DNA of 64,000 nucleotides from contig JANWYD010000006.1 of NCBI GenBank assembly GCA_025057155.1, forward strand, positions 124,001 through 188,000, written 5' to 3'. How positions within the stretch are numbered: the first letter of the stretch is position 1; each line of letters starts with the position of its first letter. The notes beneath the pieces are model-generated. The model did no database searches, was not told the DNA's origin, and saw only the letters and a program-made list of their open reading frames with translations. The position numbers and the translations under genes are program-made. Below are positions 1 to 64,000 of this stretch, piece after piece. Source of the stretch: Chloroflexaceae bacterium (GTDB taxonomy: Bacteria; Chloroflexota; Chloroflexia; Chloroflexales; Chloroflexaceae).

Positions 1-135
1 GGCGCTTGCTCCGTCGGATTGTCAGGCGTCCGCACTTAAGGCGCGCGGGCGGCAAAACACGTCCTGATCCCGGTTCCTGTTGAAGAGAGCGCCCGCACGG
101 TTATCACTAGATCTCATGGCAGCATGATAGACGGC

Positions 136-165
136 AATCCAAAATCCAAAATCCAAAATCCAAAC
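136..165. repeat. Heptad repeat (ATCCAAA)n, copy 1
   Basis: About four units of the 7-base word ATCCAAA lie upstream of the first gene. The rest of positions 1-200 shows no gene. The same word recurs at 4968-4990, 5053-5085, 17904-17936, 22544-22577 (reverse complement) and 27434-27476, always between genes, so it is a dispersed tandem-repeat family. Confidence 0.85.
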
Positions 166-200
166 CTGTCAGTTCCACTTCAGCGCGACAAGGAACGACC

Positions 201-1295
201 ATGGGTAGACTCGATGCGCTGTTCGCGAGCCTGCGCATTCCCGATGAAGATGTGCAGCGCCGGGGGCGGATTCTGAATATTCTAGCACTCGGCCTGATCA
301 TTCTGAGCTTAGTCTATGTACCGATCAGCCTGATCACCGGTTATGCCTTGTTGCGGATCGGGCAACTGCTGACGATGGCGATTGTCGCGGGCATAGCATT
401 CTGGCTCGGCCGATCCGGGCGGGTGACCGTGGGCGCCTATCTCCTCATCGGGGTCATGATCTACGCGGTAGCCTCATCCATTCCCGGACGGTTTTTCTCA
501 GCCAACATCCTCTTCTTCACCATTCTCCCCGTGCTCTTTGCGGGCGTCCTGCTGACGCCTATTCACATCTGGAACGTGCTGATTATCACGGTGGCCATCA
601 TCACATTTCGGGTGAGTCAGCTTCCTCCCGGCATACGCTACAGCATGTCGTGGAACACCACCTTTTACAATGCGCCGCTGCTGCTGTTCGCGGTCGCGTT
701 GGTGAGCTTTCTCAACGCCCGCGCAACTGTGCAGACCCTGCGGCAGCTTGCGGCGGCCCGCGCAGAAGCCGAGACGGCTAACCAGGCCCTCACGGCCAGC
801 AATGCAACTCTGGAGACACGGGTCGAAGAACGCACCGTCGCCCTGCGTCAGGCCCTCGAAGAGCAGCGGGCCATCGCCACGCAACTTCAGGCCAGCCTGG
901 CGACCCAGCAAGAACTCAACCGGGTCATCGCCTCTCTTTCGATACCGGTGATCCCTATCAGCGCCGGCACGCTAGTGGCGCCGATTATCGGCAACCTCGA
1001 CACTGAACGCGCCAGGCTGCTGCTCACCACCCTGCTGGCGCAGGTTGAGGCGACCAGGGCCCGCACCGTCGTGCTGGATATCACCGGCGTCGCCGTGGTG
1101 GACGACCAGGTAGCCGCGGCGCTGCTGCAGGCGGCCAGCGCCGCGCGGCTGATGGGCGCCGAAACGGTAATCGTCGGCATTCGCCCCGAAGTGGCGCATA
1201 CCCTGGTCCACCTGGGCGCGGATCTGTCCCATCTTCACACCGCCGCCACCCTGCAGGACGCTCTGCAGGCGCTCGATGGCCGGGCGCGCCGGTGA
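201..1295 (+). CDS. Membrane-anchored RsbR-like protein with C-terminal STAS domain
   Basis: The protein has 364 residues. Residues 25-180 are hydrophobic, with about six predicted membrane segments. A coiled coil rich in Ala, Glu and Arg follows (about 180-235), then a C-terminal STAS domain (about 245-360). The STAS part has the layout of RsbR-type stressosome proteins: a strand beginning PVIPIS, a core with VLDITGVAVVDD, and an RPEVAHTL region. Such proteins scaffold partner-switching of stress or second-messenger signalling. No kinase or phosphatase gene is adjacent, so partners are unknown. The ATG at 201 follows an AAGGAA ribosome site. The membrane domain replaces the globin or PAS sensor usual in RsbR, which suggests sensing at the membrane; that is an inference. 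Confidence 0.75.
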   Translation: MGRLDALFASLRIPDEDVQRRGRILNILALGLIILSLVYVPISLITGYALLRIGQLLTMAIVAGIAFWLGRSGRVTVGAYLLIGVMIYAVASSIPGRFFSANILFFTILPVLFAGVLLTPIHIWNVLIITVAIITFRVSQLPPGIRYSMSWNTTFYNAPLLLFAVALVSFLNARATVQTLRQLAAARAEAETANQALTASNATLETRVEERTVALRQALEEQRAIATQLQASLATQQELNRVIASLSIPVIPISAGTLVAPIIGNLDTERARLLLTTLLAQVEATRARTVVLDITGVAVVDDQVAAALLQAASAARLMGAETVIVGIRPEVAHTLVHLGADLSHLHTAATLQDALQALDGRARR

Positions 1296-1403
1296 GGCTG
1301 GCCGTTCACCATGTTCCGCACCTGTGCTCACCGCCGAGAACGCGGAGAGATCAGAGGGTTTCGCTCAACCGCCGTCTCTGTGGTTAATCTGAACAGGTAT
1401 CGC

Positions 1404-1748
1404 ATGATCTATCACATTACCAGCAATGCCACCTGGATGGCGGCCCGGGCCGCGGGAAGCTACACGGCGGACTCGCTGGCAACCGAGGGCTTTATCCATT
1501 TCTCAACTCGCGACCAGGTGCTCCGCGTCGCCAACGCGCTGTTTGGGGGGCGAAGAGATCTCGTGCTGCTGGCCGTAGACCCGGCGCGTCTCAGCGCGGA
1601 GGTGCGTTACGAGGAGACACATCCCGGCGAATACTTCCCGCACCTCTACGGCCCGCTCAACCTCGACGCGGTCGTGGCCGTGTATCCCTTTCCACCCCGG
1701 CCTGACGGGAGCTTTGACTGGCCGCCGGGGTGTCCTGTAGAGGTGTAG
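1404..1748 (+). CDS. DUF952 family protein
   Basis: A 114-residue protein starting MIYHIT, with the family's marks: a GFIHFSTRDQV segment near residue 30, HLYGPLNLDAV near residue 80 and an FPPRPDGSFDWP end. DUF952 proteins are small, of unknown biochemical function, and often annotated as glutathione S-transferase-like. The frame is open upstream to 1311, but the ATG at 1404 matches the family start. Its TAG stop at 1746-1748 lies inside the first unit of a dispersed CT/GA-rich repeat. Confidence 0.8.
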   Translation: MIYHITSNATWMAARAAGSYTADSLATEGFIHFSTRDQVLRVANALFGGRRDLVLLAVDPARLSAEVRYEETHPGEYFPHLYGPLNLDAVVAVYPFPPRPDGSFDWPPGCPVEV

Positions 1749-1912
1749 AGCTGTGGAGGTGTGGAGATGTAGAGTTGTAGCGTGTCAACCACATTGGCTC
1801 ACGGTAGAGCACTGAAGTAGAGCTGTGGAGGCGTGGAGATGTAGAGTTGTAGCCGTGTCGGTTCATCTCCACACCTCCACACCTCCACACCTCTACACCT
1901 CCACATCTCTAC
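1745..1912. repeat. GTGGAGGTGTGGAG-type repeat array between convergent genes
   Basis: A 36-bp unit at 1745-1780 recurs at 1817-1852 with one mismatch. An inverted stretch of CTCCACACC-type repeats follows at 1866-1912. Related sequence is found at 60566-60730. The stop codons of both convergent flanking genes, TAG at 1746-1748 (plus) and TAG at 1911-1909 (minus), lie within the array, so the element forms the extreme 3' ends of both genes. Confidence 0.85.
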
Positions 1913-3210
1913 CCCCCCAGGGCCGCCAGCACCTCGCCCCGTGGCACGCTGCGCTGCACGCCAGCGCGCAGGTCCTTGACCACCACCTCGTTGCGCGCCA
2001 GTTCGTCAGGGCCGAGCACAAGCGCGTAGCGCACCCCTTTGCGGTCGGCCTCCTTGAACTGCTTGCCCAGCCCCGCATCAGGGTCGAGGCTTACCAGGGT
2101 GTTGATCCCCCCCGCGCGCAGTTCGCGGGCCAGTTCGAGACTCGCGGCGGTCAACTCGGGGTTGAAGATGGTCACGTAGGCGATGGCCGTGCTGCTAATC
2201 TGCGGGCCAAGCCCCAGCTCTTCCATGACATCGTGGAGCCGGTCAATACCGAAGGCCAGGCCCACAGTGGGAACCGGTCGCCCGGCAAACTGGCCGATCA
2301 GCTCGTCGTAGCGCCCCCCGCCAAGCAGCGAGCCTTCGGGCCAGTGGGGGGTGATGGCCTCGAAGACCATCCCGGTGTAGTAGGCCAGACCGCGGGCCAG
2401 GCGCGGGGCGACGCGGTAGCGCTCCGCCGGCACGCCCATCGCGGCGAGGCCGGCGATGATCGCCCGCAGATTCTCCAGCGCGGCGGACGCCCGCGTGTCG
2501 CTGGCGAGACGCTCCGTCAGCGCCGCCAGCACCGCATCCGGCTCGCCCTCGATCTGCACCAGCGCCAGGATCTGGTCGGCGGCCGTCGCTTGCACGCCCG
2601 CCCGTAGCAGTTCCTCGCGCACCCCCTCGGCGCCGAGCTTGTCGAACTTGTCAATCGCCCGGTACACCCCTCCGGCAGCCTCCTCGTCCAGACCGCTGAC
2701 GCGGGCGATGCCGCCGATCACCTGGCGGTGGTTGAGCAGGGTGGTGAAGTCGGGAAAACCCAGTTCGGTCAGCGCGTCGGTGAGCAGGGCCACGATCTCG
2801 GCGTCGGCAAGCGGCGAACTACTGCCGACAATATCAACATCAAACTGGTAAAACTCACGGTAGCGTCCCCGCGCCGGGCGTTCGCCGCGGTAGCTTGGCC
2901 CGTAGGCGTAGCGACGCCAGGGCAGGGCCACGGCGGCTCCGTACTGGGCCACCACCCGCGCCAGCGGCACGGTCTGATCATAGCGCAGGGCCAGGCGCCG
3001 GCCCCCGTGATCCTCAAAGCGGTAGATCAGCTTTTCCTCATCGCCCAGCTTGCCCTCCAGCACCTCAGCATACTCCACCACCGGCGTCTGCAACGGCTCG
3101 AAGCCGTAGCGCTCGGCCACCCGCGTCAGCACCGCCAGGATGTGCTGGCGCAGCAGCATCGCCTGGGGCAGATGGTCGCGCATCCCTTTGATGTTTTGCA
3201 CTCTGGACAT
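1909..3210 (-). CDS. hisS: Histidine--tRNA ligase
   Basis: A 433-residue class II aminoacyl-tRNA synthetase that charges tRNA-His. It shows RYDQTVPLAR near residue 77 (motif 2 region), the FYQFDVDIVG histidine-pocket segment, GLAYYTG (histidine loop) and LGGGRYDELI plus GLAFGIDRL (motif 3). A C-terminal anticodon-binding domain starts near residue 335. The RYDxTVPLAR form and the AIDKFDKLG segment resemble the eukaryote/archaea-like branch of HisRS rather than the classical proteobacterial form. Length is normal. The ATG at 3210 begins MSRVQNIKGMRD. The 3' end is built from the repeat array it shares with the convergent gene. Confidence 0.95.
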   Translation of the reverse strand: MSRVQNIKGMRDHLPQAMLLRQHILAVLTRVAERYGFEPLQTPVVEYAEVLEGKLGDEEKLIYRFEDHGGRRLALRYDQTVPLARVVAQYGAAVALPWRRYAYGPSYRGERPARGRYREFYQFDVDIVGSSSPLADAEIVALLTDALTELGFPDFTTLLNHRQVIGGIARVSGLDEEAAGGVYRAIDKFDKLGAEGVREELLRAGVQATAADQILALVQIEGEPDAVLAALTERLASDTRASAALENLRAIIAGLAAMGVPAERYRVAPRLARGLAYYTGMVFEAITPHWPEGSLLGGGRYDELIGQFAGRPVPTVGLAFGIDRLHDVMEELGLGPQISSTAIAYVTIFNPELTAASLELARELRAGGINTLVSLDPDAGLGKQFKEADRKGVRYALVLGPDELARNEVVVKDLRAGVQRSVPRGEVLAALGG

Positions 3211-3227
3211 AGTATGTTCCTGAGCAG

Positions 3228-3277
3228 TGGGTGCAACCTTCCAGGTTGAGTGGGTGCAACCTTACAGGTTGCACCCA
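3228..3277. repeat. CAACCTT-type intergenic palindrome (one full, one partial copy)
   Basis: 3251-3277 is a perfect inverted repeat with 12-bp arms (TGGGTGCAACCT and its complement) and a 3-base loop. An incomplete copy precedes it at 3228-3250. It lies upstream of hisS and downstream of the transporter gene. Further members are at 12141, 16050, 20983, 35129, 35175, 36541 and 42425. Confidence 0.9.
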
Positions 3278-3299
3278 CAGAGGGAAGCCGGGAATCCCC

Positions 3300-4913
3300 T
3301 TACCTCACCAGTTCAACCGTCGCCAGATCGAGCAGGCCCATCGGGGTCAATTCCAGGCCGCGCACGTAGGGCTTAACCAGCATGTATTCTACGTCATGGT
3401 ACAATGGGATCAGCGGCGCGTCGGCCAGGATGCGCCGTTCGACCTCGCGGTACAGGGCAAAGCGCCGGGTCTCATCCGGCTCGACCGCAGCCTGGTCCAG
3501 CAGCGCGTCCACCTCAGGGTTGCTGTAGGCGAAGTGGTTCTCGCCGCTGCCGCTGCGGAACAGCACGTCGAGGAAGTTCTCCGGATCAGGGTAATCGGCG
3601 ATCCACCCGCTGCTGAACATTGGCAGCGTATTCGTGTCGAGCGCGTCAAGAAACGCACCGAAGTCCTCAAAATCACGCACCTCTATCGTCAGACCCAGGT
3701 CCCGTTCGGCCACGTCGCGCAGCGTCCCACTCCACCCGCCGTAGGCCACAATGGGAGGCAGGCCGGCAGCACCGCCATAGCGCGACTCGGCCAGCAAGGC
3801 TTGCGCCCGCGCTACATCGGGCCCCGGCAGCGGCAGATCGGGATTGTAGCCCGGCATCCCCGGCGGCAGCACGCCGGCGGCGGGTTGCGCCGCCCCCTGT
3901 AGCGACAGATCGGCGATCTTCTGGCGGTCGAGCAGCAGCGTAAAGGCCTCGCGCACCTTCGGGTCGTCAAAGGGCGGGATGGCGACATTCATGCCAATGT
4001 AGAAGAGCGAGAGCTGCGGCACGCGAAGCAACTCGCGCGAGAGGGGATTGTTCTCGTCGCGCACGCGGGCCAGGGCGTAGGGAGGCACGCTTGTTATGTC
4101 AATTTCACCTTCTTCATAGAGCACCTGCGGATTGCTTGCCGCAGCGCCAATAAGCATCCGCACCCGATCAAGACGCGCCGGCTGGCGGTAAAACACCGGA
4201 TTGCGCGCCAGCACCAGCAGCCGGTCGTGGTCCCAGCGTTCGATAGTGAACGGCCCGCTGCCGTTGGGCCGCTCGGTCCAGCGGGCGCCGCCCCGCTCCA
4301 CCGCGCGCCGATCAACGACAAAACTGGTCGGATGGGCCAGTTTGGCCAGGAAGTAGCTTTTAGGAGCGTCAATGGTGATCGTCAGGGTGCGCTCGTCGAG
4401 CACCTGGATACCCGCGATGCGTTCGGCCTGCCCGGCGATCTTCTCGCGCACCCCCACGATGTCGCCCAGGTAGGTGCGGGCGGGCAGAGCGGGGGCCAGA
4501 CGCGGGTCGGCGGCCCGTTCCAGGCTGTAGCGCACATCGTCGGCGGTGAGGGGCGCGCCATCGGCAAAGCGCGCTTCAGGGCGCAGGCGGAAGGTGTAGG
4601 TGCGGCCATCCGGCCCCAGTTCCCACGTCTCGGCCAGATCGGGTTCCACTTCCAGGCGGTTGGAGAGGCGCACCAGACCGCTGAAGATCTGCCGCACGAC
4701 AAAGGCGCTGGTCACATCGCCCACCAGGGCCGGATCGAGCGTCTGCGGGTCGCGGGCGCCGAGGGTCATGATGAGCGTGCCGCCGGGGGGGGCATCGGCC
4801 ACGGGGAAGGGCGCGGGCGTCGCTCCGGGCGCGGGGGTCAGCAAGGCGCATCCGGCCAGCAGCAGGATCGCCAGCAGGAGCGGGATAGGGCGGCAGGGGT
4901 ATCGCTGGTTCAT
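3300..4913 (-). CDS. Solute-binding lipoprotein of a peptide/nickel-type ABC transporter (SBP family 5)
   Basis: A 537-residue extracytoplasmic binding protein. The signal peptide ends in a lipobox (LLLAGC, Cys22), followed by a Pro/Ala linker. Family marks are DPQTLDPALVGD, LAETWELGPDGRTYTFRLRP, FADGAPLTADDVRYSLER and a C-terminal LIPLYHDVEYMLVKPYV. It would bind peptides or other oligomers for an ABC importer, but no permease or ATPase gene is adjacent, so it is an orphan here. The frame runs open to 5096 through repeat DNA. The ATG at 4913 is chosen because it gives the signal peptide and sits 10 bases after a strong -10 box. Confidence 0.9.
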   Translation of the reverse strand: MNQRYPCRPIPLLLAILLLAGCALLTPAPGATPAPFPVADAPPGGTLIMTLGARDPQTLDPALVGDVTSAFVVRQIFSGLVRLSNRLEVEPDLAETWELGPDGRTYTFRLRPEARFADGAPLTADDVRYSLERAADPRLAPALPARTYLGDIVGVREKIAGQAERIAGIQVLDERTLTITIDAPKSYFLAKLAHPTSFVVDRRAVERGGARWTERPNGSGPFTIERWDHDRLLVLARNPVFYRQPARLDRVRMLIGAAASNPQVLYEEGEIDITSVPPYALARVRDENNPLSRELLRVPQLSLFYIGMNVAIPPFDDPKVREAFTLLLDRQKIADLSLQGAAQPAAGVLPPGMPGYNPDLPLPGPDVARAQALLAESRYGGAAGLPPIVAYGGWSGTLRDVAERDLGLTIEVRDFEDFGAFLDALDTNTLPMFSSGWIADYPDPENFLDVLFRSGSGENHFAYSNPEVDALLDQAAVEPDETRRFALYREVERRILADAPLIPLYHDVEYMLVKPYVRGLELTPMGLLDLATVELVR

Positions 4914-4923
4914 TATGGCACGT

Positions 4924-4932
4924 ATTATACCA
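4924..4932 (-). promoter_or_regulatory. Extended -10 promoter of the solute-binding protein gene
   Basis: On the minus strand TGGTATAAT ends 10 bases before the ATG at 4913. No Shine-Dalgarno sequence fits in the gap, so the transcript would be leaderless or nearly so. No convincing -35 box lies 16-18 bases upstream. Confidence 0.6.
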
Positions 4933-4933
4933 A

Positions 4934-5133
4934 TTCCTGCGGTATTGCCCGCGCGCGCACCATCGTCAATCCAAAATCCAAAATCCCAAATTGAAGGCCG
5001 CGCCCACGACCCGCCCGCTTCCTGCGGTATTGCCTGCGCGCGCACCATCGTCAATCCAAAATCCAAAATCCAAAATCCCAAATCGAATTTCCTCATCCAA
5101 ACCGCAGGTCATTAAAGGCCGCGCCCACGACCC
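4934..5133. repeat. Direct repeat with embedded heptads, period 85 bp
   Basis: A block starting TTCCTGCGGTATTGCC at 4934 begins again at 5019. It passes through GCGCGCGCACCATCGTC and a run of ATCCAAA heptads, and ends AAGGCCGCGCCCACGACCC (4994-5012 and 5115-5133). The second copy carries an extra heptad and about 28 additional bases. This is a recent local duplication in the region upstream of the transporter gene. Confidence 0.85.
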
Positions 5134-5259
5134 TTCCGCGCTCGTCATGGCGCGCCGATTTGCCGCCCGATTTCCGCTGCACCTCCGATACAACCCGATG
5201 CGGATGCAGGGTAATATAGTCCACCCGGCACAACCGTGGCGTCAGACCGGCGGCCAGCG

Positions 5260-6710
5260 TTATCCGCTGGGCCTGGATTTCTTCCGGGCGCAGGCCATAT
5301 TCACATCGAGCACGGTGGCCTCGCGGAACAGCCCGCGCGCCCGCGTCTGCGGCCCGAACAGCAGATCGTCGGCCAGTTCGCGCAGGGGGCCACGCAGCCA
5401 GGCCTGCACCGGCACCAGCATGCCGCTCTTCGGGCGGTTCAGGATCGTCGGCGGCAGCAGGTCGCGCACGGCCTGCTTCAAGATCCACTTCTCCTGCAAC
5501 CCACGCAGCTTCCAGGACGGCGGCAGGGCGAACGCTGCGTCAATCAGCGGCGGCGCGAAGAGCGGAGAACGCCCTTCAATGCCGCTGGCCGTGGTCAGAC
5601 GCTCGACCTTGGGCAGGATGTGGTGCGCCCTTGGTGCGGAGGTTGGTGTACAGCAGGCGGTTGAGGAAGGCGGTCATACGGGGCGATTCGAGGTACGGCT
5701 CCACGCGCCGTTCCAGCGGCGGCGCGTCGCGCAGCGCGTCGAGCGCTGCGGGCGTCAGCAGGCGCTCGAGGTCGGCGTAACATTGCCAGGTGCTCGGCAA
5801 TGCGCCTGCCCTCAAAGGTAAGGACGGTATGCGCGGTGCGGCAATGGGCGGCAACCAGCCCGGAATAGGCCAGCTCGTTGGGCAGGTCGCCGCCGAAATT
5901 GATCGCGTAGGTGCGCACCGGATGCTGGTGCAGCCGCGCCGCCAGGGCCGTGACCAGACTACTATCAATCCCGCCGGAGAGGAACACCCCGACAGGCTGG
6001 CCCGCCGGCAGGCGCGCAGCGACCGCCTCTTCGAGCAGGGCGCGCAGACCGCGCGCGCGGCTCTCCGGCAGGTCGTCCGCGTTCCATGCGCCCTCACGCG
6101 GCTCCCAGAACTCCTCCTCGTAGCAGACGCCCCCGGCGCGCAGACGCAAACAACGCCCGGGGCGGGCCTCATACACGTCTTCAAGCAGGGTCTCTTCGCC
6201 CGGAAGGTAGGCGAAGGTCAGAAAGGCGCGCACCGCGTTCAGGTTCAGCCGTGCGGCCAGGCGCGGCCAGGCGCGCAAGGCGCGCAGCGAGGCCGACGCC
6301 GCCCGGTCGCCGCCCGCGCGCGCGTAGAACAATGTGCGCGCACCGGCGTGGTCGCGGGCCAGCACCAGCTCCTCGCCATCCAGGATAGCCACCGCGAACA
6401 TGCCGTCAACCGGCGTGAGTCTCGCAGCGCCGTAGCGCGCATACAGGTGCAGCAGCAGCGTCCCATCGGCGCAGTCCTCCGGCAGCCCTACCCCGTCGCC
6501 ACACAGGCGCCGGCGCAACTCGCCGCGATTGAACAGCGTCACCGGCCCGGCGGCGACCAGGCCCTCGGCATGGAACACGGCGCTCTGGCAGCCATCAGGC
6601 ACCAGACCCAGGGCCAGACCGTTACGCGCGGCGACCGGCGCGGCCCCCATCGCCGCCAGGGCCGCTTCGGCCCCGTTTGCATCTAGAGTGGCGCAGAACC
6701 ATCCTCTCAT
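5260..6710 (-). pseudogene. Broken asparagine synthetase (glutamine-hydrolysing) gene
   Basis: The first 305 or so codons encode the glutaminase-like and ATP-binding parts of an AsnB-type protein, including the pyrophosphate loop SGGIDSSLV. After EHLAM (near 5781) the frame shifts and joins directly to CYADLERLLTPAALDAL. The middle of the synthetase domain expected there, with its GEGGDE-like motif, is absent. A second frameshift near 5620 leads to LPKVERLTTASGIEGRSPLF and KWILKQAVRDLLPPTI. The reading breaks off after FREAT near 5310. The usual Cys2 of the glutaminase is also missing (the start reads MRGWFC). An internal deletion plus two frameshifts argues against sequencing error. The ATG overlaps the upstream stop (ATGA). 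Confidence 0.85.
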
Positions 6711-7333
6711 CCAAAATCTCCGTCGAAATCGCCGCCGCCGAAATCGCCGTCTCCGAAATCGCCGCCGTCGGCTTCTACCGCCTCCAGTTCGGCGCCCTGG
6801 CCCGCATCACCGCCCTCACCGCCGTCGCTATCGAATATGTAGGTTCCAGAAGACGAGTCGCCCCAATCGGTCGAGCCGCCATAACCGCCGCTTGCAGCCT
6901 GTTGCTGCTCGGCCAGCTTCGCTCGCAGGGCCGCTTCCTGTTCGGGAGACAGAATATCCGGGGGCGGGATGAGCTGTCCGAGCACGAACCCGGCGCCCAT
7001 CCCCATCAAAATCTGCCCGACCCGCCCGCCGAACGACGTCTGGTTAACCGTCAGCACCCTGCCGCCGTACCAGAGCGTGCGGCCATAGCCCTGCTCGCGC
7101 CCGTACACCACCCGGCCATTCGACAATTCACGCTTAATGATCCCATCGCCGAGCAACTCATCAATGCCCGAATACCCCTGGCTGTCCTGCCACTCGACCC
7201 GGCCATCGGGCAGGCGGCGGCGCCATTCGTAGTTCTCGTCGCTAAAGGCTCGACGCACGCTGCCGTCGGCAAGGAGTTCATCTTTGTAGGTTATCACGCG
7301 CGGATTGAGTTGCACAGGCTCTCCTTCCCTCAT
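6707..7333 (-). CDS. Uncharacterised protein with Gly/Asp-rich acidic tail
   Basis: A 208-residue protein with no recognised family. Residues 1-85 are polar and contain imperfect repeats of a DGxxxRxxSxxxxEW type. A single hydrophobic stretch around 100-122 (VGQILMGMGAGFVLGQL, then PPP) may be a membrane segment or amphipathic anchor. An Ala/Gln/Glu segment follows, then a tail of about 45 residues made almost only of Gly, Asp, Phe and Glu, ending in GDFG units. The start at 7333 is chosen because its ATG overlaps the TGA of the upstream gene (ATGA); the stop likewise overlaps the next ATG. The three genes are thus translationally coupled. Confidence 0.6.
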   Translation of the reverse strand: MREGEPVQLNPRVITYKDELLADGSVRRAFSDENYEWRRRLPDGRVEWQDSQGYSGIDELLGDGIIKRELSNGRVVYGREQGYGRTLWYGGRVLTVNQTSFGGRVGQILMGMGAGFVLGQLIPPPDILSPEQEAALRAKLAEQQQAASGGYGGSTDWGDSSSGTYIFDSDGGEGGDAGQGAELEAVEADGGDFGDGDFGGGDFDGDFG

Positions 7334-8298
7334 GCAGGCCAGCTCATATAGCCGCTGGCAGGCCACCGGCGGAGCTGCGCCAACCACGGTTCACGGCGCC
7401 GCGCCGGCTGCGCGATCCGGCGGATTGCGCGCGGCAGGGCCGGCGGATGCGGCGCGGCCAGTTCCGCCCGATAGCCTGCGCACAGCCAGGCGCGTTCGAG
7501 CGCATTCAGTGACGCGGGCAACTCTGCTGCGAAGCCGGGTTGTCGCGTGGCAAAGAGATGCATGCGCAGGGCGTGCCGCGGGCGCAGCCCCGGCGCATGA
7601 ACGCGCAACCCGCGTGGCGGATCGAGGAGTCGCCTCGCCTCGACAACCAGACGCAGCCCTTCGGGACTCGCGTCGTGCAGGAGCAGCACCCGCGGCGCAG
7701 GGGCGCGCATCAGCATGGCCACCAGCGCGTCTGGCAGCGGCGTGGCCTCCTCCAGCGACAGAACGGCGCACGCCAGCTCCATATGCAACAGGTTCGCCCG
7801 CAGCATCCGCGCCAGCGCAGCATCCTGGCACACCAGCGCCAGCGCCATACCATAGTCGTACAAGTCTGGTTCGCGTCCGACGAGTGCACGGGGCGAGGGA
7901 GGAGCATCAGGCAACAGCCCGGGCGGATCGCCGTGACGCGCGCGGTAGGCCATCAGCGCCCGGTCGAAGGCGCTTTCACTCAGGGGCGGCTTGAGGGTAA
8001 AAGGCATCGCGCGCACCAGGCGCGGCGCAGACAACCCTACCGCCGATCCCGTCAGGCCTGTCCACACCGGAGGCGCGCCCTGCAGCGCCAGCAAGCCCGC
8101 CCCGGCGGCACCCAGCATCCAGGCCGACGCGCGGATCACCCGCTCCGGCGGCAGCAACGTGCGGCAGACCGCGTAGTAAAGCTGGCGACGAGTGTAACGC
8201 ACCCCGCCCGTCCCGGCGCGGGCAATCCCCCGCGCCAGCGCCGTCTCCAGGTCCGGCGTCCCTGGAAGACGTCGAGGCGGACACCATTCTCCCGACAT
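7330..8298 (-). CDS. Unknown family protein, paralogue 1 (RYT-QL-YY / LLLHDAS-EG type)
   Basis: A 322-residue protein that I cannot assign. An N-terminal RYTRRQLYYAV segment (residues 34-44) is followed by one or two hydrophobic stretches (57-92). The C-terminal half is shared with the genes at 8309-9073 and 9282-10565: LARMLRANLL, PRVLLLHDASPEG (His208-Ser211), GLRPRHALRMHLF, a Pro-rich helix and the end GYMSWPA. It lacks the Cys-rich ribbon of paralogue 3. The start is the second of two adjacent ATGs, spaced best from the GAGGGG ribosome site. Overlap with the downstream gene indicates coupling. A resemblance of TRRQLYY to the catalytic-Tyr segment, and of HDASPEG to the Toprim acidic motif, of Spo11/TopoVI-A proteins is noted only as speculation. 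Confidence 0.65.
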   Translation of the reverse strand: MSGEWCPPRRLPGTPDLETALARGIARAGTGGVRYTRRQLYYAVCRTLLPPERVIRASAWMLGAAGAGLLALQGAPPVWTGLTGSAVGLSAPRLVRAMPFTLKPPLSESAFDRALMAYRARHGDPPGLLPDAPPSPRALVGREPDLYDYGMALALVCQDAALARMLRANLLHMELACAVLSLEEATPLPDALVAMLMRAPAPRVLLLHDASPEGLRLVVEARRLLDPPRGLRVHAPGLRPRHALRMHLFATRQPGFAAELPASLNALERAWLCAGYRAELAAPHPPALPRAIRRIAQPARRREPWLAQLRRWPASGYMSWPA

Positions 8299-8308
8299 CA
8301 TCCCCCCC

Positions 8309-9073
8309 TCAATGCTCTGGCCAGGACATAAACCCGATCGCCTGCGCCTCAATCTGGGCCTGATGTTCGGGATCTACCTGGGACGGGCGAACCGGCGCGA
8401 GCCGTTCAACCGCCCGGGTGACGACGTGAACCAGCTTCGCCGGCGGGATGAAGCGGGCCGGGGTCACATAGCCCTTGCTCAGCCACTCAATCTCCTCTTG
8501 CTCCAATGCTGGCGCGCCGGACGTCCGCGCCCCCGATTCTAGCAGCCTGGGCAAAAGCTGTCTGACCAGTTCTCGTCGCTCTTTTCGCCAGGGCCAGTGC
8601 CACCGCCGCACCTGCGCCGGACGCAACCCCAGATCGACGATCCGATGGTTCGGCGCGAGCTTCCACTTTTCTGGCAACAGATCACGCAATAGCGCTCCCT
8701 GCAGACTGGCATCGTGCAGCAGCAGGATCGGCAGCCGCGGACGTTCCCGCAGCAAGGCGAGCACCCCTTCCTCGGCCTCGCCACGGGGTTCCTCGAAAGG
8801 CAGCAGCGCCAGATCCAGGCGCTCCGGCAGACCATTCGCCCGCAAACAGTCGAGCACCTCCAGATCTGGCGAGACCAGCGCCGCGCGCAGGCGCGACGGC
8901 GGGGGCTGATACTGGCGCAGCCGCGCAAGCTCCTCCCGGGTCACGCGCCCTGGCAACTGTCCGTGGATACGCTCCCACGGGAGAACATAAGTTTGCTCGA
9001 AGCTGTCAGCCAGGGTGAAGACCGTGGCTGACAGCTCCTCGAACTTTCGCCGTAGACGCGGGTACGAGGTCAA
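8309..9073 (-). CDS. Unknown family protein, paralogue 2, N-terminally truncated
   Basis: A 254-residue protein that matches only the cytosolic part of paralogue 3: LPWExIHGxLPGRVT (31-45), VSPDLEVLDCLRANGLPERLDLALL (split by small changes), LLLHDASLQG (117-126), DLGLRPAQVRR, TRAVERLAP and the end GFMSWPEH. It has no zinc ribbon and no membrane segments. The first possible start is TTG at 9073 with no clear ribosome site. Just upstream, out of frame, is a remnant of the N-terminal module (9074-9195). The gene may therefore be a decayed copy, or a shortened gene still expressed. Confidence 0.55.
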   Translation of the reverse strand: MTSYPRLRRKFEELSATVFTLADSFEQTYVLPWERIHGQLPGRVTREELARLRQYQPPPSRLRAALVSPDLEVLDCLRANGLPERLDLALLPFEEPRGEAEEGVLALLRERPRLPILLLHDASLQGALLRDLLPEKWKLAPNHRIVDLGLRPAQVRRWHWPWRKERRELVRQLLPRLLESGARTSGAPALEQEEIEWLSKGYVTPARFIPPAKLVHVVTRAVERLAPVRPSQVDPEHQAQIEAQAIGFMSWPEH

Positions 9074-9195
9074 AGTGCCTACGGTGAGGAAAATAACGTA
9101 ACACCGTAAAGTAACCGAGCTGCGACGCCGTATAGCGATACGCGCCCTGCTGGCTCAGGCGTGCAGCCAGGCGGCATTGTAGCAAATCGCTCTTA
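9074..9195 (-). pseudogene. Remnant of the N-terminal module of paralogue 2
   Basis: Read on the minus strand, this segment encodes LAARLSQQGAYRYTASQL and a few flanking residues. That matches LAEYLSRRGSYRYTTAQL of the paralogue at 9282-10565. It lies in a frame one base off the gene that follows. The zinc ribbon before it and the membrane segments after it are missing, consistent with deletion and frameshift. Confidence 0.65.
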
Positions 9196-9281
9196 AGGCC
9201 GTATTAAGAGCCAGTTTGGAGGCCTCCTTGAGGAGGGTCTGGGAGGGCTTCACCCTTCTAGCGCATAACCGGACACCCTCC

Positions 9282-10565
9282 TTATCCGATGACGTTCTGC
9301 CCGTCCGTGCCTGCCCGGAGCATCGGCCAGGTCATATATCCGATTGCCCGCGCCTGCGCATTGGCGAGCGAGTCAACGCCGCGGGCGGGCGCGTACCGCT
9401 CCACCGCTCGGGTAACCAGCGTAACCATCCACGCGGGCGGCATAAACAGCACCGAACTGTTACATCCCTCGCGCAACCAGGCCAGTTCGTCCTCGCTTAG
9501 TCTGACGCGCTGCTGGCGTTGGGCCTCCTGCTCGAGGCGCTCGAGCATCTGGGGAGACGGCGCCGGATCATAGGTGCGTGGGAGGATAAGGGTTTTCATC
9601 CATCGGCCGCGTATAGTGTACTCGGTGAAACGATGGGCACGCATCGCCTGGCGCGGGCGCAGGCCGAGGTCCAGGACACGCTGAGAAGGGGCCAGGTCCC
9701 AGCGCTCAGGGAGCAGCGCCGGGAGCAGGCATCCCTCCACGCTGGCGTCGTGCAGCAAAAGCAGCGGCACGTCGGGCCGGGCGCGCAGCAGGTCCAGCAC
9801 GCGCTCGTCGGCCTCGCTGAGCGGACCGTCAGGGTTAAGGAGCGCTAGCCCCAGGCGTTGCGGCAGGCCGTTGGCCAGCAAGCAGTCGAGCACGTCGAGA
9901 TTTGGCGAGGCGAGCACGGCCCGCAGGGGAACAGGCGGCATGTAGGCTGCGCGCAGACGCGCTCGTTCGTCGTCAGTCACTCGGCCCGGCAGGGGGCCGT
10001 GGATGGCCTCCCAGGGCAGAATGCAGGAATTTGTCAGTCTTGCCGCGAAAGATTCGATAGTTTGTAGCGTATAATCGTTATAGAGTCGCTTTTTTCTTTC
10101 AGGTTCTGCTTCGAGACCACCTTTGGCGCCAGCGCTATCCGCGCGGAATAATATAATTAAAACATATGAAGAAGTATAGAATACAGTTGAAACAGTTGCA
10201 AAGAATAGGGCCTCTTGCGGCGATTTTACTGAAATAAATATTAAAAAGATTACGATGAACAAGATAAGGGATCTCCGTCCTACACGCCGATATGGCTTGT
10301 CATTACTACTAGAAGATGCAGATATTGAAACTGGCCGTTCTGGCGAGGGAAATCTGCCTTTTTCCCGATTCAGATAGTACACCAGTTGTGCTGTCGTATA
10401 ACGATACGAACCGCGGCGACTGAGGTACTCTGCCAGACCGCGCAGGCTTAGGTCGCTCCATCCATCAACACGCGGCTCCAGGGCAAAGGGCTTCTGGCAG
10501 TGCGGGCAGCGCCGATCGCGGCGCTCGCGGTACTTCAGGTCAACACGGCAGTGGGGGCACTTCAC
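9282..10565 (-). CDS. Zinc-ribbon membrane protein of unknown family, paralogue 3 (full-length form)
   Basis: A 427-residue protein. A zinc ribbon at the N terminus has Cys3, Cys6, Cys20 and Cys23. An RYTTAQLVYYL segment (55-65) follows, then two membrane segments (about 98-113 and 118-140) and a charged cytosolic part. The cytosolic part holds LPWEAIHGPLPGRVT, a segment starting VLASPNLDVLDCLLANGLPQ, LLLLHDASVEG (269-279), GLRPRQAMRAHRF, TRAVERYAPAR and GYMTWP. The start is GTG at 10565 behind a GAGGTG ribosome site. The stretch coding the membrane part (about 10070-10350) is far more AT-rich than its surroundings. Function is unknown. Three diverged copies in 3.3 kb indicate local duplication. 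Confidence 0.65.
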   Translation of the reverse strand: MKCPHCRVDLKYRERRDRRCPHCQKPFALEPRVDGWSDLSLRGLAEYLSRRGSYRYTTAQLVYYLNREKGRFPSPERPVSISASSSSNDKPYRRVGRRSLILFIVIFLIFISVKSPQEALFFATVSTVFYTSSYVLIILFRADSAGAKGGLEAEPERKKRLYNDYTLQTIESFAARLTNSCILPWEAIHGPLPGRVTDDERARLRAAYMPPVPLRAVLASPNLDVLDCLLANGLPQRLGLALLNPDGPLSEADERVLDLLRARPDVPLLLLHDASVEGCLLPALLPERWDLAPSQRVLDLGLRPRQAMRAHRFTEYTIRGRWMKTLILPRTYDPAPSPQMLERLEQEAQRQQRVRLSEDELAWLREGCNSSVLFMPPAWMVTLVTRAVERYAPARGVDSLANAQARAIGYMTWPMLRAGTDGQNVIG

Positions 10566-10714
10566 GATTCACCTCGTTGCGTTCTGCGCTCGTTCAGGCG
10601 AGGCGAGCACGTCAAGATTCACTGCGGGCTTTCCATCGTTTATAGTATTCGGAGAATATGAAATCTGGACTAAGAGGAAATAAAGACTCAGAAAATTAAT
10701 TGCTAGTATTTGAA

Positions 10715-10863
10715 CTAAGTAGTCTGTAAATTAAATCTTTCGCTAAACCCCTACTCCTCTCCCCAACCCTCCCCCGCCGGGAGAGTGAGCCGGTCTCCTC
10801 CCCCCGTTGGGAGAGGCTGAGGGGGACGGAAATGCCAGGAAACTCACTTTACAGACTAGTTAG
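10715..10863. mobile_element. MITE-like element with TAGTCTGTAAA inverted ends, copy 1
   Basis: A 149-bp non-coding element whose 16-bp ends, CTAAGTAGTCTGTAAA and the complement of TTTACAGACTAGTTAG, match with one mismatch. The interior is CT-rich then GA-rich (CCCTCCCCCGCCGGGAGAG and related). The copy at 46556-46710 has the same ends and interior type. No transposase gene is present, so it would need one in trans. The rest of the 10566-10921 gap shows no gene; a degenerate end-like stretch follows at 10864-10895. Confidence 0.75.
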
Positions 10864-10921
10864 AAAGGCAAGGAAACTTACTTAACGGACCAACACTTGT
10901 TCGTAAAGCAAGCCTTGCTCC

Positions 10922-12100
10922 TCACCCCATCCCCGCCAACTGCCCGCACGCTGCGGCAATGGCGACGCCGCGCTCGACGCGCACCGTACAGGGGATCTGG
11001 TAGTCGAGCAGGATCTGCTGGAAGTCGAGCACCCGCTGGCGCTCGGAGCGGCTGAGGGGCATGCCCGGCACGGGGTTCCAGGGGATCAGGTTCACGTGGC
11101 AGAGCAGCGGCGGCCCCTTGCTCACCCCCTGGCCGCGCAGCAGCTTCGCCAGGGCCAGGGCCTGATGCGGGTGGTCGTTGCGCCCCTGGAGCAACACGTA
11201 CTCGAAGCTCACGCGGCGGCCGGTTCTGGCGATGTACTCGCGGGTGGCGTCGAGCAGTTCCGCCAGCGGGTAGCGCCGGTTGACCGGCATCAACTCGGAG
11301 CGCAGGGCGTCGTCGGGAGCGTGGAGCGAGATAGCCAGGTTGATCGGCAGGCGCTCGTTGGCCAGCCGGCGAATGCCAGGAGGCAATCCCGCCGTCGAAA
11401 CGGTCATGCTCCGCGCGCCCAGGTTGAAGCCCTGGGGGTCGTGCAGCCGTTCGACCGCCGCCCACCAGCGGTCGTAGTTGGCGAACGGCTCGCCCATCCC
11501 CATGAACACCAGGTTCGTGATCCGGCCTACCTGGCGCGTCACCCGCTCGCTGAAGGGTTCGCCCTCGGCGCCCCACCACTGCCCGTCATCGCCGAGGGCC
11601 GCGGCATCGGCGGAGTGGGAGACCAGGGCGGCGATCGGCGCCTCGGCCCGCTGCCAGCGGCGCAACTCCCGCGAGGCCCACAGGGCCTGTTCGACGATCT
11701 CGCCGGTGGTCAAGTTTCGTAACAGCCCTAGCTTGCCGGTGGCGCAGAACACACAGCCCATCCCGCAGCCGGCCTGGGTCGAGACGCAGGCCGTGGCCCG
11801 GTCGGGGTAAATCATCAGCACCGTTTCCACCACGGCGTCCCCGGGGAGGCGGAAGAGGGCCTTGCGCGTCAGCCCGTCGTCGGCGACCTGCACCCGCGCC
11901 AGGCTGAGGCTGCCAAGGGTTGTCTCGGCCCGCAGCCGCTCGCGCAGCGCCGCCGGCAGATCGGTCATCGCCGTTGGATCATCCGCCAGGTTCACGTAGA
12001 GCTGGCGGTAGATCTGCCGGGCGCGGAAGGGCGGCTGGCCCCACTCACGCATCAGCGCCTCAAGCTCCGGGAGAGTCAGATTGTAGAGCGACGGGATCAT
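10922..12100 (-). CDS. rlmN: Dual-specificity 23S rRNA/tRNA adenine-C2 methyltransferase RlmN
   Basis: A 392-residue radical SAM enzyme that methylates C2 of A2503 in 23S rRNA and A37 in some tRNAs. An N-terminal accessory domain contains [14 protein letters not shown]. The cluster motif [11 protein letters not shown] (CxxxCxxC) follows, then [28 protein letters not shown] and a C-terminal AAACGQL with the methyl-carrying Cys. An insertion of about 35 residues rich in Ala, Asp and Trp sits before [10 protein letters not shown] and is longer than in typical RlmN. The frame is open to 12181, but the ATG at 12100 gives the family start MIPSLYNLT. Confidence 0.93.
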
Positions 12101-12140
12101 GGGGCTATGGCAATAGTTCTGTACCGCTTGGAAGAGTGAA

Positions 12141-12175
12141 CCCTGTGCCCCAACCTTCAAGGCTGGGGCACAGGG
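12141..12175. repeat. Inverted repeat between rlmN and the DUF35 gene
   Basis: CCCTGTGCCCCA and TGGGGCACAGGG arms enclose AACCTTCAAGGC. The arms are perfect over 12 bases. This variant of the CAACCTT palindrome family could fold in the transcript between the two minus-strand genes. There is no U-tract, so it is not a classical terminator. Confidence 0.8.
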
Positions 12176-12195
12176 GAACACCGGTTACCCCGTGC

Positions 12196-12591
12196 TCATC
12201 TCAACCGCGGTCGGAACTTGTACCCGTAAACGAGCACCCCATCCTCGCCCGTATCGGCCAGGCGCCGCGTGACCATCTCGACCGGCATGCCGATGGCCAG
12301 GTCCTCTTCGGCGCAGTCGGTCAGTTGCGCCGTCACGAGAGGACCTTCCTCCAGACGGACCATCCCCACCGCGTAGACGCCGAAGCTCTCGTACCCGGCA
12401 GGGGGCTGCCGCAGCACGCTGAAGCTGTAAAGCTCGCCGCGGCCGCTCAGGGCCAGCGGCTCCCAGACGTCCGGATCCTCACCCAGCGCGGGAGGTTGGG
12501 GCGGAAAGCGCACCACCCCGCTGTGACGGTGGCGCTGACCCTCAAGCCGGTAACGGGTGGCGCGCTGGCGCCAGTGACGGGCGATTTCCAT
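12196..12591 (-). CDS. DUF35 OB-fold protein lacking the zinc-ribbon cysteines
   Basis: A 131-residue protein of the DUF35 (ChsH2-like) family. These proteins accompany thiolases and, in archaea, bridge acetoacetyl-CoA thiolase and HMG-CoA synthase in one complex. The OB-fold part shows GRGELYSFSVL, FGVYAVGMVRLEEGPLV and GMPVEMVTRRL. The N-terminal rubredoxin-like ribbon normally has four Cys around an FPPR segment. Here the segment reads VVRFPPQPP and the Cys positions are replaced, so zinc binding is not expected. Its place in the mevalonate cluster supports the assignment. The ATG at 12591 follows GAGGTG. Confidence 0.8.
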   Translation of the reverse strand: MEIARHWRQRATRYRLEGQRHRHSGVVRFPPQPPALGEDPDVWEPLALSGRGELYSFSVLRQPPAGYESFGVYAVGMVRLEEGPLVTAQLTDCAEEDLAIGMPVEMVTRRLADTGEDGVLVYGYKFRPRLR

Positions 12592-12621
12592 AGAAACACC
12601 TCGTGGACTGTGAACGTTGCC

Positions 12622-13236
12622 TCAGGGCGAAAAGCCGCCCGAGGCGCCGATGAACGCCGCGATAAGCGTAGCGAAGAAGAGTGCGACACATAGAACGATT
12701 GCCAGGCCAATCGCGAACAAGATGAGGACAACGTACAGGGCCTTGTTCGCTGGCAGGTTCATCCCCGACTGGATGGCCAGATAGGTCAGGTACAGGCCAT
12801 AGATCGACACGGCCAGGGAGAGGAACGCTCCAACTACCGGGATGTTACTCACCAGACTGCCGATCACGGTCAACGGCGCGCTGAACAGCGCGAAGCCGTA
12901 GGCCAGTTCGCCGAACTCGCCGGTGCCGCCGAAGGCTCGACCGAGTAGATAGACGATCCCCCAATAGATCAACAGAAAGATCACCGTACCCAACAATGTG
13001 GCGGGGAGCAAAAAGAAGATATCCGTTGCTTGGCTCGCTGCCACGCCCGGCTCAAGACCCGGTATCTCCGGTGGAAACAGCAGTGACCCGATCCAGCTAA
13101 TAACCGCATTGATCACGCCCGCTATCAGCGAGTAGATCAGCGCCCAGCCGAGGTTGTTCTGCTCGTGCTCCTCGAAGGTCGAAGCCGACGGACGGGTCAG
13201 GACCGCGATGCTGCCGTTGATCATTTGCTGGAACAT
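12622..13236 (-). CDS. Yip1-family membrane protein
   Basis: A 204-residue integral membrane protein with about five hydrophobic segments (near 30-52, 73-97, 108-130, 135-153 and 170-195). The layout and the FGELAYGFALFSAPLTVIG region fit the Yip1/DUF1282-type family, whose bacterial role is unknown. It lies between the thiolase-like and DUF35 genes, 30 bases before the latter, and may share its transcript. The ATG at 13236 has a strong AGGAGG ribosome site. Confidence 0.75.
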   Translation of the reverse strand: MFQQMINGSIAVLTRPSASTFEEHEQNNLGWALIYSLIAGVINAVISWIGSLLFPPEIPGLEPGVAASQATDIFFLLPATLLGTVIFLLIYWGIVYLLGRAFGGTGEFGELAYGFALFSAPLTVIGSLVSNIPVVGAFLSLAVSIYGLYLTYLAIQSGMNLPANKALYVVLILFAIGLAIVLCVALFFATLIAAFIGASGGFSP

Positions 13237-13382
13237 TGCGCCTCCTCTGGTTGGCAGATTGCGCTGTGTATTGTAGCGGATCGAACGAACCAGAGGAAGA
13301 CCTATTCCCAGACTTTAACAAATTGATAACAATTTGTTATCACTGTAGCGGTGTCTTGCTTCGCAAGGCCGGTTGGCAGAGG

Positions 13383-13476
13383 GTGGGGAAACCGGGTTTC
13401 CCCACGCCCCGGCCCGCGGGAAGGCTGCTGGCGTCCCCTTGCCGAGTACAAAGGTGTGGGGAAACCGGGTTTCCCC
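13383..13476. repeat. Two GGGGAAACC/GGTTTCCCC palindromes
   Basis: 13383-13405 is a perfect palindrome with 11-bp arms (GTGGGGAAACC) and 13458-13476 one with 9-bp arms. Both are in the gap between the thiolase-like gene and the Yip1 gene. A third good copy is at 51507-51529, and weaker relatives are near 14765, 39572 and 50411. Confidence 0.85.
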
Positions 13477-13524
13477 GCGCCGCGGCCTCCGAGGCAACCC
13501 GGCAGCGCCGCCTCGAAGGTGGCG

Positions 13525-14700
13525 CTACCGCTCCGCGACCAGGACACATGTCGCAGCGGTCGCGCCTACGCCGCCGAGACACTGGGCCAGGGCCACGCGC
13601 GCGCCGGCCACCTGGGTGGGACCGGCTTCGCCGCGCAACTGGCGCAGCAGCTCAACGACCTGGTACACCCCGCTCGCGCCGGCCACATCGCCGCGGGCCT
13701 TGTAGCCCCCGGCCGTGGCGATCGGCGTGCGGCCCGCGGGGGTGATGGACCCATCGGCGGCGTGGCACGGCGCGGCGCCCCGTTCATAGTAGCCCATGGC
13801 CTCCAGGGCCAGCGCCGCGGCGATGCCGTGGGGGTCGGTCAACTCGAAGACATCCACGTCGCTCAGGCCCAGATGGGCGCGCCCCAGAGCGATATGGACG
13901 CTGGCCCGCGCCGCGGCCAGGTCGAGCGGATCGGCGCGCAGGGCCAGCGCGGGCGTGTCGGTCGCCACGGCCACGCCCGCCAGCCGCACCAGCGGCACGC
14001 CCTCGGCGGCCGCTTCGCGGGCCACACGCTCGCCGGCGAGCACCACGCAGGCCGCGCCGTCGGCCACGCTGCTGCAATCGAGCATGTTCAACGGCGAGGC
14101 GACCATCGCGGCCTTACGGTACTTGTCGGCAGTGATGGGAAACCGGTAGAGCGCCAGAGGGTTCTTCGCGCCGTTAGCATGGGCATTGACCGGGAAGGGC
14201 GCGAAGGCCTCGGCCCCATAGCCGTATTCGTGCATGTAGCGGCGCATGAGCATGGCCCACTGGGCGGTGAGGGTCAACCCGTGGATGGCTTCGCTCTCGG
14301 CGTCGCTGGCCAGGGCCAGGGCGGCTTCAACCGCGTCATCGAGATGATCCGTGACCTTCTCTGCGCCCAGCACCGCCACGATCTCGGCCGTCCCGGAGGC
14401 GATGGCCTGCACCGCCTGATGAATGGCCACGCCACCGCTCGCGCCCGCCGCCTCCACCCGCATCGACGGCACGCCCCGCAGGCCCACTGCCGCGGCCAGA
14501 TAGGCTCCCAGGTGCCCCTGGGCCGCCAGGCGATCACCCAGCGCGTTGGCCACATAGAGCGCTCCCACGCGGTGCGCCACGAACTCCGGCAACCCCGCGA
14601 AGGCCGCCCGCGTCGCCTCGCTGGCCAGATCGGCCAGGCTCCGCCCGTAGTGCTCGGCTACCGGGGTAGCGCCCGCGCCAATCAGATACACTCCTGACAT
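13525..14700 (-). CDS. Thiolase-fold protein with altered active site (mevalonate cluster)
   Basis: A 391-residue homologue of archaeal/SCP2-type acetyl-CoA acetyltransferases, which make acetoacetyl-CoA. The fold-wide pattern is intact: RVEAAGASGGVAI, an NPLALYRFPIT loop, SSVADGAACVVL and a GASGVYQ C-terminal region. The catalytic positions are not. The nucleophilic Cys of the ACASGG motif is Gly86 (GGC codon). The HDxF motif reads TDPH (Thr288). The GHP histidine is Asp338 (RGDVAG). Only Cys374 of the C-terminal loop remains. Classical thiolysis or condensation therefore looks unlikely. A structural role with the HMG-CoA synthase and DUF35 protein, or different chemistry, is inferred. The ATG at 14700 follows AGAGG. 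Confidence 0.85.
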   Translation of the reverse strand: MSGVYLIGAGATPVAEHYGRSLADLASEATRAAFAGLPEFVAHRVGALYVANALGDRLAAQGHLGAYLAAAVGLRGVPSMRVEAAGASGGVAIHQAVQAIASGTAEIVAVLGAEKVTDHLDDAVEAALALASDAESEAIHGLTLTAQWAMLMRRYMHEYGYGAEAFAPFPVNAHANGAKNPLALYRFPITADKYRKAAMVASPLNMLDCSSVADGAACVVLAGERVAREAAAEGVPLVRLAGVAVATDTPALALRADPLDLAAARASVHIALGRAHLGLSDVDVFELTDPHGIAAALALEAMGYYERGAAPCHAADGSITPAGRTPIATAGGYKARGDVAGASGVYQVVELLRQLRGEAGPTQVAGARVALAQCLGGVGATAATCVLVAER

Positions 14701-14891
14701 AGATCAGCCTCTTTCCACAGGGAGAGCGCGGCCCTCCCGGAACACTGCTTGCCTGATCGAAGAAACCGGCTTTCCCCGCCCCTCTGCCGTGCGGGAGGAT
14801 TCGGGAGAGCGGCGCCCCAAAAACTTCCAGATGTTACTTCGGGGACGTGAGCCCCGACGCCGCTTGATCCGGGGCGCCTCGCTTTCCCCCT

Positions 14892-15941
14892 CTACCCCAG
14901 CACCAGCTTGCCGCGCCACCTGGCGTAGGTGGCATAGTCCACGAACACCTCCCGCTCCAGGTAGGCCGCCGTCAGCGGGGCGCGCTCGCGGCAGGCGGGC
15001 AAGCGCTCGGTCACGGTCAGGGCATAGGCGTCGGAACCGGCCCCGCTCCCGTAGGTGGTGACAAAGATCGTATCGCCGGGCCGGGCCACGTCGAGGATGG
15101 CGCACAGCCCCACCAGCGCCGCGCCCGAGTACGGGTTGCCGATGCGCGGGCTGAGCAGACCAGGGGCGATCTGAGCCTCGCTGAAGCCCAGGCGTTTCGC
15201 CACTGTCTGTGGAAACTTGGTGTTGGGCTGGTGAAAGACGGCGTAGGTAAAATCGGCGGGGGCGCGCCCCAACTCATCAAGCAGACGCCGCGCCGCCGAC
15301 ATGATCTGATGAAAGTAGGCCGGCTCTCCCGTGAAGCGGTTGCCGTGCACCGGGTAGGGCCGGTTGGCTCGGCGGTAGAAGTCCGGCGTATCGCTCACAT
15401 ATGAGACCGTCGCGTCAATCGTGGCCAGGGCCTCCTCAGCAGGACCAACCAGCAACGCTCCCGCCCCGGCGGAGGCCGTATACTCCAGGGCGTCGCCGGG
15501 GCGCCCCTGGGCCGTGTCGGCCCCGATTGCCAGCGCATAGTCGGCCATGCCGCTGCCCACCAGGGCCATGCTGGCGGTCAGGGCTTCGGAGCCGGCCTTG
15601 CAGGCGAACTCCCAGTCAGCCGCGCTGATCCAGTGCGTGGCGCCCAGGGCCTCGGCCACCACCGTTCCCGACGGCTTCACGCTGTAGGGGTGGCTCTCGC
15701 TGCCCACCCACACCGCGCTCAGACGCTCGGCGGGAAGGGCGGCGCGGGCCAGCGCGTTGCGCCCGGCTTCGATGGCCATGGTGATCACGTCCTCATCGGG
15801 GCCTGGCACACTCTTCGCCTCCACCGGCACCCCCGCCTGCCCGTCCGTCCACATGCGGGCAATTTCTCGCGCAGCAATGCGGTAACGGGGAACATAGGCC
15901 CCATAGCCGACCAGACCCACGGGCCGGATGGGTTTCATCAT
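14892..15941 (-). CDS. Hydroxymethylglutaryl-CoA synthase, archaeal type
   Basis: A 349-residue enzyme condensing acetyl-CoA with acetoacetyl-CoA, the first committed step of the mevalonate route. Archaeal-type marks are present: VEAKSVPGPDED (39-51), the acylated Cys114 in WEFACKAGSEA, the AVFHQPNTKFP histidine segment and GNPYSGAALVGL. All catalytic residues seem intact, unlike the thiolase homologue next to it. The reading MMKPIRP starts at 15941 behind AAGGAG. A 190-bp gap separates it from the thiolase-like gene and 211 bp from the reductase upstream. Confidence 0.93.
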   Translation of the reverse strand: MMKPIRPVGLVGYGAYVPRYRIAAREIARMWTDGQAGVPVEAKSVPGPDEDVITMAIEAGRNALARAALPAERLSAVWVGSESHPYSVKPSGTVVAEALGATHWISAADWEFACKAGSEALTASMALVGSGMADYALAIGADTAQGRPGDALEYTASAGAGALLVGPAEEALATIDATVSYVSDTPDFYRRANRPYPVHGNRFTGEPAYFHQIMSAARRLLDELGRAPADFTYAVFHQPNTKFPQTVAKRLGFSEAQIAPGLLSPRIGNPYSGAALVGLCAILDVARPGDTIFVTTYGSGAGSDAYALTVTERLPACRERAPLTAAYLEREVFVDYATYARWRGKLVLG

Positions 15942-16049
15942 AAAGAAAACTCCTTACATATAGAACAAAACGATCCCAACAAAGCGGCGACAGGCGACCG
16001 GAGGTTCGTACAGGCAATGTTGCGGTCAGCTTGTCACCGTCATTTCCAC

Positions 16050-16077
16050 TGGGAGCAACCTTACAAGGTTGCTCCCA
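16050..16077. repeat. Perfect CAACCTT palindrome between the HMG-CoA reductase and synthase genes
   Basis: The 13-base arms TGGGAGCAACCTT and their complement are separated by two bases. Next to it, at 16107-16143, a short GGGAGGGCGAAGCTCTCCC hairpin leads into a GGAGGGTCTGGGAG-type word that also occurs near 9232 and 54590. Confidence 0.9.
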
Positions 16078-16152
16078 CCAGGTGTCACAAATGAGACGAA
16101 ACAGGGATGTTCCCGGGAGGGCGAAGCTCTCCCAGACCCTCCTCTTTGCGCA

Positions 16153-17454
16153 TCAATGTGAACTCGCCGCGCGCAGTTCCGCGACCAGCTCCTCGGCGCG
16201 GGCCGGCTTGATGTTGCGCTCTTCGACCATGCGCCGCGCAACCTCGTCCACCAGTGGGCCGTGGGCGCCCGCGGCCATAGCGATCTGGCGCGCGTGCAAG
16301 CCCATGTGGCCCTGCTGGATGCCCTCGCATGCCAGGGCGCGCATCGCGGCCAGGTTGCTGGCCAGACCGGCGCAGACGGCGATCTCGGCCAACTGGTTGG
16401 CGCTGGTCACCCCCAGTAGCTTGAGGGCCGCCTGCGCGGCAGGGTGCACCTTGGTCGCCCCGCCGACAATGCCGACGGCCATGGGCATCTCCAGGGTGCC
16501 GACCAGGTTGCCCTCGGCGTCCTTCTCCCAGACGCTCAGCGAGGTATAGCGCCCGCTGCGGGCGGCGTAGGCATGGGCGCCGGCTTCGATGGCGCGCCAG
16601 TCATTGCCGGTGGCGACGATCACCGGGTCGATGCCATTCAGAATGCCCTTGTTGTGGGTCGTGGCGCGGTACGGGTCCACAGCGGCGAAGGCGTAGGCCC
16701 AGAGGATGCCTTCGACCACCTCCTCGCCGCGCAGACCGTCGCGCTCAAGGGCGCGCGGCGGCACCACGCAGCGGGCGCGCGCCAGGCGCCGATCGCTCAG
16801 GTTGGAGAGGATGCGCAGGTAGACCCGGCCGCCGGTGATCTGCTCCAGCAGCGGCGCCACAGCTTCACACATCGAGTTGATGGCATTGGCGCCCATCGCG
16901 TCGCGCGTATCAATAATCAGATGCACCACCAGCATCGGCCCCATGGGGCTGGCTGGATGGTAGTGCACCTCAACATCGCGCGCCCCCCCGCCAAGAGCGA
17001 CCAGCGAGCGGCTCTGCGCGTTAGCGACGGCCAGGATCTCGTCCTTGCGGCGCAGAATATCGTGGCGGGCGCTCTGCGGCGCGGCCACGTTCACGATCTG
17101 CACCTGGCCGATCATCAGCGGCTCGGTGCTGCTGGCGCTGAAACCGCCGCCCTCGCGCACCATCTTCGCCGCATAACTGGCCCCCGCCACAATTGAAGGC
17201 TCTTCCACCACCATTGGAATGAGATAATCTCGCCCGTTGACCTGGAAGTTTGTTGCAATCCCCAGTGGCAGGTTGAAGGTGCCGACAACGTTTTCGATCA
17301 TCTTGTCAGCGCGCTCAATCGAGAGGGTCCCCTGCCCCCCGTGCAGCGCGCGCAGATCTTCGTCGCACAGCCCGTCGAAGGTCTTGACCATCTGGAGACG
17401 CTCGAACGGGTTGAGTTGGTAAAATCCCTGGAGACGTGAGTTCTTGACGCCCAT
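16153..17454 (-). CDS. Hydroxymethylglutaryl-CoA reductase, class II type
   Basis: A 433-residue enzyme reducing HMG-CoA to mevalonate for isoprenoid synthesis. Class II marks are [18 protein letters not shown] (CoA-binding), [12 protein letters not shown] (nucleotide-binding region), THNKGILNG with the catalytic Lys and [12 protein letters not shown] with the catalytic His. Length agrees with the family. A GTG at 17499 is in frame, but the ATG at 17454 begins [11 protein letters not shown], the usual start of this class, behind GAGGAG. Later mevalonate genes (mevalonate kinase and others) are not in this window. Confidence 0.93.
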
Positions 17455-17509
17455 ACGTTCGGTTATCTCCTCGGTTCGTGACTGCACGCACAATTCCACT
17501 ACGCCAACA

Positions 17510-17518
17510 ATTCTAGCA
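17510..17518 (-). promoter_or_regulatory. Possible extended -10 promoter of the HMG-CoA reductase gene
   Basis: TGCTAGAAT on the minus strand lies about 55 bases before the ATG. A TTGACA at 17554-17549 is too far (33 bases) to pair with it, so only the extended -10 supports this call. Confidence 0.35.
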
Positions 17519-17903
17519 CCGCTATCCTTCCAGAAGCCTCAAAAAGACTGTCAAAACCTATCATGGGACTTTCCAGGACTTCCAGGAGCGCTCATGGACG
17601 GGGCTGCGCCGTCCTTCAGCGGAGATGCAACGAGACTCCCCCGCAAAAGCTTCGCGCCCTCCCGGAGCCTTCCTTCCAGCAGGGTTGCCGCTCCCATCCC
17701 GTGGTACAATGCCAGGCGACTCTCAACGCGCCGCTTCGCCAGCGCTCTCCCTGCAAGGAACTGACATGAAAAGAGCCGGCAGCCCGCCGCCGGTGTTTTC
17801 ATTGCGGCGGCGCGGGCGTAGCGAATGAGCGTCTCATACCCGTATCCTGTCGCGAAAACAGCATGCGCATCACCGCCAGCTCTCATCAGGACGCCGTATA
17901 CGG

Positions 17904-17936
17904 CAATCCAACATCCAAAATCCACAATCCGAAATG
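17904..17936. repeat. Heptad repeat (ATCCAAA)n, copy 4, degenerate
   Basis: Four imperfect units, with ACATCC and CACAATCC variants, lie 50 bases upstream of the lipoprotein gene. Confidence 0.8.
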
Positions 17937-17988
17937 GCATCAGAGAGCCTGGCCTCTCCGCTCCCCCGCGGCGCCTATCTTAACCGCT

Positions 17989-18705
17989 ATGCGCTGGCTG
18001 TCACTCTGGCTGCTCGTCCCGCTCCTCATTGCCTGTGGAGCGGAACGCCGCGCCCGACCCACGCCCCTCCCCGCTCCAACCACTCCGGCGCTCAGCGCCG
18101 TTCTCGCCGCGGCCACCCCCGGCCCGGTGCGCACCTTCGGCTACCTCCTGATCAGTCACGAGGGCGCCACACTGGTTGAAGGGGTGAGCATGGCGCCGGA
18201 CGGGTCGCCTGTACCGCTGGTCCCGGAGGGGCTATGGTTGGGCGATCCGCCCCCCCTGCCCGACGAACCAGCATTAGACGAGGCCGGCGCCGTTCGCTAC
18301 GGCATCGTCAACGCCAGCGGCATCCTCGCCGGACCGGGGCGCTTTGGGCCGGAAGGGCGCTACAGCTACCGACTCAGCGATCCGCGGATCATCCCTCTGG
18401 GTCTGCGCGAGGTGACCATTGCCCTGCTGCTGGAGAACAGCGGACTATATGAGGGCCAGGCGGTGCGTGTGCGGGGCGACCTGCTGGCCCGCGGCGACGC
18501 GGCCGTGCTGGTCGAACGGTTGGGACCGGGGGGGGTGCCCGAAGCCGCCGCGCGGCAGATCAAGCTCGACGGTCCGGTGCGCGACAGCGGCGCGCTCGCG
18601 GCATTGCACACCAACCCCGGCAACAAGGTGCGCTTTGGCCCGGTGGAGATCACCGGCGTCTGGCGCGGCGGGCGTCTGTATCCGCTGAATGTTCGGGTCA
18701 GATGA
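17989..18705 (+). CDS. Putative lipoprotein of unknown function
   Basis: A 238-residue protein. The start at 17989 gives a signal peptide ending in a lipobox (LLIAC, Cys16) and a Pro/Thr-rich linker. The mature part has no domain I recognise. It contains RTFGYLLISHEGATLVEGVS near residue 50 and a C-terminal segment with VRVRGDLLARGDAAVLVERL that resembles an OB-like beta barrel. It is probably anchored on the outer face of the membrane. Upstream in-frame ATGs lack the signal peptide and run through heptad repeat, so they were rejected. Confidence 0.65.
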   Translation: MRWLSLWLLVPLLIACGAERRARPTPLPAPTTPALSAVLAAATPGPVRTFGYLLISHEGATLVEGVSMAPDGSPVPLVPEGLWLGDPPPLPDEPALDEAGAVRYGIVNASGILAGPGRFGPEGRYSYRLSDPRIIPLGLREVTIALLLENSGLYEGQAVRVRGDLLARGDAAVLVERLGPGGVPEAAARQIKLDGPVRDSGALAALHTNPGNKVRFGPVEITGVWRGGRLYPLNVRVR

Positions 18706-18764
18706 GGGGCTAGCAGGCTGCGCCTTGCCGAGCATTTCTAACGTCAAACCAGATGCCGCGTGGT

Positions 18765-18849
18765 CCTCACCCTCCCCCGCCTCGCTGCGCTCGGCGCCCC
18801 CTTCCTCTCCACCTGCGGCGGAGAGGGAGGGGGCAGGGGGAGGGTGAGG
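18765..18849. repeat. 85-bp CT/GA inverted element, copy 1
   Basis: The arms CCTCACCCTCCCCC and GGGGGAGGGTGAGG flank a core containing CGCCTCGCTGCGCTCGGCG. A near-identical element is at 39463-39548. Both sit shortly after the stop codon of a plus-strand gene. Confidence 0.85.
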
Positions 18850-18940
18850 AGGTGCATTCCTTCGGTTGGGGAAACCAGGTTGCACCGCCCTGCCAGACAG
18901 CGGCAAAACTGCAGTATCATTGCAAAGCCTGTGCAAATCC

Positions 18941-18970
18941 TTGACAAACGATCAACCCGTGTTACTGTAT
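18941..18970 (+). promoter_or_regulatory. Possible promoter and start of long leader for the double-PTPS gene
   Basis: A perfect TTGACA at 18941-18946 is followed 16 bases on by TACTGT, a weak -10. Transcription from here would give a leader of about 165 bases before the ATG at 19138. The leader contains a CTTCCGCGGAAG palindrome near 19010 and a GAGAG/CTCTC hairpin near 19030. I cannot match it to a known riboswitch class. Confidence 0.35.
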
Positions 18971-19137
18971 ACCATGGCGTTGAAAACGGAGCCCTGACAT
19001 GAACAATCTTCCGCGGAAGAGCGGCTGAGAGACCAAAGCCCTCTCGGAACACCTCATTTTCTACGCCTTCAGGGCGCGGTTACGCCGCACCGGAACTCCG
19101 TTTACGAGCAACAACGCCTGAAAGGATCTATTCGCTT

Positions 19138-19968
19138 ATGATCTATGCAACCCGACGTTTTGAGTTTTCGGCGTCGCACCGCTACTGGCGCGACGATTGG
19201 AGCCCCGAGGAGAACGAGCGGCTCTTCGGGAAGTGCACCAGTCCCTACGGGCACGGGCACAACTATACGCTCGATGTCACCATCACCGGCGCGCTCGACC
19301 CGCGCACGGGCATGGTGATGAACATGACTGAACTGAAGGCGATTGTAAACCAGGTGCTGGAGGAGTTTGACCACCGGCACCTGAATGAGGATACGCCCTA
19401 TTTCAAAACCCAGCTTCCGACCACCGAGAACCTCGTGCGGGTGCTCTGGCGGCTGATCGCCGCGCGGCTGCCCGCCGCGGCCCGTCTGGCGCGCCTGCGC
19501 CTGTACGAGACGGCCGACCTGTGGGCGGAGTACGATGGCGCCGACGAGACCACCTTCGCCCGCGCGTACACCTTCTCGGCGGCGCACCGGCTCCATGCGC
19601 CAGCGCTGTCCGATGAAGAGAACCGCGCCGTCTACGGGAAATGTAACAATCCCAACGGCCACGGCCACAATTACACCCTCGAGGTAAGCATCAGCGGGCC
19701 GGTTGACCCCGACACGGGCATGGTCATTGACCTGCCTGAGCTGGATCGCACCGTGCGCGAGGTGCTCGATCAGCTTGATTTTCGCCACCTTGATCGCGAG
19801 ATTGCGGCCTTTGCCGATCAACCGTCAACCGCCGAGAACATCATTGTCTATCTCTGGAACGAACTGGCGCCTCGTTTTGAGGGCCGCCTGAGCTACCTGA
19901 GGCTCTGGGAAACGCGTAAAAACGTCTTCGAGTATGCTGGCCCGGTCGAGGCTGGCGAGCGCCGGTGA
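19138..19968 (+). CDS. Tandem 6-pyruvoyl-tetrahydropterin synthase (two fused PTPS/QueD domains)
   Basis: A 276-residue protein with two complete PTPS-fold domains. Domain 1 (1-130) has zinc ligands His14, His39 and His41, catalytic Cys33 (GKCTSPYGHGHNY), the Asp78-His79 pair (FDHRHLN) and TTEN. Domain 2 (137-268) has His150, His175 and His177, Cys169 (GKCNNPNGHGHNY, the eukaryote-like PTPS form) and TAEN. In domain 2 the Asp-His pair reads Asp214-Phe215 (LDFRHLD), so one catalytic residue is lost. Single-domain enzymes act on dihydroneopterin triphosphate. Proximity to folE suggests a tetrahydrobiopterin-like rather than a queuosine route. The covalent pairing is unusual. Confidence 0.9.
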   Translation: MIYATRRFEFSASHRYWRDDWSPEENERLFGKCTSPYGHGHNYTLDVTITGALDPRTGMVMNMTELKAIVNQVLEEFDHRHLNEDTPYFKTQLPTTENLVRVLWRLIAARLPAAARLARLRLYETADLWAEYDGADETTFARAYTFSAAHRLHAPALSDEENRAVYGKCNNPNGHGHNYTLEVSISGPVDPDTGMVIDLPELDRTVREVLDQLDFRHLDREIAAFADQPSTAENIIVYLWNELAPRFEGRLSYLRLWETRKNVFEYAGPVEAGERR

Positions 19969-20106
19969 AAGGGAGGTGGAGCAACCAGGGTTCTCCCGGC
20001 GCCTCCAGGGCGCCAGGGGCGTAGAGAAGCAACCGCCTTTCCCTATGCTGCTCATCTCTGCTCAGGGCTGATACAGGAGAGGAAGCCGCACACCCCGGGT
20101 GTTCCG

Positions 20107-20137
20107 CCGGTTCTGGCACCGGAGTTGCCAGAACCGG
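20107..20137. repeat. Perfect hairpin between the double-PTPS gene and folE
   Basis: The 12-bp arms CCGGTTCTGGCA and complement flank a 7-base loop. No U-tract follows. The rest of the 296-bp gap shows no gene. Confidence 0.75.
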
Positions 20138-20264
20138 TTGATCCTGTCGAGCGGCCGCCTCGCCCCGGTCTCCTCCATCAGAGGCCGACGATGCATCAGC
20201 CCTGTCACTCTGCGTGTCCATCGTTTTGAAATCTAGCACATCGCTATATCATACGGATCCACAT

Positions 20265-20972
20265 ATGACAACCCAACTAGAACCTAACGGAAGCGCCCGT
20301 CATCCCAGGAACGGGCGCGACTCCGAGACATTTAACGCCCATGACTACGAAGCCCTGATCGTCCCGGGACGGGGCAAACTCGAAAGCGTCGCCTACGGCT
20401 CCAATCCGCAGATCGAGGCGGCTGTGCGCGAGATCCTGGCTGCTATCGGCGAACAACCTGACCGGGAAGGTCTGCTGAAGACCCCTTCGCGGGTGGCAAA
20501 GATGTACGCCGAACTGACCGCCGGCTATCACGTTGACCCCGAGGCGCTCATCAACAATGCCATCTTCAGCGTTGACTACGACGAGATGGTGCTGGTGAAG
20601 AACATTGATTTCTACAGCCTGTGCGAGCATCACATGCTGCCGTTTATGGGCCAGGTGCATGTAGCCTACATTCCCAACGGCAAAGTGGTGGGGCTGAGCA
20701 AGATCCCGCGCATCGTTGAGATGTTCGCCCGACGCTTGCAGGTGCAGGAGCGCATGACGGTGCAGATCGCCGAGTTCATTGATCGCCACCTGCAACCCCT
20801 TGGCGTAGCCGTGGTGGCCGAAGGGGTGCATATGTGCTCGGTGATGCGGGGGGTGAAGAAGGCCAATGCGAGCATGGTCACCTCGGCCATGCGCGGGGTC
20901 TTTCGCGATGACCCCAAGACGCGGGCCGAGTTTATGGCTCACGTGGGTCGTTCCCGCACCCAGGAGATGTAG
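20265..20972 (+). CDS. folE: GTP cyclohydrolase I
   Basis: A 235-residue enzyme converting GTP to 7,8-dihydroneopterin triphosphate, the substrate of the PTPS encoded upstream. It carries [20 protein letters not shown], the zinc-binding [38 protein letters not shown] (split across the active site) and [11 protein letters not shown] with the third zinc ligand. The first 45 residues are a polar, poorly conserved extension. The ATG at 20265 is chosen over an in-frame ATG at 20214. A TTGAAA at 20226 with a TATCAT-like box at 20247 may be a weak promoter, leaving a very short leader. Confidence 0.95.
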
Positions 20973-20982
20973 CCGGGTTGGA

Positions 20983-21016
20983 GCAACCCGGAGGGTTGCC
21001 GCCCCCTCCGGGTTGC
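20983..21016. repeat. Hairpin downstream of folE, CAACC family
   Basis: The 13-bp arms GCAACCCGGAGGG and complement, with an 8-base loop, begin 11 bases after the folE stop. They may end or stabilise the folE mRNA, but no U-tract follows. Confidence 0.8.
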
Positions 21017-21036
21017 ATGTATCATAACCTCTTGCT

Positions 21037-21741
21037 ATGACCATCCAACGAACCATCGTAATCACCGGAGCGTCGCGGGGCATCGGGCGCGCCACGGCGC
21101 TGGCCCTGGCCGCTCCGGGCACGCGCCTGATCCTGGCGGCCCGCTCGGCCCCCGCGCTGGCCGAAACGGCGGCGGCTGCCCGCGTCCGCGGCGCTGAGGC
21201 CTCGCCCGTGGCCTGCGATGTGGCCATTGAGGATCAGGTGCAGTCCCTGATCGCCGGCGCCGCATCCTCCGGACGCCTCGATGTCGTAGTGCATAGCGTC
21301 GGCGGAGCGCTGGTCGGACCCTTTGAACAGATCGAACTGGCAGCGTGGGAGGAGACCCTGCGCGCCCAGTTGACCAGCCTGTTTCTGGTGTGTAAGCACG
21401 CGGCCCCGCGAATGGAGGCGGGCGGGTTGCTGATCAATATCGCCTCGGTGGCCGCCCGGCAGGCCTTCCCGGGCTGGGCCGCCTACAGCGCGGCCAAGCA
21501 CGGCGCGCTGGGCTTCATGAACGCCGTGCGCGAAGAACTGCGCCCCCGCGGCATCCGCGTTACCTCGGTGCTTCCGGCAGCGACCGACACCGACCTCTGG
21601 GCCGGCGTGCCCGGCACGTGGAACCGGACCGCCATGCTGCGCCCTGAAGATGTTGCCGCGGCCGTCGCCGCCCTTGTCAATTACCCGCCCTACGTGACGG
21701 TCGAAGAGTTGCTAATTGGACACGTAGCGGGGAGGCTGTGA
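21037..21741 (+). CDS. Short-chain dehydrogenase/reductase
   Basis: A 234-residue Rossmann-fold oxidoreductase. It has the NAD(P)-binding TGASRGIG (10-17), an acidic CDV motif and the catalytic Ser and YSAAK. The usual NNAG motif is replaced by HSVGG. Arg after the glycine loop (ILAARS) suggests NADPH. Classical SDRs act on many carbonyls. The position after PTPS and folE makes a sepiapterin or pyruvoyl-pterin reductase role possible, but the sequence alone does not show it. It is also 13 bases from fabI, so a fatty-acid-linked role is an alternative. Confidence 0.8.
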
Positions 21742-21754
21742 GGGGAGACACGCG

Positions 21755-22537
21755 ATGGGCCTGATGGACGGCAAACGGGGTCTGATCCTGGGTGTGGCGA
21801 ACGACCACTCGATCGCCTGGGGCATCGCGCAGGCGCTGCACCGCGAAGGGGCCATTCTGGGCTTCACCTACGCCAGCGAGGCGCTTGAACGGCGCGTGCG
21901 CCCGCTGGCCGAGAGCCTCGGCGCGCCGCTGATTGCACCGTGCGACGTGACCCGCGACGAGGAGATCGCCGCCCTTATGCAGCGCGCGCAGGACGCCTTC
22001 GGCCAGATTGACGTGCTCGTCCACGCTATCGCCTTCGCCAACAAAGAAGAACTCAACGGCCCCTACCTCCGCACCACCCGTGAGGGCTTTCATCTGGCTA
22101 TGGATGTTAGCGTCTATTCGCTCACCGCTCTCCTGCGCGCGGCCGAACCGCTGCTGGCCCCTGGCGCAGCCATCCTTACCCTCACCTACCACGGCGCGCG
22201 GCAGGTCATTCCCAACTACAACGTAATGGGCGTCGCCAAGGCGGCGCTGGAGGCCAGTGTGCGTTACCTGGCCGCCGACCTGGGTCCCCGTGGCGTGCGG
22301 GTCAATGCCATCAGCGCCGGGCCGATCCGCACCCTGGCCGCCAGCGGGATCGCCGGCTTTCGCGCCATGCACCGCAGCTTCGCTGCGCAGGCCCCCCTGC
22401 GCCGGAACGTGACGATTGAGGACGTCGGCGACGCCGCCCTCTGGCTGTGCAGCGACCTCAGCCGGGCCGTGACCGGCGAAGTGCTCTACGTGGACGCGGG
22501 CTTCAACATTATGGGCATGAGCGTCGATGAGGGGTGA
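21755..22537 (+). CDS. fabI: Enoyl-[acyl-carrier-protein] reductase (NADH), FabI type
   Basis: A 260-residue divergent SDR that reduces enoyl-ACP in the last step of fatty acid elongation. FabI marks are the extended glycine loop [32 protein letters not shown], and the catalytic Tyr and Lys in [19 protein letters not shown] with the earlier [13 protein letters not shown]. The C-terminal [13 protein letters not shown] holds the substrate loop. It follows the SDR gene by 13 bases and is probably co-transcribed. Heptad repeats begin right after its stop. Confidence 0.92.
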
Positions 22538-22543
22538 TGCGAC

Positions 22544-22577
22544 TTTGGATTTTGGATTTTGGATTTTGGATTTTGGG
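22544..22577. repeat. Heptad repeat, inverted orientation
   Basis: Four to five units of TTTGGAT, the reverse complement of ATCCAAA, begin 7 bases after the fabI stop. Confidence 0.9.
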
Positions 22578-22625
22578 TGAGAATGGGTGTGATACCGAGA
22601 GGCCTGAGGTTCTCCTGCAACCTCC

Positions 22626-22654
22626 GGTTGCGGCGCGCGTGAGTGTGCTACAAT
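22626..22654 (+). promoter_or_regulatory. Extended -10 promoter upstream of the receiver-like gene
   Basis: TGCTACAAT (22646-22654) with GGTTGC 17 bases upstream of the hexamer. The transcript would carry a leader of about 175 bases with several short hairpins (for example GGCACTGCCAGGGTGCC near 22724), in which I see no known motif. Confidence 0.45.
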
Positions 22655-22837
22655 AGCGTAACCACTGGCGTGCGCTGACTTCTATCAAAGCGGCGTGTCG
22701 CCGGTAGAAGGTCGGTTCCCGTTATGGCACTGCCAGGGTGCCGCTGCTTTGCGTTGATGGTCGGCGGGTAGAGAGACACCATCAGGGAGCGGCGGCGACA
22801 TACACCGAGTCCCATCGAGTATCGCTGAGGTCACGCT

Positions 22838-23200
22838 ATGCCCACATCAGTAGCGGTGGTGGCAAGCGACGCCGGCACCCGCGAGCGGCTGGCGGCGCTG
22901 ATCCCAAATGACTCGTTCAACATATCCCTGCACGCGCCCGACAGCATTCCCCAGCCGATGCCTGATCTGTTCATTTTCGCCCTGCCGGCGCTGGAAACCC
23001 CTGAAGAACAACTGATCCAACGGCTCCGCGCCGATGAGGCGACCGCAAACATTCCCATTGTGATTGCCAGCTCCCTGCCGATGGTGCATCTGCAGTCAAT
23101 GCCCTATGCCGCTGACTGGACCGTCGCCGTCGTCGAGGAACCGGTGAAGGCCGCCGAACTCGCCGATACGATCAGGTTCCTGCTCAACCCCGATTCCTGA
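22838..23200 (+). CDS. Receiver-like protein without phosphoacceptor (pseudo-receiver)
   Basis: A 120-residue single-domain protein whose strand order fits a CheY-like fold: SVAVVASDAGTRERLAALI, PDLFIFALPAL, IPIVIASSL and VVEEPVKAAELADTIRFLL. The aspartate expected at the end of strand 3 is absent (FIFALP), the acidic pair after strand 1 is reduced to one Asp, and the conserved Lys before Pro is Glu. It cannot be phosphorylated in the usual way, so it may act as a protein-protein adaptor. An intrinsic terminator follows at 23254. Confidence 0.65.
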   Translation: MPTSVAVVASDAGTRERLAALIPNDSFNISLHAPDSIPQPMPDLFIFALPALETPEEQLIQRLRADEATANIPIVIASSLPMVHLQSMPYAADWTVAVVEEPVKAAELADTIRFLLNPDS

Positions 23201-23253
23201 ACGGGCTCCGGCGCCAGAAGCGCGAGGCGCGTCGTCAGGAATGGTTCAACCGC

Positions 23254-23274
23254 GCCCGGCGATGCCGGGCTTTT
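23254..23274 (+). terminator. Intrinsic terminator after the pseudo-receiver gene
   Basis: A GCCCGGC stem, GAT loop and GCCGGGC, followed by TTTT. The U-run is short but the stem is pure GC. Confidence 0.6.
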
Positions 23275-23391
23275 GCTCTGCACCTCCGTGAAATCCTCGG
23301 GCGGGTCAATGGAGCGACGGTCACGCAGAAACGCCAGGGTCTGAGACGGAGACACGGCTGAGCCGCGGAAAACGCAGCGAGGAGGCCCCGC

Positions 23392-24369
23392 ATGCACAAA
23401 CACGACCTGTTGCAGGCGACTATCGCCCGGCAAGCGACCCCCCGCACCCCTATCGCCCTGTGGCGCCACTGGCCAGTCGAGGATCGTTCCGCCGAGGCGC
23501 TGGCCCGCGCCACCCTGGAGTTTCAACAACGCTTCGACTTCGATTTTATCAAGGTCACGCCTTCGCAGACCTTCGTGGCCGAAGATCTGGGACTCACCGG
23601 CGTCTATGATGGCAATCCCGAGGGCGACCTGGTGAAGGGGCCCCCGCCGATTTCCTCCCTGGAGCAGTGGGAAGCCCTGCGCCCCTGGCCGGTGAGCCAG
23701 GGCGCCCTGGGGCGCCAGTTGCGCTGCCTGGAACTGATCGCCGCCGGGGCCGGCGATACGCCCTTCATCCAGACGATCTTCAACCCCCTCACCGTGGCCC
23801 GCTGTCTGGCCGGCGCCCGCGCGGTGATCTGGCGCCGTCGCCATCCCGACGTGTTCCGGCGCGGCTTCGAAGCGATTATTGAGACCTGGAGCGCCTTCGT
23901 GGCGGCAGTGATGCGCACCGGAGCGGCGGGGATCTTTCTGTCCACCACTGACGCCAGTTACAGCGCGATGTCCGAGGAGGAGTACCGGCGCTGGGGCCGC
24001 CCGGGCGACCTGGAGGTGGCTGCGCCCAGCCGCGACGGCTGGCTGAACGTGCTGCACCTCCACGGTGAAGAGTTGATGTTCGATCTGGTGGCTGACTACC
24101 CCTTCCAGGTCGTAAACTGGCACGACCGCAAGGCCGGCCCGTCGCTGCGTGAGGGCGCCGCGCGCTTCAGCGGCGCGGTGGCCGGCGGCCTGGCGCAGTG
24201 GGACACGTTGCTGGCTGCCACGCCGGAGGAGGTGGCTCGCGAAGCGCGCGAGGCCATCGCCCAGGTGGAGGGGCGAGGGCTGATCCTGGCAGCGGGCTGC
24301 GTCACGCCCATAACTGTGCCGGAGTCAAACATCCGCGCGGCCATTGCCGTGGCCCGCGGCTCGGGGTAG
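23392..24369 (+). CDS. Uroporphyrinogen decarboxylase (URO-D) family protein
   Basis: A 325-residue TIM-barrel protein of the URO-D/methyltransferase superfamily. Visible marks are RTPIALWRHWP near the start, DFIKVTPSQTF, FIQTIFNPLTVARCL, a VNWHDRKAGPS segment and C-terminal LILAAGCVTPITVPESNIRA. The usual hemE N-terminal RxPVWxMRQAGRY is not present, so it is more likely a paralogue acting on a corrinoid or methylated substrate, or of unknown use, than the heme enzyme. The ATG at 23392 follows GGAGG. Confidence 0.8.
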   Translation: MHKHDLLQATIARQATPRTPIALWRHWPVEDRSAEALARATLEFQQRFDFDFIKVTPSQTFVAEDLGLTGVYDGNPEGDLVKGPPPISSLEQWEALRPWPVSQGALGRQLRCLELIAAGAGDTPFIQTIFNPLTVARCLAGARAVIWRRRHPDVFRRGFEAIIETWSAFVAAVMRTGAAGIFLSTTDASYSAMSEEEYRRWGRPGDLEVAAPSRDGWLNVLHLHGEELMFDLVADYPFQVVNWHDRKAGPSLREGAARFSGAVAGGLAQWDTLLAATPEEVAREAREAIAQVEGRGLILAAGCVTPITVPESNIRAAIAVARGSG

Positions 24370-24397
24370 GCTTTGCGCCGCGCACAGACGCCCCCGC

Positions 24398-24475
24398 TTA
24401 TAGCGTTTCGCGAAACGATTGACCCGAAACGATGGCGGCGCGAGCGCACTAAGCCACACGGCTCAGCGTCCTCAG
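24398..24475. repeat. 78-bp dispersed element, copy 1
   Basis: The sequence starts TTATAGCGTTTC and ends GTCCTCAG. It matches 58198-58275 without gaps at about 65 of 78 positions. It includes a short inverted CGTTTCGCGAAACG core. It lies 28 bases after a gene end. Confidence 0.8.
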
Positions 24476-24670
24476 CTATTATGGCCACTGCTCTGAAGGA
24501 AGGGTCTTGACGGGTTAATTTCGCGCCAGGGCGTTTTGACGAGGAAACAACGAACAGGTGCGAGGCTCTGTTCGCCGTTTGCGGGTGAAGCGTGAAGGCC
24601 CATGACAGCCCGAGGGCTGGAGCAGCGCCTGGCGCTTCCCCAGCCCTCCGCATCGCATTGCCGCAACGCT

Positions 24671-24746
24671 TGGAGCCAATGGCCGGACTCGAACCGGCGA
24701 CCGGCTGTTTACGAAACAGCTGCTCTACCGACTGAGCTACATTGGC
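24671..24746 (-). tRNA. tRNA-Thr (anticodon CGT)
   Basis: A 76-base cloverleaf on the minus strand. The acceptor GCCAATG pairs with CATTGGC, and the CCA end is encoded. The D arm is GCTC/GAGC, the anticodon stem GCTGT/ACAGC has loop TTCGTAA, and the T arm GCCGG/CCGGC has TTCGAGT. The anticodon CGT reads ACG threonine codons. Confidence 0.95.
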
Positions 24747-24849
24747 GAATATTCAGCACTAAAAGATTGTAACGGAAACGGGTCTTCCTGTCAAGGTGCA
24801 TGCGCTGCATTCGCCATCGAATGCACAGCTTTCTAGCGCCGAGAATCCC

Positions 24850-24878
24850 TTACAACCGCCAATCCGCGATGCTATAAT
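24850..24878 (+). promoter_or_regulatory. Promoter of lon
   Basis: TTACAA (24850-24855), a 17-base spacer and TATAAT (24873-24878) with an upstream TG (extended -10). The start codon is about 60 bases further. No CIRCE or other heat-shock operator was seen. Confidence 0.7.
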
Positions 24879-24937
24879 GGGCATGAGTTGGCAGCCCGGC
24901 GGCAACGCGGGCTGCCACGCCTCAGGGGAGGTGGGCC

Positions 24938-27379
<2,442 letters not shown>

Positions 27380-27433
27380 ACGATGAGATGTTGCGCGGGC
27401 CCGCGTTCCTGCAGCCTGCGTCGCAGATTTGCT

Positions 27434-27476
27434 CCATCCAATCCGAAATCCAAAATCTAAAATCTAAAATCAATCC
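27434..27476. repeat. Heptad repeat, degenerate copy after lon
   Basis: Five to six units with ATCCAAA, ATCTAAA and ATCCGAA variants fill most of the 101-bp gap between lon and the convergent SH3 gene. Confidence 0.85.
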
Positions 27477-27480
27477 GGCC

Positions 27481-28146
27481 TCAGGGCGCTTCGACCAGAA
27501 AATCCGCGGCCACGTAGCCCTCGCGCCCATCGGGGGCGCGCACCTTGCGCCAGAGGTAGTCGCCCCCCGGCACCTCCTCGCCGAGGGCTTCTACGCGCGT
27601 GCCTTCGGGCAGGGTGGTGATCGGCGCGCCGGCGGTCGAGGGATCGGGACGCAGGAAGAGACCCTGACCGCCCGTACCGCTGACAATGTAGAAACGCCGG
27701 CCCGCCGGGGCCGCCACCGATGTCTCCGCCATCGGCGACGGGTACGGTTCGCCTGACAGCACGCCTCCGGGTACAGGGGTCGTCACCGGCGCGGCGGTCG
27801 GCTCGCGAAAGCCCAGGCCGCTTTCACGCTGTTCGGTGCGTCCAAGGGCGAGCAGGGCGATCAGCAGGACAATTACCAGCAGCGCGATACCCGCCAGGTA
27901 GCGCCATCCTCCGGCCTGCAACCACAGTTGGAGTTCCTGGGGCGACGCCGGCAGCAGGCCCCGCGCCTGGCGGCGCCGGCCAGACGAACGTTCCCTGCGC
28001 CAGTGCGGATCGGCCGGCGCTCGCTCGACCCACTCGCCCTCGTCGGGATCGTAGCGCCGCGTCTGGGAGGAGCGGCCGGTATGCCCTGGCGCGTCGCGGT
28101 CGGGAAGCCGCTGCGTCTGCCCGCGCCGGTTTTCGGGATCGCCCAT
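27481..28146 (-). CDS. Single-pass membrane protein with C-terminal SH3b domain
   Basis: A 221-residue protein. The basic, Arg-rich cytosolic part is residues 1-78, one membrane segment (IALLVIVLLIALLAL) lies near 85-100, then a Pro/Thr-rich linker. A bacterial SH3 domain (about 155-220) shows GLFLRPDPSTAGAPITTLPEG, WRKVRAPDGREGYVAADFL. Such domains bind peptidoglycan or proteins outside the membrane. The ATG at 28146 has an AAGGAG site 7 bases upstream, and an upstream in-frame ATG at 28182 was rejected. It converges with lon. Confidence 0.75.
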   Translation of the reverse strand: MGDPENRRGQTQRLPDRDAPGHTGRSSQTRRYDPDEGEWVERAPADPHWRRERSSGRRRQARGLLPASPQELQLWLQAGGWRYLAGIALLVIVLLIALLALGRTEQRESGLGFREPTAAPVTTPVPGGVLSGEPYPSPMAETSVAAPAGRRFYIVSGTGGQGLFLRPDPSTAGAPITTLPEGTRVEALGEEVPGGDYLWRKVRAPDGREGYVAADFLVEAP

Positions 28147-28217
28147 TGGTCGTCTCCTTCTACAGCGGGTGTATGATAGCATAGAAGCAGGCGAAACGGA
28201 AAAGGAGCCGCCGGGGT

Positions 28218-28315
28218 GCGTGTTCAGATTTACCGCAGAGCACGCAGAGGAACGGAGAGGGTGAGCTTATTGAAGCCCTTTGCGTCCCTCCGCGCCCTCT
28301 GCGGTGCGAACGGGT
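28218..28315. repeat. ACCGCAGAG-type dispersed sequence
   Basis: TTTACCGCAGAGCACGCAGAGGAAC and an inverted CCCTCCGCGCCCTCTGCGGT partner (each quoted in part) form an imperfect inverted repeat. A related word (CCGCCGAGAACGCGGAGAGA) with its partner lies at 1330-1385. Nothing coding is seen here. Confidence 0.5.
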
Positions 28316-28399
28316 TCAGTAGATGTGAACACTATCCCATCGGGCCCGTCCGTCCGTTGCCGGTATGACCAATCCGCATGCCACATCCGAGGCAGCTCC

Positions 28400-29401
28400 G
28401 TGGAAATCACCCTCGAATCGCCCCTCGATATGCACCTCCACCTGCGCGAGGGGGCCATGCTGCGCCAGGTCGCCCCGCTGAGCGCTCGCCACTTCGCCGG
28501 GGCGGTGGTGATGCCCAATCTGATCCCGCCGGTGGATAACCTCGAACGGCTGCAGGCCTACCGCGCGGCGATCCTCGAGGCCGTCGCCCCCTTCCCCTTC
28601 ACGCCCTGGATGACGCTCTTCTTCCGCCCCTACCCGGAGGATCTGCTGGCCGCCGCGCGAAGCGAGATCATCGGCGTCAAGCTCTACCCCGAGGGTGTGA
28701 CCACTAACAGCAGCGAGGGGGTGCGCGACCTGGAGGCGGTGGAGGAGACCCTGGCACGCATGGAGCGCCTGGGCATTCCGCTGCTGGTCCACGGCGAGAC
28801 GCACGGTTTCGTGCTCGACCGGGAGGCCGAGTTTCTGCCTATTTACGCCCGCTGGGCTGAACGCTTTCCCCGTCTGACGATTGTGATGGAGCACATTACG
28901 ACCGCCGCCGCCCTCGATCTGCTCGAGCGCTATCCTAATCTCGCGGCGACGGTGACGGTGCACCACCTGCTGACCACCCTCGACGACGTGGCCGGGGGGC
29001 TGCTCCAGCCGCACCTGTTCTGCAAGCCCATCCCGAAGCGCCCCGAGGATCGCGCCGCGTTACAGGCGGCGGCGCTGCGGGCCCATCCGCGCCTGATGTT
29101 TGGCAGCGACTCCGCGCCGCATCCCCGTGAGCGGAAAGAGGCCGCCGCGTGCGCCGCAGGGGTCTTCAGCGCACCGGTGGCCCTGGCGCTCCTGGCGGAG
29201 TTGTTTGCCCGCCACGACGCGCTTGCCAACCTCCAGGCCTTCGTCTCCGACAATGCCCGGCGGGTGTACGGCGTCACCCCGCCAGCGCGGCGCGTGCGCC
29301 TGGCGCGGCGCCCCTGGCAGGTTCCGGAGCGTTACGGAGATGTCGTGCCGTTCTATCACGGTCAGACGCTGGAATGGCAGGTGCTTGATGTTGAACCCTG
29401 A
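28400..29401 (+). CDS. pyrC: Dihydroorotase, class II type
   Basis: A 333-residue zinc amidohydrolase forming dihydroorotate in pyrimidine synthesis. Metal and substrate motifs are DMHLHLREG, the carbamylated Lys in [27 protein letters not shown] and the late FGSDSAPH. The start is taken as GTG at 28400 ([15 protein letters not shown]) because it gives the family length. The frame is open to 28280 through repeat-like DNA. The end overlaps the next gene by 14 bases. Confidence 0.88.
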
Positions 29402-30659
29402 GTCTGTTGCCGCGGTCGAAGCGGCCCGCTTCGGCGAGCGGTTCGTGCGCCCGCTCTACACTGGCTACGGCTTCGCCGCGATTCCCGGCGCCATCGAGCG
29501 CCTGCTCACGGGGACCAGCAGCGACGCCCTGCCGCCTGCCGCCTTCCCCGGCGGTCTGGAGCGGCGCGAAACGGTGATCCTGCTGTTCCTGGACGCATTC
29601 GGCTGGCAGTTCTTCGCCGCGCACGTTGACCGGTATCCCTTCCTGCAACGGACGCTCGACCATGGCGTGGTCTCGCGGTTAACGACCATGTTCCCTTCGA
29701 CCACTGCAGCCCATGTGACAACCATCCACACCAGCCTGCCGCCGGGCCAGTCGGGGGTGTTCGAGTGGTTCTTCCACGAGCCGACCCTGGGCCGGATCAT
29801 CGCGCCGTTGCTCTTCTCCTACGCTGGCGAGCGTGAGCGCGAGACCCTCGCCGCCGCCGGGGTGGACCCGGCGGCGCTCTTCCCCGCCGCGACGCTGTAC
29901 CAGCGCCTTCAGGCCGCCGGGGTGCACTCGACCGTATTCATGCACCGCGCTTATGCCAGCTCCTCCTACAGCCGCGTCGTGTGTGCGGGCGCCGACACGG
30001 TAGGCTACCAAACCTTCGCTGAGGCCATCACCCTGCTTGGGCAGCGCCTGGAAGCTCGTCGCGGCCCGTCCTACTATCTCCTCTACGTGGACACCATTGA
30101 CGACCTGTGCCACACCTACGGCCCCGCGGCCCCCCACGTCGCGGCTGAGATTGACACCGTGCTGACCACGCTTGACCGGCTGCTGCACCCCCTCCTGGCG
30201 CGGCTGGGCAGGCCCGTGTTGCTGCTGTTCACCGCCGACCACGGGCAGATCAGGGTGAACCCGGCTGCGAGCCTCATGGTCAACCGGCTCGTCCCCGAAC
30301 TGGCGGCCGCCACTCCCGGCGGCGCCGACGGGCGCCCGCTGGCGCCGGGAGGCTCGAACCGCGACCTGTTTCTCTACCTCAACCAGGATCGGGTGGAGGA
30401 GATGCGCGCCGCGCTCAGCGAACGCCTCGCCGGGCGCGCCGAGGTGCATCGCGTGGCCGACCTGGCGGCCCAGGGCCTCTTTGGCCCCCACGTCTCGCCC
30501 CTCTTCCTGGCCCGCGCTGGCGACCTGGTGGTGCTGCCCTACGCTGGCGAGTCGGTATGGTGGGACGCCGAGCCGTTCAAGCTGCGCCACCTGGGGATGC
30601 ACGGCGGCCTGACCCCCGAAGAGGCGCATACGCTGCTCGGCGCGTTGATGTATGAGTAG
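29388..30659 (+). CDS. Type I phosphodiesterase / alkaline phosphatase superfamily protein
   Basis: A 423-residue metal-dependent hydrolase. The first metal Asp is in [13 protein letters not shown], the nucleophile Thr in [15 protein letters not shown], and later ligands in [20 protein letters not shown] and the C-terminal LGMHGGL. There is no signal peptide, so it is likely cytosolic and may act on a nucleotide or phosphonate-like substrate. The ATG at 29388 lies within the end of pyrC, which suggests translational coupling and a nucleotide-linked role. Confidence 0.8.
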
Positions 30660-30849
30660 CTTCGCTGGCGGTTCCGGCGCCGCCGGGTTAGAGGATGCGC
30701 CGGAAAACCCTACACCTGATAAGGGTCAGGGAGGGGGCGGGGCGGTGTCCGCCGCGAACGGACGCCGCGCGCTCCCGAAACCTGGTCCGCTTCGCGCGGC
30801 GAGGAGCAGCATGCAAAACGTTTCGTCACACCCCGCTTGAGGCGACGCA

Positions 30850-30879
30850 TTGACGCCCGTTCGTCTGCCGTGCTATACT
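30850..30879 (+). promoter_or_regulatory. Promoter of metH
   Basis: TTGACG (30850-30855), an 18-base spacer, TATACT (30874-30879) with TG one base upstream. The riboswitch aptamer starts about 20 bases downstream. Confidence 0.75.
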
Positions 30880-30900
30880 CCACGGCAAAAGTGCATAGCG

Positions 30901-31019
30901 CTCATCAAGAGGGGTGGAGGGACCGGCCCGATGAAGCCCCAGCAACCCCCCGGAGCGGCGCCGCGTCGCGCACCGGCCTGGAAGGGTGCTAAGTCCGGCA
31001 GCGCAAGCTGGGAGATGAG
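30901..31019 (+). promoter_or_regulatory. SAM-I (S-box) riboswitch
   Basis: P1 pairs CTCATC (30901-30906) with GATGAG (31014-31019). Conserved core elements follow the class order: AAGAG...GGAGGGA, GGCCCGATGAAGCCC, GCAACC and GGTGCTAAGTCC. S-adenosylmethionine would bind and favour the terminator just downstream, switching off metH when methionine is ample. Confidence 0.93.
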
Positions 31020-31029
31020 GTCATCGAAG

Positions 31030-31058
31030 CCTTCACACCAGCGTGTGAGGGTTTTTTT
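31030..31058 (+). terminator. Riboswitch-controlled intrinsic terminator
   Basis: A 9-bp stem CCTTCACAC/GTGTGAGGG with a CAGC loop is followed by seven T residues, ending 25 bases before the metH start. The aptamer's 3' P1 strand (31014-31019) lies just before it, so an alternative antiterminator pairing is expected. Confidence 0.9.
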
Positions 31059-31083
31059 GCGCCACATGAGGAGCATCACCGCA

Positions 31084-34000
31084 GTGACGAAGCCCAAACC
31101 CACCTACCTTGAAGCCCTGCGCCAGCGCGTGTTGATCTACGACGGCGCGATGGGTACGAGCATCGACACCTTCCCCCTGACCGTCGAGGACTACGGCGGC
31201 GAACGCACCTTCGGCAACCGCGATTACCTGGTGATCACCCGGCCTGATGTTATTAGCCGCATCCACGAATCGTTTATGGAGGCCGGGGCGGATGTGCTGG
31301 AGACATGCACCTTCCAGTCCACCCGCATTCGCCTGGAGGAGTGGGGGTTAGGCGAACGCACCCTGGAGATCAACCGCGCCGCCGCCCGCCTTGCCCGCGC
31401 CGTCGCTGATCGCTTCGAGGCCCGCGATGGCCGCCCGCGCTATGTCGCCGGCTCGATGGGGCCGACCGGCAAGCTGCCTTCGTCCGACGATCCCGCGCTC
31501 TCCGACATCAGCTTCGAGGAGCTGAGCGACATCTTTCGCGAGCAGGCCATTGGCCTGATCGAAGGCGGCGTTGACGTGCTGCTGGTAGAGACCAGCGTGG
31601 ACATCCTCGAGGTCAAGGCGGCCCTCGACGGCATCCGCCGCGCGAAGGCCGAGTTGAACCGCCCCGATGTGGCCGTGCAGGCCCAGGTCTTTCTCGACCT
31701 CTCCGGACGCATGCTCCTTGGCACTGATGTGCCAGCGCTGATTGCCACCCTGGAGGCCATGCCGGTGGACGTGATCGGGCTGAACTGCTCCACCGGCCCG
31801 GAGCATATGCGCGCAGCCATCCAGTATCTCACCACCCATTCGCGCAAGCCGATCTCCTGCATCCCCAACGCCGGGCTGCCGCTGGAAGTTGACGGCCAGA
31901 CAGTCTATCCGATGGAGCCGGAGCCATTCGCCCGCATCCTGGGAGAGTTCGTGAGCGAATATGGCGTGAGCGTGGTAGGGGGATGCTGCGGCACCACCCC
32001 GGCCCATATCGCGCGCCTGCGCGCCGAGGTCGGCTACGACCGCCCGCCCGCGCCCCGGCGGATTGAGTACATTCCCAGCGTCTCGTCGGGCATCCGCGCC
32101 GCTGCTCTCAAGCAGGACGCGACGCTCACCATGATCGGCGAGCGGGTGAACACCCTGGGGTCGCGCAAGGTCAAGCGGCTGCTGCTCAACAACGACTACG
32201 ACGGGGTGCTGGAGGTTGCCCGCGAGCAGGTTGACAGCGGCGCGCACATGCTCGATGTCTGCGTGGCGATGACCGAGCGCGCCGATGAGAAGGAGATGAT
32301 GGTCACGCTGCTCAAGAAGCTGACCATGAACATCGAACTGCCGCTGGTGATTGACACGACCGAGGCCGACGTGCTGGAGGCGGCCCTGGCCATGTACCCC
32401 GGCCGCGCGGTGGTGAACTCGGTATCCCTGGAGGGCGGACGGGGCAAGAAGCTCGACCGGGTGCTGCCGCTCGTCGCCCGCTACGGCGCGGCGACAATCG
32501 TCATGACCATTGACGAAGAGGGCATGGCCCACACCCGCGAGCGCAAGGTCGCCATCGCCCGGCGCATCGCGCGCATTGCCGAGGAGGAGTATGGCATCCC
32601 CGCCGAGGCGCTGATCTTCGACGTTCTCACCTTTCCGATCACCACCGGCCAGGAGGAGTTGCGGAATGCCGCCGTCGAAACCATCGAGGGCATTCGCCTG
32701 GTCAAGGAGCAGATTCCGGGCTGCTTCACCACCCTGGGGGTCAGCAATCTGAGTTTCGGCGTGGCCCCCCACGCCCGGGCCGCGCTCAACTCGGTGTTCC
32801 TCTACCACGCCGTCGCCGCTGGACTCGACACGGCGATTATCAACCCGGCCCATGTGACCCCTTATGCCGAGATCCCTGCCGAGGAGCGCGAGGTCTGCGA
32901 GGACCTGATCTTCAACCGCCGCGAAGACGCCCTGGCACGCTTTATCGCCTACTACGAGCAGAACCGGGCCGCCCAGGAGGGTGAACGGGCCGATCCGACC
33001 GCGGCGATGAGCGTGGACCAGCGCCTGCACTGGAAGATCCTCCACCGCAAGAAGGAGGGGGTCGAGGAGGACATTGACGCCGCGGTGGCGCAGCGTATGG
33101 ACGCCGACCATCCGGCGCAGACAGCCACGAGCGAGGGCACGCCCCAGGGCCGCGCCGCAGTAGATGTGCTCAACAACGTGTTGCTGCCGGCGATGAAGGA
33201 AGTCGGCGACCTCTTCGGCGCGGGCCAGCTCATCCTCCCCTTCGTGCTCCAGTCGGCGGAGGTGATGAAAAAGGCCGTGGCGCGGCTCGAATGCTACCTT
33301 GACAAACTTGAAGGGGCCAGCAAGGGCAAGGTGGTGCTGGCCACCGTGTATGGCGATGTCCACGATATCGGCAAGAACCTGGTCAATACGATCCTCTCCA
33401 ACAACGGCTACACGGTCTACGACCTGGGCAAGCAGGTGCCGGCGAACACGATTATCGAGAAGGCCGTGGAGGTCAACGCCGACGCCATCGGTCTCTCCGC
33501 GCTGCTGGTAAGCACCTCCAAGCAGATGCCGCTGATCGTGCAGGAGCTGCACAAGCGCGGGTTGAGCTTCCCGGTGCTGGTGGGCGGGGCGGCGATCAAC
33601 CGGCAGTACGGGCTGCGCATTACCTTCGTGGGCGATGAAGAGCCGTATGAGGCCGGCGTGTTCTACTGCAAGGACGCTTTCGAGGGGCTGGAGACGATGG
33701 ACCGCCTGAGCGATCCGGCGCAGCGGGAGGACTTCGTGCGCGCCACCATCGCCGAGGCGGCCACGGTGCTGCACGAGCGCCAGCGGGGGCGGGTGGCCCT
33801 CTCGGATCTGGGCAAGGCCAGCCAGCGCGGGCCGCAGGCGCGCTCCAACGTGCGCCGAGACGTGCCGACGCCCACGCCGCCCTTCTGGGGCGCCCGCGCC
33901 ATCACGCGCATCCGCCTGGCCGACGTGGTGGCCTGTCTCGACCGCAATGCCCTCTACCGCCTTCAGTGGGGCGCCAAGAACGCCAAAGGCGCCGAGTGGG

Positions 34001-34653
34001 AGCGGCTCAAGGCCGAGTTCGACCAGAAGGTGCGCGATCTCGTGCGCGAGGCCGAACGGGAGGGCTGGCTCGAACCAAAGGTGGTCTACGGCTACTTCCC
34101 CGTGCAGAGCGATGGCAACGACCTGATCGTCTATGACCCGAGCGATCGGCGGCGCGAGTTGACGCGCTTCGTCTTTCCGCGGCAGCCGGAGCGTGAGCGG
34201 CTCTGCATCAGCGACTACTTCCGCGACGTGGAGAGCGGCGAGTACGACGTAGCTGCGTTCCAGATCGTGACCATGGGCGAACGCGTTGACGCCCTGACCG
34301 AGGAACTGCAACGCCAGGGCGATTACAGCCGCAGCTACTATGTGCACGGCCTGGGGGTGAGTCTGGCCGAGGCCCTGGCCGAGTACACCAACCGGCTGAT
34401 CCGGCAGAGCCTCGGCATCGGCGAACATCGCGGCAAACGCTACTCCTGGGGCTACCCGGCCTGTCCTGACCTGGAGGAGCACGGCAAGCTGTTCCAGATT
34501 TTACCCGTCGAGCAGATCGGCGTCACGCTCACCGAGGCGTTCCAACTGGTGCCGGAGCAGAGCACAGCGGCAATTGTGGTGCACCATCCCGAAGCGAAGT
34601 ACTTCAGCATCGGCAGCGCCCGTGAACGGGCCGAGCAGGATGTCGAAGCGTAA
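31084..34653 (+). CDS. metH: Cobalamin-dependent methionine synthase
   Basis: A 1189-residue enzyme transferring methyl from methyltetrahydrofolate through cobalamin to homocysteine. The homocysteine domain (to about 340) has zinc Cys in LNCSTG and GGCCGTTP. A pterin domain starts MIGERVNTLG. The cap and B12 domain carries DVHDIGKNLVNTIL, and the C-terminal reactivation domain has RYSWGYPACPDLEEH. All modules are present. The GTG at 31084 is preferred because AGGAG at 31069 sits 10 bases before it; an in-frame ATG at 31066 has none. Cobalamin use links it to cobUDQ 10 kb away. Confidence 0.95.
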   Translation: MTKPKPTYLEALRQRVLIYDGAMGTSIDTFPLTVEDYGGERTFGNRDYLVITRPDVISRIHESFMEAGADVLETCTFQSTRIRLEEWGLGERTLEINRAAARLARAVADRFEARDGRPRYVAGSMGPTGKLPSSDDPALSDISFEELSDIFREQAIGLIEGGVDVLLVETSVDILEVKAALDGIRRAKAELNRPDVAVQAQVFLDLSGRMLLGTDVPALIATLEAMPVDVIGLNCSTGPEHMRAAIQYLTTHSRKPISCIPNAGLPLEVDGQTVYPMEPEPFARILGEFVSEYGVSVVGGCCGTTPAHIARLRAEVGYDRPPAPRRIEYIPSVSSGIRAAALKQDATLTMIGERVNTLGSRKVKRLLLNNDYDGVLEVAREQVDSGAHMLDVCVAMTERADEKEMMVTLLKKLTMNIELPLVIDTTEADVLEAALAMYPGRAVVNSVSLEGGRGKKLDRVLPLVARYGAATIVMTIDEEGMAHTRERKVAIARRIARIAEEEYGIPAEALIFDVLTFPITTGQEELRNAAVETIEGIRLVKEQIPGCFTTLGVSNLSFGVAPHARAALNSVFLYHAVAAGLDTAIINPAHVTPYAEIPAEEREVCEDLIFNRREDALARFIAYYEQNRAAQEGERADPTAAMSVDQRLHWKILHRKKEGVEEDIDAAVAQRMDADHPAQTATSEGTPQGRAAVDVLNNVLLPAMKEVGDLFGAGQLILPFVLQSAEVMKKAVARLECYLDKLEGASKGKVVLATVYGDVHDIGKNLVNTILSNNGYTVYDLGKQVPANTIIEKAVEVNADAIGLSALLVSTSKQMPLIVQELHKRGLSFPVLVGGAAINRQYGLRITFVGDEEPYEAGVFYCKDAFEGLETMDRLSDPAQREDFVRATIAEAATVLHERQRGRVALSDLGKASQRGPQARSNVRRDVPTPTPPFWGARAITRIRLADVVACLDRNALYRLQWGAKNAKGAEWERLKAEFDQKVRDLVREAEREGWLEPKVVYGYFPVQSDGNDLIVYDPSDRRRELTRFVFPRQPERERLCISDYFRDVESGEYDVAAFQIVTMGERVDALTEELQRQGDYSRSYYVHGLGVSLAEALAEYTNRLIRQSLGIGEHRGKRYSWGYPACPDLEEHGKLFQILPVEQIGVTLTEAFQLVPEQSTAAIVVHHPEAKYFSIGSARERAEQDVEA

Positions 34654-34817
34654 CCTTCGAGCCACCAGAGCGGTATATGCAGCGATTACAGATTTGTCAT
34701 TGCGGATCGGGCGCGGCGCGACCGAGCACGGCCCGCAGCGCTCCGGCGCCCGAACGGCTCGCCTGGAGCCGCAAGATACGCCGGCAACGCAGCTTCATCG
34801 CAGCAGGAGCAAGCACC

Positions 34818-35045
34818 ATGCAGTGTCGTCACTTCACCATCCGCCCGGCGACGGAACACGCTCGCGAAGACGAGGCCCGCCTTAATGCCTTCTTGAGTTC
34901 GGTATACGTCCACTCCGTGCAGGTCTCAGCCGCAACGGCAGGAAGCGCCGGCTGGTCGGTGCTGGTATTCTACGAAGTGCGGGGCGCGGCCCTCAGACGC
35001 CCTGGCCTGGATGCAGCGCCGCCGCTGCGCTACCAGGTTGCATGA
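34818..35045 (+). CDS. Small uncharacterised protein
   Basis: A 75-residue protein starting MQCRHFTI with an AGGAG site 8 bases upstream. The pattern of a beta strand, a RLNAFLSS helix and SVYVHSVQV, ending VLVFYEVRG, resembles short proteins I have seen in other bacteria with an LNxFLxSHxVxxV core. I cannot name the family with confidence. It follows metH by 164 bases. Confidence 0.4.
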   Translation: MQCRHFTIRPATEHAREDEARLNAFLSSVYVHSVQVSAATAGSAGWSVLVFYEVRGAALRRPGLDAAPPLRYQVA

Positions 35046-35128
35046 AGGGGGTAGGTACAACCTTCCTGATAACACCATCCTCTGCACCCTGACAGGCAAA
35101 GACTGGAGGGGGTCCCTGTTGCTCTGCA

Positions 35129-35199
35129 GGCACAACCTTCCAGGTTGCGCCCTCTTCTGTATTGCACCCCCTGTGGGAGCAACCTTCCGGGTTGCTCCC
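35129..35199. repeat. Two CAACCTT palindromes upstream of the membrane protein gene
   Basis: 35129-35151 has 10-bp arms with one mismatch, and 35175-35199 has perfect 10-bp arms (GGGAGCAACC). A third weaker inverted copy lies at 35036-35068. Three members in 170 bp make this the densest cluster of the family here. Confidence 0.85.
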
Positions 35200-35282
35200 C
35201 AGCCCCTGTAACCCCATGTCCCTGCGGTGCATCATACTGGCGTAAGGTTAAAGAACCCTTTGCAGACCAGGAGGATGTTCGT

Positions 35283-36521
35283 ATGCAGCAGGCAGCGACG
35301 CGCTGGTTCAGTCTACGCCGCAACCTGAGGGAGCAGTACTCGCCGCTCTTCTTCCTCGCCGCCCTGGGGAACGGGGGCACCGCTATCACCTTCTTCATCT
35401 GGTTGAACTTCCTGATTCCGCACCCCAGGACCCCGATTGTGACCTTCGACAGCATCGCCGCTTTCCTGAACAAGGCGGATACGCTCGCATACGCACTTAC
35501 CATTGGCGCGATGGCCGGGATCGTCATCTTCGCTCTACGCCACCTGCGGCTAATCGTGTGGAACGTGCGCGAATACGCGCAGTATCGGCGAACCCCGGCC
35601 TATTCGGCGCTGCGGGAGACAAACGGCGCCATTTCGTTGATGGGCATGCCGCTAACGCTGGCGATGACGGTAAATGTCTTCTTCGTGCTCGGCGCGGTGT
35701 TCGTGCCCGGCCTGTGGAACGTGGTCGAGTATCTCTTCCCGATCTCGTTGAGCGTCCTGACGATCATCGGCGTAGCAGCGCTGCGAATTTTCCTCGACCT
35801 GTTCGGGCGCGCCCTGGCCGGCGGGCACTTCGACTGCACGCGCAACAACAACCTGAGCCAGTTGCAGGCCGCTTTCACCTTCGCGATGGTGGCAGTGGGC
35901 CTGGCGGCGCCGGCGGCGATGAGCGGCAACCGCGTCACGATCGCTGTAAGCATTCTGCTTGCGATCTTCTTCCTGAGCGCGGCGGCCCTGGTGGGAGTGA
36001 TCATGCTGGTCCTGGGTTTCCGCGGCATGCTGGCGCACGGGCTGGCGGTCGAAGCAGGGCCGAGCCTGTGGATGCCCATTCCCATCCTCACTCTGATGGG
36101 GATTGCGATGATCCGCATTCGCCACGGTCTGCATCATGGCTTTGAGGTGCACATCGAGCCGGGCAGCACGTTCGTTCTCATTGGCTCGATCCTGGCCCTG
36201 CAACTCTTGACGGGAGTGATCGGCTATGCGGTACTGCGGCGGGTGGGCTATCTGCGCACCTACCTGTGGGGCGAGGCGCGCAGCCCGGGGAGCTACGGGC
36301 TGATCTGCCCGGCGGTGGCGCTGTTCGTCTTCGGGATGTTCTTCGTGCATCCGGGCCTGGTGCAGAACGGGCTGATCGAGAAGTATTCGCTGACGCACTA
36401 CCTGATGATGGCCCCCCTCGCGCTGGTTCAGGCGCTGGGGATCATCGCAATGCTGCGCCTCGATGGAAAGCTGCTGCGCCCACAGTTCGAGGCCCCATCT
36501 TCAGAAATGGCGACGGCCTGA
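35283..36521 (+). CDS. Polytopic membrane protein of unknown function
   Basis: A 412-residue protein with about ten hydrophobic segments between residues 18 and 390. Length, helix number and GPSLWMPIPILTLMGIAMIR recall the TehA/SLAC-type fold or the TsoY family, but I cannot confirm either. Polar residues within helices (HFDCTRNNN near 190, RIRHGLHHG near 280) could line a pore. The ATG at 35283 follows AGGAGG. No partner gene is adjacent. Confidence 0.6.
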   Translation: MQQAATRWFSLRRNLREQYSPLFFLAALGNGGTAITFFIWLNFLIPHPRTPIVTFDSIAAFLNKADTLAYALTIGAMAGIVIFALRHLRLIVWNVREYAQYRRTPAYSALRETNGAISLMGMPLTLAMTVNVFFVLGAVFVPGLWNVVEYLFPISLSVLTIIGVAALRIFLDLFGRALAGGHFDCTRNNNLSQLQAAFTFAMVAVGLAAPAAMSGNRVTIAVSILLAIFFLSAAALVGVIMLVLGFRGMLAHGLAVEAGPSLWMPIPILTLMGIAMIRIRHGLHHGFEVHIEPGSTFVLIGSILALQLLTGVIGYAVLRRVGYLRTYLWGEARSPGSYGLICPAVALFVFGMFFVHPGLVQNGLIEKYSLTHYLMMAPLALVQALGIIAMLRLDGKLLRPQFEAPSSEMATA

Positions 36522-36540
36522 CATAGTGGCCTGAATTTCT

Positions 36541-36567
36541 GGAGGGCAACCTTGAAGGTTGCCCTCC
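36541..36567. repeat. Perfect CAACCTT palindrome after the membrane protein gene
   Basis: The 13-bp arms GGAGGGCAACCTT and complement are separated by one base, 20 bases after the stop codon. Confidence 0.9.
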
Positions 36568-36910
36568 AGGCCGTGCTAGGGGATCATCACCAGCCAATCC
36601 GGCCCGCGACAGGTTTTCTGTCGTAGGCCGGATTCTATGTTGAGCGGCGATCAGCAACGCTCTGGTAATGCCAGTCTACTATTATCCCTGTACTAATCTG
36701 AAGCGCGCACACAGTGAAGCTGCTTACGCTCGTCGCCGGTGCGGAGGGTTGCTGTAAGGTCTATGCCCTGACGGAACCGCCTGTTCCAGTACATACCGGA
36801 TGGGTGAGTAAACGGCTCTCTGCCGGGAAGGATATTCCTGGCGCGAGCCGTTTTCTTCCCCCTGGTGACAGCCACGTTCGCTGCCACGCCGAGCCTTGCG
36901 GAGTAGAGCT
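36568..36910 (+). other. Structured leader region upstream of the GGDEF-EAL gene
   Basis: This 343-bp gap holds no gene. It contains a hairpin AATCCGGCC...GGCCGGATT at 36593-36632. It also has a long nested hairpin at 36810-36853 (AAACGGCTC/GAGCCGTTT around GCCGGGAA/TTCCTGGC) ending in TTTTC, 57 bases before the ATG. The second looks like a terminator with a weak U-run. I could not fit the known c-di-GMP-I motif. Confidence 0.5.
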
Positions 36911-39457
36911 ATGCCCGTTTCTTCAGCCCGGATTATTGTCGTAGATGATGAGGCGCCACTGCGCGCCCTGTTAATGCGCTTCCTGCAGCTTGAGCATTTT
37001 GAGGTGTTAAGCGCCGCAAACGGCGCGGAGGCCCTGACCCTGATTGCCGAACAGCAGCCGGATCTGGTGCTCCTCGACCTGAACATGCCGGTGATGAGCG
37101 GCTTTGAGGTATTACAACGACTCAAGGCCGATCCGGCCAGTCGGGAGGTGCCGGTGATTGTGGTGTCATCTGATGGGGACGTCGAGCAGATTGCCACCTG
37201 TTTGAAGCTTGGAGCGGACGATTATTTACCCAAACCCTTTCATCCGACCATTCTCAGCGCGCGGGTTGGCGTATGCCTGGAACGCCGGCAGTGGCAACTC
37301 CAGCAACGAGACTACCAGGCGCAACTCGAACGCCGGGTGAAGGTGCACTCGGCGCTGGCTGCGCAGCACGCCGAGGCGCGCGCCCAGTCCGACGCGGCGC
37401 TCCAGCGGCAGACCGCTATTCTCCAGTCGGTCTTCGTCACACTGAGCGAGGGCGTGGTGGTCGTTGACGCTAATGGCTCCCTGATCCACCATAATCCAGC
37501 CGCCTCGCGAATCCTCGGGACCTGGCTGGAGACATTGTCTGAACCAGGGAACGCCATCTCGCCTGAAGAGGATCCCAGAGCATTCCTTCGGTTGCTCCTG
37601 TCGGGCGCGATCCAGGGCAACGAGGTGGACGGGCGCGAAGTCTACCTGCCGGACGCCGCTGACGGTCAGTGGCTGAACGTATCGGCGCGACCCCTACGGA
37701 ATCAGGACGGAGCAATCACCGGCGGAGTGATGGTGGTGCGCGACATCAGCGCCAGCAAGCGCGCTGAACTGGCGCTGCGCGAGAGCGAGGAGCGCTACGC
37801 TCTGGCGGCCCGCGGCGCCAATGACGGGCTGTGGGACTGGGATCTGCGCACCAATAAGATTTACTATTCGCCCCGCTGGAAAAGCATGCTCGGCTACAGC
37901 GAAAAGGACCTGGGCAACGATCCCGCCGAGTGGTTCGAGCGGGTCCATCCTGAAGATCGGGAGCGGCTGGAGATCCACCTGCAAGCCCACTTCCGTCGGC
38001 TGATCACCCATTTTCAGCACGAGTATCGCATCAAGGCCAGCGATCACAGCTACCGCTGGATGCTCTGCCGCGGCCTCGCCGTGTGGGACGAGAACGGAGT
38101 GGCGACGCGTATCGTCGGCTCGCAGACCGACATTACCGACCGCAAGCGCGCCGAAGAGCGCCTGTTGCACGACGCCCTCCATGACGGTCTGACCGGTCTG
38201 CCCAACCGCGTGTTGTTTCTCGACCGGCTAAAGCACGCCATCACGCGCAGCCGGCGCGACGGGGGCCGCTCCTTCGCAGTCATGTTTCTCGATCTCGACC
38301 GCTTCAAGGTGATCAACGACAGCCTGGGCCACAGCGCCGGTGACGCGCTGCTGGAAGCCATCGCCCGCCGTCTGGAGCAAAGCCTGCGTCCGGGTGACAC
38401 CGCAGCGCGTCTGGGTGGCGATGAGTTCGCCATTCTGCTCGAAGATATCGGCGACAGTGCGGCGGCCCTGGCAATTGCCGAGCGCATCCAGCAGGTCATC
38501 GCGACCCCGGTGAACCTCGGCGATCGCGAGATGTTTACGACAGCCAGTATCGGCATCACCCTCTACCAGCAGGTCTACGACTCGGCTACGGATATGATCC
38601 GTGACGCCGATACCGCCATGTACCACGCCAAGATGCGCGGCAAGGCCTGTGCGGTGGTGTTCAACCCGACCATGCACGCGGCGGCGATGGAACAACTTCA
38701 ACTCGAAACAGCGCTCCGTTGGGCTATCGAGCGGAATGAACTACGTTTGCATTATCAGCCAATTGTTGATCTGCGGACACAGAAGATCGAGGGATTCGAA
38801 GCCCTGGTGCGCTGGGAGCACCCGCAGCGGGGATTGCTCTACCCGTCAGAGTTTATCACAATTGCCGAAGAGACAGGACTGATCGTGCAGATTGGCTGGT
38901 GGGTGCTCCGCGAAGCCTGCCGCCAGGTAAAGGTCTGGAAGCAAACCATTCCCGGCGCCGAGAAGCTGTGGGTAACGGTGAACCTCTCGGCCCGGCAGCT
39001 CATCCAACCCGAAGTGGCGCAGATCGTCCTGGGAACCCTTGCCGAGTTTGAACTTCCGGCGCATGCGCTGAAGCTTGAGATTACCGAAACGGCGCTGGTG
39101 AACTCTAACCAGGAGACGCGGGAACAACTGGCGCGGCTGCGCGCCGCAGGGGTCAAAATCTGTATTGATGATTTCGGCACCGGCTATTCGTCGCTCAGCT
39201 ACCTCCAACGCCTTCCGGTAGATATTCTGAAGATCGATCGCTCTTTCGTGCAAGCAATTGAGGACGCCGGAAGCCATAGCGCAATCGTAGGCAACATTAT
39301 CGCCCTGGCGCATGTGCTGGGTCTGGATGCCGTCGCCGAGGGAACCGAAACCCTGGCCCAACTGCAACGCCTGCGCGAACTGCAGTGCACCTACGGTCAG
39401 GGCTGGCTCTTTTCGAAACCGCTGAACCCGATGGACGCAGCAGGGTTGTTGGGGTGA
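36911..39457 (+). CDS. Response regulator with PAS-PAS-GGDEF-EAL (c-di-GMP turnover)
   Basis: An 848-residue cytosolic signalling protein. The REC domain (5-122) has VVDDE, phosphoacceptor Asp56 and LPKPF. A coiled coil follows, then PAS (about 170-275) and PAS-PAC (about 295-415). The diguanylate cyclase domain has GGDEF at 502-506 and no adjacent RxxD inhibitory site that I could place. The phosphodiesterase domain has EAL at 630-632 and DDFGTGYSSL. Both catalytic signatures look intact, so the protein could make and degrade c-di-GMP. The cognate histidine kinase is not next to it. The ATG at 36911 is preferred over 36896. Confidence 0.92.
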   Translation: MPVSSARIIVVDDEAPLRALLMRFLQLEHFEVLSAANGAEALTLIAEQQPDLVLLDLNMPVMSGFEVLQRLKADPASREVPVIVVSSDGDVEQIATCLKLGADDYLPKPFHPTILSARVGVCLERRQWQLQQRDYQAQLERRVKVHSALAAQHAEARAQSDAALQRQTAILQSVFVTLSEGVVVVDANGSLIHHNPAASRILGTWLETLSEPGNAISPEEDPRAFLRLLLSGAIQGNEVDGREVYLPDAADGQWLNVSARPLRNQDGAITGGVMVVRDISASKRAELALRESEERYALAARGANDGLWDWDLRTNKIYYSPRWKSMLGYSEKDLGNDPAEWFERVHPEDRERLEIHLQAHFRRLITHFQHEYRIKASDHSYRWMLCRGLAVWDENGVATRIVGSQTDITDRKRAEERLLHDALHDGLTGLPNRVLFLDRLKHAITRSRRDGGRSFAVMFLDLDRFKVINDSLGHSAGDALLEAIARRLEQSLRPGDTAARLGGDEFAILLEDIGDSAAALAIAERIQQVIATPVNLGDREMFTTASIGITLYQQVYDSATDMIRDADTAMYHAKMRGKACAVVFNPTMHAAAMEQLQLETALRWAIERNELRLHYQPIVDLRTQKIEGFEALVRWEHPQRGLLYPSEFITIAEETGLIVQIGWWVLREACRQVKVWKQTIPGAEKLWVTVNLSARQLIQPEVAQIVLGTLAEFELPAHALKLEITETALVNSNQETREQLARLRAAGVKICIDDFGTGYSSLSYLQRLPVDILKIDRSFVQAIEDAGSHSAIVGNIIALAHVLGLDAVAEGTETLAQLQRLRELQCTYGQGWLFSKPLNPMDAAGLLG

Positions 39458-39462
39458 GCAGT

Positions 39463-39548
39463 CCTCACCCTCCCCCGCCTCGCTGCGCTCGGCGCCCCCT
39501 CCCTCTTCACCTACGGTGGAGAGGGAAGGGGTCAGGGGGAGGGTGAGG
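39463..39548. repeat. 85-bp CT/GA inverted element, copy 2
   Basis: Nearly identical to 18765-18849, with the core CGCCTCGCTGCGCTCGGCG. It starts 6 bases after the GGDEF-EAL stop. Confidence 0.85.
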
Positions 39549-39628
39549 GACAGCCAGCCCAACGCCGGTCAGGGAGAGTGGGGAAACTCGCTTTCTCCCC
39601 CGACCAGACGGAAGGGCCGCTGTGTAGC

Positions 39629-42373
39629 TCAAACCCGCCGCGGAAGGCGCGTGAGGGCATGCCGCCGGGCAAACTGGCGCCGCAACCACTTCTCGATCTC
39701 GATGATCGTGTAGGTGATCACACCAACGGCAAGCACGCGCCCCCAGGCATCCATATCCAGCGGGGCGCTGCCCATGATCCGATGCATCACTGGCGCGTAG
39801 GTAAAGAGAAGCTGTAGCAACACCATCACCAGCACGCCAACGATCAGCCAGCGATTCGAGAAGACGCCGATACTGAACATTGAGCGGGTGAGCGAGCGAC
39901 AGTTGAACAGGTAGAAAACCTCGACAAAGACCACGACATTGACCGCCACGGTACGGGCCTCGGCCAGGGCAGCGCCGCGGGCCTGTTCCCACTCGAAGAG
40001 ACCGAAGGCGCCGGCCAGGATTAAGAGACCTACAATGAGGATGCGCCAGAGCAGTTCCGGCGTGAGGATCGGCGCATCGGGGCGGCGCGGCATGCGGTGC
40101 ATGATGTCGGGTTCTTTCTGTTCCAGAGCGAGCACCAACCCCAGCACCGCAACAGTGGTCATGTTGATCCAGAGGATCTGTATCGGCAGGATGGGGAGAG
40201 ATAGACCGGCAACGACCGCCGTCAGGATGATCAGACCCTCGCCGAGATTGGTCGGCAAGGTCCAGGCAATGATCTTAGTCAGGTTGTCGAAGACGCCACG
40301 CCCCTCTTCGACTGCGGCGGCGATGGTGGCAAAATTATCGTCGGTCAGCACCATGTCGGCGGCCTCTTTGGCCACGTCGGTGCCGCTCAACCCCATCGCG
40401 ACGCCAATATCGGCCTGTTTGAGCGCTGGCGCGTCGTTGACCCCATCGCCGGTCATTGCCACCACGTGGCCCCGCGCCTGCAGGGCCTCAACCAGGCGCA
40501 GTTTCTGCTCCGGGGTGACGCGGGCAAACACCACGGCGCGATTCACTGCTGCAATGAGTTCCTCGTCGCTGAGGGCCGCCAGTTCCTTGCCGGTGAGCGC
40601 GGACGGCCCCGCCGACGTGTCGGCGGGGCCGTCAATGCCGATCTGTCGGGCAATGGCCACGGCGGTCAGGGCATGATCGCCGGTGATCATTTTGACCTGG
40701 ATGCCCGCCCGCTGGCAGGCTTGCACTGCCGCGATGGCCTCTGGCCGCGGCGGATCGGCCATACCCTGGAGGCCAAGGAAGATCAGGTCCGCGGCAACGT
40801 CGGCATGGGCAAGCCGGGTCAGCGTGGCAGGAACGGCGCGTCGGGCGCAAGCCAGCACGCGCAAGCCGTCGGCAGCCATGGCTTCCGCCTGCCGCTGCAC
40901 GCCGGGGCCATCCAGGGCCGTCTCGTTTCCACCTGCATCGAGCATCGCCCGACAGCGGGGCAACAGGGTCTCGAGCGCGCCTTTTATGTAAACCAGATGC
41001 GTCTGGCCAACGTCGTGAAGGGTGGCCATATACTGATGCTGCGACTCGAACGGAATGGCGTCCAGGCGGGGCAGCGCGGCGCGTTGCTCATCCGGGCGCA
41101 GCCCGGCCTTCATCGCCGCCACCAGCAGCGCCCCCTCGGTCGGGTCGCCCTGCACCTCCCAGCGGCCCTGCTCCTCGACGAGCTGGCTGTCATTGCATAG
41201 CAGCCCGGCTCGCAGGCACTCCAGCAGGGCCGGGAAGGCGGCGGGGTCAATGGGCTGACCGTGATGGGTTATGCTGCCCTCGGGCCGGTAGCCCGCTCCG
41301 GTGACCTCGAAACAGGCTCCGTTCACCACGATCCGCTGAACGGTCATCTGGTTCTGGGTGAGGGTGCCGGTCTTGTCAGAGCAAATCACTGTCGTGCTGC
41401 CGAGGGTCTCCACCGCCGGGAGCTTGCGGATGATCGCCCGGCGACGGGCCATCCGCGAGACGCCGATGGCCAGGGTGACCGTCACCGCAGCGGGCAGACC
41501 TTCGGGAATGGCGCTCACCGAGAGGGCAATCGCAGCCATCAGGGCGTCAATCAGCGGCCGGCCCCGCAGCGCCTCGACGAGAATGCTCAGCCCGGCCAGG
41601 GCCAGGATCAGGTACAGCAGCACCAGACTGAAGCGGGCAATCTTGCGGGTGAGGGGCGTTTGCAGCTCCTCGGCGGTGGCAATCAGGCGGGAGATCCGCC
41701 CGACCTCGGTGGCGTTGCCGATCGCCACGACGATCCCGGCGCCCTGGCCATAGGTTACCAGCGTGGAGGCATAGGCCATGTTGCGCCGGTCGGCGAGGGG
41801 CGTGTCGCGCTCCAGAACCACCTCCGCCACCTTCGCCACCGGCGCCGACTCGCCGGTCAGGGCGGCCTCGGCGATCTGCAGTTCACGGGCGCGGATGAGC
41901 CGCAGGTCGGCGGGAACCTTGTCGCCGGCCTGCAGAAGCACGAGATCGCCCGGCGTCAGGTCGGTGGCGGAGATGCGGGTGGTGGCGCCCGCCCGCACCA
42001 CGGTGGCTTCGGTGACCATCGTTTGCGCCAGGGCCTCAATGGCTCGCTCCGAGCGCGACTCCTGGAGATAGCCGAGAATGGCGTTTACCAGGACCACCCC
42101 GAAGATGATCCCCGCGTCAATGGCATCTTTGAGCACCAGGGTAATGACGCTGGCGACGAGGAGAATGTAGATCAGCGGATTGTGAAACTGCGACAGGAAG
42201 CGTACCAGGGGGCTTTTGCCGCGCCGCCGGGTGATAACGTTTGGCCCGAACTGTTCCTGCCGGCGCCTGACGGCAAAGACATCCAGGCCGCGCTGCGGGT
42301 GGGTTTCAAGCAGGTCAATGACCTCATCAAGCGGCAGGTGATGCCAGGGAACCTGCAGGAGTGTGGCGTTCAC
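39629..42373 (-). CDS. P-type cation-transporting ATPase (Ca2+/Mg2+ type II)
   Basis: A 914-residue membrane pump. Marks in order are an N-terminal cation ATPase domain, the TGES loop (EAALTGESAPV), the M4 ion site AIPEGLPAAVTVTLA, phosphorylated Asp in SDKTGTLTQNQM, nucleotide-binding KGALE, ITGDHALTA, TGDGVNDAPALK and a C-terminal transmembrane domain with LWINMTT. PEGL and the layout fit type IIA/IIB pumps of Ca2+ or similar ions. The start is GTG at 42373 behind GGAG. The frame continues upstream through the hairpin at 42425 but gives no family sequence. Confidence 0.9.
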   Translation of the reverse strand: MNATLLQVPWHHLPLDEVIDLLETHPQRGLDVFAVRRRQEQFGPNVITRRRGKSPLVRFLSQFHNPLIYILLVASVITLVLKDAIDAGIIFGVVLVNAILGYLQESRSERAIEALAQTMVTEATVVRAGATTRISATDLTPGDLVLLQAGDKVPADLRLIRARELQIAEAALTGESAPVAKVAEVVLERDTPLADRRNMAYASTLVTYGQGAGIVVAIGNATEVGRISRLIATAEELQTPLTRKIARFSLVLLYLILALAGLSILVEALRGRPLIDALMAAIALSVSAIPEGLPAAVTVTLAIGVSRMARRRAIIRKLPAVETLGSTTVICSDKTGTLTQNQMTVQRIVVNGACFEVTGAGYRPEGSITHHGQPIDPAAFPALLECLRAGLLCNDSQLVEEQGRWEVQGDPTEGALLVAAMKAGLRPDEQRAALPRLDAIPFESQHQYMATLHDVGQTHLVYIKGALETLLPRCRAMLDAGGNETALDGPGVQRQAEAMAADGLRVLACARRAVPATLTRLAHADVAADLIFLGLQGMADPPRPEAIAAVQACQRAGIQVKMITGDHALTAVAIARQIGIDGPADTSAGPSALTGKELAALSDEELIAAVNRAVVFARVTPEQKLRLVEALQARGHVVAMTGDGVNDAPALKQADIGVAMGLSGTDVAKEAADMVLTDDNFATIAAAVEEGRGVFDNLTKIIAWTLPTNLGEGLIILTAVVAGLSLPILPIQILWINMTTVAVLGLVLALEQKEPDIMHRMPRRPDAPILTPELLWRILIVGLLILAGAFGLFEWEQARGAALAEARTVAVNVVVFVEVFYLFNCRSLTRSMFSIGVFSNRWLIVGVLVMVLLQLLFTYAPVMHRIMGSAPLDMDAWGRVLAVGVITYTIIEIEKWLRRQFARRHALTRLPRRV

Positions 42374-42424
42374 GGAAAGCTCCGGTGATCTTATGTCGGG
42401 AGGGACGGCTCTTCCAGATCGTGC

Positions 42425-42445
42425 GCGCAACCCTCCGGGTTGCGC
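42425..42445. repeat. CAACC palindrome between cobQ and the ATPase gene
   Basis: Perfect 9-bp arms GCGCAACCC and complement with a 3-base loop, in the 106-bp gap. It may end the cob transcript, but no U-tract follows. Confidence 0.85.
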
Positions 42446-42479
42446 TACTGGCTTGCCTGCGACCTGGAGGCTTGCCCTG

Positions 42480-43946
42480 CTACCCGCCCGGCAGCAACCG
42501 GTCAAGCTGGCGCGGATCGAGGGCGCCGGCGACAACGTCGGCCAGGCGTTCGTAGGGGTCGGAGCCGGAAGTCGCTTCCTCCGGCTGCCAGCCGAGGGTG
42601 GCGAGCCAGGCGCGGCGAAAGACTGTGTTGGCGAAAATGCCGTGGATGTAGCAACCCCAGACCCGGCCATCCTCGACGACGCAGCCGTCCAGATCATCGC
42701 CGGCAATCGCGCCGCGGCGGATGACGCGGGCCAGGGCCGCGCCGCCGGTCACGCCGGTGCGCCCGGCATGGATCTCGTAGCCTGTAAGGGGCGCGCCAGG
42801 GGCCCAGGGCGCCAGGGACTCGGCGACGACCTGGACAGTAAGCTTCTCGCGGTGGAAAACGGTCTCGACAGGCAACAACCCCAGGCCAGGTTCCTCGCCG
42901 CCGCTACCCTCGACCCCCAATGGGTCGCTGATACGCGCGCCGAGAAGCTGATAGCCGCCACAGATGCCGACCACCGCGCCGGGGAAGGCGCGCAGCGCGG
43001 CATCGAAGCCCCGTTCGCGCAGCCAGCGCCGGGCGGCCAGGGTGTGCTTGGCTCCAGGGAGGATCACCGCTGCGGCTCCAGAAAGTTCCTCCGGCCGGTC
43101 CACGTACCGCAGACTCACCCCTGACTCGCGGGCAAGGGGGTCGAAGTCATCGAAGTTAGCGATGGTCGGCACGCGCGCCACGGCGATGCGCAGGCCGCCG
43201 TCCGGCCCGCCATGCCCCCGTTCGAGGGCCACACCATCTTCCTCGGCCAGGCCCAGGTCGTCGATCCAGGGAACCACGCCCAGCACCGGCACACCGCTGC
43301 GCTGCTCCAGCATGCGCACCCCATCGGCGAAGAGGGCCGGATCGCCCCGGAAGCGGTTGACGACCAGACCGGTGACCAGGGCGCGCTCCTCCGGCTCCAG
43401 CAGGGCCAGCGTGCCGAGCAACTGGGCGAAGATCCCGCCGGTGTCAATGTCGCCGACGAGCAGGGTGCGCGCGCTGGCGTAGGTAGCCACACGTGCGTTC
43501 ACGATGTCGCGGGGCTTTAGATTCAACTCCACCGGACTGCCGGCGCCCTCGGCGATGACCAGATCATAGCGCGCCCGCAGACAGTCGAGGTTGCGGGTGA
43601 CGACGGCCCACAACTCCTCACGCCGGCGCCAGTACTCGCTGGCGTCGAGGGTGCGCCAGGGCCGGCCCTCGACGATGATCTGGCTGCGACGCTGCCCTTC
43701 AGGCTTGATCAGGATGGGGTTCATTTCAACCGTGGGCTGAATGCGAGCTGCGGCGGCCTGCACGGCCGTGCTGCGGGCAATCTCGCCGCCATCGGCGGTC
43801 ACGGCGGCATTGTTGCTCATGTTCTGGGCCTTGAAGGGCGCGACCCGCAGCCCGCGTCTGGCGGCGATGCGGCAGAGAGCCGCCACCAGAACGCTCTTGC
43901 CCACCGACGAGGCCGTGCCGAGGACCATAATCACCGGGGCGGGCAT
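42480..43946 (-). CDS. cobQ: Adenosylcobyric acid synthase (cobyric acid synthase)
   Basis: A 488-residue enzyme amidating four side chains of adenosylcobyrinate diamide with glutamine and ATP. The N-terminal dethiobiotin-synthase-like domain has [21 protein letters not shown] and [11 protein letters not shown]. The C-terminal triad glutaminase domain has [11 protein letters not shown] with the nucleophile Cys and YIHGIF with the His. The length is normal. The ATG at 43946 lies 16 bases inside the end of cobD, so the pair is coupled. Confidence 0.95.
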
Positions 43947-45013
43947 AGACTCTCCTTCCAGGCCGCGAGGAGGCGGGCATTGTCATCGGGATGGCGGGGA
44001 GCGACACGCACCCATTCGGGAAGGCCGAAGGAGGCGCAATCGCGCACGACACAGCCACGCCGCAGCAGGGCCGTCCGCGTTGCCGCGCCGTCGCCGGTGC
44101 GCACAAGCATAAAGGGCAGCGTGTCGCGCCACACGTCGAGACCAAGGCCGAGCAGATCGGCGCGCAGGGCATCGCTGGCCGCCCACAGGCGGGGCAACGT
44201 GGTTCCAAGAAAGGCATCGTCACCGAGGGCGGCCAGGCCAGCGGCCTGGGCGGCGCTGTTGACGCTCCAGGCGGGCTGGTACGCGCCGATGCGCGCCGCC
44301 AGTTCCGGGGCGGCGATCAGGTAGCCCAGGCGCAGCCCGGCCAGCGCATAGGCTTTGGTGAGCGAATAGACGTGGATCTGGCCCGGCGGCGCGCCGGCCA
44401 GCTCATCGAGCGCGCCCCAGCCATGGCGGCGCAGCAGGGCGTAGGCCCGGTCGAGGACCAGCAGGCCGCCGTAGGCCATGCAGGCCTCTCCCAGGGCGTT
44501 GATCGTTGCAGCAGGAAGATCAACGCCGGTGGGATTGTTGGGCAGGCAGAGCCAGGTGAGGCGCGGGCGCGCGCTGCTAATTACCGTGGTCAGGGCGTCG
44601 AGGTCGGGCCGGAAGCCCTCCCCGTAGCGAGTTCGCAACTCGACCATGTGCGCGCCGGCCAGCCGGCTGGCATAAAGGTACTCGCCGTAGCTCGGCCCGA
44701 CCAGGAGCGTGGTGTCGTTGGGCCGGAGCAGGGCGCGGGCTACCAGATGGATCAACTCGTTGGCTCCGTTGCCAACCAGGATCGACTCAGGCGGGCAGCC
44801 ATGGCGCGCGGCGAGGGCGACGCGCAGCCAGTGACAACTACGGTCAGGATAGGGAGCGACATCGAGGCTCGCCAGAGCGGCACGCGCCGCCGCAGGCGGC
44901 CCGAAGGGATTAATGTTACTGCTGAAATCCAGCAGTTCTTCCGCCCGGAGACCGAGCGCCGCCAGCTCGGCATGGTCGAGCGCGCCGTGCGCTATGGGGT
45001 CGAATGGACCCAT
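43931..45013 (-). CDS. cobD: L-threonine-O-3-phosphate decarboxylase (CobD/CobC type)
   Basis: A 360-residue PLP enzyme of the class II aminotransferase fold, making the aminopropanol phosphate linker of cobalamin. Marks are [41 protein letters not shown] and the PLP Lys in [16 protein letters not shown]. The sequence alone fits histidinol-phosphate aminotransferase almost as well. The place between cobU and cobQ decides the call. Its ATG at 45013 overlaps the cobU end by 22 bases. Confidence 0.88.
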
Positions 45014-45546
45014 GCCGCCTCCAGCGCCTTTAACTCGATAGGAATGCCGCAGACCACCAGATAAACCTCGGCGGCGGCGGCGGCGACCTGCTGGTTGGCG
45101 CGTCCGAGCAGGTCGCGGTAGGCCCTGCCCAGCGGATACTCAGGCACAAGCCCCGAACCGACTTCGTTGGTTACGACGATCAGGGTCAACTCGCGCGCGC
45201 GCGCCTGCGCCAGAATCCCCGCCACTTCGCCCTCGATCACGGGTTGGGGGTTATCTTCGTGGTCCAGCAGCAAGTTGCTGACCAGCAGTGAGAGGCAATC
45301 AAGGATGACGACGGCGCCGGGATCGAGGGTGGCGAGAACCGGCGCCGCCTGGCGCGGCGCCTCGCGGGTGCGCCAGGTGGAAGGACGGCGGGCGCGATGG
45401 TGGGCGATACGCACACGCATCTCCTCATCGCGGGCCTCGGCGGTGGCAAGGTAGACCACGGGGCGCGCCAGGCCCGTGGCGTACTGCTCGGCACAGGCGC
45501 TCTTGCCGCTGCGCGCCCCGCCAGTAAAAAGGACAATCTTGCTCAA
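44992..45546 (-). CDS. cobU: Adenosylcobinamide kinase / guanylyltransferase
   Basis: A 184-residue bifunctional enzyme phosphorylating adenosylcobinamide and then adding GMP. It has the P-loop GGARSGKSACAEQ, VYLATAEARDEEM with HHRARRP (the guanylylated His region), LDCLSLLVSNLL and TNEVGSGLVPEYPLGR. A TTG start at 45546 is chosen because AGGAG lies 7 bases upstream; an ATG at 45579 is in frame but lacks a site. It leads the cobU-cobD-cobQ transcript. I see no cobalamin riboswitch upstream. Confidence 0.92.
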   Translation of the reverse strand: MSKIVLFTGGARSGKSACAEQYATGLARPVVYLATAEARDEEMRVRIAHHRARRPSTWRTREAPRQAAPVLATLDPGAVVILDCLSLLVSNLLLDHEDNPQPVIEGEVAGILAQARARELTLIVVTNEVGSGLVPEYPLGRAYRDLLGRANQQVAAAAAEVYLVVCGIPIELKALEAAWVHSTP

Positions 45547-45661
45547 GCGGGTCTCCTGCCGATGATGGTACGCAGGCATCCAGGGCGGGTCAGGATAGCG
45601 GGGAGAGCTGCGCCCCTCCCGCGAGGGCGGCCCTCCCCGCTCCTCGATGTGCGGTCCGGGT

Positions 45662-46168
45662 TCACGCGAGGGCGGCGGCGATGCCGCCAGCCCAGGTTTC
45701 GATGGCCTCCCAGTTGCGGAAATCGCCGGTGGGGGCTTTGATAACGTTGATCAGCATCTTTTCGGTCAGGTTCAACCGGTCGGGATCAATGTTCCCGTGA
45801 AACACGGCAATATCGCGCGGCTGGATGCGCTCGACCAGGCGGCGCTGCCCTTCGGGAACGCGCCAGCCCTTGAGCAAGACGACAGGATCGCCTTCACCGG
45901 TTGGCCCGCTGGAGAAGAGCCACACCGGTCGTCTGGACAGGGCCTCGCTAAACCCTTGCAGGAACTCAACCGCCGGTTTGAGCCAGACGCCGGTATAGAC
46001 GGCGCTGCCAACGACAACGGCAGTATAGGGCATAGGGTTCAGGGTTGGCGTAATCTCGGCGACATCCACTTCCAGACCGGCCCGGCGCAGAGTCTGGCCG
46101 ATACGTTCGGCGATCTCGGCGGTTGAGCCGTATTTGGTCGCGTAGGCTACAAGCACACGCTGAGACAT
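45662..46168 (-). CDS. Flavodoxin-domain protein (HemG-like)
   Basis: A 168-residue FMN-binding protein with the phosphate loop ATKYGSTAEIAERIG (9-23), VVGSAVYTGVWLKPAVEFL and WLFSSGPTGEGDP. The arrangement resembles protoporphyrinogen oxidase HemG and related menaquinone-linked flavodoxins. Whether it acts on a tetrapyrrole is not shown. The ATG at 46168 follows AAGGAG; an ATG at 46210 was rejected. Confidence 0.82.
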   Translation of the reverse strand: MSQRVLVAYATKYGSTAEIAERIGQTLRRAGLEVDVAEITPTLNPMPYTAVVVGSAVYTGVWLKPAVEFLQGFSEALSRRPVWLFSSGPTGEGDPVVLLKGWRVPEGQRRLVERIQPRDIAVFHGNIDPDRLNLTEKMLINVIKAPTGDFRNWEAIETWAGGIAAALA

Positions 46169-46731
46169 AGGGTTCTCCTTTGGCAACAGAGTTTCCAGGA
46201 GGAAACACACGGGTATGCTCCAGAATGAAGAAAAAGAACCCCGACGCTCTTACCTTTTATTTATTTCCCGGAAAGGCTGCGCCCTCCCCGCTTCTACCTG
46301 CAATCTGGAGGGCTACGCCAGGAGGACCCTCCAGACAGAAGTATATGCTTATCATACGCCTGAAGCCGACCTTTTGTCATCAATCCAGGGAAGGATCTTA
46401 TGCTGATCGAGCCGAATGGGGTGGCGCGGAGGCGTGACGTCTGCAGAGTCGCTCGCATTTCCGGCGGCGCCAGGAGGGTCCTGCCGCGGGCGGAACACAT
46501 GACCGCGGAGGCGCAACCCTCCGCGCTTCGAGCGAACGTCAGGGGGTGAAGGCGTGTCTTATTAGTCTGTAAACATAGTTGTTCGCTCAACCCCGCCCCC
46601 TCCCCAACCCTCCCCCGCTGGGGGTGGGCGCCCAGCTCCTCCCCCCGTTGGGGGGAGGCTGGGAGGGGGGCGGAATTGCCGGGAAACTTAACTTTACAGA
46701 CTAATCAGACAACGCGCATAGCCACACCCGC
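46169..46731. other. Gene-free region containing the second MITE-like element
   Basis: About 390 bp before the element show no ribosome site with a credible frame. A short open frame on the plus strand (46180-46437) has no family likeness. An inverted CCTCCAGA/TCTGGAGG-type pair lies near 46298-46335. Confidence 0.6.
46556..46710. mobile_element. MITE-like element with TAGTCTGTAAA inverted ends, copy 2
   Basis: A 155-bp element with 18-bp ends (GTCTTATTAGTCTGTAAA against GTCTGATTAGTCTGTAAA, one mismatch). The CT-rich then GA-rich interior is like the copy at 10715-10863, with shared CTCCCCAACCCTCCCCCG and GAAACT(T/C)A...CTTTACAGACT words. It ends 22 bases from the stop of the flippase-like gene. 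Confidence 0.8.
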
Positions 46732-47778
46732 TCAATGCTCCACGTGCGCATGGGGCTCCACCCGCGCGGCGGTGCTCGACACAAGGGGCGTCACCGGTTC
46801 GTGCATCAGCCAGTGGTAGCAGGCCATCGCTACCGGAGTGAGCAGCCAGAAATTGAAGAGGCGAAAGATGATCGCCGCCGGGAGGGCCGCCGGTCCGACG
46901 CCAAGCTGGGTAAGTACGGCGACCAGCGCCGCCTCCACCGTCCCGCCGCCGCCGGGCAGGACATTAAAGGTTGACGTGACCAGGGCAATGCCAAAGGCCG
47001 CCAGCATCATCCCGAAGCTGGCGCTGACCCCCAGGCTGACAAGGACGGCCAGCATCGCCAGACTATGACCGCTCAGGGCCGTGAACTGAACCAGCACCAG
47101 CAAGATGACATCGCGGCGTCGGCTGGCGAGCAAGCCCCGCGCGCGGGTCAGGTCAGCGACAATGCGGGCGGCTCTAGCCCCCGTCCAGCGCTGGCCGAAG
47201 ATCCGGCCGATACCCAGTTGCAGGCGAGTGATCCAGCGCCGCAGCACCGCCTCGGGGCGGGTCAGGAGGTAGATTGCGCTCCCGATCACCGTCACCGCCA
47301 CCAGGGCCGCCACCAGGCTGGCGATGGTGGCGTCAAGGCCGTGGAGAGCCAGGTAGATCAGACTGAAGGTAAAGACGAGGAGCATAGCAATGGCGTAGCT
47401 CAGAGTCTCGAGCGAGGCGATCAGCGCCGACTCGCCAGGTGAAATGCCCCGCCGGGTGAAATTGGTTATTAGAAAGGCATAACTACCAAGGCCCCCGGCG
47501 GGCACCGACTGGCTGATCACGATCGCCACCAGCGCCGTGGCCCAGAGCCGGAGCGTCCCGATGCGATAGCCCAGCGAGCGGAGCACAATATTGAAGACCT
47601 GTGCACTGATCAGGTAACTGGCGCCGATCAGGATTATCGAGAGCGCGAGCCAGAGGGGGCGCGCCTCATCGAGCAGGCGGAAGGCTTCGACGATCCAGGC
47701 CCGGTTCAGGTAGGCAAGGACCAGAATGGCCATGCTGACGAGGGCGCTGATGAAGAGCTTCCAGCGAAACGCGGGCAT
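46732..47778 (-). CDS. Lysylphosphatidylglycerol synthase TM-region / UPF0104 family protein
   Basis: A 348-residue membrane protein with about eight helices and the family marks SQSVPAGGLGSYAFL near 95 and NVLPGGGGTVEAAL near 285. The domain is shared with MprF and AglD-type proteins, taken to move or modify lipids across the membrane. No synthase domain is attached, so a flippase-like role is the usual guess. A second member starts at 63334. The ATG is at 47778. The far C-terminal His residues (EPHAHVEH) are odd but not known to matter. Confidence 0.85.
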   Translation of the reverse strand: MPAFRWKLFISALVSMAILVLAYLNRAWIVEAFRLLDEARPLWLALSIILIGASYLISAQVFNIVLRSLGYRIGTLRLWATALVAIVISQSVPAGGLGSYAFLITNFTRRGISPGESALIASLETLSYAIAMLLVFTFSLIYLALHGLDATIASLVAALVAVTVIGSAIYLLTRPEAVLRRWITRLQLGIGRIFGQRWTGARAARIVADLTRARGLLASRRRDVILLVLVQFTALSGHSLAMLAVLVSLGVSASFGMMLAAFGIALVTSTFNVLPGGGGTVEAALVAVLTQLGVGPAALPAAIIFRLFNFWLLTPVAMACYHWLMHEPVTPLVSSTAARVEPHAHVEH

Positions 47779-47947
47779 CAGCGGGTCCTTTCGTCACGAG
47801 ACGTTGTCAGACGCCTGGACGCCGCCGGTCGGGGGCCGCAGCGGCACGAACAGGAGCAGGGTTCAGACCTGTACGCCAGAGTGATTGTCACCTTTACACC
47901 TCTAGCGTGGGGGTAAACGGAGTTGACAGCCATAGAATAGGCGGGCG

Positions 47948-48226
47948 CTACCAGGCAATGTGAAATTCGCCTTCTTTTCCGGTAGCCGGTTCCCAGGTGA
48001 CATTTACTTTTTCTACCACAGCGGATCCGGGGCCGCTGTAGCACCAGCTTACCATTTGCTGTACGGCCGCGCGCGTGCCCTCAAACACCGCCTCGACCCG
48101 GCCATCGGGCAGATTGCGCACCCATCCCTTTACCCCAAGGCTACGGGCGCGGGTGCGTGTATACGCCCGGAAGCCAACGCCCTGAACCCGGCCGGAAATC
48201 ACTACGCGCGCCCGTACCTGTTCCAT
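47948..48226 (-). CDS. acyP: Acylphosphatase
   Basis: A 92-residue enzyme hydrolysing acyl phosphates. The phosphate loop with catalytic Arg is GRVQGVGFR (12-20), and the catalytic Asn sits in [17 protein letters not shown] (34-50). The length is normal for the family. The ATG at 48226 faces lepA across a 331-bp divergent gap. Confidence 0.93.
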
Positions 48227-48557
48227 GGCCGTTGATCGCTCCTCAATGGGTTAAACGCACGACATTCGGGCCTTCGCGGCCCGAACCACTGGCAAGTATA
48301 CCGTAGCGTTAGCGACTATGCAATTGGGAACTTCCCCAGAGCCAGCGCCCGGACAAAGTTCCTCTCCCGCGGCGAGGTACAGGGCGGCTCTGCTGCCAGA
48401 ACCGCCAAAAAAAGCCGGGACTCAGAGCTTGCCGCGTGGACTCTAATCGAGCCCTGTTCCCCAGGACTGATGCAACCTCGGCCCGCCAGGGCAAATAATG
48501 GTATACTGCCTGCGGAACAGCAACATCGCGCCGATTGGTCCGCCCTGGAACCGCACC
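48227..48557. promoter_or_regulatory. Divergent acyP/lepA control region
   Basis: It contains a perfect hairpin TTCGGGCC-TTCGC-GGCCCGAA at 48266-48286. A plus-strand extended -10, TGGTATACT, lies at 48499-48507, about 50 bases before the lepA ATG. No good -35 is visible. No small gene could be supported here. Confidence 0.5.
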
Positions 48558-50378
48558 ATGTCTGATCAGGCAAGGATCCGCAATTTTTGCATTATCGCCC
48601 ACGTCGATCACGGCAAGACTACGCTCTCTGATCGTCTTCTAGAGCTGACGAGCACGATCAGCGAGCGTGAACGCCGCGAGCAACTCCTTGACTCGCTGGA
48701 TCTCGAGCGCGAGCGGGGCATCACTATCAAGCTCAAAGCGGTGCGCATGCACTATCGTGCCGCCGATGGCGAGGTGTACATGCTCAACCTGATCGACACG
48801 CCCGGCCACGTAGACTTCAGCTATGAGGTCGGGCGCTCGCTCGCCGCGTGCGAGGGCGCGCTGCTGGTGGTTGACGCGGCCCAGGGGATTGAGGCGCAGA
48901 CGCTGGCGAATGTGTATCTGGCCCTGGAGAATGATCTGACGATCATCCCAGTGATCAACAAGATTGACCTGCCCGGCGCGCACCCCGAAGAGGTGGCCGC
49001 GGAGATTGAGAAGGTGATCGGCATCCCCGCCAAGGAGGCGATCATGGCTTCGGCCAAGGAGGGCATCGGCGTGCCGGAGATCCTCGAGGCGATCGTCCGG
49101 CGCATTCCGCCGCCCCACGGCCAGGCGGGGCGCCCTACCCGCGCCTTGATCTTCGACTCGCACTACGACCCTTATAAAGGCGTCATCGCCGCCGTGCGCG
49201 TGGTTGACGGCGCGATCCCCTCCGGCGCGCGCGTGCAGTTTATGGGCACCGGGGCCAGGACGGAGACCCTGGAGATCGGCGCCTTCCGCCCGGCGATGCA
49301 GCCGCTGCCCGTGCTCAATACCGGCGAAGTTGGCTACATCGCCACCGGCCTGAAGACGGTTGCCGACTGCCAGGTTGGCGATACGGTGACCCTGGCCGAC
49401 CAGCCCGCCGAGACGCCGCTGCCCGGGTATCGCCCGGCCAAGCCGATGGTTTTCGCCGGTCTCTACCCGGTGGATAGCAACGCCTACCCTGAACTGCGCG
49501 ACGCGCTGGAGAAGCTCAAGCTCAATGACGCGGCCCTCTCCTTCCAACCTGAGAGTTCGGCGGCGCTGGGCTTCGGGTTCCGCGCCGGCTTCCTTGGCCT
49601 GCTGCACATGGAGATCGTGCGCGAGCGCCTGGAACGGGAGTACAACCTCGATCTGCTGATCACCGCCCCCAGTGTGGAGTACCAGGTGCTGCGCACCGAC
49701 GGCGAGATTGTCACCGTCTCCAACCCCTCGGAGATGCCTGAAGCGAGCAAGATCGCGGCGATTGAAGAGCCGATCGTGCAGATCAGCATCATCACTCCCG
49801 CGCGCTACATCGGCGCCATTATGGAACTGGTGACCACCCGGCGCGGCGTCTTCGAGACCATGGAGTACCTCGATCCGACCCGCGTGCTGCTGAAGTACCG
49901 GATGCCCCTCGCCGAGATCGTGATTGATTTCTACGACCGGCTCAAGAGCAGCACCCAGGGCTACGCCTCGCTCGATTACACCCTCGCCGGCTACCAGGAG
50001 GCTGATCTGGTCAAGCTCGATGTGCTGGTCAACCAGCAGCCGGTTGACGCCCTCTCGCTGATCGTGCACCGCGAGTTCGCCTACCAGCGTGGGCGCGACC
50101 TGGTGGAGCGCCTGCGGCAACTCATCCCCCGCCAGATGTTCGAGGTGCCCATCCAGGCCGCCATTGGCAGCAAGGTGATCGCCCGCGAGACGGTGCGGGC
50201 CCTGCGCAAAGACGTGCTCGCCAAGTGCTACGGTGGCGACGTGACGCGCAAGCGCAAGTTGCTGGAAAAGCAAAAAGAGGGCAAAAAGCGTATGAAGATG
50301 GTCGGCAACGTCGAGATCCCCCAGGAGGCGTTTATGGCCATCCTTTCGCTCAATGAGAATGGCAACGGAGATCGTTGA
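48558..50378 (+). CDS. lepA: Elongation factor 4 (LepA)
   Basis: A 606-residue ribosome-bound GTPase thought to back-translocate or remodel stalled ribosomes. G motifs are [30 protein letters not shown] and SAKEGIGV. The LepA-specific C-terminal domain has [21 protein letters not shown] (split by one residue) and [21 protein letters not shown]. The ATG at 48558 gives the family start. The length is normal. Confidence 0.96.
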
Positions 50379-50513
50379 AACTGAAAGCGGCCTATGCGCG
50401 GGAACAACAGGGGGAAACCCGCTTTTGCCCCCCCCCTGGCCGGATCCGGGCCGCCAGCGCCCTCCGGTTCAAGAACCGACGCTGCACGTCTTTACAGATG
50501 TCGCCAGAAGACT

Positions 50514-51470
50514 ATGAAAACCTCGGACTATCCCATCCTCACACTCCTTCGGCTGTGCGCCGGTCTGCTGCTCCTGATCGCCACGGCGGGATGCGCCAGC
50601 ACCCGCAACGGCCAGCAACTGGCGCCGCCGGATAGCCCGGTGATTGTGCGCTTCGGGGGGCAGACCTACACCATAGCCGATTTCGAACAGCGCCTGCAGC
50701 GCGACATTGGCCCCGGCATCGCCGATCTGCTCGCCCAGGGACAGACCCGCGAGCAGATCGAGCAACTGGCCAACGATGCCAATGTTCGCGTTACGATCTT
50801 CGACCGCATGATCCAGGATCTGCTGCTGCTCGACTACGCGCGGCGCAACGGCATTGGCGCCGACCCGGCCGCCGTGGACGAAGCGGTGCTGCCGATGTTC
50901 TCCGGCGGCGTGGATGGGCCGCTGGCGCCGATGACGGCCCGGCGCGAGCAAGCGGCTCGCGAACAGGTCGTCTTTGAGGTGATTGCCCGCAACACGCGCG
51001 CCGATATGGTGAACGTGCGCCACATCCTGGTGGCCGACGAGAGCGCCGCGAAGCAGGCACTGGCCGACCTGGCCGCGGGCGCCGATTTCGCCACCCTCGC
51101 CCGTGAACGCTCCCAGGACACTGCTTCGGCCGCCAGGGGCGGCGACCTGGGCTGGTCGCCACGGGGCCAGTTCGCGCCTGAGTTCGAGGAAGTCGCCTTC
51201 TCCGCCCCGCTCAACACGCCAACCAGCGTGCAGAGCCAGTTTGGCTGGCACGTGCTCGAAGTGCTCGCCCGTGAAGCGAACCGGCCCTTTGACAGTTTTG
51301 AACAGCTACGAAACAGCAGTAACGCGCAGGCGTTCTACGAGCAGAGTTTTACACCCTGGTACGAAGAACTGCGGCGCCAGGCCGAGAACAGCGGGATGCT
51401 GGAGATCGCTCCGGGCTTTGATCCGAACAGTGTGCCGCTGCCCTTCCCCGCCGAGGGCGGGGCGCGCTAA
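50514..51470 (+). CDS. Peptidyl-prolyl isomerase lipoprotein (parvulin/SurA-PpiC type)
   Basis: A 318-residue protein. The signal peptide ends with lipobox LIATAGC (Cys27). A SurA-like helical N-domain (60-170) precedes a parvulin domain with VNVRHILVADE, GADFATLARERSQD, GGDLGWSPRGQFAPEFEEVAF and SQFGWHVLEVL. It would fold secreted proteins on the outer face of the membrane. The start at 50514 is chosen because it yields the signal peptide. It follows lepA by 135 bases. Confidence 0.9.
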   Translation: MKTSDYPILTLLRLCAGLLLLIATAGCASTRNGQQLAPPDSPVIVRFGGQTYTIADFEQRLQRDIGPGIADLLAQGQTREQIEQLANDANVRVTIFDRMIQDLLLLDYARRNGIGADPAAVDEAVLPMFSGGVDGPLAPMTARREQAAREQVVFEVIARNTRADMVNVRHILVADESAAKQALADLAAGADFATLARERSQDTASAARGGDLGWSPRGQFAPEFEEVAFSAPLNTPTSVQSQFGWHVLEVLAREANRPFDSFEQLRNSSNAQAFYEQSFTPWYEELRRQAENSGMLEIAPGFDPNSVPLPFPAEGGAR

Positions 51471-51506
51471 GAGCCTGTCTCCCGGACCCGCTCCGCAGGC
51501 AGGGGC

Positions 51507-51529
51507 GTGGGGAAAGCTGGTTTCCCCAC
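51507..51529. repeat. GGGGAAA/TTTCCCC palindrome, third copy
   Basis: GTGGGGAAA and its complement are separated by GCTGG, 37 bases after the isomerase gene. It belongs with 13383-13476. Confidence 0.8.
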
Positions 51530-51615
51530 CCTCCTCCTAGAACGACCGGGGAATGCCTGGGAGGGCGGCAGTCTCCCGGACCCGCACGAAGGAGTTATCC
51601 AGACAGGCTCCAGGT

Positions 51616-52866
51616 ATGTCAGAACGGAACGTCAACCAGCTTCCCCTGAGAACCGGAGACCTCCTCGAGGCCGCCCTGCGCGCCCTGGACCTGGAGGCGC
51701 CCGCGGGCTTTCAACTGTGGGCGGTGGAAGCATTGCTGGCGGCGGCGCAGCCGGCGGGCCTGCCCCCACCCGAACCGTCGCCGCTCGTGGCTTCGTATGC
51801 CGAAACGCAGGGCCTGGGAACCTACGCGCCGCCCGCCGCTCCCTTTCCCCTGATCGCCAGCGTGCCCGCATTGCTGGCAGGCGCCCCTGACGCCGATTGG
51901 GCCGCCGTGGCGCGCCTGCTGCTTATCCGCTATCCCGGCGCGCACCAGGCGCGCCTGGCGAGTCTCGACGCCGCTGGCGCGCCCCTGAGCCGCGATGAGC
52001 TTCCCCTGAAGGACGTAACCGGGTGGCGCGTCGATCCCGCCGCGGCGCTGCATCTATGGTTCCTGCCCCCGCTGCCGCCACACGACGACCTGCGAAGCGC
52101 CGAGGGGCTGCGCTGGGTGGTAGCGCGTCTGCTCGGCCCCGGCGGTTGTCCCTGGGACGTGCGGCAGACGCCCCGCTCGCTTCGCGCCGCTCTGCTGGAA
52201 GAGGCCTATGAGGCGCTTGAGGCCCTGGACAGTGGCGATACAGCCGCGTTAAGCGAAGAACTGGGCGATCTGTTGATCACCATTTTCAGCCAGAGCGAGA
52301 TGGCGCGGCAGGCAGGCCACTTCGCCCTCGAGGACGTCTTCGAGCAGGTGGCGCGCAAATTGATCGAGCGCCACCCGCACGTGTTCGGCGCGCTGGCTGT
52401 GGCGCACGAAGGCGAGGTGTTACGTAACTGGGAACAGATCAAAGCCGCCGAGCAGGCCCGTAAAGGGCGCGCCCGCGCGAGCATCCTGGACGGGGCGCCG
52501 CCGACGCTGCCCGCGCTGGCCCTGGCCCAGAAACTCGGCAAGAAGGCCGCGCGCGCCGGCTTCAACTGGACCGACAGTGCCCAGGTCTGGGCCAAGCTCC
52601 GGGAAGAACTGGACGAACTGGCGGAGGCCGCAGCCGCGGGTGACCCGGCCCACGCCGCCGAGGAACTGGGCGACACCCTCTTCGTGTTGACCCGCCTGGC
52701 CGACTGGCTGGGCCTTGATGCCGAGGCGGCGTTGCGCGAGGCCAGCGCCAAGTTTCGCCGCCGCTTCGCCGTCGTTGAGGCCGCCGCCGCGCGCCAGGGT
52801 CGTTCGCTTGACGCGATGTCGCTCGACGAGTTGCTGGCCCTGTGGGAGAGCGCCAGGAACGCCTGA
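51616..52866 (+). CDS. mazG: MazG-type nucleoside triphosphate pyrophosphohydrolase with degenerate N-terminal domain
   Basis: A 416-residue protein. The C-terminal two thirds are a double MazG domain: GGCPWDVRQTPRSLRAALLEE, with EEAYEAL and EELGDLL metal-binding helices, then a second set KLREELDELAEAA and EELGDTLFVL. It would hydrolyse aberrant NTPs or ppGpp. The first 150 residues resemble only the tail of a tetrapyrrole methylase domain as found in YabN-type fusions (FPLIASVPALLAG, LLLIRYPGAHQARL). The methyltransferase active part is absent. The ATG is at 51616. Confidence 0.87.
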   Translation: MSERNVNQLPLRTGDLLEAALRALDLEAPAGFQLWAVEALLAAAQPAGLPPPEPSPLVASYAETQGLGTYAPPAAPFPLIASVPALLAGAPDADWAAVARLLLIRYPGAHQARLASLDAAGAPLSRDELPLKDVTGWRVDPAAALHLWFLPPLPPHDDLRSAEGLRWVVARLLGPGGCPWDVRQTPRSLRAALLEEAYEALEALDSGDTAALSEELGDLLITIFSQSEMARQAGHFALEDVFEQVARKLIERHPHVFGALAVAHEGEVLRNWEQIKAAEQARKGRARASILDGAPPTLPALALAQKLGKKAARAGFNWTDSAQVWAKLREELDELAEAAAAGDPAHAAEELGDTLFVLTRLADWLGLDAEAALREASAKFRRRFAVVEAAAARQGRSLDAMSLDELLALWESARNA

Positions 52867-52867
52867 T

Positions 52868-53077
52868 ATGCCGCCGCCGCTCGAACTGCATCTCGACGAC
52901 ATCGTGCAGACCCGCAAGCCCCATCCCTGCGGCGGCGACACCTGGCGCATCGTGCGCCTGGGGGCCGAGATCGGCATCAGGTGCGAACGCTGCGGGCGGC
53001 GCGTGTTGTTACCGCGGGCCGAGTTCGAGCGGCGCATTAAACGCTTCGTGGCGCGTGGACCCGCCGGGCCCGCCTGA
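52868..53077 (+). CDS. DUF951 family small protein
   Basis: A 69-residue protein one base after the mazG stop. The DUF951 pattern is plain: HLDDIVQTRKPHPCGGDTW, GAEIGIRCERCGRRVLLPR and FERRIKRF. The Cys at the HPCG position plus CxxC suggest a small metal site. Function is unknown. Tight spacing indicates an operon with mazG. Confidence 0.85.
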   Translation: MPPPLELHLDDIVQTRKPHPCGGDTWRIVRLGAEIGIRCERCGRRVLLPRAEFERRIKRFVARGPAGPA

Positions 53078-53085
53078 GAAAGCCG

Positions 53086-53114
53086 TTGTCGCTGCTCCTG
53101 GAATGTACTATCAT
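53086..53114 (+). promoter_or_regulatory. Promoter of the nfeD-like gene
   Basis: TTGTCG, a 17-base spacer and TATCAT. The ATG at 53127 follows the -10 by only 12 bases, again implying a nearly leaderless mRNA. Confidence 0.5.
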
Positions 53115-53126
53115 GCACATACAATC

Positions 53127-54533
53127 ATGAGCGAGGTTTACTGGAAGCAAGGCCCCTGGCACGTTGCCTGCAGTCGCGCCATAGTGTGGATCGTGGCGCT
53201 GCTGAGCATACTTCTAGCCCTGGCGGCCGCTGCGATACCGCCCTGGAGCGCAACGGCCCAGGGGGGCGGGCCGATCTACACCGTGACCCTTGATGGAGTA
53301 GTAAGCCGCTACAGTATCGGCTATCTGGAGCGGGCGCTCCGCGAGGCCGAAGCGGCCAACGCCGAGGCGCTGATCGTCCGGCTGTCGGCTACCGGCGCCG
53401 TGCTGCGCGATACGCGGGCGTTCGCCAGCCAGTTGGCGCAGGCCCGCGTTCCCGTGGTGGTCCATGTCGCGCCTCCGGGCACGCGCAGCGGCGCAGCGGG
53501 CGTATGGCTGCTGACCCCGGCACACGTGGCGGTGATGGCGCCCAACACCAGTTTTGGCATCGTCGAGCCACTGGTACAGCCAGACCCGAACGCCAGCGAC
53601 GCCACCCGCGAGCTGCTCTACACCGAGGCCATCAATCAACTCGGCGCGTGGAACCGCGAGCGCGGTCGCAGTGACGCCTGGGTGGAACAGGCTGTGCGCG
53701 AGGGGATGGTGATCAATAACGAACAGGCGCTGGCCTCCACCCCACCGGCAATCGACCTGGTCGCGCGTGATCTGAATGAACTGCTCACCACCCTCGAAGG
53801 ACGCACAGTGGTCCTGGAGGGCGGCGAGAGACGCACCCTGTCCGTCCTGGGGCGCACGCCGCAGCCGCTGGCGCCAACGGCGTGGGAACAACTGCTCCTG
53901 ATGCTGGCTACTCCCACCATTGCCTTCCTGCTCCTGGTGCTGGCCGGCATCGCCATCTATGCCGAGTTCGTCACCCCGGGCGTGGGGGTGCTGGCAGGGT
54001 TGGGCATCGTGCTCCTGCTTGCCGCCGGGGCGGGTCTGATCGCCCTGCCGGTGCGCTGGCTGGCCGTACTGGGGCTGGTGGTTGCATTTGGGCTGATAGT
54101 CACGGACTTGTACACTCCATCGCATGGAGCGTTTACCTTGGTCGGCGTGATCATCCTGGTGCTCAGCACATTGAACCTGTTCGACACGGTACAGGCGCCC
54201 GGGGTCGGCGTGGCGCTGTGGGCGATAGCCCTGGTCGTGCTCCTGCTGGTTGCGTTCGCGGCCACGGGGATCTACCTGGTCCTGCGGACGCGCAACACCC
54301 CGGTCACTACCGGTCAGGAAGGGCTGGTCGGCCGGCTTGCCGAGGTCCGCAAGCGGTTGGAGCCCGAAGGAATGGTGTTTGTCGAAGGGGCGCTCTGGCG
54401 GGCTATCAGCGAAGACGGGGAGGTAGAGCCGGGCGAATGGGTGCGCGTCACCGGCGTGTACGACCTGCGGTTGACGGTGCGGCGTCTGCCCGAAGAGCCG
54501 GGTCGTCAAGAGCGTGAGGCTGGCGAGCGGTGA
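53127..54533 (+). CDS. NfeD-like membrane protein with degenerate ClpP-type protease domain
   Basis: A 468-residue protein with an N-terminal signal/anchor (about 20-45). A ClpP-fold domain (55-235) is followed by four membrane segments (about 260-375) and a C-terminal OB-fold NfeD domain (390-455, [28 protein letters not shown]). Long NfeD proteins cut stomatin with a Ser-Lys dyad. Here the segment that should read ASAGT reads GAAGV, and the expected Lys before the RGR segment is not seen. Proteolysis may therefore be lost. A stomatin gene follows, the usual partner. An ATG at 53103 is an alternative start. Confidence 0.82.
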
Positions 54534-54651
54534 GGCGCAGCGTTGTAATGAAGCCGGAGAAAGCAGATGTTCCCGCGCTCCGCGCCTGAGGAGGGTCTGG
54601 GAGGGCCATACCCTCGTGGAGTGTTTTTGTTCGTCAAGAAGGGAGAAAGCC

Positions 54652-55473
54652 ATGGGTGGACAACTCGCCCTGCTGGCCTGTCTGGCTGTGCTGGCCTTTA
54701 TCGCCTTAATGGTGCTGCTGTCGGCCATCAAGATTGTGCCTGAATACGAACGGGGAGTGATCTTTCGTCTGGGACGCCTCGTTGGCGCCCGCGGTCCCGG
54801 CCTCTTCCTGGTCATCCCGGTTTTTGAGCGCATGGTCCGTGTGGACACACGGGTGATCACAATGGATGTGCCCGTCCAGGAAGTGATCACCCTCGACAAC
54901 GTGACGATCAAGGTCAACGCGGTGCTGTACTTCCAGGTGATGAACCCCAACTGGGCAGTGACGAAGGTCATGGATTACATTCGCGCCACGATGCAGATCG
55001 CTCAGACCACGCTGCGCTCGGTGGTGGGCCAGGTAGAGCTTGACGAATTGCTGGCCCAGCGCGAAAAGATCAACCAGAAGCTCCAGCAGATCATTGACGA
55101 GCAGACCGAGCCCTGGGGCATTAAGGTGACCATCGTCGAAGTCAAAGACGTGGAACTGCCGCAGAATATGCAGCGGGCGATGGCGAAACAGGCCGAGGCC
55201 GAGCGTGAGAAGCGCGCCAAACTGATCCACGCCGACGGAGAGTTGCAGGCAAGCCGCACCCTGGCGGAGGCGGCGGAAGTGATCGCCAGCGAGCCGGTAT
55301 CGCTCCAGCTCCGCTACCTGCAGACACTTACCGAAATTGCGGTGGAGAAAAACAGCACGATTATTTTCCCCCTGCCGGTGGAGACGCTCAAGCCCTTCAT
55401 TGACGCCGTGAGCCGCCGGGCCTACGACGACGTCGCCCCCGCGCCCACACCGCCCCGGAGCGGAGAGCGATGA
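54652..55473 (+). CDS. SPFH/stomatin family protein
   Basis: A 273-residue membrane-anchored scaffold. An N-terminal hydrophobic segment (5-28) is followed by the SPFH domain with [36 protein letters not shown], and a helical C-terminal part with [20 protein letters not shown]. It is the typical partner of NfeD, the pair organising membrane microdomains. The ATG at 54652 follows AAGGGAG. The intervening 118 bp contain a GAGGAGGGTCTGGGAGGGC word also present near 9230. Confidence 0.9.
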
Positions 55474-55733
55474 GAGCGAGGGGCGCGGGGAAAGGCGGTT
55501 CCCCCCTGCGCGCTGAAAGGCATACGGAAGGCCTGGAAGCGCGCCCTGTGGAGGCGGTGCAGCGCGGGAACGGCAGCGAAGGGGAGAGAGCGGAGGAGAG
55601 CGAAGCACGAACCGCTAACTGCACAAAACCATCTACGCAATGGGAGGGGCGGAAGCAGCGCCCGCCCCTCCTTGCTCTAACCGGGGGCACAGCGATCAGC
55701 GCGGAAGGCCGCGATCAATGTCTCGCGCGAGGA

Positions 55734-56138
55734 TCATCCTATGGCGCGAGCCTTGGACTGGTTCAGCAGATCGCGCAGGGTCTCGATAAGTTGATCAATG
55801 AAGAACGGTTTGGGCAGATAGGCATTGACACCCAGAGCGCGCGCCTGACGGCGCAGGACATCGGTGTCATAGGCTGTGACCATGACGGTGGGCACTGTGG
55901 CGCCCCGGGCTTTAAGCGCTTCAATGAGCTGCATGCCGCTCATCCCACGGAGGTTATAGTCAGCAACGACCAGGTCGAAAGGCTGTTGCTCCCACAACTC
56001 CAGACCTTCCTCGGCGCCCAGCACGGTGACGAACTCATACGGAACGCCAAGTTCGGGCAACGCCATCTCAATGATCCGCCCGATGTGATTGTCATCTTCG
56101 ACCAGCAGGATTCTCACCCGTTGATTGTGCGCTGTCAT
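55734..56138 (-). CDS. Single-domain response regulator (CheY-like receiver)
   Basis: A 134-residue receiver with no output domain. The acidic pair is in LLVEDDNHIG, the phosphoacceptor Asp in VVADYNLRGMSG, Thr in MVTAYD and Lys in YLPKPFF. All switch residues are present, in contrast to the pseudo-receiver at 22838. No kinase is adjacent. The 260-bp gap before 55734 shows no gene. Confidence 0.9.
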   Translation of the reverse strand: MTAHNQRVRILLVEDDNHIGRIIEMALPELGVPYEFVTVLGAEEGLELWEQQPFDLVVADYNLRGMSGMQLIEALKARGATVPTVMVTAYDTDVLRRQARALGVNAYLPKPFFIDQLIETLRDLLNQSKARAIG

Positions 56139-56316
56139 CGACTGCCCCCCGCAGAAGCCGCACCTCTCTCCGTCCCCCTTGCGCGTTGTCCCGCAGTCGA
56201 AGGCTGCGCAGAAGGGAAAGGTTTACACCCTTTCATAAGGTTGGACGTATATAATACCATGGCATCAAATGTGAAAGCAAGTAAAAGAATCTTTACCGTA
56301 ACGGCGTTATGTGGCT

Positions 56317-56345
56317 TTGACAGGCAAAATGACCGAATCTATAAT
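56317..56345 (+). promoter_or_regulatory. Consensus sigma-70-type promoter upstream of cruF
   Basis: TTGACA, a 17-base spacer and TATAAT, a perfect match to the housekeeping consensus. It lies 50 bases before the ATG at 56396 in an AT-rich stretch unlike the rest of the window. Confidence 0.85.
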
Positions 56346-56395
56346 GATTCCATGGACTACAAAAGCTTCATCTGCTGCGATAGGAACGCTTATCT

Positions 56396-57271
56396 ATGTT
56401 ACATTTGACGACACGGCCACGTATCGCCGTCGCCGCGCTTTTTGCCTTCTACCTGTTTCTGTACCCTGGTTCGATCACGCTGGTGGCACTGGATCGGGTG
56501 CCGGTCTGGGGCACCTGGATGGGGGGAGCGCTGCTCATTCTTCAAGGCGCGTTGATGGGTCTCTGGCTCAGCGTCAACTTCGGGCAGTGGGGCGCGCTTG
56601 CCTCCCTGTGGGTGTTGTTTCTTTCGTGGCTGGTGGAGCACATTGGCGCAACGACCGGCTTTCCGTTCGGAAGCTACAGCTATACCGACGTGCTGCAGCC
56701 GCAGGTGTTCGGGGTGGTGCCGCTGGCCATTCCCTTCGCGTGGTTGTTGATCGTCACAGCCGCGACAGGGGTAGCCGAACTGTTTCTCGACCGTGAAAGC
56801 CGCTCGCCACAGGCGGAGGTGCGGGTTCGACCCGCCCGCGTGCTAATCGCTACCGCCTTCGCCCTGCTCCTCGATGTGACCATCGAACCCTTCGCGGTGC
56901 ACATCAACCACTACTGGGTCTGGAGCGACAGCGATCCAAGCGCCTACTACGGTATTCCGGCTTCGAACTTTGTGGCCTGGTGGTTCACCAGTTTGCTCTT
57001 GAGCTGGGTGCTGGCGTTGCATCGGACGGGCGCCGTTCGCGCCGCGCGCTTCGGGCCGAGCCACGTCGGTGAGTTGTTCTGGCCCTGGCTGCCATTGACG
57101 CTGTATCTGACCAATCTGACCATGTTTGTGGTTGTCAACCTGGCGCGTGGTCAGGCCATCGCGTCACTGATCGGCAGTCTGATCTTCCTGGTCATTGCAG
57201 GCCGAATCTGCGTTCCTTTGCTGGTGCGGCGCCTGCGCGATCGCACCGAGCAGGAGCAGAGCGTTTCGTAA
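56396..57271 (+). CDS. cruF: Carotenoid biosynthesis protein, CruF-like (DUF422)
   Basis: A 291-residue membrane protein with seven to eight helices. Family marks are VEHIGATTGFPFGSYSYTD (63-100 region), PLAIPFAWLLIV, LLLDVTIEPFAVHINHYWVW and YYGIPASNFVAWW. CruF enzymes hydrate the terminal double bond of acyclic carotenoid ends. The acyltransferase that follows, convergent, could acylate a carotenoid glycoside, but that is inference. The ATG at 56396 has a weak AGGAA site. Confidence 0.85.
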   Translation: MLHLTTRPRIAVAALFAFYLFLYPGSITLVALDRVPVWGTWMGGALLILQGALMGLWLSVNFGQWGALASLWVLFLSWLVEHIGATTGFPFGSYSYTDVLQPQVFGVVPLAIPFAWLLIVTAATGVAELFLDRESRSPQAEVRVRPARVLIATAFALLLDVTIEPFAVHINHYWVWSDSDPSAYYGIPASNFVAWWFTSLLLSWVLALHRTGAVRAARFGPSHVGELFWPWLPLTLYLTNLTMFVVVNLARGQAIASLIGSLIFLVIAGRICVPLLVRRLRDRTEQEQSVS

Positions 57272-57309
57272 CCTCGACACCCCGGACGCCGCCGGGGAGG
57301 ATGGCCCGC

Positions 57310-58149
57310 TCAACCGGTGAATTGTCTGGGCAGGAGCCTCAGAAAACCGTCGAACAACTCATCAATGCCGCGCCGCCCGCGGAGCAGGGGCTGAAAGCGC
57401 TCGTAGCGCAGGGCCAGCACATCGTCGCGTAGAGCGTCGCAGGCGGCGGTGAGCCGGCTGGTAATATCGGCCAGGGTTCCCTCGATATCCGCCGGGTTGG
57501 CCGCGCGGTGGCATGGCCCGATACGGATAAAGGCTTCGGGGAACTGGCGCCCCAGCAGCTCATAGCGCAGCGCCACCGGGCAGAGATTGACGGCGCCGAC
57601 CTGCGCGACAATCCGCGCGATGCCAGGGTAGGTGACCAGGGGGCGGCGATCATTGGGCACGATTTTGCCCTGGGGAAAAATGAACAGCAAGCGGGGCCGG
57701 CGCCCCCCGCGCAGCAGGGCCGCGGCGTAGGCCTGGGAACGCCGGGAGTCTTCCGGGTCGTCGCGGTTGATGCTGAAGGCCCCCGACCAGCGAAAAAAGC
57801 GGTAGCGGCGCAGTTGCTTCTCCTCCATCAGCAGGTGCGCGTCGAAGCGCCCGCGCAGCACAACGCGGTGGATCACGTACATCAGGTAGCCGTCCCACCA
57901 CGAGCTATGGTTCAGGTAGATGATCAGCGGGCCATTCCGCGGATGGGGCAGCGGACCGTGGCTCTGGAGCCAGACCCGGTCGAAGTGGCGCCAGAGCGAC
58001 CAGCGGGCGAAGCACCAGTACAGCAGCGCGTCGAGAACGGGATTCTTAGCGGCGGGAATGGCCGGACGCGGGTCGTCGCCAGCGGGGAGGAGCGAAGCAA
58101 CCTTCGCCCCTTCTCGTCTCGTGAGGTTCCTCTCGGCGTCGTGCCCCAT
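57310..58149 (-). CDS. Lysophospholipid/1-acylglycerol-3-phosphate-type acyltransferase (PlsC family)
   Basis: A 279-residue acyltransferase with the catalytic HxxxxD in LNHSSWWDGYL, GAFSINRDDP, and the glycerol-phosphate motif FIFPQGKIVPND. It transfers acyl groups to a lipid or glycosylated acceptor at the membrane. Its convergent position to cruF raises a role in carotenoid ester formation (CruD-like), while phospholipid synthesis is the default. The ATG is at 58149. Confidence 0.85.
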   Translation of the reverse strand: MGHDAERNLTRREGAKVASLLPAGDDPRPAIPAAKNPVLDALLYWCFARWSLWRHFDRVWLQSHGPLPHPRNGPLIIYLNHSSWWDGYLMYVIHRVVLRGRFDAHLLMEEKQLRRYRFFRWSGAFSINRDDPEDSRRSQAYAAALLRGGRRPRLLFIFPQGKIVPNDRRPLVTYPGIARIVAQVGAVNLCPVALRYELLGRQFPEAFIRIGPCHRAANPADIEGTLADITSRLTAACDALRDDVLALRYERFQPLLRGRRGIDELFDGFLRLLPRQFTG

Positions 58150-58197
58150 GGGCGTGCCTGTCCTGAAAGACGGTGAACCGGGTCGCCCCGCCCGAGT

Positions 58198-58275
58198 TTA
58201 TAGCGTTTCTCGAAAAGGTTGACCCGTAACGATGGCGGCGCAGGCGCAGCGAGCTGCACCGCTCAGTGTCCTCAG
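58198..58275. repeat. 78-bp dispersed element, copy 2
   Basis: Same length and ends as 24398-24475, with about 65 of 78 bases shared and no gaps. It lies 25 bases before the end of the flavin reductase-like gene. Confidence 0.8.
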
Positions 58276-58300
58276 AGGATCAAGCATTTCGGTCAGTGCT

Positions 58301-58816
58301 CTAGATCAGCGCGTGGGGATGGGCAAAGTGGGCGCGGCTAAAGGCGCTCCGAGCCAGACGCACCGCTTCGGCCAGCAACTCTTCCAGGTCGGTGCTGGCA
58401 TCGGCGTAGAGTTCGCCAATGCTCTCGGCGTCAACCGCCTCGAGGGCGTGGCGCAGGGGCCAGAGACCATCCATAGACCCATCACCGACGGCCACGAGGG
58501 CCACGAAGCGACGGCGAGCGGGTGGCGGAGCGGCAGCAAGGGCATCGAAGAGGCCGCGCAGCCGTGGCGGAAGACTGCCGCCGGGCAACGGCGTCACCAC
58601 CAGCAGCACTTCGGCATCGGCAATGTCGGCCAGCAACGGTTCCGCGAGCGGATCAGCGAACGAAGGCGCGTCGGCGCTGACCAGCACCTCGCCCAGATAG
58701 GCAGCGCGTTTGACCGGCGGCAGCGCGGCGAGCATCGCGTCGAGGCACTGGCGGGCCGGGCCGCCGTCGTTGGCGCTGCCGCAGATGCCCAGGGTGAACA
58801 GATAGCCGTCGTGCAT
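58301..58816 (-). CDS. NADPH-dependent FMN reductase-like flavoprotein
   Basis: A 171-residue flavodoxin-fold protein. The phosphate loop region reads GICGSANDGGPARQCL, followed by VVTPLPGGSLPPRLRGLFDAL, the segment that in this family is TPxYxxSxPxxLKxxxD. Substrate and electron donor are not shown. The ATG is at 58816. The 284-bp gap upstream shows no gene. Confidence 0.75.
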   Translation of the reverse strand: MHDGYLFTLGICGSANDGGPARQCLDAMLAALPPVKRAAYLGEVLVSADAPSFADPLAEPLLADIADAEVLLVVTPLPGGSLPPRLRGLFDALAAAPPPARRRFVALVAVGDGSMDGLWPLRHALEAVDAESIGELYADASTDLEELLAEAVRLARSAFSRAHFAHPHALI

Positions 58817-59100
58817 ACGAATTAAGGCAGTATCAGGTCAACGAACGAAATCAGGCGGACGCGACCTGCGCGGGGCGCCACGACAAGGTCTGCTGACACC
58901 CCTCGCCCGGCGACTAATGATGGTTAAGCGTTCGATTCGGCACCTCCCGCCGCCTGCGCCCTTCGACTGGCTCAGGGCGCGTTCCGCTGGCACACCTGAA
59001 TAAACACTGTTATCTTCATCAGGCGCCCGGCAGGCCGGTGGGCCGTGGTGTGCGTGGAACGGTTCGTCGCCCCCCCTTCCCCGGCGCTTGCCTGCCTCTG

Positions 59101-60141
59101 TCAGGCGACCGACGAGGCGACGAACGGCTCAAAATAGGCTTCGATGGCGGCGCGGGCGGCCTCCAGGCCGGTTGCGTGGTGCACGGCAACCCGCAGGTGC
59201 GAAGCATTAGGCAGACCGACCACGAACTGGCCGATCAGTTGCTTGATCTTGTTGAGCGCGAGCCGGGCGGGCAATTCGGCCGCACACAGATCAAGATAGT
59301 TCAGCAAGAACTCAAGTTTATCCGCAGGGCCGGGCTGGAACACCGCCTCGCCGCGGCGGAGCTGGGCGATCTGCAAAAAGATCCAGGGGTTCTCCATCGC
59401 CGCGCGCCCGATCATCACCCCGTCGGCGCCGCTGTCGCGGAGGCGGATCAGGGCGTCTTCGGCGGTTTTCACATCGCCGCTGCCGATCACCGGGATGCTG
59501 ACGGCGCGTTTAACTGCGGCCACGCGACGCCAGTCAGCGTGGCCCTTGTAACCCTGCTCGCGGGTGCGCGGATGCAGGGCTATCGCTGCCACTCCGGCGT
59601 CCTCGGCGATCTTCGCCGTTTCAACAAAGTTAAGGCTCTGCTCGTCCCACCCGGCGCGAAACTTCAGCGTCACGGGGATCTGGACCGCCGCCCTGACCGC
59701 CTTGAGCAGACGGTGCATTTTCGGCAGATCGCGCAGCAGAGCGGCCCCGTGACCGCCGCCGGTGACCCTGGGCGAAGGGCAACCGCAGTTGATGTCGAGA
59801 ATATCGGCGCCGAGCCGCTCGACCGTGCGCGCCGCGGCGGCCACGAGGTCAGGCTCGTTGCCGGAGAGCTGCATCGTCAGCGGGCGCTCTTCGGGCAGGT
59901 AGTCGAGCAAGCGGTGGCGCTGCAACGCCTTAGGGGTGACGCTGGCAGCATTAGTCATTTCAGTGCTGACCAGCCCGCACCCGCCGAGACGCAGGATCAT
60001 CCGCCGGAAGATGCTATCGGTTACCCCCGCCATGGGCGCCAGAATGATGTTTGGGGCGATGCGAATGTGATCAACGCAGTATTCAGTTGGCAGCGCGGCG
60101 ATTTCGGTCTGTGTTAGCATGGAGAACAGTCGGTCGTGCAT
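59101..60141 (-). CDS. dusB: tRNA-dihydrouridine synthase, DusB type
   Basis: A 346-residue FMN enzyme reducing uridines in tRNA. Marks are IILAPMAGVTDSIFRRM, MQLSGNEPDLVAAAA, the catalytic Cys in DINCGCPSPRVTGGG, VTLKFRAGWDE, HPRTREQGYKGHADW and GSGDVKTAEDA. A C-terminal helical tRNA-binding domain follows. The ATG at 60141 lies 11 bases after an extended -10; an ATG at 60120 is an alternative start without a ribosome site. Confidence 0.94.
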   Translation of the reverse strand: MHDRLFSMLTQTEIAALPTEYCVDHIRIAPNIILAPMAGVTDSIFRRMILRLGGCGLVSTEMTNAASVTPKALQRHRLLDYLPEERPLTMQLSGNEPDLVAAAARTVERLGADILDINCGCPSPRVTGGGHGAALLRDLPKMHRLLKAVRAAVQIPVTLKFRAGWDEQSLNFVETAKIAEDAGVAAIALHPRTREQGYKGHADWRRVAAVKRAVSIPVIGSGDVKTAEDALIRLRDSGADGVMIGRAAMENPWIFLQIAQLRRGEAVFQPGPADKLEFLLNYLDLCAAELPARLALNKIKQLIGQFVVGLPNASHLRVAVHHATGLEAARAAIEAYFEPFVASSVA

Positions 60142-60152
60142 ATCTGAGTCGG

Positions 60153-60161
60153 ATTATACCA
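60153..60161 (-). promoter_or_regulatory. Extended -10 promoter of dusB
   Basis: TGGTATAAT on the minus strand, 11 bases before the ATG at 60141. The geometry is the same as at 4924, implying a nearly leaderless mRNA. Confidence 0.6.
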
Positions 60162-60194
60162 TGACCCCGTGCTCAGCGTGTGGCGCTAACCCTC

Positions 60195-60223
60195 TTGACG
60201 TGCGCGGCCCGCCGTCGTACAGT
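60195..60223 (+). promoter_or_regulatory. Promoter of the ArsR-type regulator gene
   Basis: TTGACG, a 17-base spacer and TACAGT. It is divergent from and close to the dusB promoter, so autoregulation could also affect dusB. Confidence 0.6.
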
Positions 60224-60254
60224 ATGCGCGAAGCTCTCGGAAGGGAGGCCGACG

Positions 60255-60563
60255 ATGATGACGGCAGACAATCCTTCTGATGAACAGGACCATCAACTGG
60301 CGTTGCTCTGCAAGGCCCTGGGCAATCCGGTGCGCGTATCTATCCTGCGGTATGTGCTCCAGCATCCCGATTGTATCGGGAACGAGATCCTCCTGCACCT
60401 GCCCGAAAACGGCCCGCATGCCCAGTCTACGCTCTCGCAGCATCTGCGGCTCCTCCGTGAGGCCGGCTTGCTGGATAGCTACTCCGATGGGGCGGCGGTT
60501 TGCTATCGGGTCAATAGCAAGCGCATGGCCTGGTTGCGCGACCAGATCGGGGCCATGACCTAG
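60255..60563 (+). CDS. ArsR-family transcriptional regulator
   Basis: A 102-residue winged helix repressor: ALGNPVRVSILRYVL (18-34), recognition helix STLSQHLRLLREAGLL and the wing DGAAVCYRVN. No metal-binding Cys pair of the ArsR/SmtB kind is evident, so the signal may not be a metal. Adjacent ATGs at 60255 and 60258 follow GGGAGG. The target may be its own promoter and that of dusB. Confidence 0.85.
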   Translation: MMTADNPSDEQDHQLALLCKALGNPVRVSILRYVLQHPDCIGNEILLHLPENGPHAQSTLSQHLRLLREAGLLDSYSDGAAVCYRVNSKRMAWLRDQIGAMT

Positions 60564-60565
60564 GG

Positions 60566-60750
60566 GTGTGGAGGCAGGTGAAGAGACACATTTACACCTG
60601 TGCGACTTCTAGCAGCAACGATGCAACGAACAGCCGGAGGGGTCGTGACGGAAGGGTCGAGGTCTTGAGGCAGGTGCCACCACAGCTCTACACCTCCACA
60701 GCTCCACACCTCCACCGTCCACCCTTCCACGCCTCCCGGTCCTCGGCACA
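60566..60750. repeat. CTCCACACC-type repeat array, second locus
   Basis: The GTGTGGAGGCAGG start and the later CAGCTCTACACCTCCACAGC and CCACACCTCCACC words (each quoted in part) are related to 1745-1912. They lie between the ArsR and DUF507 genes. No coding signal is seen. Confidence 0.7.
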
Positions 60751-60776
60751 AAGCGTAGAACAGAGCACTGCCACCT

Positions 60777-61076
60777 ATGCGGTTAAGCGAAAACAAGGTG
60801 CGGCGGATCGCTGAGCGGTTGCACGACGAACTGGCCCGGAGGGGGCTGGTGGAGTATCGGGAGGCGCCCGGCGCCCGGCCTGGCGAAGGGCGCGCGGCGC
60901 GGGTCAAGGCGATCTACGACTTTATTGTGGCCGATCTGCGCCGCGAGGAGGAGATTGACGCCGAGGTGGAGAAGATCCTGGCCTCATACAAACGCGAGAT
61001 CAAGGGCACCGAGCGGGATATTCTCTTCCGCAAACACAAGGAGGAGATCGCGCGCAAGCGCGGCTACATCCTGTGA
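60777..61076 (+). CDS. DUF507 family protein
   Basis: A 99-residue, highly charged helical protein starting MRLSENKVRRIAERL and ending KRGYIL, the DUF507 pattern. A VKAIYDFIVADLRREEEIDAE helix pair fills the middle. Function is unknown. A strong terminator follows 30 bases after the stop. Confidence 0.85.
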   Translation: MRLSENKVRRIAERLHDELARRGLVEYREAPGARPGEGRAARVKAIYDFIVADLRREEEIDAEVEKILASYKREIKGTERDILFRKHKEEIARKRGYIL

Positions 61077-61106
61077 GGCGCAAGCTCGCCTGCTGCTGAC
61101 GGAGGA

Positions 61107-61142
61107 GGGTCTGGACGAGCGTTGCTCGTCCAGACCCGTTTT
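61107..61142 (+). terminator. Intrinsic terminator after the DUF507 gene
   Basis: A perfect 14-bp stem (GGGTCTGGACGAGC and complement) with a GTT loop, then GTTTTT. It lies at the junction with the convergent subtilase gene. Only the plus strand has a T-run. Confidence 0.9.
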
Positions 61143-63002
61143 TCACCGCCAGCCTCTGGCGCGGACCAGTTCGTTCCCCAACAATCCGAGCAGCACCTGC
61201 CCGCCGTGGTCCTCGAAGCGCGCCCGCTCAAACCACTGTACGGTGCGGAAGACGCCGGGCGCGATTTCCTCAACCTGGGGCGGCGAGATAGGTTGGCCGA
61301 AGAGCGCCAGGCTCTCGGCGAAGCTGATGCCCCGCGCGCCGTCAAACTCCAGACCGTTGGCGCGCCAGTACCCCAGGAAAGGCTCGCAGAGGGTATGTCC
61401 TGTGGCTTCGAAGGTCAGGCAGCCCGGTTGTGCCGTCCCGCGAGGAAAGATGTACCAGTCTCGTCCAGCAGCTCGTAGCACGTCGTCGCCAATACGCGCA
61501 AGCAGCACATTGTAGGGCGGGGGGTTCTCGGGGTGCAGTTCGAAGCGGTGGCGCTCGAAGTACTGCACGGTGTAGGCGCGCCCGTCGCTCCCGGTTTCGA
61601 TCAGTTCTTCGCTGATCGGGAAGCCGAAGATCGGGAGGCCGCCATGACGCTCCCAGAAGCGTAAGAACGCGCCGCGCAGCGTGTGGCCGGTTTCGGGAAA
61701 ATAGCGCACCTCCGGCGTATTCACAGGCGGCACCGGACGGAAGGCGTCGCCGGGGGCGACGGCTGGCGGCGATGGCGGCTCGGCTTGCGGCGCGTCGAGG
61801 GGGCAACCGGTGTAGGCCGGCGCTAGTTGCACCGCGCGAAAGGCATTCAGACGGCCCCAGCCGTATTCGGAGTCCTTGCCGGGAGGCCCCTTGTCGTCGG
61901 CGCTGGCCTTGAGAATGCAGCCTACATCGCTCCGGCCCAGGTCGGGGCGCTGGGTGAGCACCAGGGCCGCGGCGCCGGCTACGTAGGGGCTGGAGAATGA
62001 GGTGCCGTTGGGCGGGCCGTAGCGCCCGCCGGGCAAGGTGGTCCACAGACCCACGCCGGGGGCGGCGAGGTCAAGGTAGTCGCCGGTGTTGGAGAAGCCG
62101 GTGATGGTATCGGTATTGCCAGTGGCCCCGACGGCGATCACATCAGGGTAGGCCGCCGGGTAGGTGACAGGGTTGCCGATCTCTCGCTCGTTGCCCGAAG
62201 CGGCCACGAGCACGATCCCGCGCGCGGCGGCGTAGGCGATGGCCTCGCGTAGCAAGCGGCTGTCGCCCTCGCCGCCGAGGCTCATGTTGATCACCCGGGC
62301 GCCGTTGTCGGCGGCCCAGCGGATGCCGGCGGCCAGACTGGCGTCGTTGCCGACTCCCCTGGCGTCAACGACCTTGACCGGCAGGATGCGACATTCCCAG
62401 CAAAGGCCGGCTATGCCGGCGTTGTTGTCGGTATTGGCGGCGATCAGTCCGGCCACGGCGGTGCCGTGACCGTTGTCGTCGCGCGCGTCGGGGCTGCCGT
62501 TGAGGGTGTTGAAGCCTGGAAGCACCTTGCCCGCCAGGTCGGGGTGGTCGCCGTCCACACCGCTGTCGAGCACTGCGACGACGACCGGCCCGCCGGTGGT
62601 GATCGTCCAGGCCTCGGGGGCCTGGATGTTGCGCAGCCCCCACTGCTGGGGAAAGGCCGGGTCATTAGGCATGCGGCTGATCCGGCGGATACGGTTTGGT
62701 TCGGCGTAGGCGACCCCCGGGGCGGCCAGGAGGCGGGCAGCGGCGACCTCCGGATCAATGGCGGCTGGCAGGCGCAGGCGGTAGATCGGCGCGTTGGGGG
62801 CGAGGGCCTCGGCAGCGGAGACACGGAGCGCGGCAAGGCTAGCGGCCACTTCCGGCGCGGACGGCGTAGCGCCGGGGCGCAGCCACACGATGACCTCGCC
62901 GGGCGCCGGGGCGCCGCCAGTCCGAGCGGAGACCGGGCGGGCGGCAAGGGGAACCATCAGGAGAAACAGGGCCAGGACGGCCCCGACGGAGGAGAGACGC
63001 AC
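61143..63002 (-). CDS. Secreted subtilisin-like protease (S8) with two C-terminal repeat modules
   Basis: A 619-residue protein with a signal peptide (1-26) and an inhibitor-like propeptide (about 30-105). The catalytic triad is Asp in AVLDSGVDGDHPDLAG, His in NGHGTAVAGLIA and Ser in NGTSFSSPYVAGAAAL. A Pro-rich linker leads to two tandem modules, each with a TGHTL start, an FxxxxxWxxNG/HGG core and VQYFER or VQWFER. I know such modules mainly from Chloroflexota exoproteins. The start is GTG at 63002 behind AAGGAA. It is likely exported and self-processed. Confidence 0.92.
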   Translation of the reverse strand: MRLSSVGAVLALFLLMVPLAARPVSARTGGAPAPGEVIVWLRPGATPSAPEVAASLAALRVSAAEALAPNAPIYRLRLPAAIDPEVAAARLLAAPGVAYAEPNRIRRISRMPNDPAFPQQWGLRNIQAPEAWTITTGGPVVVAVLDSGVDGDHPDLAGKVLPGFNTLNGSPDARDDNGHGTAVAGLIAANTDNNAGIAGLCWECRILPVKVVDARGVGNDASLAAGIRWAADNGARVINMSLGGEGDSRLLREAIAYAAARGIVLVAASGNEREIGNPVTYPAAYPDVIAVGATGNTDTITGFSNTGDYLDLAAPGVGLWTTLPGGRYGPPNGTSFSSPYVAGAAALVLTQRPDLGRSDVGCILKASADDKGPPGKDSEYGWGRLNAFRAVQLAPAYTGCPLDAPQAEPPSPPAVAPGDAFRPVPPVNTPEVRYFPETGHTLRGAFLRFWERHGGLPIFGFPISEELIETGSDGRAYTVQYFERHRFELHPENPPPYNVLLARIGDDVLRAAGRDWYIFPRGTAQPGCLTFEATGHTLCEPFLGYWRANGLEFDGARGISFAESLALFGQPISPPQVEEIAPGVFRTVQWFERARFEDHGGQVLLGLLGNELVRARGWR

Positions 63003-63333
63003 GGCAGATTTCCTTCCACGATGCAGCGCCTACAGGGTTGCGCTCGCCGGGCCGAAGCGCGAGCTGCACCAGTGCTTCGGCCTTAGATTGCCTCGGAGGG
63101 ACGGCAACCCGTCGCGGCTCCATTGTACCCGGTTCGCGGCACCGATTCAGAAACCTCTCGCGGAGGGTGTGAGGGGATGGGAAGATAGCCGCCAAAACCA
63201 CTAAAAATCTGAAGTTTGGGGCTCACCCCCAGGCATAGGCATGAGCCCTGAGAATGCGGAACGCCTCGCTTTGCGCTTCCGCGAAGCGGGCTGTATAATC
63301 GCCACAGGGCCTGTCACAGAAGCACGGCACGCT
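63003..63333. other. Divergent intergenic region before the flippase-like gene
   Basis: 331 bp without a gene. It contains the promoter at 63271 and a CAGGGTTGCGCTC-type word near 63032. A GCGGAACGCCTCGCTTTGCG/CGCTTCCGCGAAGCG inverted pair (quoted in part) lies around 63257-63288, overlapping the -35 region. Confidence 0.5.
63271..63299 (+). promoter_or_regulatory. Promoter of the terminal flippase-like gene
   Basis: TTGCGC, a 17-base spacer and TATAAT at 63294-63299, 34 bases before the ATG. Confidence 0.65.
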
Positions 63334-64000
63334 ATGTCGTTACGAACCCTGCAGGGCAAACTCCTCGCTGCACTACTGCTCGGCCTGGCAGTGGCGATCG
63401 TGATGGGCCTGGCCAGCGACGCCCGCGCGGTGTGGCGCGATCTGGGCGCGTTTCGCTGGGCCTGGTTGCCCTTCATCCTTGGTCTTACCGCCCTGAACTA
63501 CCTGCTGCGCTGGCTGAAGTGGGAATACTACCTGCGCCGGCTGGGTCTGGGTCACGGGGTTAGTCGCCTGGATAGCGGGTTAATCTTCACCGCTGGCCTG
63601 GTGATGTCGGTGACCCCTGGCAAGCTGGGCGAAGTGTTCAAGTCGGTGTTGCTCAAGCGAGTGAACGGGGCGGCAGTGAGCCGTTCAGCGCCGGTGGTGC
63701 TGGCCGAACGGCTCACCGACGGCCTGGCGATGCTGTTGCTGATGGCCATGGGGCTGATGCTCTATCCTCCGGCGCGATTTGCCTTTGTGGCGCTGGTGGT
63801 AGCGGCGCTGGCCGGGATTCTGGCGCTCCAGCATCGGCGCCTTGTTGGGGGGGTGATTGAGGGCACGGGCCGCTTGCCGTTCGGCGCGAAGGTTGCACCC
63901 CGGCTGCGCGCCACGTATGCCAGCACCCGGGAGTTGTTGGAATGGCGCGTCTTGCTCACCGCCACGCTCATCAGCGTCGTCTCCTGGGGCTGTGAATGCC
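63334..64000 (+). CDS. Lysylphosphatidylglycerol synthase TM-region / UPF0104 family protein, 3' end beyond window
   Basis: The first 222 codons of a membrane protein, open to the window edge. Helices lie near 8-28, 42-60 and 78-95, followed by others. The family motif is SVTPGKLGEVFKSVLLKR near 90 with VVLAERLTDGLAML. It is a diverged second member of the family seen at 46732-47778, here with the AglD-like TPGKxGE form. A flippase-like or lipid-transfer role is the family's usual guess. Confidence 0.82.
   Translation, partial: MSLRTLQGKLLAALLLGLAVAIVMGLASDARAVWRDLGAFRWAWLPFILGLTALNYLLRWLKWEYYLRRLGLGHGVSRLDSGLIFTAGLVMSVTPGKLGEVFKSVLLKRVNGAAVSRSAPVVLAERLTDGLAMLLLMAMGLMLYPPARFAFVALVVAALAGILALQHRRLVGGVIEGTGRLPFGAKVAPRLRATYASTRELLEWRVLLTATLISVVSWGCEC

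What the first reader, a model, noticed from the sequence alone, without database searches (positions are those of the whole stretch)
7330..10565. Locally amplified unknown protein family with an RYT-QL-YY module and an LLLHDAS-EG core
Three minus-strand genes share a C-terminal domain (LLLHDASxEG, GLRPRxAxR, TRAVERxAP, GYMSWP), and two of them keep an N-terminal RYT..QL.YY module before membrane segments. One carries a four-Cys zinc ribbon. I recognise no family. TRRQLYY followed later by HDASPEG loosely recalls the catalytic-Tyr and Toprim motifs of Spo11/TopoVI-A, but membrane segments between them make this uncertain. The cluster could be an undescribed membrane-associated system.
Basis: partly seen in the sequence, partly recalled or inferred. 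Interest (0 to 1): 0.8.

Follow-up and report, generated by a model that had tools for sequence, protein, structure and literature searches.

The report
Spo11-like membrane proteins with FG-tail operon
These three genes belong to an undescribed, mostly membrane-bound bacterial branch of the DNA-cutting enzyme family that includes Spo11 and topoisomerase VI; most members have lost part of the cutting site and sit in operons with an ATP-using ligase and a protein ending in phenylalanine-glycine, which suggests that an old DNA-enzyme fold was reused in a protein- or peptide-tail modification pathway.

Summary
The TopoVI/Spo11 hunch is supported by fold and profile tests, with changes. Gene A (9282-10565) and gene B (7330-8352) are ancient paralogues kept as a pair across the window's order and on a Streptomyces plasmid; only the middle gene M is a local, truncated, frameshifted copy of A. 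The family aligns end to end with the A-module of plasmid-type Topo VIII (hhalign 99.0%, 221 columns). The AlphaFold model of B matches Top6A best (Z 12.0), then JetD, other Toprims and Spo11. The catalytic site is eroded: B keeps the cleavage Tyr and clasp Glu but has lost acidic metal ligands; A has lost nearly all. Unexpectedly, most members sit in an operon with an asparagine-synthetase-like (AsnB) enzyme, and every intact operon but one also encodes a protein ending ...FG (25 of 26 AsnB loci; 0 of 10 without AsnB; 5 of 5 correct in a later sample). In the window that protein is 6707-7387. I propose that the AsnB-like enzyme activates the FG tail and that the Top6A-like proteins carry or present it (confidence 0.45). 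The window's own copy is decaying. The chemistry is inferred, not shown.

The parts
9282..10565 (-). Gene A: zinc ribbon, QL-YY helix, two membrane segments, degenerate Toprim, C-terminal GYMTWP (here followed by a 13-residue extension)
10497..10559 (-). Four-Cys zinc ribbon of A (CPHC...CPHC, residues 3-23)
   Evidence: sequence; Cys columns conserved in A
10374..10403 (-). RYTTAQLVYY motif of A (position of the cleavage-Tyr helix; Tyr kept in only 8 of 17 A proteins)
10152..10283 (-). Two predicted membrane segments of A (residues 95-138)
   Evidence: hydropathy
9741..9752 (-). HDAS motif of A, at the Toprim DxD position
8309..9073 (-). Gene M: truncated copy of A lacking zinc ribbon, Tyr helix and membrane segments in frame; probably a pseudogene
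9090..9191 (-). Out-of-frame remnant of M's N-terminal module (RYTASQLGYF)
   Evidence: tblastn; sequence
7330..8352 (-). Gene B (probable start ATG at 8301): RYTRRQLYY, degenerate Toprim, GYMSWP tail
8173..8199 (-). RYTRRQLYY of B; the second Tyr (residue 60) aligns with the Top6A cleavage Tyr Y106 and Arg56 with R102
7666..7677 (-). HDAS of B at the Toprim DxD position
6707..7387 (-). Gene C (probable start ATG 7333, overlapping the B stop): repeat region, Gly-rich hydrophobic stretch, Gly/Asp/Ser-rich tail ending ...GDFG
6707..6718 (-). C-terminal Asp-Phe-Gly and stop of gene C; ...DFG in 15 of 16 family members
5305..6710 (-). AsnB-like synthetase gene, broken here: pieces in three frames with about 65 codons missing; keeps LSGGIDS, lacks Cys2
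5096..5326 (-). Remnants of gene Y (a ~475-aa conserved operon protein of unknown family)

Best explanation
Genes A, M and B are a derived, mostly membrane-anchored branch of the type IIB topoisomerase A-subunit/Spo11 family, closest by profile to Topo VIII (shown by profile and predicted fold). In most lineages they occur with an adjacent, probably co-transcribed AsnB-like ATP-dependent synthetase and a low-complexity Gly/Asp/Ser tail that ends in Phe-Gly (association shown). Inferred mechanism: the AsnB-like enzyme, which keeps its ATP-pyrophosphatase motif but lacks Cys2 as annotated, adenylates a carboxylate of the tail (the terminal Gly, or a nearby Asp) and passes it to an amine. The tail is carried by the Top6A-like protein itself in single-gene clusters, or by protein C in A-B-C clusters, where A and B hold it at the membrane. 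A and B no longer cleave DNA by the usual metal-dependent Toprim route; they act as scaffold or recognition domains. The window's copy is losing this function.
For: Homology: hhalign family vs Topo VIII A-module 99.0%, E 9.4e-18, 221 collinear columns; the A, B and other subsets alone give 98.2, 94.7 and 98.6%; the B model matches Top6A 1d3y at Z 12.0 over 155 residues, JetD 10.4 and Spo11 7.8; Foldseek ranks 1-6 are Top6A for the Enhygromyxa model; PF21180 is a weak hit in one member (E 0.033). Erosion: E202 and D256 equivalents are mostly lost, and E342 is lost in A. Operon: X-A-B-C-AsnB-Y, with gene overlaps. Tail rule: 25 of 26 AsnB loci have an FG end, 0 of 10 loci without AsnB; in five loci fetched afterwards, 3 with AsnB all end FG and 2 without do not. 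FG ends were found in 30 of 1555 ORFs, nearly all in these clusters. The tail sits on non-homologous proteins (C vs the Top6A-like protein). LSGGxDS is present in all full-length AsnBs and none begins MC. AsnB-like enzymes are known to adenylate peptide C-terminal carboxylates (PMC13060819).
Against: No chemistry is shown. The acidic residue before FG is not invariant (VGFG and QSFG occur), so the modified atom is uncertain. Some AsnBs keep a Cys at position 4-6, so glutaminase activity could return after processing. B keeps the cleavage Tyr (15 of 15), Arg and clasp Glu, which suggests some retained function of that site. The AlphaFold models are shallow (6 rows, mean pLDDT about 64). Loci are related, so the counts are not independent. 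The window's AsnB is broken although A, B and C stay open.
Confidence: 0.45

Rival explanations
1. The cluster makes a small molecule or released peptide. AsnB acts on a metabolite or cleaved precursor, and the FG tail is only a docking motif that recruits the synthetase to a membrane platform.
For: Neighbours include a cupin, an aldehyde dehydrogenase-like ORF in Streptomyces and a diaminopimelate-decarboxylase-like gene in Gloeothece; AsnB-like macrolactam and lasso cyclases score as distant NCBIfam relatives.
Against: The small-molecule genes differ between lineages, whereas the FG end recurs at the extreme C-terminus with a free carboxylate next to an adenylating enzyme. A docking motif need not be terminal.
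Confidence: 0.27
2. A membrane-tethered DNA-cleaving system (defence or plasmid control) related to Topo VIII or JetD/MksG, with B as the active nuclease.
For: B keeps Tyr, Arg and clasp Glu equivalents; some single members without AsnB have D...HDAD...E and RQLYY, close to a full site; JetD is among the top folds.
Against: DxD and first-acid positions are substituted in most operon members; no PADLOC match; no Top6B in 61 genomes of the order; a nuclease does not explain the AsnB/FG association.
Confidence: 0.13
3. An amino-group-carrier-like system: a zinc-ribbon protein with an acidic tail holds an amino compound on its C-terminus during biosynthesis, in the manner of LysW or pearlin carrier peptides.
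For: Zinc ribbon plus acidic tail plus ATP-dependent ligase is the same logic (LysW recalled from memory; carrier-peptide paper seen only as a search hit, PMC9303977); biosynthetic genes occur in some clusters.
Against: The proteins are far larger, have a Toprim core and membrane segments, and the ligase is AsnB-like rather than ATP-grasp. No conserved downstream enzyme set.
Confidence: 0.12

Closest known systems
DNA topoisomerase VIII A-module (plasmid-encoded type IIB topoisomerase)
   Same: Collinear full-length profile match; QLYY/QLFY helix, short linker without the long winged-helix tail, HD.D in Toprim, GL.P motif, VEL near the end
   Different: No fused GHKL ATPase; zinc ribbon and membrane segments added; acidic metal ligands substituted; FG or G[FY]M[ST]WP tail
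Top6A / Spo11
   Same: Toprim fold by structure (Z 12.0 and 7.8); cleavage Tyr, Arg and clasp Glu columns kept in B
   Different: Truncated winged-helix region; no Top6B partner in 61 genomes of the order; metal site eroded; PF04406 not detected in 41 genomes, own included
JetD / MksG nuclease (Wadjet)
   Same: Toprim core with similar topology (Z 10.4 and 9.0)
   Different: No JetABC-type neighbours noticed; sequence match not tested
AsnB-like peptide-modifying enzymes (PesC, TsrC)
   Same: ATP-pyrophosphatase domain next to a genetically encoded C-terminal substrate candidate (PMC13060819)
   Different: No Cys2 in annotated frames; candidate substrate is a large, often membrane-anchored protein, not a short RiPP precursor

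Membership tests
Type IIB topoisomerase A subunit / Spo11 superfamily | Toprim fold core | tested here: met
   Top solved matches of the B model are Top6A, JetD and other Toprims; profile match
Type IIB topoisomerase A subunit / Spo11 superfamily | Cleavage tyrosine in the winged-helix N-terminal helix | tested here: met
   Met for B (15 of 15); only 8 of 17 in A; mixed in single members
Type IIB topoisomerase A subunit / Spo11 superfamily | Toprim acidic metal ligands (E202, D254, D256 in M. mazei) | tested here: not met
   Q or P, D, S at these columns in window B and A; nearly complete only in a few single members
DNA topoisomerase VI/VIII (enzyme) | Partner or fused GHKL ATPase B subunit | tested here: not met
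   PF09239 absent in 61 genomes, own included; rings in 4 archaeal controls
Spo11 (enzyme) | DNA double-strand cleavage with 5' covalent attachment | not testable with these tools
   Needs biochemistry
Asparagine synthase / glutamine amidotransferase (operon partner) | ATP-pyrophosphatase signature SGGxDS | tested here: met
   Present in all full-length partners
Asparagine synthase / glutamine amidotransferase (operon partner) | N-terminal Cys2 glutaminase nucleophile | tested here: inconclusive
   No partner begins MC; some have Cys at position 4-6, and true starts are uncertain
RiPP cluster | Short precursor peptide with leader and cleaved core | tested here: inconclusive
   Conserved FG-tailed protein found, but 150-450 residues long; no cleavage evidence

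The most novel reading that the evidence does not exclude
A previously undescribed ATP-dependent tail-conjugation or tail-carrier system in bacteria, in which a Spo11/Topo VIII fold has been converted from a DNA-cleaving enzyme into a membrane platform that bears or presents a C-terminal Phe-Gly tail to an AsnB-like ligase.
Probability: 0.35. Interest if true: 0.9.

Novelty: new variant of a known kind. Interest (0 to 1): 0.75.

Why it matters
The Spo11/Top6A fold is known, as far as I can tell, only from DNA-handling machines. A widespread branch that is largely membrane-bound, has an eroded metal site and is tied to a tail-ligase-like enzyme would be a clear case of that fold leaving DNA work, and it gives a genetically encoded, testable substrate (the FG tail) for an unassigned group of AsnB-like enzymes.

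Tried and rejected
Family libraries gave nothing usable for A, M and B (Pfam, NCBIfam, PADLOC, PHROGs); single-sequence and family-profile PDB sequence searches gave only chance hits. Viral contigs and phages: no relatives. A DNA-topoisomerase role was set aside because no Top6B or canonical Top6A is present and metal ligands are substituted. Gene Y: no solved relative and no Pfam match; it remains unknown. hhalign controls: about 1-3% of column-shuffled templates gave a spurious 99% score, but over only 5-11 columns; all other shuffles stayed under 1%, against 221 columns for the real match. A 'TopoVI only' profile gives a weaker match (90%, 68 columns), and B alone does not reach it (0.8%), so the link runs through Topo VIII. 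My first alignment column for E202 was off by one; the E position is window B residue Q176, next to the conserved Cys175.

Full report
What is there. The three minus-strand ORFs are present as described. A (9282-10565, GTG start) has a four-Cys zinc ribbon, RYTTAQLVYY, two hydrophobic segments and the HDAS core; B (7330-8352, probably starting at ATG 8301) has RYTRRQLYY and the same core. M (8309-9073) is 50% identical to A but lacks the front part in frame. A tblastn search with a relative's A finds M's QL-Y module at 9090-9191 in another frame, with the membrane part missing. M is thus a truncated, frameshifted copy.

Reality as genes and spread. A-like and B-like genes recur in 19 and 16 of 61 genomes searched, the window's own included, mostly as an A-B pair, under purifying selection in one pair of relatives (dN/dS 0.17-0.18) and weaker constraint in another (0.27 for B, 0.45 for A). 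The family is patchy: 15 of 251 genomes of the phylum and 10 of 140 of the phylum of Enhygromyxa. It is also on plasmids of Gloeothece and Streptomyces. A maximum-likelihood tree puts A in one clade (100/99) and B in another (100/98), each holding Streptomyces members, so A and B are old paralogues, not a recent local amplification.

What the fold is. Pfam, NCBIfam, PADLOC and PHROGs give no family; the Toprim model PF21180 appears only as a sub-threshold hit, best in one relative (E 0.033). A profile of 44 members aligns collinearly over 221 columns with the A-module of plasmid-encoded Topo VIII-type proteins (hhalign 99.0%, E 9.4e-18 for a single comparison). A-only, B-only and the remaining members each match independently (98.2, 94.7, 98.6%). 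Column-shuffled controls stay under 1%, apart from 1-3% of shuffles with a spurious 5-11-column score. I call these plasmid proteins Topo VIII from the match to PF21180 and published descriptions (PMC8185306); their records say 'ATP-binding' or 'hypothetical'. AlphaFold models from six sequences have modest confidence (mean pLDDT 64.6 and 63.6). The model of window B matches Top6A best (1d3y Z 12.0, rmsd 3.8, 155 aligned), then JetD (10.4), small Toprims (10.3) and Spo11 (7.8). The Enhygromyxa model gives Toprim and Top6A on top.

State of the active site. Using the Top6A residues in PMC13040014 (R102, Y106, E202, D254, D256, E342), B keeps Tyr in 15 of 15, Arg in 12 of 15 and the clasp Glu in 13 of 15, but the first acidic ligand is replaced (Gln in window B) and the DxD is HDAS in most. 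A has lost the clasp Glu in all 17 and the Tyr in 9 of 17. Some single-copy relatives without the operon keep D...HD[AC]D...E with RQLYY. The site has therefore been lost in steps. A conserved His precedes the Asp, as in four of five Topo VIII proteins.

The operon. The intact arrangement is X (cupin-like) - A - B - C - AsnB-like - Y, with stop/start overlaps. C (window 6707-7387) has a repeat region, a Gly-rich hydrophobic stretch and a variable Gly/Asp/Ser tail; 15 of 16 C proteins end in DFG. In other lineages there is no C, and the Top6A-like protein itself ends ...DSFG...ADFG...VGFG or ...QSFG while next to one or two AsnB genes. Over all loci: AsnB and FG 25, AsnB without FG 2 (one DSG variant, one decayed locus), FG without AsnB 0, neither 15, of which 5 are at contig ends. 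On the usable loci Fisher p is 4e-8, though the loci are related and not independent. I then wrote down the rule and fetched five further loci: three with AsnB all ended ...FG, two without did not; one of these two lies on a 3.7-kb contig, so its AsnB status is not certain.

The partner enzyme. All full-length AsnB-like proteins keep LSGGxDS. None begins with Met-Cys, and several have Ala, Tyr or nothing at the nucleophile position. That favours an ATP-dependent ligase over a glutamine amidotransferase, but alternative starts leave this open. AsnB-like enzymes that adenylate the C-terminal carboxylate of a peptide are documented (PMC13060819).

How it most likely works. Shown: homology to Topo VIII/Top6A, eroded site, operon, FG-tail association, ATP motif. 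Inferred: the synthetase activates a tail carboxylate and couples it to an amine; the Top6A-like proteins carry or present the tail, in many cases at the membrane, and do not cut DNA by the usual metal-dependent route. I give this 0.45. The main rival is that AsnB acts on a small molecule and FG is a docking end (0.27).

This copy. In the window the AsnB gene is in three frames with about 65 codons missing, Y is reduced to two pieces (codons 81-150 and 448-475 of a relative's Y), X was not found and M is broken. Deletions of this size are not base-calling errors, although misassembly of a draft genome (189 contigs) cannot be excluded. The best place to study the system is therefore a relative, not this genome.

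Literature. Searches for papers that tie AsnB-like enzymes to Spo11, Top6 or Toprim proteins returned none that do so in the ranked results; the held library is open-access only.

Noticed in passing
window 138-160, 4934-5084, 17907-17929, 22541-22577, 27442-27471: Dispersed short arrays of the heptamer TCCAAAA (16 near-matches of a 16-mer, 0.01 expected); a 58-bp duplicated block at 4934-5076 sits next to the decayed end of the cluster.
   Followed up: partly
window 30899-31021 (+): SAM riboswitch (Rfam RF00162, E 8.7e-15).
   Followed up: no
L078 3215-7335 (genome G005): A relic of the cluster (truncated A close to an AsnB 3' end) lies beside what look like LysX/LysY/LysZ-type genes of a LysW amino-group-carrier pathway (identity by eye).
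   Followed up: no
L108-L114: Single Top6A-like proteins, some with near-intact metal site (HDAD/HDCD), in another family of the phylum (f11), without AsnB or FG tail; several sit next to a methylmalonyl-CoA-mutase-like gene.
   Followed up: partly
L059, L149, L151: A cupin-like protein follows the VGFG-tailed member, and large secreted lipoprotein-like ORFs with low-complexity linkers are near; Enhygromyxa L059 has both family types and three AsnB genes.
   Followed up: partly
L060-L067, gene Y: Gene Y (about 475 aa, highly conserved, no Pfam or PDB relative) follows AsnB; its C-terminal half recalls ATP-grasp ligases by eye only.
   Followed up: partly
L126, L127: Topo VIII-like proteins on large Pseudomonas plasmids are annotated only as hypothetical proteins.
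   Followed up: no

Follow-up and report, generated by a model that had tools for sequence, protein, structure and literature searches.

What can a thiolase homologue do beside HMG-CoA synthase (HMGCS) once it has lost the residues of thiolase catalysis? The question is raised by a gene in a 64,000-nucleotide stretch of Chloroflexaceae DNA (the window; contig JANWYD010000006.1, positions 124,001 to 188,000) that belongs to a 5.13-Mb Chloroflexales draft genome. The ping-pong Claisen condensation of thiolases requires an acylated cysteine, and the rationale of the archaeal thiolase/HMGCS complex is substrate channelling, with HMGCS pulling the unfavourable thiolase reaction. A preliminary description of the window proposed that the protein is a non-catalytic subunit or performs other chemistry, while a normal thiolase elsewhere supplies acetoacetyl-CoA.

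Fold and catalytic loops of the thiolase homologue

The open reading frame is complete, starts with ATG and encodes 391 amino acids on the minus strand (14700..13525). It matches the Pfam families Thiolase_C_1 (PF22691, 1.7e-34) and Thiolase_N (PF00108, 4e-14), as well as PRK06064 at 9e-101, yet under the cut-off of the latter model. With both N- and C-terminal domains and similarity over the full length, the protein is a member of the SCP2-type/archaeal thiolases. The closest solved structures in a phmmer search are a Pyrococcus furiosus thiolase (7yvy, 1.8e-80) and the thiolase of the Methanothermococcus thermolithotrophicus complex (6esq, 2.8e-51), and the same neighbours came back when an AlphaFold model (pLDDT 75, pTM 0.81), adequate for this purpose and too coarse for pocket geometry, was compared by fold. 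Both the reading frame and the thiolase fold are thus preserved, as initially described. On the basis of the Pfam matches, the sequence and fold matches in the PDB and the dN/dS values given below, we annotate 13525..14700 (minus strand) as a putative pseudo-thiolase of the archaeal/SCP2 type.

The P. furiosus enzyme PFC_04095 (7YVY), about 40% identical to the window protein, shows the Cys, HDAF and GHP motifs typical of thiolases; the window protein does not. Where 7yvy reads VEAACASGG, the window protein has VEAAG(86)ASGG, with Gly86 (codon 14443..14445, minus strand) at the position of the nucleophilic Cys. EVHDAFTV is replaced by ELT(288)DPHGI, with Thr288 (13837..13839) for the His and His291 (13828..13830) for the Phe of HDxF, and ARGHPVGATG by ARGD(338)VAGASG, with Asp338 (13687..13689) for the His of GHP; all these codons lie on the minus strand. 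The three substitutions had been read correctly in the preliminary description; the fourth loop is changed as well, to QC(374)LGG from QNIGG. None of the residues expected of an EC 2.3.1.9 enzyme (nucleophilic Cys, GHP His, and the His of HDxF or Asn of NEAF of the oxyanion hole) is found in the protein.

Genomic context and the DUF35 partner

The gene order on the minus strand is HMG-CoA reductase (HMGR), HMGCS, the thiolase homologue, a Yip1-domain membrane protein and a DUF35 protein. HMGR (16153..17499, minus strand) matches PF00368 at 3e-115 and exceeds the cut-off of TIGR00532, and HMGCS (14892..15941, minus strand) is of the archaeal type, over the cut-offs of both PRK04262 and TIGR00748. 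Its catalytic motifs, with Cys (ACKAG), His (HQPN) and Glu (SES), are kept in 67/67. The DUF35 (OB_ChsH2_C) subunit (12196..12591, minus strand) was recognized by PF01796 (4.3e-22). Synteny of HMGR, HMGCS, thiolase and DUF35 extends over four Chloroflexales families, often without the Yip1 gene, and is also seen across the phylum. The Yip1 gene (12622..13236, minus strand; PF04893, 5.1e-20) separates thiolase and DUF35 in many, not all, Chloroflexaceae and is missing there in many relatives, and its product is not thought to be part of the complex.

Two further observations concern the surroundings of the gene. The thiolase gene is flanked on both sides (13383-13487 and 14757-14788 of the window) by short repeats built on GGGGAAACCGGGTTTCCCC or on a diverged version of this core, and peptides resembling that of the repeat (GNRVSP, GETGFP, GKRGFP) occur in spurious open reading frames elsewhere in the genome. 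As read from the translations, 19138-20972 of the window holds a tandem double-domain open reading frame resembling 6-pyruvoyl-tetrahydropterin synthase, followed by one resembling GTP cyclohydrolase I.

The thiolase, DUF35 and HMGCS families that make up the M. thermolithotrophicus complex are encoded together in the window, and the thiolase homologue aligns with its counterpart in 6esq with a TM score of 0.85. The thiolase of the archaeal complex retains Cys85 (PMC6392133), whereas the window protein lacks the Cys and both His, and its DUF35 neighbour lacks the four zinc-binding Cys.

The DUF35 structures known in 2019 were all described as zinc-binding (PMC6996347). In the degenerate zinc-ribbon stretch of the window protein (12478..12531, minus strand), the four Cys are replaced by H21, S24, A35 and E38, so that the Cys4 ribbon expected of the DUF35 subunit is absent. 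The CxxC...CxxC pattern is gone in every Chloroflexales copy sampled and at one locus outside the order (L105), and is kept by the other Chloroflexota DUF35 proteins (the stretch was not recovered at L177). Since these retain the zinc Cys whether the adjacent thiolase is Cys-less or intact, loss of the thiolase Cys and loss of the zinc ligands are separate events. To judge from these replacements, the predicted complex has been altered furthest in Chloroflexales.

Conservation within the Chloroflexales

We aligned 66 distinct full-length Chloroflexales orthologues from four families and compared them with 12 intact HMGCS-adjacent homologues. Position 86 is Gly in 65 orthologues and Thr in one, against Cys in 12/12 intact homologues; position 338 is Asp in 63 and Asn in three; and position 288 is Thr in 38, Ser in 24, Cys in two and His in two. 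Conservation of the three substitutions, raised as a check in the preliminary description, is therefore borne out, His being found at 288 in just 2/66. A local mutation or an assembly error, to which intact orthologues in the same position would have pointed, is ruled out by the order-wide replacement (66/66 without the Cys): such orthologues do occur at the syntenic position in other Chloroflexota families, but the Cys is present in 0/66 Chloroflexales sequences.

A second thiolase-like group, found in the Chloroflexaceae genomes G024, G001, G037 and G028 (L102, L103, L104 and L115), has Thr for Cys (EAATATGAA), with HDAF intact, and GHP intact where the sequence is complete; it does not adjoin HMGCS.

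Only six positions fixed in Chloroflexales differ from those fixed in the intact homologues (A53, G86, W148, G242, H291 and D338), and three of these are in catalytic loops. Position 291 is His in 66/66 and Phe in 12/12 intact homologues, and Trp148 (14257..14259, minus strand) stands in 66/66 where the intact homologues have Asn (12/12). The active-site loops are more conserved in Chloroflexales than the rest of the protein (0.83 vs 0.68).

This pattern is what favours the main alternative to a structural role, namely new chemistry through the invariant His291: the pocket would have been rebuilt for Cys-independent acyl-CoA chemistry, aldolase-like or decarboxylating, with His291 acting together with Asp289 or Asp338. 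Relatives with such properties exist, as Ltp2 and Sal are aldolases that work independently of a Cys nucleophile and are bound to DUF35 domains (PMC12329534). However, the tolerance for Thr, Ser, Cys or His at 288 and for Asp or Asn at 338 within the order makes neither position look catalytic, which weakens the earlier suggestion of other chemistry, and the Tyr of YDxF is absent. Overall we regard a rebuilt pocket of this kind as unlikely.

Ltp2-ChsH2(DUF35) and Sal-Shy(DUF35) (6OK1, 9MYR), both steroid aldolases, resemble the window pair as DUF35-bound thiolase folds with a non-thiolase function (PMC12329534), but carry YDHF or YDCY motifs where the loop in the window group reads T/S-D-P-H. 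A DUF35-dependent aldolase of the Ltp2/Sal type was rejected as a candidate because the catalytic Tyr is missing and position 288 varies.

Evolutionary rate and selection

The thiolase gene is under purifying selection and is not decaying, with pairwise dN/dS of 0.03-0.14. Relative to HMGCS, the Cys-less copies have diverged faster: the thiolase/HMGCS distance ratio is 1.87 in Chloroflexales, 1.72 in family f19 and 1.67 in f51, against 0.96 for intact copies, while the HMGR/HMGCS ratio is not elevated in the same groups (1.06, 1.40 and 1.30 vs 1.39 in intact). The contrast holds at matched HMGCS distance, in the just two bins with several intact pairs: 1.98 (Chloroflexales) and 1.55 (f19) vs 0.71 in the bin 0.2-0.35, and 1.75 (Chloroflexales) and 1.68 (f51) vs 1.01 in the bin 0.35-0.6. 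These ratios are simple corrected pairwise distances rather than a formal test of relaxation. A raised rate is what loss of catalysis with retention of binding would give; it suggests a constraint weaker than new chemistry would lead one to expect. Faster evolution than in intact copies would also fit a functionless remnant that is kept by linkage alone, but this is hardly credible given a frame that is open in every full-length copy examined, the low dN/dS and retention across the order.

Distribution and origin across the Chloroflexota

Archaeal-type HMGCS was found in 91 of the 400 Chloroflexota genomes sampled. Outside the Chloroflexales, HMGCS-adjacent thiolases with intact Cys/HD/GHP motifs occupy 12 loci in families f35, f47, f60, f73, f74, f77 and f80. 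Cys-less copies, with Gly, Asp, Glu or Gln at the Cys position, number 27 in families f19, f25, f51, f64, f82, f89 and f92, and one more (Glu, L105), from genome G089 of the same taxonomic class as the Chloroflexales, brings the total to 28 loci. That these lineages, in the same operon, show such different residues at position 86 makes no common new chemistry visible and is a further point against it.

In the thiolase tree the intact copies group together (support 90), apart from most Cys-less copies, and on the HMGCS tree the thiolase state changes four times; a single Cys-less clade is not rejected by the AU test (p 0.43). The variety of residues that stand in for the Cys, and the unequal fates of the two His, show that the pocket diverged separately after, or at, the loss. 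Genome G222 holds, in addition to a triad with a Cys-less thiolase, a second, divergent HMGCS-thiolase-DUF35 triad (L194), whose thiolase-like protein keeps a Cys (NACAG).

Other thiolases and the need for the mevalonate route

Four classical thiolases are encoded in the host genome, their CGSG/CASG, GHP and CxG motifs all intact, and a classical thiolase was found in 66 of the 67 genomes across the phylum with a Cys-less HMGCS-adjacent copy, the exception being the draft G071. The normal thiolase elsewhere that had been postulated in the preliminary description is therefore available. Of the 12 genomes whose adjacent copy is intact, 6 yielded no classical thiolase, and a relaxed search matched just the adjacent copy itself. 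The co-occurrence of Cys-less copy and classical thiolase gives a Fisher p of 2e-5, but the groups are related and amount to one phylogenetically independent pair, so that the contrast of 66/67 with 6/12 is descriptive and supports a division of labour without proving it. Irrespective of this, most of the Chloroflexota genomes sampled carry a classical thiolase (348/400). Synteny with HMGCS might still be taken to favour an active thiolase with an unusual mechanism; with no Cys in the nucleophile loop, both His replaced and classical thiolases present, we consider this very improbable.

HMGCS itself must work. DXR, a marker of the MEP pathway, was found in 0/82 Chloroflexales genomes, which makes the mevalonate route a necessity, and this absence agrees with the working lower mevalonate pathway demonstrated in Roseiflexus castenholzii (Dellas et al., 2013; PMC3857490). 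The thiolase homologue and archaeal-type HMGCS are missing together from three near-complete Chloroflexales genomes (G039, G049 and G055), in which we found no archaeal-type HMGCS over the cut-off, no bacterial-type HMGCS and no DXR; this joint absence speaks for a functional tie between the two proteins. Genomes without the thiolase have not in general replaced the archaeal HMGCS by a bacterial one, as a bacterial-type match was obtained in G054 only.

Discussion

We consider it probable that the protein is an inactive structural partner of HMGCS and DUF35 that completes a shared CoA site, with acetoacetyl-CoA provided by classical thiolases. The order-wide loss of the Cys, the purifying selection and the classical thiolases elsewhere in the genome all point to the non-catalytic subunit of the preliminary description. 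That the complex forms, binds CoA and has no thiolase activity is inferred, the assembly and the CoA site by analogy with known complexes: in 6ESQ, CoA is bound at an interface to which all three proteins contribute residues (PMC6392133).

The protein would descend from the thiolase subunit of an archaeal-type thiolase/DUF35/HMGCS complex, and would still bind DUF35 and HMGCS, contributing to the shared CoA pocket and lending HMGCS the structural support it needs. Stand-alone classical thiolases would make acetoacetyl-CoA, which would reach the complex from solution and be condensed with acetyl-CoA solely at the HMGCS Cys. Loss of catalysis may have been permitted where a classical thiolase was present, and the emptied pocket may later have been refilled lineage by lineage, in Chloroflexales with Gly86, Trp148, Thr/Ser288, His291 and Asp338. 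By analogy with 6ESQ and PhlABC, the pseudo-thiolase would be retained as the part around which HMGCS and DUF35 are assembled.

The Friedel-Crafts acylase PhlABC (5M3K) offers a precedent, as it has a three-part architecture in which one of the two subunits of the thiolase superfamily is inactive and kept for structure (PMC6392133). This is the HMGCS-like PhlA: its key Cys and Glu are missing, its role is taken to be structural, and assembly depends on it (PMC6392133). The roles differ: in PhlABC the HMGCS-like subunit is inactive and the thiolase-like one active, whereas in the window the thiolase is the predicted inactive subunit and the catalytic residues of HMGCS are intact.

Some observations stand against the structural reading. 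His291 and Trp148 do not vary among the 66 orthologues and could signal a new function rather than a filled pocket, and the draft G071 has a Cys-less copy with no classical thiolase detected. A speculative extension, which we hold to be rather unlikely, is that in Chloroflexales the old pocket now serves a purpose other than thiolase catalysis, as a new active or sensing site (His291, Asp338 and Trp148) that acts on acetoacetyl-CoA or gates it for HMGCS; having evolved along with the loss of the DUF35 zinc site, it would give the mevalonate pathway a rebuilt entry complex that has no catalytic thiolase.

The subunit might also have a regulatory or delivery function, holding acetoacetyl-CoA in the old pocket and handing it to HMGCS, so that channelling would persist without catalysis. 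The GGxKARG loop (K334, R336 and G337) is near-invariant in Cys-less and intact groups alike, and the SCP2-thiolase-like protein TbSLP of Trypanosoma brucei was crystallized with acetoacetyl-CoA and malonyl-CoA (titles of PDB entries). Yet Trp148 may fill the acyl pocket and hinder binding, and the proposal overlaps with the structural reading and so far has no evidence of its own; we judge it improbable. TbSLP (5AB4-5AB7) is itself a thiolase fold for which a non-thiolase function was suggested (PMC12329534). Unlike the window protein, it has a YDCF motif and no DUF35 partner. To our knowledge, no linkage of TbSLP to HMGCS has been described.

The thiolase superfamily already includes proteins that are inactive or have been repurposed (TbSLP, Ltp2, Sal and PhlA). 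A literature search of limited scope returned no report of a Cys-less or inactive thiolase in a mevalonate HMGCS complex, and within the literature searched the assembly predicted here would be a form of this complex not described before.

Returning to the structural reading, the Chloroflexota would offer natural versions of the complex in which the thiolase reaction has apparently been switched off, possibly more than once, with the subunit retained. With them one can ask whether the thiolase subunit is needed for catalysis and channelling or for the architecture of the shared CoA site. In Chloroflexales, acetyl-CoA acetyltransferase is probably a wrong annotation for this gene, and the source of acetoacetyl-CoA in these DXR-less bacteria would have to be sought among the classical thiolases.
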